Below, in pieces: positions 1 through 36,011 of a DNA stretch of 36,011 nt. The position numbers and the translations under genes were made by a program. This stretch comes from Opitutaceae bacterium. GTDB taxonomy: Bacteria; Verrucomicrobiota; Verrucomicrobiia; Opitutales; Opitutaceae. A model generated the notes under the pieces. That model was not told the origin of the DNA. It saw nothing but the letters and a program-made list of their open reading frames with translations, and ran no database searches. Where the stretch lies: assembly GCA_028822375.1 (NCBI GenBank), contig JAPKDW010000012.1, positions 1 through 36,011 on the forward strand, read 5' to 3'. Positions within the stretch are counted from its first letter, which is position 1, and each line of letters starts with the position of its first letter.

Positions 1-15
1 CGTAGTGTTCATACC

Positions 16-37
16 GACTTATTAAACAGACTCTAAA
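16..37. repeat. terminal repeat of a second MITE-like copy, cut by the window edge
   Basis: GACTTATTAAACAG followed by ACTCTAAA matches the right end of the element at 15085-15255 in 19 of 22 positions. The body of the copy, if present, would lie left of base 1. A small palindrome AAACGATG-G-CATCGTTT (35-51) follows directly. Confidence 0.6.
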
Positions 38-58
38 CGATGGCATCGTTTGAATATA

Positions 59-82
59 GCCGCTCGGAGATCGGCCGCTACC
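59..82. repeat. dispersed 24-nt REP-like repeat, copy 1
   Basis: A 24-nt block (GCCGCTCGGAG...GGCCGCTACC) identical to 14964-14987 and inverted relative to 4764-4787. It lies 31 bases downstream of the sulfatase stop codon. Confidence 0.85.
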
Positions 83-112
83 AAAATGTCCTAAGCAAAA
101 GAAGCACACGTT

Positions 113-1561
113 TTACCAGCGTTTCGATTTTCGTTTCGCTTCGGTATAGCCGGCTTCGACTCGTTTGGTTTCGAGGTGTTTTTTAAGCTTCGCTAACTGC
201 GACCCGTATTTGGGATCGCCTGCCAGGTTGTTGAATTCTCCCGGGTCGTTCTTTAGGTCGAATAGCTCCATGCCTGCGGATCCGAAGCCCCATTGAGTGA
301 AGCGCCAATCGTGGGTGCGAATGGATTCGCCACCGTTACGGCTGATCGTGAAGGCGAGGGCTTTCTTCCATGCGTTCGTTTCGGGATCTTCGAGCAGAGG
401 GACCAGGCTTTCACCTTGAAGGACATTGGGCGCTTTAAGCCCGGCGAGTTCGGCTACGCTCGGGTAGAGATCGACGAGTTCGGTGATCTGTTGCGTGGCC
501 TGCCCGTGTTGGTCTTTCAACCACGGAACGCTGATGATGAAGGGTACGCGGGTTGCCTCTTCGAAGAGATGTTGCTTTTGGTATTTGTGGTGCTCGCCCA
601 GCATGTATCCGTGGTCGCTGGTGAATACGACGATGGTGTTTTCCTTCAGCCCCAGCTCGTCCAGGCAATCCAATAAGCGGCCGACTTGGGCGTCCATGTA
701 GGAGACGCTGGCGTAGTAAGCTTCGAGCAAGCCTTTGTGCAGCTCGGGAGTGATTCCGTAGGTGGTCTCGTTGTTTTTGTAGGCTCGTATAATCTCCGGC
801 ACATCTTCTAGGTCGTCTGCGGGCACAACCGGGGCGATCATTGCGTCTCGGTCGTATCGATCGAAATATTTGCTAGGGGCGACGAGCGGAACATGCGGCC
901 GGACAAAACCGCAGGCCAGGAAGAAGGGATTGTCTTTATTGCGTTTGATAAATTCGATGGCGTGACTGGCCGCCATGCCGTCGGCGTGCTCGAGATCTCC
1001 GCCGGTGGCTTCTACGCCAAGAAAGGTCTGAGATGTGTCATTCTTGGGAGACCAATTGGTCTTTTTACCAGGAACGTTGTGTTCACCCGCTTTGATGTTC
1101 ACTGTTTCGTCCCAAGAATGAGGATCGTCACTTTCGGCAGTGCCGTCGGTAATTTCATCGGGAATTCTCATATGGTAGATTTTGCTGACGCGTCCGACCT
1201 GGTAGCCGTTTTGGCGGAAAAGCTGCGACATGGTGACGACATCCGGCATGCTTCCTCGAAGCGTTCCAACGTTGCCCATCGTTCCGTTGGTGTAGGGATA
1301 AAGTCCGGACATGAGAGACGCGCGCGAGGCGCCGCACACGGGGTATTGGCAATGCATGTTCTCAAATCGAACTCCAGCGTCGGCAAGCTTGTCTAACTCG
1401 GGAGTCTTGCACTGTGGATGCCCAAAGCCGCTTAAGGCGGTATTGAGGTCGTCTGATATGATGAACAGAACGTTTGGTTTCTTGTCCTCCGCAAGGCCGG
1501 TCAGGGCTAGAGCTAAGGTGAGGCAGGCTAATGTCAGTTTCTGGGTACGCATGTATCTCAT
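113..1561 (-). CDS. secreted type I sulfatase (iduronate-2-sulfatase-like)
   Basis: A 482-aa formylglycine-dependent sulfatase that should hydrolyse sulfate esters, probably of a polysaccharide or glycosaminoglycan-like substrate. The N-terminus has a signal peptide (charged start, hydrophobic LACLTLALALTG, end near AEDKKP). The metal-binding DD pair is at about residues 37-38, and C76-G-A-S-R80 is the C-x-A-x-R signature whose Cys becomes formylglycine. GFVRPHVPLVAP in the middle and the later DHG segment resemble iduronate-2-sulfatases. Exact substrate cannot be read from sequence. The start is ATG at 1559-1561; an in-frame ATG three codons in is equally possible, and neither has a Shine-Dalgarno. 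It lies 41 bases downstream of the small membrane protein gene and probably shares its transcript. An anaerobic or FGE-type maturase is needed but not seen here. Confidence 0.9.
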   Translation of the reverse strand: MRYMRTQKLTLACLTLALALTGLAEDKKPNVLFIISDDLNTALSGFGHPQCKTPELDKLADAGVRFENMHCQYPVCGASRASLMSGLYPYTNGTMGNVGTLRGSMPDVVTMSQLFRQNGYQVGRVSKIYHMRIPDEITDGTAESDDPHSWDETVNIKAGEHNVPGKKTNWSPKNDTSQTFLGVEATGGDLEHADGMAASHAIEFIKRNKDNPFFLACGFVRPHVPLVAPSKYFDRYDRDAMIAPVVPADDLEDVPEIIRAYKNNETTYGITPELHKGLLEAYYASVSYMDAQVGRLLDCLDELGLKENTIVVFTSDHGYMLGEHHKYQKQHLFEEATRVPFIISVPWLKDQHGQATQQITELVDLYPSVAELAGLKAPNVLQGESLVPLLEDPETNAWKKALAFTISRNGGESIRTHDWRFTQWGFGSAGMELFDLKNDPGEFNNLAGDPKYGSQLAKLKKHLETKRVEAGYTEAKRKSKRW

Positions 1562-1602
1562 TTTTAGATTGAGGTTCTATTGAGGGTTGGCTTGCGGGTA
1601 AA

Positions 1603-2025
1603 TCAGCTGGATGGCTGATCCTGTTGGGCGCATGTCGGAAAAATTAAATAGGCCGTGGCGAAACCGACAGCGCTTCCCAGGCTCAGGAATATTGGTATTC
1701 CTTGGAAGTGGATTCCTAATCCGGTTCCGAAGATGATTCCCATTGCGAGTCCTATAATCGAAAAACGGATACGAGAATTCCGTATCGTTTCTTTGGTTTC
1801 ATATACTTTCTCTAGTACGAGGAAAAAGATGATGGAGGGAACGGTAGTGGCTATGATTGCCTGAAATCCATAGGCGAAAAGAGCGGGGAAACCTTCTGAG
1901 ATCGATAGGGTTCCCGAAAACAATAGAGACAATACGACCACGACGGTTCCCAAGACTGGCGGAATGAAAAGGGCTCCGAGGAATCGAAGCAAGGGGTAGG
2001 TCCATTCTGTTTCACGGTTTCTCAT
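1603..2025 (-). CDS. small four-helix membrane protein, unknown function
   Basis: A 140-aa hydrophobic protein with about four predicted transmembrane helices (roughly residues 12-36, 46-72, 84-104 and 108-128). Between helices 2 and 3 is a basic loop (YETKETIRNSRIRFS). No family is recognised. It lacks a signal peptide and catalytic motifs and ends in a polar CAQQDQPSS tail. It sits directly upstream of the sulfatase on the same strand with a 41-base gap, so they are probably cotranscribed, but nothing in the sequence ties it to sulfated sugars. The reading frame is convincing from the regular alternation of hydrophobic helices and charged loops. Confidence 0.7.
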   Translation of the reverse strand: MRNRETEWTYPLLRFLGALFIPPVLGTVVVVLSLLFSGTLSISEGFPALFAYGFQAIIATTVPSIIFFLVLEKVYETKETIRNSRIRFSIIGLAMGIIFGTGLGIHFQGIPIFLSLGSAVGFATAYLIFPTCAQQDQPSS

Positions 2026-2223
2026 TGGTTGGATTCAATACCTAGGTTGTCGATTGTGTCGAGTCTATCGAAAACGGTCGTATTGGGAAATGCGTGATAT
2101 TCAGGTCGACTTGCCGCCGGGACCTGGGCGTCGCGTCCCGACTCGTATTCTCAATCTCTCAGAATACCTCGCTGGCGCGAAGCGTCAGTCGACCGACAGG
2201 GAGAGGGCTTGCTCCGGGGATCT

Positions 2224-3093
2224 TTATTCTAAATGGGGGGGAAGGTCTATAAGCGCTTCGAAGGGTTCGAAGGGTTCGTTCAAACACCAGGCGACGCCTC
2301 GAAGGATGATGGCTTGATATGTCGGGCTATTGCGCATGGTATCGAAGTGGCCGAGGACTGCACCGAATGTACGACCTCCTTTGGATTTTCCGATGGAGGG
2401 GTGTTGGACGGTCCAAATTACGGGCCATTTTCGGTCGGCTTCCTCTTCGGGAACTTTGGGGGCATTCGTTTCGCCGAGGATTGTGATTTTGCCGCGACTT
2501 CCTTTTTGTAGGTTCCAGTAGAGCTCGTCGGTGAACGTTATGCTCTGAGGAAAGTCGCTAAAAATCTGGCTAGTGGTATCGAGTGTGACTTTATGGTTTT
2601 CGAACTTTCCCCACTTGGACCTTGTCGCGCCTTTGTCCCAGCAGAAAGCGAAGCCGATACGGTTGGCCCATTCGGTGTAGCTTCCTCTTTGGACAAGTCC
2701 TTGGTGCAGAGCTAGTATGGATTTGCCGCGTTTGAGGTGTTGGTCGATTTGCTGGAATTGCGATTCCGTTAGATTGTTTTGGGTTAGGAAAAAGACTACG
2801 AGATCAGCGCTGGCCCACTGTTCGTCGGTGGGAAATCCGTTGATTGCTTGGCCTCGCAGGTTGTCGATACGGTTAAAAAGATCGGCCATCGAATTCGCAA
2901 ATTGACCGTAGCCGTGAGTGAGGAGGGGGTGGTCGGGTGCGGACCAACAGAAGAGCGCGTTTTGAGGGGTGGATATTTTTGCGTCGCTATGAAGCTGGGC
3001 GTCAGGGCTTTGGGGTTCGGCCTGGGCCAGAGATGCTAGAAATGTCAGAATTGCGAATATAGCTGGGGTGCTGGCTTTAAGAAATGGATACAT
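2224..3093 (-). CDS. secreted ThuA-like domain protein
   Basis: A 289-aa protein with a signal peptide (MYPFLKASTPAIFAILTFLASLAQA, likely cleaved after AQA) followed by a ThuA-like fold (trehalose-utilisation family, PF06283; class I glutamine amidotransferase-like). Diagnostic parts are ASADLVVFFL, the KRGKSILALHQG strand-turn near the middle, ENHKVTLD, DELYWNLQ, PVIWTVQHP and the C-terminal GRTFGAVLGHFDTMRNSPTY with ILRGVAWC. Such proteins are very common in Verrucomicrobia and Planctomycetes beside sugar oxidoreductases and sulfatases; the reaction is not firmly established. It starts just after the terminator of the aldolase operon, so it has its own promoter in the short gap 3094-3114 or is read through. 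Confidence 0.85.
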   Translation of the reverse strand: MYPFLKASTPAIFAILTFLASLAQAEPQSPDAQLHSDAKISTPQNALFCWSAPDHPLLTHGYGQFANSMADLFNRIDNLRGQAINGFPTDEQWASADLVVFFLTQNNLTESQFQQIDQHLKRGKSILALHQGLVQRGSYTEWANRIGFAFCWDKGATRSKWGKFENHKVTLDTTSQIFSDFPQSITFTDELYWNLQKGSRGKITILGETNAPKVPEEEADRKWPVIWTVQHPSIGKSKGGRTFGAVLGHFDTMRNSPTYQAIILRGVAWCLNEPFEPFEALIDLPPHLE

Positions 3094-3114
3094 ACAGCGT
3101 TTTGTTGGGGATTG

Positions 3115-3147
3115 AAAAAAAAGGCCGGACGCTGACGTCCGGCCTTT
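3115..3147 (-). terminator. Rho-independent terminator of the leftward dha/lsrF-like operon
   Basis: A perfect 12-bp stem (AAAGGCCGGACG at 3120-3131 with CGTCCGGCCTTT at 3136-3147) encloses a 4-base loop. On the minus strand it is followed by a run of eight T (3115-3122 read as A on the plus strand, overlapping the stem foot). It lies 24 bases after the stop codon of the LsrF-like aldolase and separates that operon from the ThuA gene. Confidence 0.93.
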
Positions 3148-3171
3148 GAACGTAGTAAGCTGAAGGGGGTC

Positions 3172-4047
3172 TTAGGCGTTCTTCAAATCGTTGAAGAGTT
3201 CGAAACCTTCTTTGGGCGTCAGGTTGTCGTGGACGACTCCGCCGACGGCTTTAATCATCGCTAGGGGAGCCTCGGACTGGAAGACGTTCCGGCCCATGTC
3301 GACTCCGGCTGCCCCGCACTGGATCGCGTTGTAGGCAAGCTCAAGCGCTTCGAGTTCGGGGAGCTTTTTGCCACCGGCGATTACGACGGGAACGGGTGTT
3401 GCCGCTACGACGTTTTCGAAGCCTTCCGTGTAGTAGGTTTTGACGATGCTTGCGCCATTCTCTGCGCAGACGCGGGCGGCGAGGCCGAAGTAGCGTGAAT
3501 CGCGGGCCATGGCTTTGCCGACTGCCGTCACTCCCATTACGGGGATACTGTACTTCTGCCCGATATCAACCAAGCGGCTGATGTTGGCGATAGTAATGGC
3601 TTCGGTGTCGGCATCTCCCACGGCGATCATTGCAGCCATGCATGATGCATTCATGCTGATGGCTTCGGCTTCATCGATCAGAACGTTGTGGTTCATATCG
3701 GTGAGAATCGTCGTTCCTGTGTCCGTGCGAAGGCAGATTGGCTTTGTATTGCTAGCTGGGATACAGGAACGAATCATTCCACGGGTTCCCATAAGGCAAT
3801 CTGCGTGTTCGGCGAGGGGAGCGATGTTAATGTCGATGCGCTCTAGCCCCGAAGTTGGTCCCATGAGGAATCCGTGATCGAAGGCAAGCATGACGGTGCG
3901 TCCCGACTTGCGATTGAAGATTCGGGATACGCGATTCTTTATACCCCAGTCTGTGCTGTTGAGGCCTTTAAGGTAAAAGGCACTCGTGTCCGCGGGTGTG
4001 TTGAGCCCGAAATTGTCGCCGTCTCTGATATCGTCTAGATCTGCCAT
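3172..4047 (-). CDS. LsrF-family class I (DhnA-type) aldolase/thiolase
   Basis: A 291-aa DhnA/LsrF-type TIM-barrel enzyme that aligns along its whole length with recalled E. coli LsrF. Shared blocks include the N-terminal MADLDDI, SRIFN-K-GRTVMLAFDHG, GPTSGLERIDINIAPL, DSRYFGLA, KTYY, VPVVIAGGKKLPE and GVDMGRN-FQS. The Schiff-base lysine is K203 in IVKTYY, the same position as in LsrF. In E. coli LsrF acts on the phosphorylated AI-2 breakdown product and yields DHAP and acetyl-CoA. No lsr transporter, LsrK, LsrR or LsrG is present here. The neighbours are DhaL, DhaK and an aldolase/SDR fusion, so a sugar aldolase that yields dihydroxyacetone or DHAP is a better guess than AI-2 processing. It is last in the operon, followed by a strong terminator. 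Confidence 0.85.
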   Translation of the reverse strand: MADLDDIRDGDNFGLNTPADTSAFYLKGLNSTDWGIKNRVSRIFNRKSGRTVMLAFDHGFLMGPTSGLERIDINIAPLAEHADCLMGTRGMIRSCIPASNTKPICLRTDTGTTILTDMNHNVLIDEAEAISMNASCMAAMIAVGDADTEAITIANISRLVDIGQKYSIPVMGVTAVGKAMARDSRYFGLAARVCAENGASIVKTYYTEGFENVVAATPVPVVIAGGKKLPELEALELAYNAIQCGAAGVDMGRNVFQSEAPLAMIKAVGGVVHDNLTPKEGFELFNDLKNA

Positions 4048-4105
4048 TTTTTATTGAAGGTTTTTAGGTTTTAGGAATTTAGGTGTTTAGGAAATAGATA
4101 AGGTC

Positions 4106-4738
4106 TTAGCCAACGTATGCGGTGGCGACTTGAAACATTATGGATATGGAGACTGCTCCGGGATCGGGGTGGCCGATCGATTTTTCGCCGAGTGTTTTGG
4201 CGCGTCCCATTGTCGCGATCATTGCTATGGTCGCTTCCATGCCTGCAGTCGCTCCGTCGCTGACGGCCTTCATGGCTTCGGGTAGCGATAGGCCTACGCT
4301 GGCTGCTGCGGCTTCTTGAGCTCCTGCTAGCGCGTCGACCATTGTCTTGTCGCCTGGTTTAGCTCCGCCGAGATTAGTGACTCCTTCGAGCGCTGCGGTC
4401 ATGAAAGTAGAGAGGCCTGCGGCGTCGAGGCTATCGGCATCGCCTAAGGCTGTGCCGCCATTTTGATAAAGGATGCCCATGACTGCGCCTGAAGCTCCGC
4501 CCATGGTGCTCATGAGGGTAATGCCAGTGGTTGAGAATACTTGGCCAACTGTCGTTGGCTCGAGGGTTTCGAGTTGAGTTTTCGCTGCTGTGAAGCCGCG
4601 TTTCATGCCAAGGCCGTGGTCGCCATCGCCTAAGCGCCGATCGGCCTCCGAGAGCAGTTCTTCGCTTTCGATAATCTTATCGGAAATAGCGATAAGCATC
4701 TCTTTAACTTCGTTGGGGCTTAAGGTCTCTTTACTCAT
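4106..4738 (-). CDS. dhaL: dihydroxyacetone kinase, nucleotide-binding subunit DhaL
   Basis: A 210-aa DAK2-domain protein, the length usual for free-standing DhaL. The Mg-ATP site is clear: D33 in EADRRL, then GDGDHG at 37-42 with D38 and D40 as metal ligands. GGASGA follows near residue 80, and the MGRAKTLGEKSIGHPDPGA segment occurs near the C-terminus. DhaL phosphorylates the substrate held covalently by DhaK. No DhaM/PTS component is present in the window, so this split enzyme may use ATP directly, as single-chain kinases do. It lies between dhaK (gap of 105 bases holding two REP-like palindromes) and the LsrF-like gene (58 bases). The true substrate could be dihydroxyacetone or another short ketose such as erythrulose. 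Confidence 0.9.
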   Translation of the reverse strand: MSKETLSPNEVKEMLIAISDKIIESEELLSEADRRLGDGDHGLGMKRGFTAAKTQLETLEPTTVGQVFSTTGITLMSTMGGASGAVMGILYQNGGTALGDADSLDAAGLSTFMTAALEGVTNLGGAKPGDKTMVDALAGAQEAAAASVGLSLPEAMKAVSDGATAGMEATIAMIATMGRAKTLGEKSIGHPDPGAVSISIMFQVATAYVG

Positions 4739-4763
4739 GGTAATGGAATTGGTTTATTTGGAT

Positions 4764-4787
4764 GGTAGCGGCCGATCTCCGAGCGGC
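4764..4787. repeat. dispersed 24-nt REP-like repeat, copy 2
   Basis: A 24-nt block (GGTAGCGGCC...GAGCGGC) that is the reverse complement of identical blocks at 59-82 and 14964-14987. It can fold as a hairpin with GGCCG and CGGCC arms. It lies in the dhaL-dhaK gap next to the hairpin at 4809-4829, so the pair has inverted GGTAG...CTACC outer ends. Confidence 0.85.
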
Positions 4788-4808
4788 CATTGGTTGAGGA
4801 GTTTTTGC

Positions 4809-4829
4809 GGCTGCTTGGGACAAGCAGCC
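4809..4829. repeat. REP-like hairpin between dhaK and dhaL
   Basis: A perfect 9-bp stem, GGCTGCTTG and CAAGCAGCC, with a GGA loop, followed by CCTACC. Together with the element at 4764-4787 it forms a BIME-like pair whose ends (GGTAG and CTACC) match those of the inverted repeat at 8954-9035. In the transcript it could set the relative level of dhaK and dhaL mRNA. There is no T-run, so it is not a typical terminator. Confidence 0.75.
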
Positions 4830-4843
4830 CTACCTTTGGTGTT

Positions 4844-5839
4844 TTAGAGTTTCGTGTAGCCGAGGGATGAGCAAGGCGCGTCCCATAGTGGTTTAAGCGT
4901 GTCGTCGACTTTCGTGAGGCTGATCGATAGACCGGCCATTTCTTGGCAGGTGACTAGCGGTCCAAGCATGACGTCGTAGATGTTAATGCCTTTTGCGACG
5001 AGTAGTTCTTTGACTTTTTTCAAGACGATGAGGCACTCCATCATTGTGGTAGAGCCGAGGCTGTTGATGAGAACGAGTACGTCGTCGCCGGATTCTAAAG
5101 GGAGGTCGTCGGCAAGGATTAGGTTGAGTAGCTTTTCCGCTAGATCATCGGCGGACATCATCTTTTCGATGCCCACGCCCTGTTCGCCATGGATGCCCAT
5201 TCCGATTCCGATGGAGTCTTCGTCGAGTTCAAAGGTTGGTTTGCCGGTCGCGGGAATGGAACCGGGAGAAAGCGCAACGCCCACGGAACGCGTGTTGTCG
5301 CGAGCTAGGGTTACGAGTTCGACGAGTTCTTCGAGAGACTGGGCTTTGTCGGCGGCTGCGCCGGCGAGTTTTACGATTGGGATGAGGCCGGCGATACCGC
5401 GGCGGTCTTCTTTGGCGCTTGGCGGAGCGGAGGCGACGTCGTCCCAGATGAGTACCGTCTCGACTTTGATGCCTTCGGCTGCGGCGATCTGAGCGGCGAT
5501 CTTGAAATTCATGACATCGCCTGCGTAGTTACCATAGAGAAACAGGACGCCGTTGCCTTTATTTACGGCGCGGGTGGCGTCCAAAATGATATTAGGGGGA
5601 GGCGCGGCGAAGATGTCTCCGCAAGCTGCTCCGTCTGCCATACCGGGTCCGATGAGGCCGTGGTAGATTGGTTCGTGTCCTGTTCCCCCGCCCACGAGGA
5701 GGGCGACCTTGTTTTCAACTATGTCAGTCAGGGCGATGGCGCCGGGGCCGACTTTTTCGACGGAGCCGTTGTAGTAATCTACTAGTCCGTCGACGAGTTC
5801 GCTCGCTGCGGCATTGGGGTCGTTAAGTATTTTTTTCAT
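4844..5839 (-). CDS. dhaK: dihydroxyacetone kinase, substrate-binding subunit DhaK
   Basis: A 331-aa DAK1-domain protein, the usual length for free-standing DhaK. Landmarks: GGGTGHEP at 49-56 with the conserved H54, GDIFAAPP near 73-80, GNYAGDVMNF near 102-111, DDVAS near 132-136, and GMGIHGEQG with H216, the histidine that binds the ketone carbonyl as a hemiaminal. It works with DhaL to phosphorylate dihydroxyacetone or a related short ketose. It lies downstream of the aldolase/SDR fusion across a 180-base gap with a CACGAAT-rich inverted repeat. The leader just before the ATG is CCCTCCCTC, pyrimidine-rich with no Shine-Dalgarno. Confidence 0.92.
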   Translation of the reverse strand: MKKILNDPNAAASELVDGLVDYYNGSVEKVGPGAIALTDIVENKVALLVGGGTGHEPIYHGLIGPGMADGAACGDIFAAPPPNIILDATRAVNKGNGVLFLYGNYAGDVMNFKIAAQIAAAEGIKVETVLIWDDVASAPPSAKEDRRGIAGLIPIVKLAGAAADKAQSLEELVELVTLARDNTRSVGVALSPGSIPATGKPTFELDEDSIGIGMGIHGEQGVGIEKMMSADDLAEKLLNLILADDLPLESGDDVLVLINSLGSTTMMECLIVLKKVKELLVAKGINIYDVMLGPLVTCQEMAGLSISLTKVDDTLKPLWDAPCSSLGYTKL

Positions 5840-5858
5840 ATTTTAAAGAGGGAGGGCT

Positions 5859-5970
5859 GCCCACGAATCGCTCGAATCTGCACGAATGGATTCAGTGGAG
5901 GTTGGTGTCAGATTGAAACTCTAATAAACGTAGGATTATAGGATATAAAAATTCGTGTTAATTCGTGTGA
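5859..5970. repeat. CACGAAT-rich inverted intergenic repeat, copy 1
   Basis: The left part has GCCCACGAAT and CACGAAT (5859-5868 and 5881-5887); the right part has two ATTCGTG (5951-5957 and 5961-5967), i.e. the same word inverted. The layout matches the element at 10135-10287 (GCCCACTAAT... CACGAAT ... inverted). Both lie between genes of one operon or pathway. Confidence 0.7.
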
Positions 5971-6019
5971 TTGCTACGCCATCTGCGCTTCGTTTCGTCG
6001 TGGGGAAATATTAATTGGG

Positions 6020-7852
6020 TTAGATGATTCGATCGTTGCCGCCGTCGACAGGGATCTGGGCGCCGGTGGTTTTTCCGAAAACGGTGGAGGCTAGGGCTAC
6101 TACGACGTTTCCTACGCTACGGGAAGTGATCTCGGTTTTCATGAGATTGCGCTTCTTGTATTGCTCGACGGTGATTCCGTATCGTTCGGCTGAGCGTTCG
6201 AGCGCTTCTTTGGTCCAGAGTTTCGTGTCGAAAACGGCGTCCGGGTGAATGATGTTCACTCTGACGCCATCGGGCGCCAGTTCCAAGGCCGCAACACGGC
6301 AGAGCTGAGTGAGTCCGGCTTTCGCGCAAGAATAGCTGGCAGCTCCGGCTCCTGGCGCGTTTACGTTGCGGGATCCCATTAGGATGATTGCGGGATCGAT
6401 TCCTTTTTTGACGTAGGGAATAGCGTGTTTGAGCAGGACCTGATGGCTGGTGAGATTGACCTGGAAGCTACGGTCCCAGTTGTTTTGCTCCATGTCTTCG
6501 AGGTAGGCTCCTGCGGTGAAAATGCCAGCGTTGGAGACGACTATATCAAGTCCGCCGTAGGTTTGGATGATCTGTTCGATCATCGCTTTGACCTTGGGTT
6601 CGTCGGTGAGATTGATAGTGATGCCAAGCGCTCCGATACCTGCCATGATATCCATGATCTCTGGATTGATATCCGCTCCGATTACGCAGGCGCCCGCTTC
6701 GGCTAGCGTGGTGGCAGTCGCTAATCCTATGCCGGCTGCCGAGCCGGAGACGAGAGCGATTTTACCTTGGAGGGTGAGTGGCGGTGTCGAGGTGTTGGAA
6801 GATTCCGGAAGCGCTGGGCTCCAGGATGCGTCAGCCCCGGCTAGTTGATTTGCTTGGCTGGCCCGGGAGGCTTTTGCGGCCCGGGTGGCGGTTTCGGTTT
6901 TGTTAATTCCGAAACTGAATAGTCCGCGCTTTGCCCAAGCTACCTGTTGGAGGTCCGTTGCGGATCCGAGGTTCGCTTGGTGGTCGCCTTGAGTGATTGC
7001 AGAGCTAGCTCCTAGAACCGTTTTCGCGTGTTCGTTGTTGGAAAGGTTTATCGCTGCTGGCGAGTCGTCGAGATGTCCGACTTGAGCTTGCGCTAGCTTC
7101 ATGGATACGGCTTGCCGCAGTTCTGCAAATTCGATTAGCGATGCGGATTCTCCACTCGAAGTGGAATGAGAGCTGTTGGATTGCGCTTCGAAGAAACTCT
7201 GGGCCTGTTCGGTAAGCTGCAGCGATCGTTTGTAGGATTGTTCGGCTTCGTCGTGAAAGGCGAAGAGGCCGATGCCTTCTACGATGATTCCTTCGATTGA
7301 TTCGAGATCGCTTGATTGAATGAGGTTAGCGAGCGAGCGAGCTTGTTCCGAGAGCGATGATGCGGCTGGGATAACGAGGACGCGTTGTCCGTAAATTTCT
7401 TCGGCGAGCTGAGCGCAGTTGGCCTGACGGACGAGAGCTAGAATTGGGGCTGCACAGGTTTGGTCGACGAATCGAGCGGGTATGGCTCCGTGGAGGAGGG
7501 CTTCGAGGGGAGCGGGTTGGTCGAGAGGGCTCGTGGCTGCGAGTTGCAACTGGGTTGCGCTGTCGTCAGCGGACAGGGAAGCGGCAGCGATGATTTTGAG
7601 AAGGCTCGCTTGCGTGAACGCGCGTAGGTCGCTTATACTGGGATTTTCGTCAGCGTGATCGTTTTCTATGATCGCGAGCTGAGCTTCGGTTTCGCCAAAT
7701 GGGTTTTGCGCTTCGGTCTTAACTGAGCCAATGCCGCCTAGGCCATTGGCGAGAGTCTCGGTTTTCGCAATCAAGCTCGTGGCGTAGACTCTTGCAGAAA
7801 GAGGGTCGCCGATGAGGTTTCGAGCGTCTTCGTTGTTCCACTGGTTTTGCAT
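6020..7852 (-). CDS. SDR dehydrogenase fused to a decayed class II aldolase domain (RhaD-aldolase/ADH-like)
   Basis: A 610-aa protein with the architecture of bifunctional class II aldolase/short-chain dehydrogenases (RhaE/YuxG-like rhamnulose-1-phosphate aldolase/lactaldehyde dehydrogenase), which are usually about 670-690 aa. Residues 363-610 are a sound SDR domain: SGSAAGIG 369-376, NAG 441-443, S493, Y507-x3-K511, and the C-terminal GAQIPVDGGND. Residues 1-225 still align with the aldolase (QWNNEDARNL, ALLHG, LAEEIYGQRVLVIP, ESYKR-like tail). The zinc HxH in the family segment VDHTH is VDQTC (Q131, C133), and the family NHG is EGIG (192-195), so all three metal histidines appear lost. A Ser/Ala/Gln-rich stretch (225-360) links the halves. 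It is the first gene of the dhaK-dhaL-lsrF operon. The SDR probably oxidises an aldehyde or hydroxy-sugar intermediate. Confidence 0.85.
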   Translation of the reverse strand: MQNQWNNEDARNLIGDPLSARVYATSLIAKTETLANGLGGIGSVKTEAQNPFGETEAQLAIIENDHADENPSISDLRAFTQASLLKIIAAASLSADDSATQLQLAATSPLDQPAPLEALLHGAIPARFVDQTCAAPILALVRQANCAQLAEEIYGQRVLVIPAASSLSEQARSLANLIQSSDLESIEGIIVEGIGLFAFHDEAEQSYKRSLQLTEQAQSFFEAQSNSSHSTSSGESASLIEFAELRQAVSMKLAQAQVGHLDDSPAAINLSNNEHAKTVLGASSAITQGDHQANLGSATDLQQVAWAKRGLFSFGINKTETATRAAKASRASQANQLAGADASWSPALPESSNTSTPPLTLQGKIALVSGSAAGIGLATATTLAEAGACVIGADINPEIMDIMAGIGALGITINLTDEPKVKAMIEQIIQTYGGLDIVVSNAGIFTAGAYLEDMEQNNWDRSFQVNLTSHQVLLKHAIPYVKKGIDPAIILMGSRNVNAPGAGAASYSCAKAGLTQLCRVAALELAPDGVRVNIIHPDAVFDTKLWTKEALERSAERYGITVEQYKKRNLMKTEITSRSVGNVVVALASTVFGKTTGAQIPVDGGNDRII

Positions 7853-7909
7853 ATTCTAAACGTTTCCGTAATTAGCCAATCGCTGGCGAAAGGGGTGATT
7901 TTAGGCTAG

Positions 7910-7976
7910 ATTATGGGGGAAAGAGCGTTTTTGAGCTAGGATGATTTCCGCAATGATTTGTACAATTCCTGCAATT
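7910..7976 (-). promoter_or_regulatory. candidate AraC-type operator and promoter of the pseudo-aldolase/SDR-dhaKL operon
   Basis: On the minus strand ATTGCAGGAAT (7976-7966) and ATTGCGGAAAT (7955-7945) form a direct repeat spaced exactly 21 bp, two helical turns, as AraC-family dimers prefer. A CATAAT -10-like hexamer lies at 7915-7910. The -35 slot (7938-7933) is poor and abuts the proximal half-site, a layout expected for a class II activated promoter. The likely regulator is the PAS-AraC protein encoded just upstream. Confidence 0.55.
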
Positions 7977-8027
7977 GGGGTCGAGGCGAAATGGGGGTTC
8001 CTTTGAGGTAGGTCAAAGCGCTTCAGT

Positions 8028-8765
8028 TTAAGTGTAGCGTTTGCGGTAGGCGGCTGGGGTTGTGTGCAGAACGCGGAGAAAGGAGCGGGTGAAATGGCTT
8101 TGATCGTAGAATCCGCAGTCCATGGCGATGGCGGAGATGGGCTCGTCGCTTTGGCTCAGGGCGGAGCATGCTTGTTGGATGCGATAGCGATTGAGATATT
8201 GGATGGGAGTGAGGTGGAAGCTTTTTTTAAAGTGGCGTTCGAAGGCGCTGAGGGAGAGACCGCAAGCTTTGGCCATGTCGATCAGTTTGATTTCGTTGGG
8301 GTAGTTGGATGCGATGTGGTCGATCGCTCGACTGAGGGCTGAGTGGTGAAGCGCGTTCGTATTGCCTTCGAATTTGCGCGTTACGCCTGATAGCCCACAG
8401 ACATGGCCGTCTTTAGAATAGAGCGGAACCTTATTGGTTATATGCCATTGGATAAGCCGCTGGGATGTGGTGATGAGCTCGACTTTGTTTTTTACCACGT
8501 AGCCTTCTTCTATGACGCGTTTGTCGTCGGCGGCGTAGCTTTGCTCGATGTCGGTAGCGAAGAAATCGGTATCGGGGCGTCCGATGATTTGCTCTTTGTT
8601 GTCTAGCCCCATGAACTCGGCGAGCTCTTGGTTGATGTAAATGAAATGCCGGTTGGCGTCTTTAACGAAAAACAGCAATCCGGGAATGCAGTCAAACAGG
8701 AGCTGACCCGCATTCGAGATACGGTTTTCTTCGATGAATTGGGATAGCGAATCGTTGGTCGGCAC
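8028..8765 (-). CDS. PAS domain-AraC family transcriptional regulator
   Basis: A 245-aa regulator. Residues about 15-130 form a PAS sensor (FDCIPGLLFFVKDANRHFIYINQELAEFMG, then GRPDTDFF and the YSKDGHVCGLSGVTRKFE end). Residues about 140-245 form the two-helix-turn-helix AraC DNA-binding domain (IDMAKACGLSLSAFERHFKKSFHLTPIQYLNRYRI; AIAMDCGFYDQSHFTRSFLRV). The start codon is GTG at 8763-8765. It is immediately upstream of the pseudo-aldolase/SDR operon on the same strand, with a 21-bp direct repeat in the 175-base gap, so it most likely activates that operon. The PAS domain, rather than the usual cupin, suggests that it senses a small ligand or cofactor; which one is unknown. Confidence 0.85.
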   Translation of the reverse strand: MPTNDSLSQFIEENRISNAGQLLFDCIPGLLFFVKDANRHFIYINQELAEFMGLDNKEQIIGRPDTDFFATDIEQSYAADDKRVIEEGYVVKNKVELITTSQRLIQWHITNKVPLYSKDGHVCGLSGVTRKFEGNTNALHHSALSRAIDHIASNYPNEIKLIDMAKACGLSLSAFERHFKKSFHLTPIQYLNRYRIQQACSALSQSDEPISAIAMDCGFYDQSHFTRSFLRVLHTTPAAYRKRYT

Positions 8766-8953
8766 GAGTTTCTTAAGGTATTGAAAGCCCTGAAAGCCCT
8801 TTTGCGACAGGAAAGTTGGAAGCCTTTCGGGCCATGTTGCAACGACGCAATCACCGAGATGCGATCACGGCAAGTTCAATGATTAGAGAGGCGATTGGAA
8901 GGATGCGTTTGAAAGTGATATCTGTCGAGTTTGCTTACTCGCCGGGTGAGAAT

Positions 8954-9035
8954 GGTAGGGCAGCATCGCCGAGGCTGCAGCAGTGCATTGGCTTTTGTTT
9001 AGGCTTCTCTGCGGCCTCGGCGATGCAGCCCTACC
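8954..9035. repeat. long inverted repeat (BIME-like) overlapping the 3' end of the sugar kinase
   Basis: Arms of 22 nt at 8954-8975 (GGTAGGGCAGC...) and 9014-9035 (...GCAGCCCTACC) are reverse complements except for one base, with a 38-nt middle. The ends GGTAG/CTACC are the same as in the dhaK-dhaL element. The right arm contains the TAG stop codon of the PfkB gene (9031-9033, minus strand). It could act as a 3' mRNA stabiliser or weak terminator. Confidence 0.88.
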
Positions 9036-10122
9036 GCACAACGCGACCGGAGCCGCCGCTATTCAAGAGGGCTTCGACTTCGGCGCGGGTGGAGAAATTG
9101 AAGTCGCCGTAGATTGAGTGGGCAAGGCAAGAGGATGCGACGGCGAAGGATATCGCTGTTTGCGAATCTTGCAGACCGGGTGTGTTGAGGGCGTAGATGA
9201 GACCAGCTCCGAAGGAGTCACCTCCGCCGACGCGATCGACAATGTTGCGAATCTCGTAGGGTTGGTAGGCGTTGCCGGAGTTGGGGGCGAAGTAGCCGTA
9301 GTCCGATTCCTTATCGTAGAGCAAGGCTCCCCAATTGTTGTGGGATGCGGAGATGCTTTCGCGAAGGGTAATGGCTACTTTGGATACGTTTGGAAATTGG
9401 TTAACGATCTCTTGGGCGACGGTCGTGTATTTGCTGGCGTCAATGCGGCCTGAGTGGACGTCGGTGTTTTCCGCTTGGATTCCGAGGATGTCGGAGGCGT
9501 CTTCTTCGTTGCCGATTAGGACGTCGACGTAGGGAAGGATGCGTTGCATGGTCTCGCCTGCAAGGTCGCCGGCGGAGAGGGTAGGGTTCCATTTCCAGAG
9601 TTTCTTGCGGAAGTTGAGATCGCAGGAAACGGTGATCCCGGCTGCCTTGGCGTGTTTGACGGATGCGATGGTTGCCTCGGCGGAGATTTCGGAAAGCGCG
9701 GGAGTGATGCCGGTAGTGTGGAACCAGGCTGCATCGGTGAAAATGGTTTCCCAATCGTAGGCGTTAGGTGAGGTGAGGCTGACGGATGAGTGGTCGCGAT
9801 CATAGATGACGCGACTGGGGCGTTGGTTGGCTCCGGCTTCGACGAAGTAGAGGCCGAGGCGTCCTTGATCGGTCAATACAATATCGCTAGTCTCGACTTT
9901 GAGGCCCCGCAAGTTGGCTAGGCAGGCCTGGGTGATGTCGTTGTCGGGGATCGCGGTGACGAATCGGGCGCTGCCGCCGAGCATCGCGATCGAGGCGGCG
10001 ACGTTGGCTTCGGCTCCCGCGAAAGTGAGGTTGAGGTCGCCTGGCAATGCTTGGCGAAAACGATTAAAGCCAGGAGGGCAGAGACGCCCCATTATTTCTC
10101 CGAAAGTGACGATGGTATTCAT
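9031..10122 (-). CDS. PfkB-family sugar kinase, probable 2-keto-3-deoxygluconate kinase
   Basis: A 363-aa ribokinase-fold kinase. GAEANVAASIAMLGG (36-50) is the first PfkB signature and DRVGGGDSFGAG (296-307) the second, with catalytic base D302 and an anion-hole GAG. SCDLNFRKKLW near 167-175 and IGNEEDASDILG near 203-214 are typical of KDG kinases. It is longer than the roughly 310-aa E. coli KdgK, with an insert around 215-235 and another around 255-285. It should phosphorylate KDG to KDPG, which the neighbouring KDPG aldolase then splits. The TAG stop lies inside a palindromic repeat, so the last few residues (about GRVVR) may have been altered by that insertion. Another 2-keto-3-deoxy sugar as substrate is possible. 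Confidence 0.87.
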   Translation of the reverse strand: MNTIVTFGEIMGRLCPPGFNRFRQALPGDLNLTFAGAEANVAASIAMLGGSARFVTAIPDNDITQACLANLRGLKVETSDIVLTDQGRLGLYFVEAGANQRPSRVIYDRDHSSVSLTSPNAYDWETIFTDAAWFHTTGITPALSEISAEATIASVKHAKAAGITVSCDLNFRKKLWKWNPTLSAGDLAGETMQRILPYVDVLIGNEEDASDILGIQAENTDVHSGRIDASKYTTVAQEIVNQFPNVSKVAITLRESISASHNNWGALLYDKESDYGYFAPNSGNAYQPYEIRNIVDRVGGGDSFGAGLIYALNTPGLQDSQTAISFAVASSCLAHSIYGDFNFSTRAEVEALLNSGGSGRVVR

Positions 10123-10134
10123 GACGATGTATTT

Positions 10135-10287
10135 TTTTGCCCACTAATAACACGAATGATCACGAATTAGACTTGGGGTTGAAGGGGAGTTTTTAACGGA
10201 TAAAGGGTGGGTGTTCTATTTCTCTTATAAGTAGTGGAATTCGAAAGAAATTCGATTCGTGCTGATTCGTGTTATTAGTGGGCAAAA
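10135..10287. repeat. CACGAAT-rich inverted intergenic repeat, copy 2
   Basis: Perfect 23-nt arms, 10135-10157 (TTTTGCCCACTAATAAC...) and 10265-10287 (its reverse complement), with imperfect inward extension (CACGAATTAG against ATTCGATTCGTG) and about 107 bases between. It fills most of the gap between the kinase and KDPG aldolase genes and resembles the element at 5859-5970. Confidence 0.85.
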
Positions 10288-10316
10288 TTGTCGTCTAGCT
10301 CCGTTCGTAGGTAAAA

Positions 10317-10967
10317 TCAGGCTCTTGCGGCGTCCGCGTTTTCGCGGGCTTGGCGGGCGTTGGCTTCGATCTGGGTCCAGTTTTGGGCGGCGATTAGGTC
10401 GCGGCTGGCAATCCAGGATCCGCCGATTGCAGAGATGAGCGGCGAGGCTAGATAGTCGCTCATGTTGTTGGCGTTAAGGCCGCCGAGGGGGATGAAGTCG
10501 ATGCCGATGTGTTGGTAGGGGGCGGCCATGTTTTTGAGATGCTTTAGTCCGCCAGCGGTTTCGGCGGGAAAGTATTTGAGCGTCCTGCAGCCGAGTTCGA
10601 TGCCTTGCTCGATGTCGCTCGGAGTGACGATGCCAGGGCCGAAGGGGAGTCCTTTATCTTGGGCGTACTCTACGACTCGGCGATTGAGTCCGGGAGCTAC
10701 GCCAAAAGCAGCTTTGGCTGCGACAACTTCGTCAACTTGATCTGTGGTGAGGATGGTGCCGATGCCGGCTAGCATTTCGGGCACTTCGTCGCGAATGGCT
10801 CGTAGGGAATCCAGAGCAGCGTCGGTGCGAAGCGTCAGTTCCATCGCTCCGATGCCTCCTCGCAGCAGGGCCCGAGCGAGTGGGACGGCGTTCGCTGCGT
10901 CGTCAATTACGAGTACGGCGATGATAGCGGATTCTTTGATTTTCCGATGGAGTTCTGCAGGAAACAT
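10317..10967 (-). CDS. eda: KDPG/KHG aldolase (2-dehydro-3-deoxyphosphogluconate aldolase)
   Basis: A 216-aa class I aldolase of the Entner-Doudoroff family, close to the usual 205-215 aa. It cleaves KDPG to pyruvate and glyceraldehyde 3-phosphate. Key residues: E45 in MELTLRT, GIGTIL 68-73, PGLN 92-95, GPGIVTPSDIE 110-120, the Schiff-base lysine K131 in LKYFPAE, and PLGGLNANN near the C-terminus. The frame stays open for 40 more codons upstream, but that extension runs through the divergent promoter and has no family similarity, so ATG at 10965-10967 is chosen. It lies 194 bases downstream of the divergent iclR control region's product and upstream of the kinase gene on the same strand. Control by the divergent IclR protein is likely. 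Confidence 0.92.
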   Translation of the reverse strand: MFPAELHRKIKESAIIAVLVIDDAANAVPLARALLRGGIGAMELTLRTDAALDSLRAIRDEVPEMLAGIGTILTTDQVDEVVAAKAAFGVAPGLNRRVVEYAQDKGLPFGPGIVTPSDIEQGIELGCRTLKYFPAETAGGLKHLKNMAAPYQHIGIDFIPLGGLNANNMSDYLASPLISAIGGSWIASRDLIAAQNWTQIEANARQARENADAARA

Positions 10968-10986
10968 AGGTTTTTTGGTAATTTTA

Positions 10987-11007
10987 TTTGTCAGTATAGT
11001 TGACAAA
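10987..11007. promoter_or_regulatory. palindromic operator candidate in the eda-iclR divergent region
   Basis: A perfect inverted repeat TTTGTCA-N7-TGACAAA. It overlaps a consensus TTGACA hexamer on the plus strand (11000-11005) and a TATACT -10-like hexamer on the minus strand (10999-10994). It is centred in the 79-base gap between the eda and iclR start codons, so binding there could control both. The IclR-family protein is the obvious candidate binder. Confidence 0.65.
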
Positions 11008-11046
11008 ATAATCTGAATAGCAGACAGATTGAAATCCAAACGGATT

Positions 11047-11727
11047 ATGTCAATCGAATCTCGCAGTCTCGCCACGTCATTGTTCAAGGCCTTGGATTTG
11101 TTGGGTCTTCTTAATGCTCGGACGAGTGGAATAGGGATCGCGGGAATCGTTGAGGAGATGGGCTTACCGCGCAGCAGTTTGCTGCGGATGTTGGATAGTT
11201 TGGCGCACTACGGTTTCGTGGAGCGGGATGAGGCTCGGGTGTATCGAGTCACTTCGAAGTTTCGGGATTGGAGGTTAGAGGACGGGGACGAACGTTTGAA
11301 GACGCGGCACCGATCTTTGATGCGGCGCATTGCGGACGAAGTCGGGGAAATGGCAGTGTTGGGACGTCTTCAGGGGCGACGGATTTTGCATGTTTCGCAT
11401 GAGGAGCCGGATTGTCGGGTTCGAGTGATCCCGCCGGAGGGAAGGACGTTTGCTATCGATCGAATGGCGATGGGTAAGTTGATTTTGAGTCAGCGTCCGG
11501 ATCTTGTGCCGAATGATTGTTCGGAGGGTTTGCTCGCTGAGATCACAAAAGCGGGGAAGGAGGGATTCGCTTGGAATCGAGGCGAATCGGAAGAGGGGAT
11601 TATCGCCTGGGGAACTTGGCTTGGAGAGCCGTCGCCGCTAACGCCGATGTTGGCGGTCACTTGGCCGGATTTTCGTTTTTCCGAAGATTCGCTGGCGAAG
11701 GTGAAGGAGATTATGGGAACCGAATAG
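11047..11727 (+). CDS. IclR-family transcriptional regulator
   Basis: A 226-aa regulator. The N-terminal winged helix is at about 1-70 (SLFKALDLLGLLNARTSGIGIAGIVEEMGLPRSSLLRMLDSLAHYGFVERDEARVYRVTSKF). The C-terminal IclR effector domain follows (HVSHEEPDCRVRVIPPEGRTFAIDRMAMGKLILS) and is shorter than the usual 180 residues, ending soon after a degenerate PMLAVTWP. ATG at 11047 is chosen; a TTG at 11029 would add six residues. By position it should control the divergent eda-kinase genes, in the manner of KdgR, with KDG or KDPG as a plausible effector. Confidence 0.85.
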   Translation: MSIESRSLATSLFKALDLLGLLNARTSGIGIAGIVEEMGLPRSSLLRMLDSLAHYGFVERDEARVYRVTSKFRDWRLEDGDERLKTRHRSLMRRIADEVGEMAVLGRLQGRRILHVSHEEPDCRVRVIPPEGRTFAIDRMAMGKLILSQRPDLVPNDCSEGLLAEITKAGKEGFAWNRGESEEGIIAWGTWLGEPSPLTPMLAVTWPDFRFSEDSLAKVKEIMGTE

Positions 11728-11810
11728 GGCTCGCTCGGCTTCGAGCTCTGGCTTGCTGGTTTGGGATGGCTCACAGGCGGTGGTGGCGTCGATTCCGCTT
11801 GGGGCGATAG

Positions 11811-12285
11811 CTAAATAGGTAGAAGCGTTTCGATATGTTTTAGGATCGCCGCGACTTTGGGGATCGTTTGGTCGGCGGAACTCTGGGAGCTTTCGAGGAT
11901 TTTCGCTAGCTGTCGAAGGGAGTTGGTTGAGACGGCAATCTTGGTTTTTCGTTGGGAGTCTTGGTTGTTTTGGAATTCAGTGGATTGCTCGATCGCTTTG
12001 GTGAATTCGGAGATCGCATGGGAGAGCGATGATTTGTCTTGGCGATTGAGTGTTGCCAGAAGCGAATCGCGTGTTTCCTGGGGCGTACGAATTGGTTCTG
12101 TCGAGTCGACGCGCTTTCTCGTAGTAGCTCAGTGTTGAATGATCTTAGAAATGCTTCATTGCTGATGGGCGAATTCGGGTGAGGCTCGTTTCAGCAAAAA
12201 CGTGAGCCAGGCAGAGGCTGCAAGCGATGGCGAGCGTGTGGCATCGGAGTTTGGATACGGCTAATGTGGGACGGAGTCGTTCCAT
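11811..12285 (-). pseudogene. frameshifted gene for a small secreted protein
   Basis: Three overlapping reading-frame pieces on the minus strand join into one sensible protein. Piece one starts at ATG 12285-12283 and encodes a signal peptide (HTLAIACSLCLAHVFA). Piece two, in another frame, reads NEPHPNSPISNEAFLRSFNT and on to ELLRES. Piece three, in the third frame with no start codon of its own, reads TPQETRDSLLATLNRQD, continues through SLSHAISEFTKAIEQ and LRQLAKILESSQ, and ends AAILKHIETLLPI with TAG at 11813-11811. Each join needs a one-base shift in the same sense, which fits two small deletions. No family recognised; helical and secreted. Two sequencing errors are the main alternative. 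It lies downstream of the cupin-AraC gene and converges with iclR. Confidence 0.6.
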
Positions 12286-12404
12286 GAACTTCTCTGCTAC
12301 GGAGAAGTCTTGAGTTTCTTAATACCTCGAGCGAGCAATTGAGGGGGCATTCCTCATGGGCGTGTGTTGGGTTCGCTAGTTGGGACGAGAGAAAATACGG
12401 ATAT

Positions 12405-13310
12405 TTACGAGCTGCTGCCGAAAGATTTTCGGTAGGCGAGGGGCGAGGTTCCTTTTCGTTTTCGAAATTGCCGCGCGAAGTAGTTGCTGTCGTTGAAGCC
12501 GACTTCGAATGCGATTTGCGAGATGGTAAGGCGAGAATTCCGCAGGAGCCCCATGGCTCGTTGGAGGCGGAGTTGGATGAGGTACTCGAATGGCGAGAGG
12601 CGTGTGGCTTTGGCGAATGTGCGGATGAAGTGACTGCGGGACTGGCGCGACATTTCGATGAAATCTTCGAGCTTCCAGTCTCGGGCGCAGTCTTGCTCCA
12701 TGCTGCTGATGACCTTACCGACGCGGAGGAGGGCGGCTGAGTTCGTGGATTCGGATTTCTGGTAGGAGCGCGAGAGGAAGACCATAAGGTCGATTAGCTT
12801 ACCGAGCAGAGCGGATTCGTAGCCGTCGAGGCGTCGGTCGACTTCGTCGACCATTTCGAGGGCGATTCGTTCGGCGCGAGATAAGGCGAGGCGCTCGAGG
12901 TGGAGGCGACTGGAGAAGCGGTGTTGCTTGCGGAATACCGGTTCGAGCAAAAATAGGGCGCAGTAGCCGGGCATTTTCAGGAGGCGACTTTCGGGCAATT
13001 CGATTTGCTTGGGATCGTACATAATGTTGATCATCTCCAAGCGATCGCGTTTGTGAAAATAGTGATCCTGCTGGCCTTGGAGGAGGAAGGTATCCCCTGC
13101 GGCGATGGGGAACTCGCTACCGTTAAGCCAGTGGAGCGCGGTACCGCCGGTTATGAGGACAAGTTCGTTGAAATCGTGGGCGTGTTGGACTTCAGTAAGA
13201 TCGTGCTCGTGGGAGGGTTCGCTTGATAATCCGGTCAGCACGCGACGGGCTGTGATCGGGTAGGATGCGTCTTCGAAGTAGTTTTCACCTTTGGCTAGTA
13301 TGCCGGTCAT
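12405..13310 (-). CDS. cupin-AraC family transcriptional regulator (RhaS/XylR-like layout)
   Basis: A 301-aa regulator. An AraC-binding cupin covers about residues 25-110 (EVQHAHDFNELVLITGGTALHWLNGSEFPIAAGDTFLLQGQQDHYFHK). A double helix-turn-helix domain covers about 200-298 (WKLEDFIEMSRQSRSHFIRTFAKATRLSPFEYLIQLRLQRA; ISQIAFEVGFNDSNYFARQFRKRKGTSPLAYRKSF). It is transcribed away from xylose isomerase, and the gap carries a 21-bp direct repeat before a CATAAT hexamer, so it is probably the sugar-responsive activator of xylA. The RhaS-like organisation does not prove rhamnose as effector; xylose is favoured by context. Confidence 0.88.
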   Translation of the reverse strand: MTGILAKGENYFEDASYPITARRVLTGLSSEPSHEHDLTEVQHAHDFNELVLITGGTALHWLNGSEFPIAAGDTFLLQGQQDHYFHKRDRLEMINIMYDPKQIELPESRLLKMPGYCALFLLEPVFRKQHRFSSRLHLERLALSRAERIALEMVDEVDRRLDGYESALLGKLIDLMVFLSRSYQKSESTNSAALLRVGKVISSMEQDCARDWKLEDFIEMSRQSRSHFIRTFAKATRLSPFEYLIQLRLQRAMGLLRNSRLTISQIAFEVGFNDSNYFARQFRKRKGTSPLAYRKSFGSSS

Positions 13311-13375
13311 GGGGTCTCGGTTTTATTTGATGGAGTAAGAATGAGGCTAGTTTGAGCGAGGTCAATATTACGTGG

Positions 13376-13437
13376 GACAATAATGCTAACTTTTGAGACA
13401 ATGATTAAGGCTTATCGATATGTTTTCGTGGCATAAT
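13376..13437 (+). promoter_or_regulatory. candidate AraC-type operator and promoter of xylA
   Basis: GACAATAAT at 13376-13384 and GACAATGAT at 13397-13405 form a direct repeat with a 21-bp period. A CATAAT -10-like hexamer lies at 13432-13437; the -35 slot (13409-13414) is poor and follows the proximal half-site by three bases. The same geometry occurs in front of the dhaK/dhaL operon. The regulator is probably the divergent cupin-AraC protein. Confidence 0.55.
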
Positions 13438-13536
13438 GACAGAGTCCAGGAAGGTCAGCGGATTTTTCCTCGTCCAAATTTCGATCGGGTGGAAGCCCTG
13501 CTATTCAATAAACCCTACAAAGAGAAAATAACTGCG

Positions 13537-14868
13537 ATGAATATTATCAAAGGCGACAAAGAATACTTCCCCGGAGTGGGACTAATCCAGTACGAAGGCC
13601 GAGATAGCGACAACCCGCTTGCATTCAAGTGGTACAATCCTGATCAGCAGATAGCTGGTAAATCGATGAAGGAGCTGTTTCGCTTTGCGATCGCTTACTG
13701 GCATAGCTTTTGCGGAACAGGCGGCGATCCATTTGGTCCCGGCACGAAGGAGTTTCCTTGGAACGAAGGTTCCGATGCAGTGAGTCGCGCGAAGGGCAAG
13801 ATGGATGCGGCTTTTGAATTCATCACTAAGATGGGAGCGCCGTATTATTGCTTCCACGACTTCGACTTGGTTGAAGAAGGATCGAGCTTCGCGGAGTCCG
13901 AATCGAATCTGAGGGCTATCGTCGAATTCGCGAAACAGAAGCAGGCTGCTTCTGGGGTTAAGCTGCTTTGGGGAACGGCCAACTTGTTCAGCAATCCTCG
14001 TTACATGAATGGTGCGTCGACGAATCCGGATTTCAATACGGTGGCTTATGCGGGAGCTCAGCTGAAGAACGCGATCGACGCGACGATCGAACTCGGCGGC
14101 GAAAACTACACATTCTGGGGTGGTCGCGAAGGATACATGTCCTTGCTTAACACGGACACGAAGCGTGAGAAGGAGCACTTTGCGCGTATGCTAACTATGG
14201 CTCGCGACTATGCTCGTTCACAGGGATTCAAGGGTCAGTTTTTCATCGAGCCAAAACCTGCGGAACCGTCCAAGCATCAATACGACTTCGACTGCGAAAC
14301 GGTAATCGGTTTCTTGAGACAGTACGATTTGCTGGAGGACTTCAGTCTCAATGTTGAGGTTAATCACGCTACATTGGCAGGGCATACTTTCGATCACGAA
14401 TTGCAGATGGCGGCCGACGCCGGATTGCTCGGCAGTATCGATGCGAACCGGGGAGACTATCAGAATGGTTGGGACACGGATCAGTTCCCGATGAACTTGA
14501 ACGAGCTGACTGAAGCGATGCTCGTGATTCTTAAAACCGGCGGATTGAAGGGCGGAGGTGTTAATTTCGATGCGAAGACGCGTCGTAATTCAACAGACCT
14601 AGAAGACCTGTTCATCGCTCACATTGCGGGCATGGATGCGTTTGCTCGCGCGTCGTTGATAGCCGAGAAGATTTTGAATGGTTCGAAGCTTCCGGGGCTT
14701 AAGACCGAACGCTACAGCAGTTTCGACGCGGGTAATGGAGCTAGCTTCGAGAAGGGAGAGCTGTCGCTCGAAGGGCTATATGCTATTGGTAGCGCCAACG
14801 GCGAGCCGAAGCAAATCAGTGGCAAGCAAGAACGTTACGAGCAGATCGTGAACGATTTTATCTTCTAG
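13537..14868 (+). CDS. xylA: xylose isomerase
   Basis: A 443-aa cytosolic xylose isomerase (xylose to xylulose), near the 440 aa of E. coli XylA. The active site is complete: H107 and D110 in YYCFHDFD, W and E in the [12 protein letters not shown] block, E237 and K239 in [30 protein letters not shown], and the second metal-site block [23 protein letters not shown] at 13537 ([13 protein letters not shown]) is chosen by family length; an in-frame start at 13420 would add 39 unrelated residues and lies upstream of the predicted -10. No xylulokinase follows; the next 445 bases are repeats. It is divergent from the cupin-AraC regulator. Confidence 0.95.
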
Positions 14869-14963
14869 AGTTGCTCATTCGGCTATTACGGCCGATTGAC
14901 TGGATAATTTGCGCGAGACTTGGCTGATTGCCTGGTTTCGCTTTTTTGCATCTGAGGGAAATG

Positions 14964-14987
14964 GCCGCTCGGAGATCGGCCGCTACC
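14964..14987. repeat. dispersed 24-nt REP-like repeat, copy 3
   Basis: A 24-nt block (GCCGCTCGGAG...GGCCGCTACC) identical to 59-82 and to the reverse complement of 4764-4787. Identity with the copy at 4764 extends a few bases further (AATG before the block). It stands alone 95 bases after xylA. Confidence 0.85.
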
Positions 14988-15037
14988 TTTTGATTAGCTC
15001 GGGGCTTATCCAGGGATGCTTTATTGGTTGTCCGAAG

Positions 15038-15081
15038 CTCTAACCCTTAAAACTACAACGTTGTAATTTTAAGGGTTAGAG
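15038..15081. repeat. 44-nt near-perfect palindrome
   Basis: From CTCTAACCCTTAAAAC to its complement ATTTTAAGGGTTAGAG, 21 of 22 base pairs match and there is no loop (centre ACGT at 15058-15061 region). No T-run follows on either strand, so a standard terminator is unlikely. It abuts the MITE-like element at 15085. Confidence 0.85.
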
Positions 15082-15084
15082 AGT

Positions 15085-15255
15085 CTTAGAGACTGTTTAA
15101 TAAATCGAAGTTTGTCGCAGACCCCGACTCGGCGGCGGCTCTACTGCCTAATTGTAGGAGCGGGTTTACCCCGCGATAATGCGTGTCGATACCGCAAAGA
15201 CTAAAAATAGCGGGATAAACCCGCTCCTACACTGACTTATTTAACAGTCTCTAAG
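15085..15255. mobile_element. MITE-like element with terminal inverted repeats and an internal REP
   Basis: The ends CTTAGAGACTGTTTAATAAATC (15085-15106, given here in two parts: CTTAGAGACTG and TTTAATAAATC) and GACTTATTTAACAG plus TCTCTAAG (15234-15255) are inverted copies with one gap and one mismatch. Inside is a perfect 16-bp inverted repeat, TGTAGGAGCGGGTTTA at 15153-15168 and TAAACCCGCTCCTACA at 15216-15231. The element is 171 bp with no ORF, so it could only move with help in trans. Related ends occur at 16-37 and possibly 28403-28414. Confidence 0.72.
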
Positions 15256-15313
15256 GTTATTTGTGTTTTGAGGATTATCTCTATTTTCTCAGGCAATAAA
15301 TTTTAAGCAATAA

Positions 15314-15910
15314 ATGCTTGCCAGAGAAAAATTAGGATGTATCTCTGTTTTCATGTCTAGTGTGCTTTTGGAAGAGGCGGCGGGTCTGCCGATGTTCAAT
15401 TTCTCGATTTTGCGAGAGATTCGGAAGCGGGCGGAGATGACATTGAGCGACTTGTCGGAAGCGAGCGGGGTCTCGATTGCGGTGATCTCCAAGTTGGAGC
15501 GGAATCAGACGCAGGCGGAGGTTGAGACTTTGTTTAAGATTGGGCGCGTATTTGGAATGCGAGCGACGGACTTGCTAACCTTGGCGGAGGCGCCGCTTTC
15601 GAATCGTAAAGAAGCGGAGTTCTATGATGCGGACGGTTTTCTTTTTAGGGCAGTACGTTATGCGAATGCAAATTGCTTGTTGGGCGAAGCGCTCAAGGGT
15701 TCTAGCATTTCGAAGCCGGAGATTCACCACGACGATTACGAAATTTGCTGGGTATTGAAAGGCGTCTTACGGCTGACCTTGCCTCAGGAGACGCAGACTT
15801 TGTCGGTAGGGCAGAGTATCCAGTTCGACGCGATTCAGGAGCATAGCTATGAGGTGCTCGAGGACTGTCAGTTCATGATCGTTCACATTAGAAAAGATAA
15901 GAGATACTAG
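15314..15910 (+). CDS. XRE helix-turn-helix/cupin transcriptional regulator
   Basis: A 198-aa regulator with an N-terminal XRE domain (about residues 30-85: LREIRKRAEMTLSDLSEASGVSIAVISKLERNQTQAEVETLFKIGRVFGM) and a C-terminal cupin (about 130-195: ISKPEIHHDDYEICWVLKGVLRLTLPQETQTLSVGQSIQFDAIQEHSYEVLEDCQFMIVHI). The cupin probably binds the operon's inducer. Starts at 15314, 15353 (ATG, residue 14) and 15392 (ATG, residue 27) are all possible; none has a well-spaced Shine-Dalgarno. Its stop is six bases before the GH88 start, so it heads and probably controls the GH88-isomerase-Gfo-SDR operon. Confidence 0.87.
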   Translation: MLAREKLGCISVFMSSVLLEEAAGLPMFNFSILREIRKRAEMTLSDLSEASGVSIAVISKLERNQTQAEVETLFKIGRVFGMRATDLLTLAEAPLSNRKEAEFYDADGFLFRAVRYANANCLLGEALKGSSISKPEIHHDDYEICWVLKGVLRLTLPQETQTLSVGQSIQFDAIQEHSYEVLEDCQFMIVHIRKDKRY

Positions 15911-15916
15911 ATTTGC

Positions 15917-17296
15917 ATGAAAATTGACACTACGCTTTCACCTGAATCGTTAACAGGTCCTTTGGAACGCTTTTGGGAGCTTTCCGGGCAAAAAATCGAT
16001 CTGATTGAAAAGGAGTATGATACTTCTGATGGATCGCCGGTATTTACCATTGATGGGAAATATTCGACGCGCGGTTGGACGGAGTGGACCGAGGGGTTCG
16101 TCTATGGTTCGGCGTTTCTGCAGTTCGATGCGACTGGCGATGAGCGTTTTCTCGAGCTCGGGAAAAAACGGACCGTGGATCGGATGGCGACCCATGTTAG
16201 CCATATCGGCGTGCATGATCACGGCTTCAATAATTTAAGCTGCTATGGCAATTGGCTTCGATTGTTGAATGAAGGGAAAATCGAAGGTCCGCAGGCGGAG
16301 AAAGACTTTTGCGAGTTGGCGCTTAAGGTTTCGGGAGCCGTTCAGGCTAGCCGTTGGACAAACACTCACGACGGTGGCGGGTACATCTATTCGTTTAATG
16401 GGCCGCATAGTTTATTCGTGGATACGATTCGCAGTTGCCGAATCGTAATGGTCGCTCATGCATTGGGGCATGTTCTGATGGGCGAGAATGATTCGCCAAT
16501 CAGTTTGTTGGGCCGAGCTCTTGATCATATTAAGGCGACTGCCCAGTACAGTGTGTTTTACGGAGAAGGTCGTGACAAGTACGACGAATGGGGGCGGACG
16601 GCGCATGAGAGTGTTTTCAATACGAACGATGGCCGATATCGCTGCCCGAATGCTCAGCAAGGGTTTAGCGGATTCACTACTTGGACGCGCGGCTTGGCGT
16701 GGGCGATGGTTGGGTTTGCCGAAGAGCTGGAATTCCTGGAAACGCTTGAAGGTTCTGAATTCGATGCGTTTGGCGGTAAAGACGCGATTAAAGAAACGTG
16801 TCTTAAAGCAGCTCGAGCAACCTGTGATTGGTTTATCGAAAACACGCCTACCGATGGCGTTCCCTATTGGGATGGCGGGGCGCCGAATCTTCATCGTTTA
16901 GGCGATTGGAGAGAGCGTGTTTCCGATCCGTATAACGAATGGGAGCCGATTGATAGCACTGCTGCAGCTATCGGAGCGCAGGGTTTGCTTCGTTTAGGGC
17001 AGTATTTGGGAAGGGATACCGAAGACGGCGCGAAGTATTGGCAGGCGGGATTGACGAGTATGCGCTCATTGCTGGCGACGCCTTATTTGAGCGAAGCAAG
17101 CGATCACCAAGGATTACTCCTTCATTCGATTTACCATGAGCCTAATGGTTGGGACAATGTTCCAGCTGGGCAGAAAATCGCCTGTGGCGAGTCGAGCCAG
17201 TGGGGCGACTATCACATCCGCGAAGCTGCTTTGGGTTTGCAACGAATCATTAAAGGAGAGGCTCCGTACACGTTTTACGGGTGCCTGAGTAAATAG
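15917..17296 (+). CDS. GH88-family unsaturated glucuronyl hydrolase
   Basis: A 459-aa (alpha/alpha)6-barrel protein that should remove 4,5-unsaturated uronic acids from oligosaccharides made by polysaccharide lyases. Family marks: GWTEWTEGFVYG (53-64), HDHGF (100-104), FVDTIRS with the candidate catalytic D169 (matching the second active-site Asp of Bacillus UGL), TTWTRGLAWAMVGF, PYWDGGAPN, DSTAAAIGAQGLLRLG and the C-terminal GLLLHSIYHEP with CGESSQWGDYHIREAALGL. It has no signal peptide, so it acts in the cytosol on imported oligosaccharides. It is about 80 residues longer than Bacillus UGL (377 aa), mainly around 190-290. Product is 4-deoxy-5-keto-uronate, feeding the KDG pathway. Confidence 0.85.
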   Translation: MKIDTTLSPESLTGPLERFWELSGQKIDLIEKEYDTSDGSPVFTIDGKYSTRGWTEWTEGFVYGSAFLQFDATGDERFLELGKKRTVDRMATHVSHIGVHDHGFNNLSCYGNWLRLLNEGKIEGPQAEKDFCELALKVSGAVQASRWTNTHDGGGYIYSFNGPHSLFVDTIRSCRIVMVAHALGHVLMGENDSPISLLGRALDHIKATAQYSVFYGEGRDKYDEWGRTAHESVFNTNDGRYRCPNAQQGFSGFTTWTRGLAWAMVGFAEELEFLETLEGSEFDAFGGKDAIKETCLKAARATCDWFIENTPTDGVPYWDGGAPNLHRLGDWRERVSDPYNEWEPIDSTAAAIGAQGLLRLGQYLGRDTEDGAKYWQAGLTSMRSLLATPYLSEASDHQGLLLHSIYHEPNGWDNVPAGQKIACGESSQWGDYHIREAALGLQRIIKGEAPYTFYGCLSK

Positions 17297-17325
17297 ATTA
17301 ACTGTTTGATCGAGGAGTATTCAAT

Positions 17326-18150
17326 ATGTCCGATTTATCTAAACTGTGTATTCATAGCATAACGACTAAACCGTTGGGTTTACGCGAAGCGGCAGGCAAG
17401 TATGCGTCGGCGGGCGTGAGCGCCATTTCGGTTTGGCAGGACGCGGTGGCGGCCTATGGCGAAAACCACAAGGCGACTGGCGAGATGATCCGTAGCGAAG
17501 GAATTGACGTAGCGTGTTACGTTCGAGGAGGGTTCTTTACGGCTTTGGAAGGTTCGGGTCGCTTGAAGGCGATTGACGAGAATAAGCGGATTATCGATGA
17601 AGCGGCTGAAATTGGCGCTCCTTTGGTCGTGCTTGTTTGCGGGGCCACGCCGGGACAATCGCTTTTCGAGTCGCGCAAGCAGATTACGGAAGGCATTGCG
17701 GAATCGGTTAAGCACGCCGCTGCTGCTGGCATTAAGCTAGGGATAGAGCCGCTTCACCCAATGTATGCGGATAGTCGCAGCGCAGTGAATACGATGACTC
17801 AGGCGAATGCTATTTGCGATGAAGTCGGGCATCCGAATCTTGGAATAACGGTAGATGTTTTCCATACCTGGTGGGACGATCGGCTCGAAGCTGAATTGAA
17901 GATAGCCGGTGAGAAGAATCGGATTTTTTCTTTTCACATTTGCGATTGGAAGAACCTGCCAGAGGATATGCTCAATGATCGGGGCCTTATGGGCGAGGGC
18001 GTTATCGATATTCCGCAGATTCGAAAGTGGGTAAATGAATCAGGGTTTACTGGATACGAAGAAGTTGAGATATTTTCGAACCGTTATTGGGCCATGGATC
18101 AAGACGAGTATTTGGAGAAAATCAAAGAAGCGTATCTCGCGACAAAGTAA
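17326..18150 (+). CDS. TIM-barrel sugar phosphate isomerase/epimerase family protein
   Basis: A 274-aa AP-endonuclease-2-type TIM barrel (xylose isomerase-like). The metal-site residues are in place: E141 in GIEPLHP, D177 and H180 in TVDVFHTWWD, H204 in FSFHICDW, and E248 in YEEVEIFS. R67-G-G-F and the GEGVIDIPQIRKWV segment fit the family. A clear Shine-Dalgarno GAGGAG (17312-17317) is 8 bases before the ATG. It is the third gene of the operon. Its reaction is not known; given the absence of a KduI gene it is a candidate for isomerising the unsaturated-uronate product or a downstream keto-sugar. Confidence 0.85.
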   Translation: MSDLSKLCIHSITTKPLGLREAAGKYASAGVSAISVWQDAVAAYGENHKATGEMIRSEGIDVACYVRGGFFTALEGSGRLKAIDENKRIIDEAAEIGAPLVVLVCGATPGQSLFESRKQITEGIAESVKHAAAAGIKLGIEPLHPMYADSRSAVNTMTQANAICDEVGHPNLGITVDVFHTWWDDRLEAELKIAGEKNRIFSFHICDWKNLPEDMLNDRGLMGEGVIDIPQIRKWVNESGFTGYEEVEIFSNRYWAMDQDEYLEKIKEAYLATK

Positions 18151-18189
18151 TTTAATATAAGAACCTAAGCATTAGGAGAATAAAATATC

Positions 18190-19338
18190 ATGAAGACACA
18201 TAAGGTAGGCATTATTATGAACGGCGTCACTGGACGCATGGGTACGAATCAACACCTCTTACGCTCTATTGCGGCTATTATTAAAGAGGGCGGGGTTAAG
18301 GTGAACCCGACTGAAGTCATTATGCCTGATCCGATTTTGGTGGGTCGTAATGAGACGAAGCTCAAGCAGCTTTGCGAACAAAGCGGTGTTGAGAAATACA
18401 CTACGGATTTGGATAGCGTGATGAAAGATGATCGTTACCAAATCTATTTTGACTCGCAAACGACCTCTCGTCGCGCTCAGGGCGTAAAGGATGCAGCAGC
18501 GGCTGGTAAGCATGTTTATTGTGAAAAGCCGACCGCGATTGATGTTGAGACGGCGGTTGAGCTTTCGGATATTTGCAAGAAGGCGGGCGTGAAAAATGGC
18601 GTGGTGCAGGACAAACTTTGGCTTCCAGGTCTCGCTAAGCTTCAGCGGGTAATCGATTCGGGTGCCTTGGGGCGGATTTTCAGCGTGACGGGAGATTTTG
18701 GATACTGGGTATTCGAAGGCGATAGTATCCCGGCTCAGCGTCCTTCTTGGAATTACCGCAAGGAAGATGATGGTGGAATAATCATAGACATGGTTTGCCA
18801 TTGGCGCTATGTTCTTGCTAATCTCTTCGGTAAGATCGAATCGGTATCCTGTATTGGAGCGACTCACATACCTGAGCGTGTGGATGAGTACGGGAAGTCT
18901 TACAAAGCGACGGCTGATGATGCAGCCTACAGTACATTCCAGATTGAAGGAGGTATTGTAGCCCACATTAATTCAAACTGGTGCACTCGCCCACGTCGCG
19001 ACGATTTGTTCATGATGCAAGTCGATGGCACGAAGGGATCTGCGGTCGTGAGTTTGCGTGATTGCTGGATTCAGCCTTATAATGCGACTCCAAAACCAGT
19101 TTGGAATCCGGATATCCCACAGCCAATCGATTTTTACGAAGGTTGGCAGAAGATGCCCGAGCAGGAGAATTTCGATAACGCGTTCAAGGTGCAGTGGGAG
19201 CTTTTCCTTAAGCATATCGTTCTCGATGAGCCGTTCGCTTGGGATTTGCTTGAAGGCGCTCGTGGGGTGCAGCTAGCAGGGCTGGCCCTACAGTCATGGG
19301 CGGAGCGTCGTTGGGTCGATGTTCCTGAGTTGGGCTAA
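18190..19338 (+). CDS. Gfo/Idh/MocA-family oxidoreductase
   Basis: A 382-aa NAD(P)-dependent sugar oxidoreductase. The Rossmann start is GIIMNGVTGRMGTNQHL (7-23), with a long GVTGRMG turn rather than the usual GxGxxG. The family EKP signature is at E112-K113-P114 (VYCEKPTA), with the presumed catalytic lysine K113. GGIIIDMVCHW carries the D-x3-H pair of the second domain. Cytosolic, no Tat signal. AGGAG at 18174-18178 lies upstream of the ATG. It is fourth in the GH88 operon, and probably interconverts a hydroxyl and keto group on the released sugar together with the adjacent SDR and isomerase. Confidence 0.87.
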   Translation: MKTHKVGIIMNGVTGRMGTNQHLLRSIAAIIKEGGVKVNPTEVIMPDPILVGRNETKLKQLCEQSGVEKYTTDLDSVMKDDRYQIYFDSQTTSRRAQGVKDAAAAGKHVYCEKPTAIDVETAVELSDICKKAGVKNGVVQDKLWLPGLAKLQRVIDSGALGRIFSVTGDFGYWVFEGDSIPAQRPSWNYRKEDDGGIIIDMVCHWRYVLANLFGKIESVSCIGATHIPERVDEYGKSYKATADDAAYSTFQIEGGIVAHINSNWCTRPRRDDLFMMQVDGTKGSAVVSLRDCWIQPYNATPKPVWNPDIPQPIDFYEGWQKMPEQENFDNAFKVQWELFLKHIVLDEPFAWDLLEGARGVQLAGLALQSWAERRWVDVPELG

Positions 19339-19383
19339 TCTTAATTTGTAACGAATTATAAATACGAGCAGAGAAACTATCTC

Positions 19384-20166
19384 ATGAGTAAGAAAACCGT
19401 TTTAGTAACTGGAGGCTCTCGAGGCATTGGTTTTGGTATAGCTAAAGCCCTTGCGTCCGAGGGGTGGAATATCGTCATCAATGGTATGCGCCCCGAGGAG
19501 TCTGTCGCTGAGTCAATTGGCGAGCTGAAGGCTTTGGGCGCTGATGTGGCTTATGCTCGCGGCGATATTGGTTCGGCTGAAGGGCGTGAAGGTATTCTTT
19601 CAGTGGTTCGCTTGTTTACGGGCGGAGCGTTGAATTTGCTCGTCAATAACGCTGGCGTAGCACCGAAACAGCGTCTCGATATTTTGGAGACGACTGAGGA
19701 GAATTACGATTTCGTCTTAGATACGAACCTGAAAGGAGCCTTTTTCCTTTCTCAGGCAGTAGCTCGAGATATGGTCGAAGCCAAGCAAGCGGATCCATCG
19801 TTTAGTGGTGGAATCGTCAACGTTTCGTCGATCTCCGCAACGGTGGTGTCAACGAATCGAGGCGAATATTGCGTGGCTAAAGCGGGTTTGAGCATGGTTA
19901 CTCAATTGTTCGCTGCTCGTTTGGGCGAAGAGGGGATTCCGGTTTACGAGATACGTCCGGGCGTTACGAAAACGGATATGACGGCTTCGCCTGAAGTGAC
20001 GGCTAAGTATGATAAACTCATCGCGGAAGGTTTGTGCGTGACCCGTCGATGGGGATTTCCGGAAGATATCGGCAAAGCCGTGACATCATTGGCTCGTGGG
20101 GATTTTCCTTACTCCACAGGTCAAGTGATCATGGTTGATGGCGGATTGACGATTCCTCGGCTTTAG
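19384..20166 (+). CDS. short-chain dehydrogenase/reductase (FabG/KduD-like)
   Basis: A 260-aa classical SDR: TGGSRGIG at 9-16, LLVNNAGVAP, catalytic Ser in NVSSIS, Y-x3-K in GEYCVAK, and the C-terminal TGQVIMVDGG. Length and motifs fit both 3-oxoacyl-ACP reductases and sugar dehydrogenases such as KduD. Last gene of the GH88 operon, followed by a terminator at 20198-20229. The context supports a sugar role, for instance reducing the diketo intermediate to 2-keto-3-deoxygluconate; motifs alone do not decide. Confidence 0.87.
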   Translation: MSKKTVLVTGGSRGIGFGIAKALASEGWNIVINGMRPEESVAESIGELKALGADVAYARGDIGSAEGREGILSVVRLFTGGALNLLVNNAGVAPKQRLDILETTEENYDFVLDTNLKGAFFLSQAVARDMVEAKQADPSFSGGIVNVSSISATVVSTNRGEYCVAKAGLSMVTQLFAARLGEEGIPVYEIRPGVTKTDMTASPEVTAKYDKLIAEGLCVTRRWGFPEDIGKAVTSLARGDFPYSTGQVIMVDGGLTIPRL

Positions 20167-20197
20167 TTCGAGGCGCGTTTTGCCTAGAGAATTTATT

Positions 20198-20229
20198 CCT
20201 GCGCTCCTTTTTGAGGATGCAGGTTTTTT
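20198..20229 (+). terminator. terminator of the GH88-SDR operon
   Basis: CCTGC (20198-20202) plus TCC (20205-20207) pair with GGA (20215-20217) plus GCAGG (20219-20223), an imperfect stem followed by six T (20224-20229). It lies 32 bases after the SDR stop and just before the convergent 50-aa gene. Confidence 0.65.
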
Positions 20230-20233
20230 CGTC

Positions 20234-20386
20234 TTATCTAGGGTTCTTTGGAAGGTCGGGCTTCGGGCAATTACATCCGCTGTTGCAGTCGCCTGGCTTT
20301 TTCTTGAAGACGAATCGTTTTACAAGAAAGGCGATAGCGATAGCGATTATGCCGAGAATGACTAGGATTTCTAAATGTTGCTCCAT
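20234..20386 (-). CDS. FeoB-associated Cys-rich small membrane protein
   Basis: A 50-aa protein: one transmembrane helix (residues about 6-23, LEILVILGIIAIAIAFLV), a basic stretch KRFVFKKK, then a C-terminal cluster DCNSGCNCPKP with three cysteines. This is the pattern of the FeoB-associated Cys-rich membrane proteins (PF12669) that accompany FeoB in many bacteria. Here it lies upstream of feoA on the opposite strand rather than after feoB. ATG is at 20386-20384, TAA at 20236-20234. It probably helps ferrous iron uptake at the membrane. Divergent transcription with feoAB from the 71-base gap suggests shared iron control, but no Fur box was recognised. Confidence 0.8.
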   Translation of the reverse strand: MEQHLEILVILGIIAIAIAFLVKRFVFKKKPGDCNSGCNCPKPDLPKNPR

Positions 20387-20457
20387 GGATGAAACCAGTT
20401 GACTTTGCTTACGTTAAACTGAAACTCGGTCTCAACAAGCACAAAAGGAGACATGTT

Positions 20458-20691
20458 TTGAAAACTCTCAACGATCTAATTGCCGGACAAACTGCGAAAA
20501 TCGGTTCATACAAACCGACGCTTACTGCTGCCCGACGTCTTATGGAATTGGGTCTGATGCCAGGAGTGACGGTGCGATTTATCAAGTCAGCTCCTATGGG
20601 TGACCCCATTGCGTTGGATGTCGAGGGACGCCAGTTGAGTCTGCGCCGCGAGGATGCGGCTCAGATTTTTGTTCAACCGGTTTCGAATTAG
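20458..20691 (+). CDS. feoA: ferrous iron transport protein A
   Basis: A 77-aa SH3-like cytosolic protein that supports FeoB. Typical residues: LNDLIAGQTAKIG, RRLMELGLMPGVTVRFIKSAPMGDPIALDVEGRQLSLRREDAAQIFV. A TTG start at 20458 is chosen because AAAGGAG (20444-20450) sits 7 bases before it and the length then fits the family (about 75 aa); the frame is open upstream to an ATG at 20389, but the extra 23 residues have no family counterpart. It ends 14 bases before feoB. Confidence 0.9.
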   Translation: MKTLNDLIAGQTAKIGSYKPTLTAARRLMELGLMPGVTVRFIKSAPMGDPIALDVEGRQLSLRREDAAQIFVQPVSN

Positions 20692-20705
20692 CGACTTTTC
20701 GGTAC

Positions 20706-22934
20706 GTGTCGTATTCCGCAAAGAGTGATTCCGGTGATGTCCGCCTCCGTCGCGTCGCATTGATTGGCAACCCGAATACGGGCAAGAGTACTTTGTTCAA
20801 TTGCTTGACGGGCATGCGTCAGAAGGTGGGTAACTATCCGGGCGTAACGGTGCAGAAGAAGACTGGGATTGCTCTGATCGGATCGGGAAAAGTTGAAATT
20901 CACGATTTACCTGGGACTTACAGCCTGGCGGCGGCTTCGCCAGACGAGCGAGTGGTAGTGGATGCTTTGCGAGGAGAGGTTGAGAATTTGGATCGTCCGG
21001 ATTTGGCTTTGTGCATTGTCGACGCTACGAATTTGCAGCGAAATCTTTTTCTCGCCTATCAGATTGGCCAATTGGGATTGCCGATGGTGTTGGCGCTGAA
21101 TTATTGGGATTCTGCCAAAAAACGCCAGATCGAGGTGGATGTCGAGGAGCTCAAAAAGCGTTTGGGCATTCCAATCGTACCGATCTCGGCCTCGCGGGCT
21201 GAGGGCGTTGCTGAGCTGAAGGTGGCGATTGCGGAGGCTTTGGAAGAAAGTCCGCTTTTGTTGACGCCGATTTGGCCGGAAACGGTTAGTGATGCAGTCG
21301 AGGATGCCAGGGGATTATTGCCTCAAAGTTGCGATGAACGTATGGATGATGCATCGGTTATGCGCGGCATATTCGAAGGGGATGATCAAATTTTTATTCG
21401 CGCAGGAGCGTCGGCAGACGAAGCTCACGACGCTTTGGAGCATTCGAAGAAAGCTCTCTTTAAAGGTGGCTTGAATCCGGCTAATGCTGAAGCGGTACTC
21501 CTGTTTCGCCATATCAAAGAGATCGTTGAACCCTGTATTAATACCAGTCAGTCGCGACGCGCTGACGGGAGTGAATCGATTGACGGATTGCTGACTCATC
21601 GCTGGTGGGGGTTATTGGCCTTTTTGGCTTTAATGTATCTGGTCTTTCAATCCGTTTACAGCTGGGCCGGGCCCTTCATGGATCTGATCGAAGGAGGCAA
21701 GGGGGTCGTTCAAGAGGCGCTCTCCAATTTCTTGTCTCCGTGGCCGATGATCGAGAGTTTGGTGACGGATGGGATTATTGAAGGCGTGGGGGCGGTGGTG
21801 ATCTTTTTGCCTCAAATTCTTATTCTATTTTTCTTTATCACTCTGTTGGAAGATACTGGATACATGTCGCGAGCCGCTTTTCTAATGGACAAACTGTTCA
21901 GTTGGTGCGGCTTGTCTGGCAAAAGTTTCGTTCCTCTGTTGTCGAGCTACGCTTGCGCGATTCCGGGGATAATGGCTACGCGTACGATTCAGGATCCCAA
22001 GGCGCGATTGGTTACGATATTGGTAGCTCCGTTTATGAGCTGCTCTGCGCGTTTACCGGTATATGTCTTGTTGATCGGAGCGTTTATCGAGCCTAAGTAT
22101 GGAGCGGGGATAGCTGGGGCTACGTTGTTTGGGATGCATTTTGTAGGCTTGATCGTGGCGATGCCTTTTGCGTATCTGATGAATCGATTTGCGCTGAAAA
22201 CCCCACCTCAGCCTTTCTTGCTGGAGTTGCCTAATTATCAGATCCCGAAGGTCCGGGATGTTCTGATTCGAATGTATAATCAGGGCAAGGAATTCGTGGT
22301 CAATGCGGGCACGGTGATCTTCGCGATTACGATCGTGATTTGGGCTCTGCTATATTTTCCGAGATCGGAGTCCATCGAGCTCGAAGTGCAGGACGTTTTC
22401 TTGGAAAGCCTGGCGTCGGAGCACGGATGGACTGCTGCTGAAAGCCGAGCGGAACTGGACGCGAGTGAGGATTTGCAGGAGGCCTTGGAGTATCAGGTTT
22501 CCTCGGCCTACATCGAGCAGAGCTTTATGGGACGAATTGGCAAAACGGTTCAGCCAGTATTTGCTGGAGCGGGTTTCGATTGGAAGATTACGGTTGGCGT
22601 GATCGCGAGTTTTCCGGCTCGAGAGGTGCTCATTTCGACTTTGGGAATCATTTACAGCCTGGGAGGAGACGTGGATGAGGAAGCGGGTGATTTACGCGAA
22701 ACGATGGCCGGTCAAACTTGGTCGTTCGGACCGAAGGCAGGAATGCCGATTTTTACGATTCCCGTGGTTATTGCCATTATGGTGTTTTTCGCGCTTTGTC
22801 AGCAATGCGGTGCAACGCTGGCAATTATCGCTCAGGAAACGAGTTGGAAGTGGGCATGCGTGTCCTTCGGATTCATGACTTTGCTGGCGTGGCTGGCGTC
22901 CATCCTGATTAATCAGGTTGGCTCGATGATTTAG
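20706..22934 (+). CDS. feoB: ferrous iron transporter FeoB
   Basis: A 742-aa inner-membrane Fe(II) transporter with an N-terminal G domain. G1 is GNPNTGKS (21-28), the switch region VGNYPGVTVQKK follows, G3 is DLPG, and G4 is LNYWD, where the usual N-x-x-D is kept but with bulky middle residues. The membrane part carries two Gate motifs (FVPLLSSYACAIPGIMATRT with its Cys; and the later FPAREVLISTLG), and the C-terminal FALCQQCGATLAII. Start is GTG at 20706. A low-hydrophobicity stretch around 560-610 (EVQDVFLESLASEHGWTAA) is a periplasmic or cytosolic insert. Cotranscribed with feoA. Confidence 0.95.
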   Translation: MSYSAKSDSGDVRLRRVALIGNPNTGKSTLFNCLTGMRQKVGNYPGVTVQKKTGIALIGSGKVEIHDLPGTYSLAAASPDERVVVDALRGEVENLDRPDLALCIVDATNLQRNLFLAYQIGQLGLPMVLALNYWDSAKKRQIEVDVEELKKRLGIPIVPISASRAEGVAELKVAIAEALEESPLLLTPIWPETVSDAVEDARGLLPQSCDERMDDASVMRGIFEGDDQIFIRAGASADEAHDALEHSKKALFKGGLNPANAEAVLLFRHIKEIVEPCINTSQSRRADGSESIDGLLTHRWWGLLAFLALMYLVFQSVYSWAGPFMDLIEGGKGVVQEALSNFLSPWPMIESLVTDGIIEGVGAVVIFLPQILILFFFITLLEDTGYMSRAAFLMDKLFSWCGLSGKSFVPLLSSYACAIPGIMATRTIQDPKARLVTILVAPFMSCSARLPVYVLLIGAFIEPKYGAGIAGATLFGMHFVGLIVAMPFAYLMNRFALKTPPQPFLLELPNYQIPKVRDVLIRMYNQGKEFVVNAGTVIFAITIVIWALLYFPRSESIELEVQDVFLESLASEHGWTAAESRAELDASEDLQEALEYQVSSAYIEQSFMGRIGKTVQPVFAGAGFDWKITVGVIASFPAREVLISTLGIIYSLGGDVDEEAGDLRETMAGQTWSFGPKAGMPIFTIPVVIAIMVFFALCQQCGATLAIIAQETSWKWACVSFGFMTLLAWLASILINQVGSMI

Positions 22935-22948
22935 CTTAAATCGAGGTA

Positions 22949-22982
22949 GGCAGATGTTTGCTTACGTTTGCCCGTTTTTTTT
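22949..22982 (+). terminator. terminator of feoAB
   Basis: GGCAGATG (22949-22956) pairs with CGTTTGCC (22965-22972, two G-T pairs), followed by eight T (22975-22982). It overlaps the 3' end of the convergent histidine kinase gene. Confidence 0.6.
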
Positions 22983-24434
22983 GCGCCGATTGGCGAGTCC
23001 TTCGAATGCCTGTTTTAGGCTGGTTTGTAGGGTGGACAGGGCGATTGGCTTGCTGACGAAATCGTCGATGCCCGCTTTGAAGGCGAGGTCTTGTTCGGTC
23101 TTCATCGTACCGGCGGAAACCCCTACAATCCAGGGTTGATCTTTGGGTTCGCAGTCTTTTCGAATTTCTTTGGTCGCGTCGAAACCAGAGAGTATTGGCA
23201 TATGCATGTCCATGAGAATGACGTCGTGATTGCCATCGAGAAACCGATCGATGGCCTCTTGTCCATTGCTAGCAAGTTCGGGCGTGTAGCCGAAGCGGTC
23301 TAGCATGGCTCCGATCGTCTTGAGATTGGCAAAGTTGTCTTCAACGACTAGGATCGAAATGGGATAGCTCGTATTGAGCGTTTCGGTGTCAGGATCTTTC
23401 GCTTTGGCTTCTAGGGCGGAATCCTGAGCGATTTGGAGAGGGATTGTGAACCAGAATTCGGAGCCTTGATTGGGCTCTGAGTTTATGTGAATCTGTCCGT
23501 CCATTAGCTCGACCAGATTTTTGCAAATGGCGAGTCCGAGTCCGCTGCCGCCGAATCGACGGGAAATGGACGCGTCCACTTGGGAAAACGGTTTGAAGAG
23601 TCGATCCATCTTTTCCGGTTCGATTCCGATGCCGGTGTCCTTGACTCTGATTATAAGCTCCACGGAATCCTCGTTTAGCGATTCGGCGGTTGCGATGATT
23701 TTGATCGAGCCTTCTAGCGTAAATTTGAGAGCGTTGTTGACGAGGTTCAGGACAATTTGGCGAAGTCTAGCGGAGTCTCCGATGGCGATTTTCGGGACGG
23801 ATGCATCGATCTGGGATTCAATCGTGAGGGAGCGTTGCAGGGCTTTGCTTTTAAGGAGAAAGACGCAGCTGTTGATGCAATCGCTTGGGGAGAAGGGAAT
23901 GGATTCGATTTCAACTTTGCCCGCTTCGATTTTCGAGAAGTCGAGAATATCGTTGATCAAGGCCATTAGGGTATCGCCGCTCGATCGGATGGCTTCGAGC
24001 ATTTCGCCCTGGTCGGAGTCGAGGGGAGTTTCCTCGAGAAGATCGATCATGCCGATCATTCCATTGAGGGGCGTACGGATCTCGTGATTCATGTTCGCGA
24101 GAAAGGCGCTCTGCATGTCGATCACATTGCCTGCGGAGGCAAGGGCGGCGAGTTCGGTAGAGATTAGGCTAACGGATACGGCCTGGAGCGATTCAATTTT
24201 GTAGGCGGTGCCGTGGTAGAAAACGAAATCGCCGGATTCGTTGGGGAGTGAAATGTTCGGCGAAGTTGCATTGCCTTCGACGAAAGCGCTTTGCACGAGT
24301 TTTGCTAGCTCGAGCGATTGTTCGGCTAGTGGCTCATCCCTCGACACGAGGTGGGCACTGGCTTCGCTGGACTCCAGTAGATTCAAGTCTCTATCGAATA
24401 TAAGGGAAGCGATTGATCGGGAGTTTAATGGCAT
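22962..24434 (-). CDS. hybrid histidine kinase with C-terminal receiver
   Basis: A 490-aa soluble signalling protein. Residues about 1-100 form a short PAS-like input region with no transmembrane helix. The dimerisation/phosphoacceptor box is NHEIRTPLNGMIG with H117. The HATPase domain shows N233/N234 in LNLVNNALKF, DTGIGIE (266-272), and GGSGLGLAI (295-303). The C-terminal receiver has acidic residues VEDN (364-367), phosphoacceptor D409 in ILMDMHMP and K462 in VSKP. It probably passes phosphate to an unseen Hpt protein or acts locally. It overlaps by 10 bases the end of a 43-aa ORF upstream and converges with feoB. Confidence 0.92.
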   Translation of the reverse strand: MPLNSRSIASLIFDRDLNLLESSEASAHLVSRDEPLAEQSLELAKLVQSAFVEGNATSPNISLPNESGDFVFYHGTAYKIESLQAVSVSLISTELAALASAGNVIDMQSAFLANMNHEIRTPLNGMIGMIDLLEETPLDSDQGEMLEAIRSSGDTLMALINDILDFSKIEAGKVEIESIPFSPSDCINSCVFLLKSKALQRSLTIESQIDASVPKIAIGDSARLRQIVLNLVNNALKFTLEGSIKIIATAESLNEDSVELIIRVKDTGIGIEPEKMDRLFKPFSQVDASISRRFGGSGLGLAICKNLVELMDGQIHINSEPNQGSEFWFTIPLQIAQDSALEAKAKDPDTETLNTSYPISILVVEDNFANLKTIGAMLDRFGYTPELASNGQEAIDRFLDGNHDVILMDMHMPILSGFDATKEIRKDCEPKDQPWIVGVSAGTMKTEQDLAFKAGIDDFVSKPIALSTLQTSLKQAFEGLANRRKKNGQT

Positions 24435-24556
24435 CTAAAATTGGATTGCAGCCGTGGATCTTTGGGCGAGGCTCTATTCAGGTATTCGCTGATCCAATCG
24501 TGGAATTTGGGGTGATCGTAGCGAGTGGTTTCACCTTTAGCTAAGTCTTTTAACAA
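24425..24556 (-). CDS. small ORF overlapping the histidine kinase start, unknown
   Basis: A 43-aa reading frame starting with TTG (24556-24554) after an AGGAAA Shine-Dalgarno-like block. It reads roughly LLKDLAKGETTRYDHPKF, then HDWISEYLNRASPK, and ends in RCH. Its TAA overlaps the kinase ATG (ATGCCATTAA), suggesting translational coupling. The frame stays open upstream to a TAA, adding ILLEHLSRKR, so it could also be the tail of a decayed gene. Composition looks like a real protein, no family recognised. Confidence 0.4.
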   Translation of the reverse strand: MLKDLAKGETTRYDHPKFHDWISEYLNRASPKDPRLQSNFRCH

Positions 24557-24629
24557 TCTTTTCCTAGAGAGATGCTCTAGAAGAATTCTCCGAGTATAGG
24601 TTTATCAGTATCTTTACGTAAAATACCGG

Positions 24630-26426
24630 CTATCGCTTGTCTTTGGCGTATATGGAAACCTTGGCTTCGCGGTCACCGAGGATTACTTTGGCCCGTTTAA
24701 GAGCTTTGGCGGTAGAGAGGGTGGGATTGCTTTCTTCGTCGGTGAAAAGATTGATCGGGTTGATGACATCGACGAGGCCAGATTTTTTCAGAATTCTCAT
24801 GGTGTCGGGACGAACTTCGCTCACAAGCAATATTCGTTGGTGCTCGTTCATGTATCTGATCAGTTCTTCGAGAGCCATACAGCTAGTGGCGTCAAGGTTG
24901 TGAGCGTTCCGTAGTTTCATAATAACTACCTTTAGATTTGGAGCGTCGCTTACTCGCCGCATTTGGTCGCGAAAGAGTTCGGCGGCGCCGAAGAATAGCT
25001 CGCCTTCGACATGGACGATGGAAACCTCCAGGTTGCCGCGGTCTTCTGACTCGTCGCGCTTGCCTAGTTTGCCCTCGTCATCGAAGGCGTATTCGACGAT
25101 TTCGGGATTGGCTACTTTTTTGATGAAGAGCGCGATCGAGCAGACGGCTCCGATATAGATTGCGAAATCTAGGGCGAATACGAGTCCGGTAAGGAAGGTG
25201 ACGTAAAAAGTGATGCTATCGGACCGCGTGGTTTGGGTCACCATTCTGAGTTGGTGCTTGTTGATGAGCGATATGCCGATGGTAACGACGACAACCGCTA
25301 GCGACGCACTGGGGATGTAGCCGATTAGCGGACCGAGCAGAATGGCGCCGAGCAGTACAATGATACCTGCGTAGAGGTTCGATAGCGGTGTTCGAGCGCC
25401 GCTGTTGGTGTTGAGTTGAGAGCGGGTTAGCGAACCCGATGCTACCATGCCGGAAAAAAGCCCGCAGGCGATGTTTGCCATTCCTGAGCTGAGCATTTCT
25501 TGGTTGCTGTCAAGGCGAGCTCCTTCGCGGGCCGCAAGCGATTTGCCTATGGAATTTCCTTCTAAAACACAGAGGAGAGCAATGGCCATTGCTATGGGGA
25601 GAAGGACCTTGATCGTGCCAAATTCGAGATTCGGAATGGAAGGCCCCCATTCCGAAAGATTCAAGCTCGGCATGAGCGTCACTTGCAAGGAAGGGTCTAT
25701 CTTCTGGACGACAAATGCGACGAGAGAAGAGAGGACTAATGTGATAGCGACTGCAGGTAGTTTCTTCGAGACCCTCTGAATCGCGATGAATATGAGAAGG
25801 GTGATTACGCTGAGCCCGAGGGTCGGCATGTGGGTGTTGCCGATGTGGCTAATTGTGGTCGTAATTACATCGATGAACGTGGAGGCCTGTTCTCCTGGCG
25901 AGAATTCGAAGCCTAGCGTTTTCTTAATTTGGTTGGCGATGATGAGCGCCGCAGCCGCGGTGATGTATCCGCTGATGACCGTACGAGAGATATATTGGAT
26001 CAACGTGGCTACGCCGAGGTAAGCGCCGCCGACGAGGATAATGCCGACCAGTAATAGCAGGAGCGATATGTAGCCCACGGCTTGACTGCCCGCGAAGCCA
26101 AGCGCAGCGAACGAACTCATGACCATGACGGAAGTCGCGTTGGTAGGTCCGAGTACGATGAATTTCGATCCGGCGAAGTACATGCCGACGATTGAAGCGA
26201 TAACCGATCCGAAGAGGCCGTAGGAAAGCGGTAGCCCGGCTATCATCGCGTAGGCCATGCCTTGAGGGAATGCTAGCAGGGCAACGTTGAAGGCGGCTCT
26301 AGCATCGCCGACCAGGGACTCGCGATTGTATCCAGCAGCGGTTTTGCGCAGAGGGAAAAGGTCGAGCCGAGTCATGAAGCTTCGTTTGCGGGACGGAGAA
26401 TTTTTAATGGAGGAAGCGTCAGCCAT
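24630..26426 (-). CDS. SulP-family anion transporter with STAS domain
   Basis: A 598-aa inner-membrane transporter of the SLC26/SulP family (sulfate, bicarbonate or other anions). The N-terminal membrane domain (about 35-430) has the family motifs LVGDARAAFNVALLAFPQGMAYAMIAGLPLSYGLFGS and KFIVLGPTNATSVMV. A STAS domain follows at about 450-560 (VSIVHVEGELFFGAAELF; VVIMKLRNAHNLDATSCMALEEL). The pair of tandem Ser/Thr-rich GSLTRSQLNTNSGARTPLSN is typical. Substrate cannot be settled. It is divergent from ispH; no carbonic anhydrase gene adjoins it. Confidence 0.92.
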   Translation of the reverse strand: MADASSIKNSPSRKRSFMTRLDLFPLRKTAAGYNRESLVGDARAAFNVALLAFPQGMAYAMIAGLPLSYGLFGSVIASIVGMYFAGSKFIVLGPTNATSVMVMSSFAALGFAGSQAVGYISLLLLLVGIILVGGAYLGVATLIQYISRTVISGYITAAAALIIANQIKKTLGFEFSPGEQASTFIDVITTTISHIGNTHMPTLGLSVITLLIFIAIQRVSKKLPAVAITLVLSSLVAFVVQKIDPSLQVTLMPSLNLSEWGPSIPNLEFGTIKVLLPIAMAIALLCVLEGNSIGKSLAAREGARLDSNQEMLSSGMANIACGLFSGMVASGSLTRSQLNTNSGARTPLSNLYAGIIVLLGAILLGPLIGYIPSASLAVVVVTIGISLINKHQLRMVTQTTRSDSITFYVTFLTGLVFALDFAIYIGAVCSIALFIKKVANPEIVEYAFDDEGKLGKRDESEDRGNLEVSIVHVEGELFFGAAELFRDQMRRVSDAPNLKVVIMKLRNAHNLDATSCMALEELIRYMNEHQRILLVSEVRPDTMRILKKSGLVDVINPINLFTDEESNPTLSTAKALKRAKVILGDREAKVSIYAKDKR

Positions 26427-26591
26427 ATAGCTTGCGACAGCTTCTTTGTTGATTGAGGAGAAATCGAGCTAAAATAGCTGTGGATTTCGACAGATCGAGC
26501 GATCGAGGAATTCGGTATCGTTTCATTCTTCTAGCGTATCGGCGTTCTGTCATTGCCGAACGAGAGAAAAGGTTTCAATGATGACGGATTA

Positions 26592-28325
26592 ATGAAATCG
26601 GAAAGCGAACAGATCCAACCAATCCCGTCGAGTCGTCGAGGGCGCGTTTATTTGTTTCTAGAAAACAATAAGGTGGTCTTGGGGCGTGATCCTGATGGTC
26701 GCTGGGGGACTTTCCTGGAAGGACCGGACCTGGAGAATTTGGGCGAAATTATGCCCGCAGGATTAAGGCCGATCGAGGTCGGAAAACAAGGAGGGACTGC
26801 GCTTGCATTTGCGGTGATGGATGGGGCCGTTCAGGAGCTAGACGAATCGCATCGAGCGTTTTCTCTGAAAGAAGTGTACGAGCTATCGGAGTCCGGTAGC
26901 TCGCTTGCGGATAGTTTGCTAGAGGACTTGTCGGTTATTCGCGAGAACGTGATTCGAATTCCCTATCTCTATTTTAAGGAGACGGATTACATCTATCGCT
27001 TTCGAACGGATAAACAGCGAAACAAGGAAATCTATCACATCGATGATTCGTCGTCCGCGCTTTATCATAGCTCCTTGTGCGAAGCGATCAAAGCGGTCAA
27101 GCGCGCGAAGGAACGTTCGGCGTCTAGCCCTGCTACCCTTGATTTTGGAGCGGTCGAGTATCTGTTGCCGAGCCATTTCGGATTTTGTCTGGGTGTTCAA
27201 AATGCGATTGAACGGGCGTATGAAACGATTGCTGCTCATCCTGGAAGACGCGTCTTCATGTTGAGCGAGTTGATTCATAATCCGTTTGTGAACGAAGACC
27301 TGAAAGCTCGCGGATTACGTTATTTACAGAGCGATAAAGGTGTCCCCGCGATTGACCCGGAATCCGGTAAGTTGTTTTGGGATACGTTGACGGATGAAGA
27401 CGTCGTTATGATTCCAGCCTTCGGAGCGCGGGATGAAGACAAGGTCAGGTTGATCGAGCGCGGCCTACCGATTAACGCGTATGATGCTACTTGTATGCTT
27501 GTAGAAAAAGTGTGGAAGGCGGCCAAGCGTTATGGGCAACGAGGGTTTACCGTGGTAATTCATGGCAAGGCAGAGCACGAGGAAACGAAAGCGACGTTTT
27601 CGAATAGCGCGAAATACGCTCCGTCGTTGATTGTTCGAGACATGAAGGAGGCAGCGTTGTTGGCGAAGGTGATTCAGGCGGAAGATCCCGATGATCGAGC
27701 ACGTCTTTTCGAGCCGTTTCGAGATCGATGTAGCGCTGATTTCGATGTGAGTCGTCATTTCGAAAAGCTAGCCTTGGTCAATCAAACCACGCTGTTGCGT
27801 AATGAGACGCTTAAGATTATCGCGTATTTGGAATCGGCATTAGAAGCGCGTTATGGCTCGGCTCATATTGAAGAGCACATGGCGATGAGCAGCAAGGGCG
27901 ACACTCTCTGTTATGCAACTCAAGTGAATCAAGATGCGCTGGCTCAGGCGATTGCAGAGCCAATTGATGTCGCCATCGTCGTTGGCGGTAAGAATAGCTC
28001 GAATACCTATCAGTTGTATCGAATTTGCGAAAAAGCCTTTGGCCAACGGGCTTTTTATATTCAGTCGGAAGCGAATATTTTATCGAAGGGCGAGATCGAG
28101 CATTTCGTGTTTCCTTACAATCCAAGCGATCCTAAGCAAGGGCGAATGGAGAAACGCTCGTTTCTTCCGGATGAGGATCGGCCTTTGCGAGTGTTGATGA
28201 CCGGCGGCGCTTCATGTCCGGATGGATTGCTTCAGCAGATAATCGCCAAGGTAAATGGTTATTTCGAATCTGCGAATATAAAGTGTATCGAAGATGTGAT
28301 TACAGATTTCGAACGCCAGTCGTAG
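26592..28325 (+). CDS. ispH: 4-hydroxy-3-methylbut-2-enyl diphosphate reductase with long N-terminal extension
   Basis: A 577-aa IspH/LytB, the last MEP-pathway enzyme, making IPP and DMAPP with a 4Fe-4S cluster. From the longest frame (TTG at 26553) the cluster cysteines are C212 (FGFCLGVQ), C314 (DATCMLVEKVW) and C453 (DTLCYATQ); substrate residues include H242, H342 in HGKAEHEE, NQTTLL and GGKNSSNTYQL. The usual TAGAS block is TGGASCP. ATG at 26592 is preferred; numbering is then 13 lower. The enzyme domain starts only near residue 195; the first 180 residues (RGRVYLFLENNKVVLG, then IRIPYLYFKETDYIYRFR) form an extra domain not found in E. coli IspH (316 aa). The core also has inserts. Divergent from sulP. 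Confidence 0.9.
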   Translation: MKSESEQIQPIPSSRRGRVYLFLENNKVVLGRDPDGRWGTFLEGPDLENLGEIMPAGLRPIEVGKQGGTALAFAVMDGAVQELDESHRAFSLKEVYELSESGSSLADSLLEDLSVIRENVIRIPYLYFKETDYIYRFRTDKQRNKEIYHIDDSSSALYHSSLCEAIKAVKRAKERSASSPATLDFGAVEYLLPSHFGFCLGVQNAIERAYETIAAHPGRRVFMLSELIHNPFVNEDLKARGLRYLQSDKGVPAIDPESGKLFWDTLTDEDVVMIPAFGARDEDKVRLIERGLPINAYDATCMLVEKVWKAAKRYGQRGFTVVIHGKAEHEETKATFSNSAKYAPSLIVRDMKEAALLAKVIQAEDPDDRARLFEPFRDRCSADFDVSRHFEKLALVNQTTLLRNETLKIIAYLESALEARYGSAHIEEHMAMSSKGDTLCYATQVNQDALAQAIAEPIDVAIVVGGKNSSNTYQLYRICEKAFGQRAFYIQSEANILSKGEIEHFVFPYNPSDPKQGRMEKRSFLPDEDRPLRVLMTGGASCPDGLLQQIIAKVNGYFESANIKCIEDVITDFERQS

Positions 28326-28402
28326 AGAGGGGGTTCAGTTGTAATTGATCTATTGATAGATTTCGAGGAGCCAATCAAACGTTGGTTATACGCGTCAAAG
28401 AG

Positions 28403-28510
28403 CCTTAGAAACTGCCGATTAAGTGTTGTCGGATCGGATTTATCCAGCGATCCCACTTTTATTTTTATGCGAATCGAAACAATCGCGGGGGGTTAAACCC
28501 GCTCCTACAG
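28403..28510. repeat. REP and decayed MITE-like relic between convergent ispH and the permease
   Basis: TAAACCCGCTCCTACA at 28494-28509 is identical to the right REP arm at 15216-15231 and can fold with the preceding GCGGGG. CCTTAGAAACTG (28403-28414) resembles the end of the 171-bp element (CTTAGAGACTG). This may be a decayed copy that lost its right terminal repeat. The rest of 28326-28562 shows no gene. Confidence 0.6.
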
Positions 28511-28562
28511 AGAGGGACAGAGCGACCTTTCGACCGACTAAGCCGTTTCGTGATTGATGGCC

Positions 28563-29624
28563 TTATAGTCGATTTTTGATCTGGCCGTTGCCGGATAGGA
28601 GAACGGCTATTGAGCGGGTTTGCGGAAAATGAGAACAGATGATCATTGCGATAACCGTTATCGGAACGCAGAGAAACATGCCGGAGACTCCCCAAAGGGA
28701 TCCCCAGAGTCCGAGGGAAAGAAGAATCACTAGCGGGCTTAGATTGAGGGAATTGCCCATGAGTCGTGGTTCGAGGAGATTGCCTACCAGAATTTGAGTG
28801 GCCAAAATCCCGCCGATCACGAGACCTACCGTGCTTGGGCTTTCGAATTGTATGAGGGCGAGGATTGAAGGGAAAACGGTAGCGAGAATCGAGCCGACTG
28901 TCGGGATGAAATTGAAGAAGAAAATGAGCAAGGCCCAGAAAGCGGCGAAATCGAGTCCGGCCCAGGTCATGACTCCGAAGCTGAGAAGCGCGGTCGTCAG
29001 GCTGGAAAACGTTTTGATCCCTATGTACTTGCGGGTGTCGCGGTCGATTTGCTCGATTATTTTAAGTACTTCGGTTTCCTTGATGTTGCCCCGAGCCATT
29101 CCCTTGATTTTAGGGCCGAAGCTGCGCTGCTCCAAAAAGAGGAACATTACGTAGATACTTATTAGGCCAGCATTGCCGGCGAGACTGCCGAGGGCTCCAG
29201 CGACATTTTTAATGAGGCCGCTGAAATCGAATTGGGCGGCGAATTCTTTGAGTGGAGGCGATTTTTCGAATGGTAGCCAGCCGTAGACCTTATCAACCAT
29301 CGGCTCGATCTTCGCTTGGTACTCGGGGGCGACCTGGATGACCTCGCTGACGTTCTTGGTGATGAAGGTGAAGAATACGCTTAGAATTCCTACGATGAGT
29401 AGAACTGAAGCGATGTACCGAAGCGACGCTGGAAGGGCTCGTCCGCCGATCTTCAATTTCATGATCGCGAAGGAGAGGACGTTGATCAGGTACCAAATGA
29501 AAATCGCCAAGATAAACGGGATAATCAGCTTTTGGCCGATGAAGAGGATGAAGAAGACCGTTACGGTGATGCCGAGCCAAAGAAAACTTCGAAAGAGAGG
29601 GGATGGAGGAGTTTGAAGAGTCAT
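28563..29624 (-). CDS. AI-2E family (PerM/YdiK-type) membrane protein
   Basis: A 353-aa polytopic membrane protein of the AI-2E transporter-like family (PF01594). Seven to eight helices; family landmarks include FILAIFIWYLINVL, the long amphipathic soluble loop (about residues 85-150), LISIYVMFLFLEQR, FWALLIFFFNFIPTVGSILATVFP, and the C-terminal VGNLLEPRLMGNSLNLSPLVILLSLGLWGSLWGVSGMFLCVPITVIAMI. Despite the name, family members have varied roles (ion or metabolite export). ATG at 29624 gives the usual family start; the frame is open upstream to 29762 with TTG and ATG starts, adding up to 46 residues of no similarity. Convergent with ispH. Confidence 0.88.
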   Translation of the reverse strand: MTLQTPPSPLFRSFLWLGITVTVFFILFIGQKLIIPFILAIFIWYLINVLSFAIMKLKIGGRALPASLRYIASVLLIVGILSVFFTFITKNVSEVIQVAPEYQAKIEPMVDKVYGWLPFEKSPPLKEFAAQFDFSGLIKNVAGALGSLAGNAGLISIYVMFLFLEQRSFGPKIKGMARGNIKETEVLKIIEQIDRDTRKYIGIKTFSSLTTALLSFGVMTWAGLDFAAFWALLIFFFNFIPTVGSILATVFPSILALIQFESPSTVGLVIGGILATQILVGNLLEPRLMGNSLNLSPLVILLSLGLWGSLWGVSGMFLCVPITVIAMIICSHFPQTRSIAVLLSGNGQIKNRL

Positions 29625-29880
29625 AGGAGAAGCGAATTCGGTAGTGATTGTGGGGGTCGAGTGAAAAAAATCGAGATATAAACCGGTTAATTGCAGGGAA
29701 GCGAATTCCTTAAGATCCTGTTGCTCAATCATTTTTAGAAAAGTGGAATTTTTGGAAACCAAATTACTTCAACTTGGTCTAATTCAAAAGCGGTGATGAA
29801 CCGTATTCACTGTTGTTAGGGAGTTGGGAGAAAGATTTTTCTGGAGTGGATTTGAGGAACCCAGAAAAACTAGAGGAGGG

Positions 29881-29910
29881 CCCGGGCGAATGGGGATTCG
29901 CCCGGGTTTT
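29881..29910 (+). terminator. terminator-like hairpin upstream of hisC
   Basis: CCCGGGCGAAT (29881-29891) and ATTCGCCCGGG (29896-29906) form a perfect 11-bp stem with a GGGG loop, followed by TTTT (29907-29910) and GCTT. No coding gene precedes it on the plus strand. It may end a short RNA that starts within 29763-29860, or attenuate hisC. Confidence 0.7.
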
Positions 29911-30076
29911 GCTTGTCCGGTTATCTCGCTGCTAACCGGGGAAAGTTTAGATGCATCACTCTCTATTCGGTGAGGTAGCTAGGCCAAGGATTCGGTGGGG
30001 GGGAACTGTATTGTTCAGGTCAGGCTTGCTCGAAGCATTAGAATCCCTTTTGGTCTTCGCGTTTAGAAAAAAGATT

Positions 30077-31183
30077 ATGCCGACCTACGCTGACTTGGTT
30101 AAACCTGAACTCCTTTTGCAACCGGTCTATCAGCCGGGCAAGCCGATCGAATACGTAGCTCGCGAGCTAGGCTTGGATCCTTCGACGATCGTAAAATTGG
30201 CTTCGAATGAAAACCCACTGGGGGCGTCGCCTAAAGCGATTGCGGCAGGTAAGGCGGCGATGGATAGTATTCAATTGTATCCAGATGGTGGTTGTTATGA
30301 TTTGAAGCAGTCGCTGGCTAAGTCGCTGGAATTGGATCCGGAGCAGTTTATCATCGGCAATGGATCAAACGAGGTTCTGGAACTTTTAGGGCACGCGTTT
30401 GTTGGGGAAGGCGACGAGGTTGTTATGGGACAGGGAGCGTTTATCGTTTATAAACTGGTAACGCTTTTGTTTGGCGGAGTGCCGGTGGAAGTTCCAACTG
30501 TGGATCACCGTCATGACTTGCTCGGGATGGCGGCGGCCGTGACGGATCGCACCAAACTCGTTTTCTTGGCGAGTCCTGATAACCCAAGCGGTTCGTCGAA
30601 TACGAAAGAGGAGGTATTGGAATTGATCGAAGCTCTGCCGGAGCATGTGGTTTTCGTGCTGGATGAAGCGTATTCGGAATATTTAGACGATCCTGTAGAT
30701 TTGAGAGGCCTGATAGCGAAGGGGAGCAAGGTGTTCTGTACGCGCACGTTTTCTAAAATCTATGGATTGGCGGGATTGAGGATTGGCTATGGTTACGGGG
30801 ATCCCGAGTTGGTTTCGCTATTGAACCGAGCCCGCGAGCCTTTTAATGCGAATGCAGTGGCTCAGGCTGCGGCGATAGCCGCGTTGGAAGATCGATCTTT
30901 TGTGGAGAAGTGTCGTGGGGAAAACGCAGATGGCGTGTCGTTTTTCGAGGAGCGGTTTGAGCCATTGGGGATCGAATACATCAAGACCTATGCTAATTTC
31001 GTGACAATCAATGTGGGGAATGGCGTTGCCGCTTTCGAGGCGATGCAAGATGATGGGGTTATTGTTCGTCCGCTCGCTCCCTACGGGATGGGCGAATGGG
31101 TTCGGGTATCGATTGGAACGAAAGTGGAGAACGCGCGCGCTTTGGCTTCGCTCACTTCGTTCTTGAATAAACGGAGCGGATAG
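30077..31183 (+). CDS. hisC: histidinol-phosphate aminotransferase
   Basis: A 368-aa PLP-dependent fold-type I transaminase that makes histidinol phosphate in histidine synthesis. Motifs: LASNENPLGASP (41-52), YPDGGCYDLK (68-77), NGSNEVLELL (95-104), SPDNPSG (166-172), DEAYSEY (196-202), and the PLP lysine K227 in TRTFSKIYGLAGLRIGY. R in VRVSIGT binds the substrate carboxylate or phosphate. ATG at 30077 is chosen by family length; the frame stays open to 29951 with 42 unrelated residues. It is separated from other his genes and followed after 5 bases by a CNNM/CorC-like gene. Confidence 0.92.
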   Translation: MPTYADLVKPELLLQPVYQPGKPIEYVARELGLDPSTIVKLASNENPLGASPKAIAAGKAAMDSIQLYPDGGCYDLKQSLAKSLELDPEQFIIGNGSNEVLELLGHAFVGEGDEVVMGQGAFIVYKLVTLLFGGVPVEVPTVDHRHDLLGMAAAVTDRTKLVFLASPDNPSGSSNTKEEVLELIEALPEHVVFVLDEAYSEYLDDPVDLRGLIAKGSKVFCTRTFSKIYGLAGLRIGYGYGDPELVSLLNRAREPFNANAVAQAAAIAALEDRSFVEKCRGENADGVSFFEERFEPLGIEYIKTYANFVTINVGNGVAAFEAMQDDGVIVRPLAPYGMGEWVRVSIGTKVENARALASLTSFLNKRSG

Positions 31184-31188
31184 CGGCA

Positions 31189-32538
31189 TTGTTGGTTCGT
31201 GTATTCTATTGCGATAACCCAGTGAACTTTTCGTCGACCGAGTTGATGCTCTCAGGAGCAGCCGTTTTAGGGGTCCTCTTTTTGAATGCCGTTTTTGCAG
31301 CCACCGAGTTTGGTTTGATGAAATTGCGTTTCACTCGTTACGGCACGGGCAAGATGGATAAGGCTAAGGAATCGAGCTCGATTGCGGCTTTGTTGGAGGA
31401 TATGAGCGGGAGTATTAAGGTTCTGCGATTGGGGATAACATTTTGCGCAATCGCTATGGGGTGCTTGCTGGTACCGCTTATTTTGGCGCTTTTACAGGCG
31501 ATTGGATGGTCCGGAGAGAGTCAGATACGCATCGCGATGACTCTGAGTTTCATTTTAGCGGTAGGGATTCATTATATTCTGGGCGAGTTGATTCCTCGCG
31601 CGTTAGCGATGCAGCATCCGATGCGAACCTTGGCAGTTACAGTACCGTTGGTCAGGGTGTTCCAGATTTTGGCCAAGCCATTTTCGAGTGTCTTGAACGG
31701 GTTTTCCGGAGTTTTGCTGAAGGGTTTGGGATTGAATCCGAAATCCGATCTGAATTTGATCGATGTCGATTCGCAGATTCGTTCGATTGTCAGTAGCGGG
31801 GGTGAATTGCCGACGCTAACGGAAAGCATATTGAATAACGCGATGGATCTGCGAAAGCGGGTGGCGCACGACATCATGATCCCTCGGAATCAGCTCAGTT
31901 ATTTCGATGTGGAAGATTCTATCGAGGAGAATCTGGAAGTGGCTCGAACCACGGAGCATACGCGCTTTCCCGTTTGCGAGGCCGACTTGGATCAGTGCAT
32001 CGGGATCGTTCATATCAAGGATGTTTTTCGTAGTGGAAAATTGTCCAAGGACATCGATCTGCAGGAGCTGAAGCGTCCGATCGCTCGATTTTCGATGGAC
32101 GAGCCTTTGGAGGGCGTGCTGCAGGGCTTTTTGAAACAGAAGCAGCATTTTGCTCTGCTGACCGATGAGTTTGGCGGAGCGGTCGGGGCAATAACCTTAG
32201 AAGACGTTCTTGAAGAGCTGGTTGGAGAAATTCAAGACGAGTTCGATAGGGATAAGGAAATGATCTCGAAATTGGGCGACAGAGAGTTTCTGGTAGATGG
32301 ACTTACGCCGTTACATGATGTTTCGGAGGAAATCGGTATTGAATTAGAATCGCACGAAGTGTCTACGTTTGGTGGCTATATCACGCTTAGGCTTGGACGG
32401 ATGCCGCGATTGCAAGAGTCGTTTCGAATCGAGCGACTCGCGATTACGGCGGAAAGTCTGGATAATCGCCGTGTTATTGCCGCTACGGTGAAGATCCTTG
32501 ACGAGGAGGAACCGAGTGAAGAAACGTCTATTGACTAA
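31189..32538 (+). CDS. CNNM/HlyC/CorC-family membrane protein (DUF21-CBS-CorC_HlyC)
   Basis: A 449-aa protein with a DUF21 membrane domain (about residues 20-190; LSGAAVLGVLFLNAVFAATEFGLMKLR, ILGELIPRALAMQ), two CBS motifs (about 215-345; DIMIPRNQLSYFDV; TRFPVCEADLDQCIGIVHIKDVF; LLTDEFGGAVGAITLEDVLEELVGEIQDEFD) and a C-terminal CorC_HlyC domain (about 365-440; FLVDGLTPLHDVSEEIGIE ... FGGYITLRLGRMP). Family members are linked to Mg2+ or Co2+ efflux and resistance. Start is TTG at 31189, or ATG at 31246, which begins directly at the first helix. Probably cotranscribed with hisC. Confidence 0.88.
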   Translation: MLVRVFYCDNPVNFSSTELMLSGAAVLGVLFLNAVFAATEFGLMKLRFTRYGTGKMDKAKESSSIAALLEDMSGSIKVLRLGITFCAIAMGCLLVPLILALLQAIGWSGESQIRIAMTLSFILAVGIHYILGELIPRALAMQHPMRTLAVTVPLVRVFQILAKPFSSVLNGFSGVLLKGLGLNPKSDLNLIDVDSQIRSIVSSGGELPTLTESILNNAMDLRKRVAHDIMIPRNQLSYFDVEDSIEENLEVARTTEHTRFPVCEADLDQCIGIVHIKDVFRSGKLSKDIDLQELKRPIARFSMDEPLEGVLQGFLKQKQHFALLTDEFGGAVGAITLEDVLEELVGEIQDEFDRDKEMISKLGDREFLVDGLTPLHDVSEEIGIELESHEVSTFGGYITLRLGRMPRLQESFRIERLAITAESLDNRRVIAATVKILDEEEPSEETSID

Positions 32539-32653
32539 GATCGTAGCGCTCCAGGCTTGAGCTTCTGGCGAAAATCCGTATTGTTTGGGTCGGGATGAGC
32601 TTTTGCGGCAATCCTTTATCAAACTTGTCGATCAAACTCATATTCGTTTCTAG

Positions 32654-33763
32654 ATGTCTCCCCTTGGTACAATGCTTTGCGGCCGAATAGCCGCTACAGT
32701 GCTCGCCGGCTTTATGATGCTCGGCGTTTCATTGCGTGCGGACAATGATGGGCAAGAATTGGAAGCTGCGAGTGAGGTTACGGAAACTGAATATGCAGTG
32801 CCGGTTTTGGAGTATTCGTTCGATCGCGATTTGAAGCATGCGGCGCCGTTGGACTATCGATCGGTCAAGGCGTCAGGATTGCCGCTTGCGATGCGGCATC
32901 GAGTGGATGCGATTTGGTCGGGCGCGAGTTTGTTTAGCTATTTGGATTCGACCGCGTCGGATTTTCCGGTTGTTGCCGAGGTGCAATACCGTTTGCGTCG
33001 ATCGCCTTGGTCGGACCCGGAGCGGATGGCAAGAGCGCGGTTGCTGGATGGGACGCGATTTCAGGCTTTAGTGACGCGTAAATTTGGAATGGGACGTTCC
33101 TATGAAATGTCTGCGGCGGTACAGTATGCGGAGTCCGTTTTGTCCAATGGAGACCTCGATTTTCTGGAGCAAACGCATATTCCCGTCGAGATCCGAACGG
33201 AGATAGCGGAAAACACGGATTTGTTGGTCGGGGTGGAATTCAAATCAACGAAACTCACTTCTCTTTCTGAAATTCGTCAGTCGTCGGAACAGGCGATTAA
33301 GGCGGGAGTTTCGACCGGACTTGGGGAAGGCTTTTATGCTCAGGTCACTGTCGGGGCACGTAATTCTCAGTTGGATGGGGGACGACGCGAATCGGCCTTG
33401 GAGGTCGACGGCGCCTTGATTTGGCAGGCGGGTGTCGATTCTCAGTATTCGCTAACGTTTAACCGTTCCATGCGTCCTTCGCTAGTAGCCGATGCGTTTG
33501 TGGAAGCGGAAACGCTATCGTTCGCCGGCGATTTTACATTGTCTGATATGTGGTCTTCTTATTATGGAGTGTCGAAAAGCTGGGCTGAATTGGAGCCGGA
33601 TTTTGCGAAAGAGATCTATAGCGGCGAAGTAGCGGTGAGCTTTTCGCCGACCCAATCGATTCGGTTTTCGGGCGGCTACGTTTTTCGTAGCGGCAGCTTG
33701 AGAATGGTAAACGAAGCCGAAGCCGAGCAGATTATCCGTTTGTCTGCTTCGGTAAAGTACTAG
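32654..33763 (+). CDS. predicted outer-membrane beta-barrel protein, unknown
   Basis: A 369-aa exported protein. A signal peptide (GRIAATVLAGFMMLGVSLRA) ends near residue 29. From about residue 60 it consists of repeated amphipathic beta strands (QALVTRKFGMGRSYEMSAAVQYA; GFYAQVTVGARNSQ; DSQYSLTFNRSMRP) and ends in a strand closing with aromatic Y (LSASVKY), as outer-membrane barrels do. No family recognised. ATG at 32654, or residue 7 (ATG at 32672), may be the start. Its TAG overlaps that of the convergent Sua5-type gene: both use the palindrome CTAG (33760-33763). Confidence 0.7.
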   Translation: MSPLGTMLCGRIAATVLAGFMMLGVSLRADNDGQELEAASEVTETEYAVPVLEYSFDRDLKHAAPLDYRSVKASGLPLAMRHRVDAIWSGASLFSYLDSTASDFPVVAEVQYRLRRSPWSDPERMARARLLDGTRFQALVTRKFGMGRSYEMSAAVQYAESVLSNGDLDFLEQTHIPVEIRTEIAENTDLLVGVEFKSTKLTSLSEIRQSSEQAIKAGVSTGLGEGFYAQVTVGARNSQLDGGRRESALEVDGALIWQAGVDSQYSLTFNRSMRPSLVADAFVEAETLSFAGDFTLSDMWSSYYGVSKSWAELEPDFAKEIYSGEVAVSFSPTQSIRFSGGYVFRSGSLRMVNEAEAEQIIRLSASVKY

Positions 33764-34743
33764 CGAAACGAGGCTCGTCTGAGTCGGTCGTTGATTGCTA
33801 GCCCGAGCCCAAGTTCAGGAGCTTCCTCAGCGATGATTCTCTGATATTCGGCGTCGTCCAGCTCGCGAAGTTTCGCGAAGAGACTGGAAGCGATCGTCTC
33901 GAGCTTACCTTTCTCCGAGAGCCAATGAATGTTCGCGGCTCTGGCGCTTTTGGGTTTGCGAATTAAAAGGTAAGCAGTGGTTTGATCGGATTCGATGAGT
34001 TCTCTTTCCGAGACGGTGCTCGCGCGAAGTTCGAGTGGAGTTCGAGGGCTGTAGTGCTTGGGCAGAGAACCTGGAGCGATAGCGATGATTTCTTGATCTA
34101 GTTTGGGTGTGGGGCGAGGGAGACGCTTCTTCAAGGCGTTTTCGATCTTCTCTACAGGCAAGGCTCCGTAGCGCAGGATCTTTGGATTGGTTGGATCCCG
34201 CAGGTCGACGATTGTCGATTCGACTCCGTATTCGCAGGGGCCGCCTTCTAGGATGTACTCGATCCTGTCGCCTAAGTTTGCCTCCACATGGCTGGCTCTT
34301 GTTGGGCTGATGTAGGCGAATGGGTTGGCGCTGGGGGCTGCTAGCGGGAAGTCGCATCCCTCTATTAGCTGACGAAAAACCGGGTGATTGGGACTGCGAA
34401 CTGCGACGGAGTCCAAGTCGGCGGTGACAATGCTTGGGATCGTATCTTTCTTGGGCAGAACGAAGGTCAAAGGACCGGGCCAAAAGGCTTCAGCTAAGAT
34501 TTTCGAAGCTTCGTTCGTTTCGCAAAAGGCCTCGAGAGCTTCGTACGAGGCGACGTGGCAAATGAGCGGGTCATTGCTCGGACGTTTTTTGGCTTCGAAG
34601 ATCTTCGCGCAAGCATCGGCGTCGAGCGCGTTGGCGGCGAGTCCGTAGACAGTTTCTGTTGGGACGGCTACAAGCCCCCCTAAACGCAAAAACTCGCGTA
34701 AAATACGCAAGTTCTCATCGGTGGGTTTTAGAATTTCGGCCAT
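33760..34743 (-). CDS. L-threonylcarbamoyladenylate synthase (Sua5/TsaC type)
   Basis: A 327-aa enzyme that makes threonylcarbamoyl-AMP for the t6A37 modification of ANN-decoding tRNAs. The YrdC domain (about 1-200) has PTETVYGLAANA (28-39), KKRPSNDPL (52-60), WPGPLTFVLP, VAVRSPNHP, PLAAPSANPFAYISPT and the GVESTIVDL segment. The extra C-terminal Sua5 domain (about 225-327) with PGSLPKHYSPRTPL marks the two-domain Sua5 form rather than short TsaC. Downstream of rpsR by 51 bases and probably in one transcript. Stop codon overlaps that of the convergent barrel gene. Confidence 0.92.
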   Translation of the reverse strand: MAEILKPTDENLRILREFLRLGGLVAVPTETVYGLAANALDADACAKIFEAKKRPSNDPLICHVASYEALEAFCETNEASKILAEAFWPGPLTFVLPKKDTIPSIVTADLDSVAVRSPNHPVFRQLIEGCDFPLAAPSANPFAYISPTRASHVEANLGDRIEYILEGGPCEYGVESTIVDLRDPTNPKILRYGALPVEKIENALKKRLPRPTPKLDQEIIAIAPGSLPKHYSPRTPLELRASTVSERELIESDQTTAYLLIRKPKSARAANIHWLSEKGKLETIASSLFAKLRELDDAEYQRIIAEEAPELGLGLAINDRLRRASFR

Positions 34744-34794
34744 GAAAGCAGGTCAACCCGAACCTGCGGGCTTTTGTAGAAGGGAAGTCCGCCC

Positions 34795-34986
34795 CTACTG
34801 CATCATCAGCATGTTGCGAGCACGTTTGATAGCTCTATTGATCTTGCGTTGCTGCTTAGATGAAAGACGAGTCACTTTACGTGGGAGAATCTTGCCTGTT
34901 TCGGTTACGTAACGGGCCATTATGTGAGCGTGGGTAAAGTCCAGCTCTTGTGGCGTGAGGCTTCTGTTGATCTCTTCGTTTAGCAT
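34795..34986 (-). CDS. rpsR: small ribosomal subunit protein bS18
   Basis: A 63-aa bS18 of the 30S platform, near the family length of about 70-80. Diagnostic: LDFTHAHIMARYVTETGKILPRKVTRLSSKQQRKINRAIKRARNMLMM. ATG at 34986 is chosen; an upstream in-frame start at 35025 would add 13 hydrophobic residues. rpsR is usually in an rpsF-ssb-rpsR-rplI operon; here it stands alone ahead of the Sua5-type gene. The mRNA just before the ATG reads CCCTCCTTCCT, which looks like anti-Shine-Dalgarno rather than Shine-Dalgarno. Confidence 0.95.
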   Translation of the reverse strand: MLNEEINRSLTPQELDFTHAHIMARYVTETGKILPRKVTRLSSKQQRKINRAIKRARNMLMMQ

Positions 34987-35125
34987 AGGAAGGAGGGAAA
35001 TTAGGCTCGGGAGGGGCCTTGTCAATAACGGAAAACGATAAAATGAGTGGAAGTCAGTCTTTACAGACGATGCAAGATTCGCCAGAACCCCATCTCGTTA
35101 TCGGACTTGGGTTCGATCTCCAACT

Positions 35126-35200
35126 GGGGCCATAGTTCAACGGATAGAACAAGCGTTTCCTAAACGTTAGATCTGAGTTCGATTCTCGGTGGCCCTACCA
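35126..35200 (+). tRNA. tRNA-Arg (anticodon CCU)
   Basis: A full cloverleaf with encoded CCA. Acceptor GGGGCCA pairs with TGGCCCT (one G-T), D-stem GTTC/GAAC, anticodon stem AGCGT/ACGTT with loop TTCCTAA and anticodon CCT at 35159-35161, T-stem CTGAG/CTCGG with loop TTCGATT, discriminator A, then CCA (35198-35200). It decodes AGG. tRNA-Arg(CCU) genes are frequent integration sites, which fits the recombinase relic downstream. Confidence 0.95.
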
Positions 35201-35400
35201 GCTTGATTGTCAGGTATTTATGGATTTAATCCATGGATATCAACGATTTATGCTGAATTATCCATGTAGTATTTTGGAACGATGTAAACTCGTAGATCCG
35301 TTAGAAAACGAAAAAAACTGCCCCAAAAGTGCCCCGTTTTCAAAATTGAATGGGATAGCTATTCATTGTCAGCGCGAAGTAGACCGTCCTTCTCTGAGAA
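35201..35400. other. AT-rich non-coding stretch after the tRNA
   Basis: No convincing ORF on either strand. It has the phrase CTGCCCCAAAAGTGCCCCG near 35320-35338 and AT-rich sequence. It is the likely scar between the attachment site and the remaining island sequence. No second copy of the tRNA 3' end was seen in the window. Confidence 0.4.
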
Positions 35401-35571
35401 TCAGATCTTCCCGAAGGGTCTTTTTATCTGCCATTTTTCTGGTGGAGGCATCTTGGCGGTGATTTTGCCTTTGCTCAGGCCCACTGTATGGAGGTGGGCG
35501 ATGGCTGCCCAGAATTCTACTTCATCCAGATGGGATTTCATGTCGTTGAAGATTCGGGCTTCGACAACCAT
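35401..35571 (-). CDS. small hypothetical protein in the island relic
   Basis: A 56-aa reading frame, ATG at 35571-35569 and TGA at 35403-35401. It begins MVVEARIFNDMKSHLDEVEF, continues WAAIAHLHTVGLSKGKITAK and ends PPPEKWQIKRPFGKI. Composition looks protein-like, but no family is recognised. It may be a remnant of an island gene. A terminator-like hairpin (35604-35622) lies upstream of it. Confidence 0.4.
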   Translation of the reverse strand: MVVEARIFNDMKSHLDEVEFWAAIAHLHTVGLSKGKITAKMPPPEKWQIKRPFGKI

Positions 35572-35597
35572 TTGGCTATTCTGTAGAGCCTGGACGC

Positions 35598-35626
35598 AAA
35601 AAAGGCCCCGCTAAGCGAGACCCTTT
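35598..35626. terminator. bidirectional terminator-like hairpin
   Basis: GGCCCCGC (35604-35611) and GCGAGACC (35615-35622), with G-T pairs, enclose a TAA loop. Six A lie before it (35598-35603, T6 on the minus strand) and CTTTT after it on the plus strand (35623-35627). Confidence 0.6.
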
Positions 35627-35725
35627 TACCAAACTACAAACTAGATACGAAAATGAACAAACCCCTTTGTTCTACTCAAGCTAGACGGGGTAGGGAGCGA
35701 AGCGTTCAAAACCGGGTAAGTTTTT

Positions 35726-35961
35726 TTGAAGAGAGCCCAGGATGCTTTCGATCGTTTGGAAGGGCAGTACTCTTTGCTCCAGGCGGTCGATTTCTTTTTG
35801 ACGAACCACAAGGAGTTGACTTTCGATTTCAAAATATCGGATGTCCTCGAGGGCTTTTACGATGCCAAGCGAGCTGCTGGTGTTCCGAAGCGATCGTCCG
35901 TCGCCATTACCTCAAGATGGTTGCGGAAAACGAGGCCGAGCAATTTTGGGGGGCTATATAA
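35726..35961 (+). pseudogene. tyrosine recombinase (phage-type integrase) with deleted catalytic domain
   Basis: Two pieces of an integrase in different frames. The first (from TTG 35726) is like the N-terminal core-binding region: DAFDRLEGQYSLLQAVDFFL, then ISDVLEGFYDAKRAAGV. The second frame gives a typical integrase C-terminal tail, EAIVRRHYLKMVAENEAEQFW, ending with TAA at 35959-35961. The join falls near 35880-35895, where the roughly 200-residue catalytic domain with the R-H-R-Y residues should be. The true N-terminus is also missing; the frame is blocked by a TAA before a run of seven T. It lies about 525 bases from tRNA-Arg and must be inactive. Confidence 0.6.
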
Positions 35962-36011
35962 ATAGGGACAGGCTAATTATATGAAATGGCTCTTGACTGT
36001 GCATTCAACCG

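Follow-up and report, generated by a model that had tools for sequence, protein, structure and literature searches.

A conserved operon of marine Verrucomicrobia-like bacteria joining an LsrF-type aldolase to DhaK and DhaL: a candidate route to DHAP in which the kinase most likely precedes the carbon-chain cut

An operon conserved in marine Verrucomicrobia-like bacteria joins an LsrF-type class I aldolase/thiolase to both subunits of a dihydroxyacetone kinase and to a pseudo-aldolase/SDR fusion; phosphorylation by the kinase most likely comes ahead of carbon-chain cleavage. The operon lies in the window, the whole 36,011-nucleotide stretch of Opitutaceae DNA that was analysed. We tentatively read it, with a probability that we place just short of even, as a catabolic operon ending in DHAP in which DhaKL acts ahead of LsrF. 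It offers a candidate pathway to DHAP that is compact and open to test. The AI-2 thiolase annotation of LsrF genes is probably misleading in the genus of the window, because LsrF has a dehydrogenase and a kinase of small ketones as its neighbours there and LuxS gave no match, and it is perhaps also misleading where other marine Verrucomicrobiota, Lentisphaerota and Bacteroidota carry operons of this kind.

No description of the operon was found in the open literature as covered by the listed titles and the starts of abstracts, a scope outside which most subscription papers fall. Within that same scope, topics of LsrF, dihydroxyacetone kinase, Rubritalea, P. distasonis, UPF0261/Tm-1-like proteins, and erythrulose or apulose kinase gave no description of it.

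Layout and conservation of the operon

The four-gene arrangement that a first-pass annotation had proposed at 3172-7852 is real, with its open reading frames at that place on the minus strand (Table 1). Read from 8765 down to 3172, the order is PAS-AraC regulator, 610-aa pseudo-aldolase/SDR fusion, DhaK, DhaL and LsrF, with intergenic gaps of 58 bp (LsrF/DhaL), 105 bp (DhaL/DhaK) and 180 bp (DhaK/fusion). The hairpin directly 3' of LsrF is the sole minus-strand terminator-like site within 2900-11200, the background of the scan being 17 sites on both strands against 11.0 (sd 3.2) in shuffled sequences. The promoter scan returned a single site, on the plus strand, which is fewer than in the shuffles.

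Table 1. Features of the operon and its surroundings in the window
Feature	Position	Strand	Evidence
Terminator-like hairpin, 12 pairs + T tract, directly 3' of LsrF	3120..3147	-	
LsrF-type class I aldolase/thiolase, 291 aa	3172..4047	-	NF006081 424.7 bits, cut-off 297
DhaL, nucleotide-binding kinase subunit, 210 aa	4106..4738	-	TIGR02365 178 bits, cut-off 138.3
DhaK, substrate-binding kinase subunit, 331 aa	4844..5839	-	PF02733 355.9 bits, cut-off 31.4
Pseudo-aldolase/SDR fusion, 610 aa	6020..7852	-	NF006196-like, below model cut-off
Degenerate class II aldolase half, fusion residues 1-345	6818..7852	-	AF2 model + structure alignment
PAS-AraC regulator, 245 aa	8028..8765	-	PF08448 + PF12833
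KdgK-like kinase + KDPG aldolase, upstream, same strand	9031..11087	-	

LsrF and DhaK were found in 11/11 genus genomes (in G004 the contig stops within DhaK), and the gene order of the cassette is conserved across the genus wherever contigs extend far enough; occurrence and order of the operon are therefore more than chance. The PAS-AraC gene adjoins the cassette in all genus loci that reach that far except G009, for which none was listed and in which simple ORF picking also misread DhaL. Among the genus loci that were read and extend so far, the KdgK-like/KDPG aldolase pair adjoins the cassette only in the window genome (G000) and in G002.

Residues kept and lost in the encoded enzymes

LsrF is intact, as had been proposed. 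Its score exceeds the cut-off of the P-HPD thiolase model, and 159 of 289 aligned residues (55%) are identical to E. coli LsrF. In E. coli LsrF, Lys203 is reported as the Schiff-base residue, with Asp57 and Asp251, and phosphate is bound by His58, Arg254 and Gly226/227/253 (PMC2728841). The equivalents of all eight are kept in the window enzyme (K203, D57, D251, H58, R254 and the three glycines) and in 86/86 LsrF sequences checked.

Both kinase subunits also keep their catalytic residues when aligned to the E. coli proteins, DhaK at the equivalents of H56, D109 and H218 and DhaL at those of D30/D35/D37. We take His218 to be the covalent-binding residue and His56, Asp109 and the three DhaL aspartates to be active-site residues. 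DhaK falls below the cut-off of the subunit model TIGR02363 (328.5 vs 406.25). DhaM (TIGR02364) was found in 0/11 genus genomes with a positive E. coli control, so the claim of both Dha subunits without DhaM stands.

The fusion had been described as a RhaD-aldolase/ADH-like protein; the two-domain layout holds, and the subfamily is a different one. Its nearest model is NF006196 (PRK08324.2-4 aldolase/SDR), at 443.2 bits against a cut-off of 831, and the RhaD_aldol-ADH model (TIGR02632, RhaEW) scores lower, at 240.5 bits against a cut-off of 567.75. The copy of Rubritalea marina exceeds the NF006196 cut-off, with 844.9 bits. Aldolase_II is absent from the Pfam matches of the window fusion at E 0.001. 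The metal histidines of class II aldolases, presumably an HxH motif plus HG, had been thought lost from the aldolase half, and this was borne out: with positions assigned by alignment to intact fusions, 0/3 are present in the window fusion and in 10/10 aligned genus copies, and all three are present in 9/9 intact fusions of the same alignment. The copy of G004 is broken off where its contig stops, and the remaining N-terminal fragment was left out, so that 10 of 11 genus genomes were aligned. The motifs that we take to characterise the SDR half (GxxxGIG, NAG, Ser and YxxxK; residues about 358-610) are intact in all ten.

When the full 610-aa model was used for a structure search, the 50 best rows of each answer were SDR folds, and the N half was therefore modelled separately. 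Its AF2 model has a mean pLDDT of 85.2 and aligns with the class II aldolase domain 3m4r (VIA-align; Z 26.1, 2.4 A over 211 residues), a fold partly borrowed from intact relatives because these are in the alignment used. Five pairs were compared, with genomes shared among three of them, and dN/dS is 0.17-0.55 in the pseudo-half vs 0.03-0.17 in the SDR half; the pseudo-half is under relaxed yet not absent constraint. Judged by its residues, the class II half has lost its function throughout the genus, and it may be a pseudoenzyme retained as a folded, perhaps oligomerising, domain.

RhaEW is an assayed bifunctional rhamnulose-1-phosphate aldolase/lactaldehyde dehydrogenase (PMC3870299). It shares the two-domain layout and a homologous SDR half with the window fusion, which differs in lacking the metal histidines, in scoring below the cut-off and in belonging to another subfamily (NF006196). 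A separate RhaEW-like gene with metal histidines (aligned) lies in the window genome, in cluster L088 together with RhaI-like and RhaB-like genes (by eye). Replacement of the rhamnose route is unlikely because this rhamnose-type cluster is retained.

LsrF loci and partner kinases in other genomes

LsrF is 77-96% identical across 80 kept loci, which were selected for similarity. Neighbours were counted by tblastn; simple ORF picking overlooked LsrF itself in 9 of the 80. An SDR is present in 28/51 loci flanked on each side by 4 kb or more, including all 11 with DhaK, and in 13 of the 15 DhaK-bearing loci among all 80. SDR, DhaK, DhaL and UPF0261 are all absent nearby in 19/51, and LsrF therefore has a wider role. 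LsrF is linked to an SDR where the class II half is dead (the genus) or absent (UPF0261-type operons), in support of that part of the first-pass annotation. In a quick tree rooted on enteric LsrF, the lowest branches of the PVC/Bacteroidota part are the DhaK-linked rows, together with a single row that is unlinked.

Different kinases adjoin LsrF in different groups. LsrK is found at the lsr loci of enterics and Lacticaseibacillus, and an FGGY kinase with a GlpD-like gene accompanies LsrF in Shinella and Sagittula. The Shinella operon (LsrF - aldolase/SDR - ABC - FGGY - GlpD-like) resembles the window in that LsrF adjoins the fusion, here 43-48% identical to the nine intact fusions of our alignment and with aldolase histidines present by eye; it differs in having an FGGY kinase and a GlpD-like oxidase and, in its annotated stretch, no DhaKL. 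Rubritalea has the two Dha parts in one fused protein, which exceeds the NF011049 cut-off. An intact class II aldolase combined with a sugar kinase, which the first-pass annotation held would count against it if homologous operons always kept both, occurs in Shinella and, with DhaKL as the kinase, in Rubritalea and Lentisphaera, but not in all operons. LsrK and the FGGY kinase could each supply a phosphorylated substrate. A strict pairing of kinase and LsrF is weakened by the UPF0261-type operons, in which no kinase was recognised.

DhaK, DhaL and LsrF occur without an SDR in Parabacteroides, Aureibacter and G051, whose LsrF-adjacent DhaK is 36-39% identical to that of the window, whereas DhaK lacking LsrF linkage in six Verrucomicrobia-like MAG genomes is 60-62% identical; linkage and kinship of DhaK thus do not run together. 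The next gene is shikimate dehydrogenase-like (by eye) in 4/5 fully read unlinked DhaK loci.

Candidate mechanism, alternatives and the sister gene

What was computed here is the gene content and order, the linkage, the residues that are kept or lost and the predicted fold; the class of substrate, the sequence of steps, the use of ATP and the direction are what we infer. DhaKL, with ATP or another donor, would act on a small ketose or dicarbonyl and phosphorylate the CH2OH beside its ketone to give a 1-phospho-ketose. LsrF would form a Schiff base with the substrate carbonyl, hold the phosphate and cut the chain to DHAP and an aldehyde; if CoA takes part, an acyl-CoA would be released in place of the aldehyde. 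The SDR half might oxidise the aldehyde, or might oxidise the sugar first for a thiolytic cut. In that last version, which we consider rather unlikely, the SDR would oxidise the C4 hydroxyl of the ketose 1-phosphate made by DhaKL to a 3-hydroxy-2,4-dicarbonyl like P-HPD, and LsrF with CoA would release DHAP and acyl-CoA. If true, LsrF chemistry would serve sugar catabolism, and the linkage of LsrF to SDR in operons whose class II half is missing or no longer functional would be accounted for. RhaEW reportedly formed no DHAP without NAD, which would fit oxidation preceding the cut, although the authors read it otherwise (PMC3870299).

The earlier proposal put the kinase after the aldol split: LsrF would cleave a ketose or keto-acid that carries no phosphate, DhaKL would phosphorylate the dihydroxyacetone released and the SDR would oxidise the aldehyde. 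The naming of DhaK for dihydroxyacetone, the dead class II half beside linked LsrF, SDR and DhaKL, and the presence of DhaK elsewhere in 5/5 searched genomes having LsrF alone are in its favour. The phosphate-binding set kept in every LsrF sequence checked and the FGGY kinases of the Shinella and Sagittula operons argue against it, and 12/15 genomes with UPF0261-type LsrF operons (completeness not given) have no DhaK match, so that in these a kinase of the DhaK type would be lacking for any dihydroxyacetone set free; we regard this order of steps as improbable. An E. coli-like role, in which LsrF would cleave phospho-HPD derived from foreign AI-2, or something closely analogous, and DhaKL would replace LsrK by phosphorylating HPD after isomerisation, would suit the identity and active site shared with E. 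coli LsrF and the fact that lsr loci have LsrK as their kinase. HPD has the HO-CH2-CO group required by DhaK. Against this role, LuxS (PF02664) is found in 0/57 genomes with 5/14 controls positive, which also rules against AI-2 production; LsrG gave no match in 11 genus genomes in a search run without a positive control, and neither LsrG nor LsrK was seen in the cassette, nor an lsr-type ABC importer beside it (by eye). The SDR and class II aldolase partners, which distinguish the operon from the lsr loci of E. coli and Salmonella, would also go unexplained, and we judge such a role very unlikely. Equally doubtful is LsrF as a spare glycolytic FBP aldolase in a mixed cluster. Its high identity across loci selected for similarity and the 19 loci without known partners could point that way, but the linkage with SDR and DhaKL is conserved and a class II FBP aldolase (PF01116) is already present in 11/11 genus genomes, on which ground a housekeeping FBP function was rejected; the class I enzyme PF00274 occurs in 3/11, two being fragments.

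The favoured reading, with DhaKL ahead of LsrF, must also be set beside a sister gene that mirrors the fusion. It occurs in 8/11 genus genomes (G000:C358 in the window genome) and has retained the aldolase and lost the dehydrogenase: aldolase motifs are kept in 8/8 and the SDR tyrosine-lysine pair in 0/8. Its aldolase half has dN/dS of 0.06-0.08 in three pairs, and its SDR remnant 0.70 and 0.21 in two pairs, with synonymous sites saturated in the third. These features would suit complementation in trans, in which the sister gene makes up for the dead aldolase, the pair restores the bifunctional activity of the ancestor and LsrF has a side role. The sister gene was, however, not found in G005 (97% complete) or G006 (89%) and is a fragment in G008, in the window genome it and the cassette are on different contigs, the single-contig genomes G007 and G010 place it about 0.26 and 2 Mb away from the cassette, and an intact class II aldolase lies within 8 kb in 0/19 UPF0261-type LsrF-SDR loci; we consider this explanation unlikely.

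As mirror-image descendants of one bifunctional enzyme, the two genes would be a clean natural case for how fused enzymes separate. Duplication within the genus may be their origin; none of three topologies of the aldolase tree was rejected: a clade of sister and window type (p-AU 0.372), sister gene with G040 (0.528) and window type with Rubritalea (0.11). By identity, the sister gene is closer to G040, and the window SDR is closer to Rubritalea/L144/L158.

The LsrF cassette and its fusion protein

Judged from its sequence, the cassette appears to be a variant on known DHAP-forming sugar pathways, and we found no description of its gene set in the titles and abstract openings that our searches of open papers listed. 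The operon proposed in the first-pass annotation (fusion, DhaK, DhaL and LsrF) was recovered as minus-strand genes within 7852-3172. A hairpin of 12 pairs with a T tract lies 3' of LsrF and is the sole minus-strand terminator-like site in 2900-11200. LsrF and DhaK were both present in all 11 genomes of the genus sample (the window genome plus 10 others), with the G004 DhaK interrupted by a contig end. DhaL was likewise detected in 11/11, the G006 copy being cut by a contig end and the G009 copy found by tblastn only. As had been claimed, both subunits occur without DhaM, for which searches were negative in 11/11 genus genomes and positive in the E. coli control; the window DhaK and DhaL residues that we take to be catalytic are retained. 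Among 46 further relatives, one genome (G051) alone had LsrF and DhaK adjoining, with SDR absent there, while three more carried DhaK (39-42% identical) without LsrF and seven just distant LsrF kin (30-33% identity).

Positions of the cassette genes, the sister gene and other features
Feature	Sequence	Positions	Strand	Remark
PAS-AraC regulator	window	8765-8028	minus	first in transcription order
Aldolase/SDR-like protein, 610 aa	window	7852-6020	minus	second
DhaK	window	5839-4844	minus	third
DhaL	window	4738-4106	minus	fourth
LsrF	window	4047-3172	minus	last
Sulfatase-like gene	window	113-1561	minus	by eye
IspH-domain frame	window	26553-28325	plus	590 aa
Sister gene	G000:C358, L087	8490-10232		relatives L093, L090, L091, L179, L180, L181, L182
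UPF0261 LsrF operon	L135	5812-10492		18 more among the loci with 4 kb or more on each side
Displaced TIM-barrel pair	L206	8651-10571
Displaced TIM-barrel pair	L207	8175-10096
Shikimate dehydrogenase-like gene beside DhaL	L190, L191, L193, L194			L192 differs

The SDR half of the fusion (about 358-610) has intact SDR motifs in 10/10 aligned genus copies. In the aldolase half of these copies, both HxH histidines, the HG histidine and KGSG are gone in 10/10, and GGGNTS in the 9/9 that reach it, bearing out the earlier reading of a dead class II half. The metal histidines are present in all nine intact fusions aligned (Rubritalea L166 and L170, Lentisphaera L162, loci L141, L144, L158 and L160, and genomes G025 and G040). 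Compared pairwise, the genus copies average 42.8% identity in the aldolase half versus 88.5% in the SDR half. For these halves, dN/dS was 0.17-0.55 versus 0.03-0.17 in five pairs, with genomes shared among three of the five, indicating relaxed but not absent constraint on the dead half. Its model (mean pLDDT 85.2) resembles class II aldolase domains (top match 3m4r, Z 26.1, 2.4 A over 211 residues), and "pseudoenzyme domain" is the most fitting name for it. The SDR tree places the genus copies in one group with the fusions of Rubritalea, L144 and L158 (99/97). Lone SDRs from UPF0261-type operons form a separate clade (100/99), so that loss of an aldolase half is not required for them.

LsrF residues and neighborhoods

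The window LsrF is 55% identical to that of E. coli, for which PMC2728841 gives Lys203, Asp57 and Asp251 as catalytic residues and His58, Arg254, Gly226, Gly227 and Gly253 as phosphate ligands. All eight are present in the window LsrF, upholding its description as an intact class I aldolase, and in 86/86 additional sequences (80 kept loci plus G051, Parabacteroides, Aureibacter, Sagittula, Shinella and Lacticaseibacillus). Since the ligands are kept throughout, the cleaving enzyme very likely needs its substrate phosphorylated.

The 80 loci are the best of 494 LsrF relatives in a scan of a species-genome collection, a set biased to close kin; 41 had SDR, 15 DhaK (13 with SDR), 29 UPF0261, none DhaK and UPF0261 together, and 32 lacked SDR, DhaK, DhaL and UPF0261. 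Among 51 loci flanked by 4 kb or more on each side, SDR occurred in 28, DhaK in 11 (all with SDR), UPF0261 in 19 (17 with SDR), both of the latter two in none, an intact class II aldolase in seven (each with DhaK), and none of SDR, DhaK, DhaL or UPF0261 in 19. The hypergeometric chance of the DhaK/UPF0261 non-overlap is 0.0027 on the assumption of independent loci, which related species are not. UPF0261 LsrF operons often include PEP_hydrolase-like, Rpe-like and lone SDR genes. UPF0261 proteins are not known to us to catalyze any reaction; in these operons they may act like a kinase.

Matches turned up in 213 plasmid records, 19 of them at 48% identity or more, and eight of these 19 were examined (one, unannotated, via tblastn). 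Parabacteroides distasonis and Aureibacter carry DhaK-DhaL-LsrF without SDR. In Shinella the partners of LsrF are an aldolase/SDR that has its histidines, an FGGY kinase and a GlpD-like oxidase; in Sagittula they are a class II aldolase standing alone and FGGY and GlpD-like genes.

Order of the steps

DhaK-type kinases phosphorylate a hydroxyl adjoining a ketone, and LsrF grips a phosphate close to the carbonyl it attacks. The simplest order would have DhaKL phosphorylate a small-ketone substrate before cleavage and LsrF then cut the chain. The SDR would then oxidize the aldehyde product or, alternatively, would have acted on the sugar before the cut; in the assays of PMC3870299, the homologous part of RhaEW acted on the aldehyde product. 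We put this order tentatively, at slightly under an even chance. The first-pass annotation had LsrF cleave first and DhaKL phosphorylate afterwards, which we consider unlikely, as LsrF would have to ignore its conserved phosphate site (86/86) or repurpose it. For 20 of the 80 loci the genome, of unstated completeness, was searched for DhaK; 12/15 UPF0261-type genomes gave no match (3/15 matched), and cleavage first would leave these 12 without a DhaK-type kinase. However, DhaK occurs elsewhere in the genome in 5/5 LsrF-alone genomes, as cleavage first would allow. The window DhaK, moreover, is 60-62% identical to DhaK genes unlinked to LsrF, and the LsrF-adjoining DhaK of G051 and the Bacteroidota (36% for Parabacteroides distasonis, 39% for Aureibacter) are not its nearest kin, which counts against phosphorylation first. 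These two observations slightly lower our confidence in phosphorylation first and raise it for cleavage first. The dead class II half stands, its dispensability probably does too, and a kinase acting after cleavage is not supported. The rhamnose link of the first-pass annotation is weak, since a separate RhaI-like/RhaEW-like/RhaB-like cluster (by eye) lies elsewhere in the window genome. In 4/5 examined loci of LsrF-alone genomes, DhaK-DhaL is followed by a shikimate dehydrogenase-like gene (by eye).

Sister gene and flanking genes

A second gene of the family, found in 8/11 genus genomes, is the mirror image of the fusion, with aldolase motifs whole and SDR ruined. YxxxK is missing in 8/8, and in G001 the SDR is entirely gone, leaving a protein of 400 aa. 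The gene is a fragment in G008, and searches in G005 and G006 did not find it. Compared pairwise, these genes average 68.0% identity in the aldolase versus 37.1% in the SDR remnant, with aldolase dN/dS of 0.06-0.08 (three pairs). The sister gene lies about 0.26 Mb (G007) or 2 Mb (G010) from the cassette in these single-contig genomes. The fusion and its sister may stem from a duplication within the genus or, alternatively, from two lineages.

The intact operons of Rubritalea and Lentisphaera also carry alpha/beta hydrolase and TIM-barrel isomerase-like genes. A TIM-barrel pair (273 aa; about 343-375 aa) lies upstream of the cassette in G010, G005, G007, G001, G009 and G004, and on a different contig from it in G000 and G002. 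The displaced pair adjoins a gene like those upstream in L079/L081 (by eye). Sulfatase-like genes (by eye) occur in the window and border the cassette region across much of the genus; they offer a hint, and no more, of sulfated algal sugars as substrate, and one nearby gene fell below the cut-off of its family model. Elsewhere in the window, the IspH domain of one frame is confined to 165-572, with a long N-terminal part outside it whose start is possibly misread.
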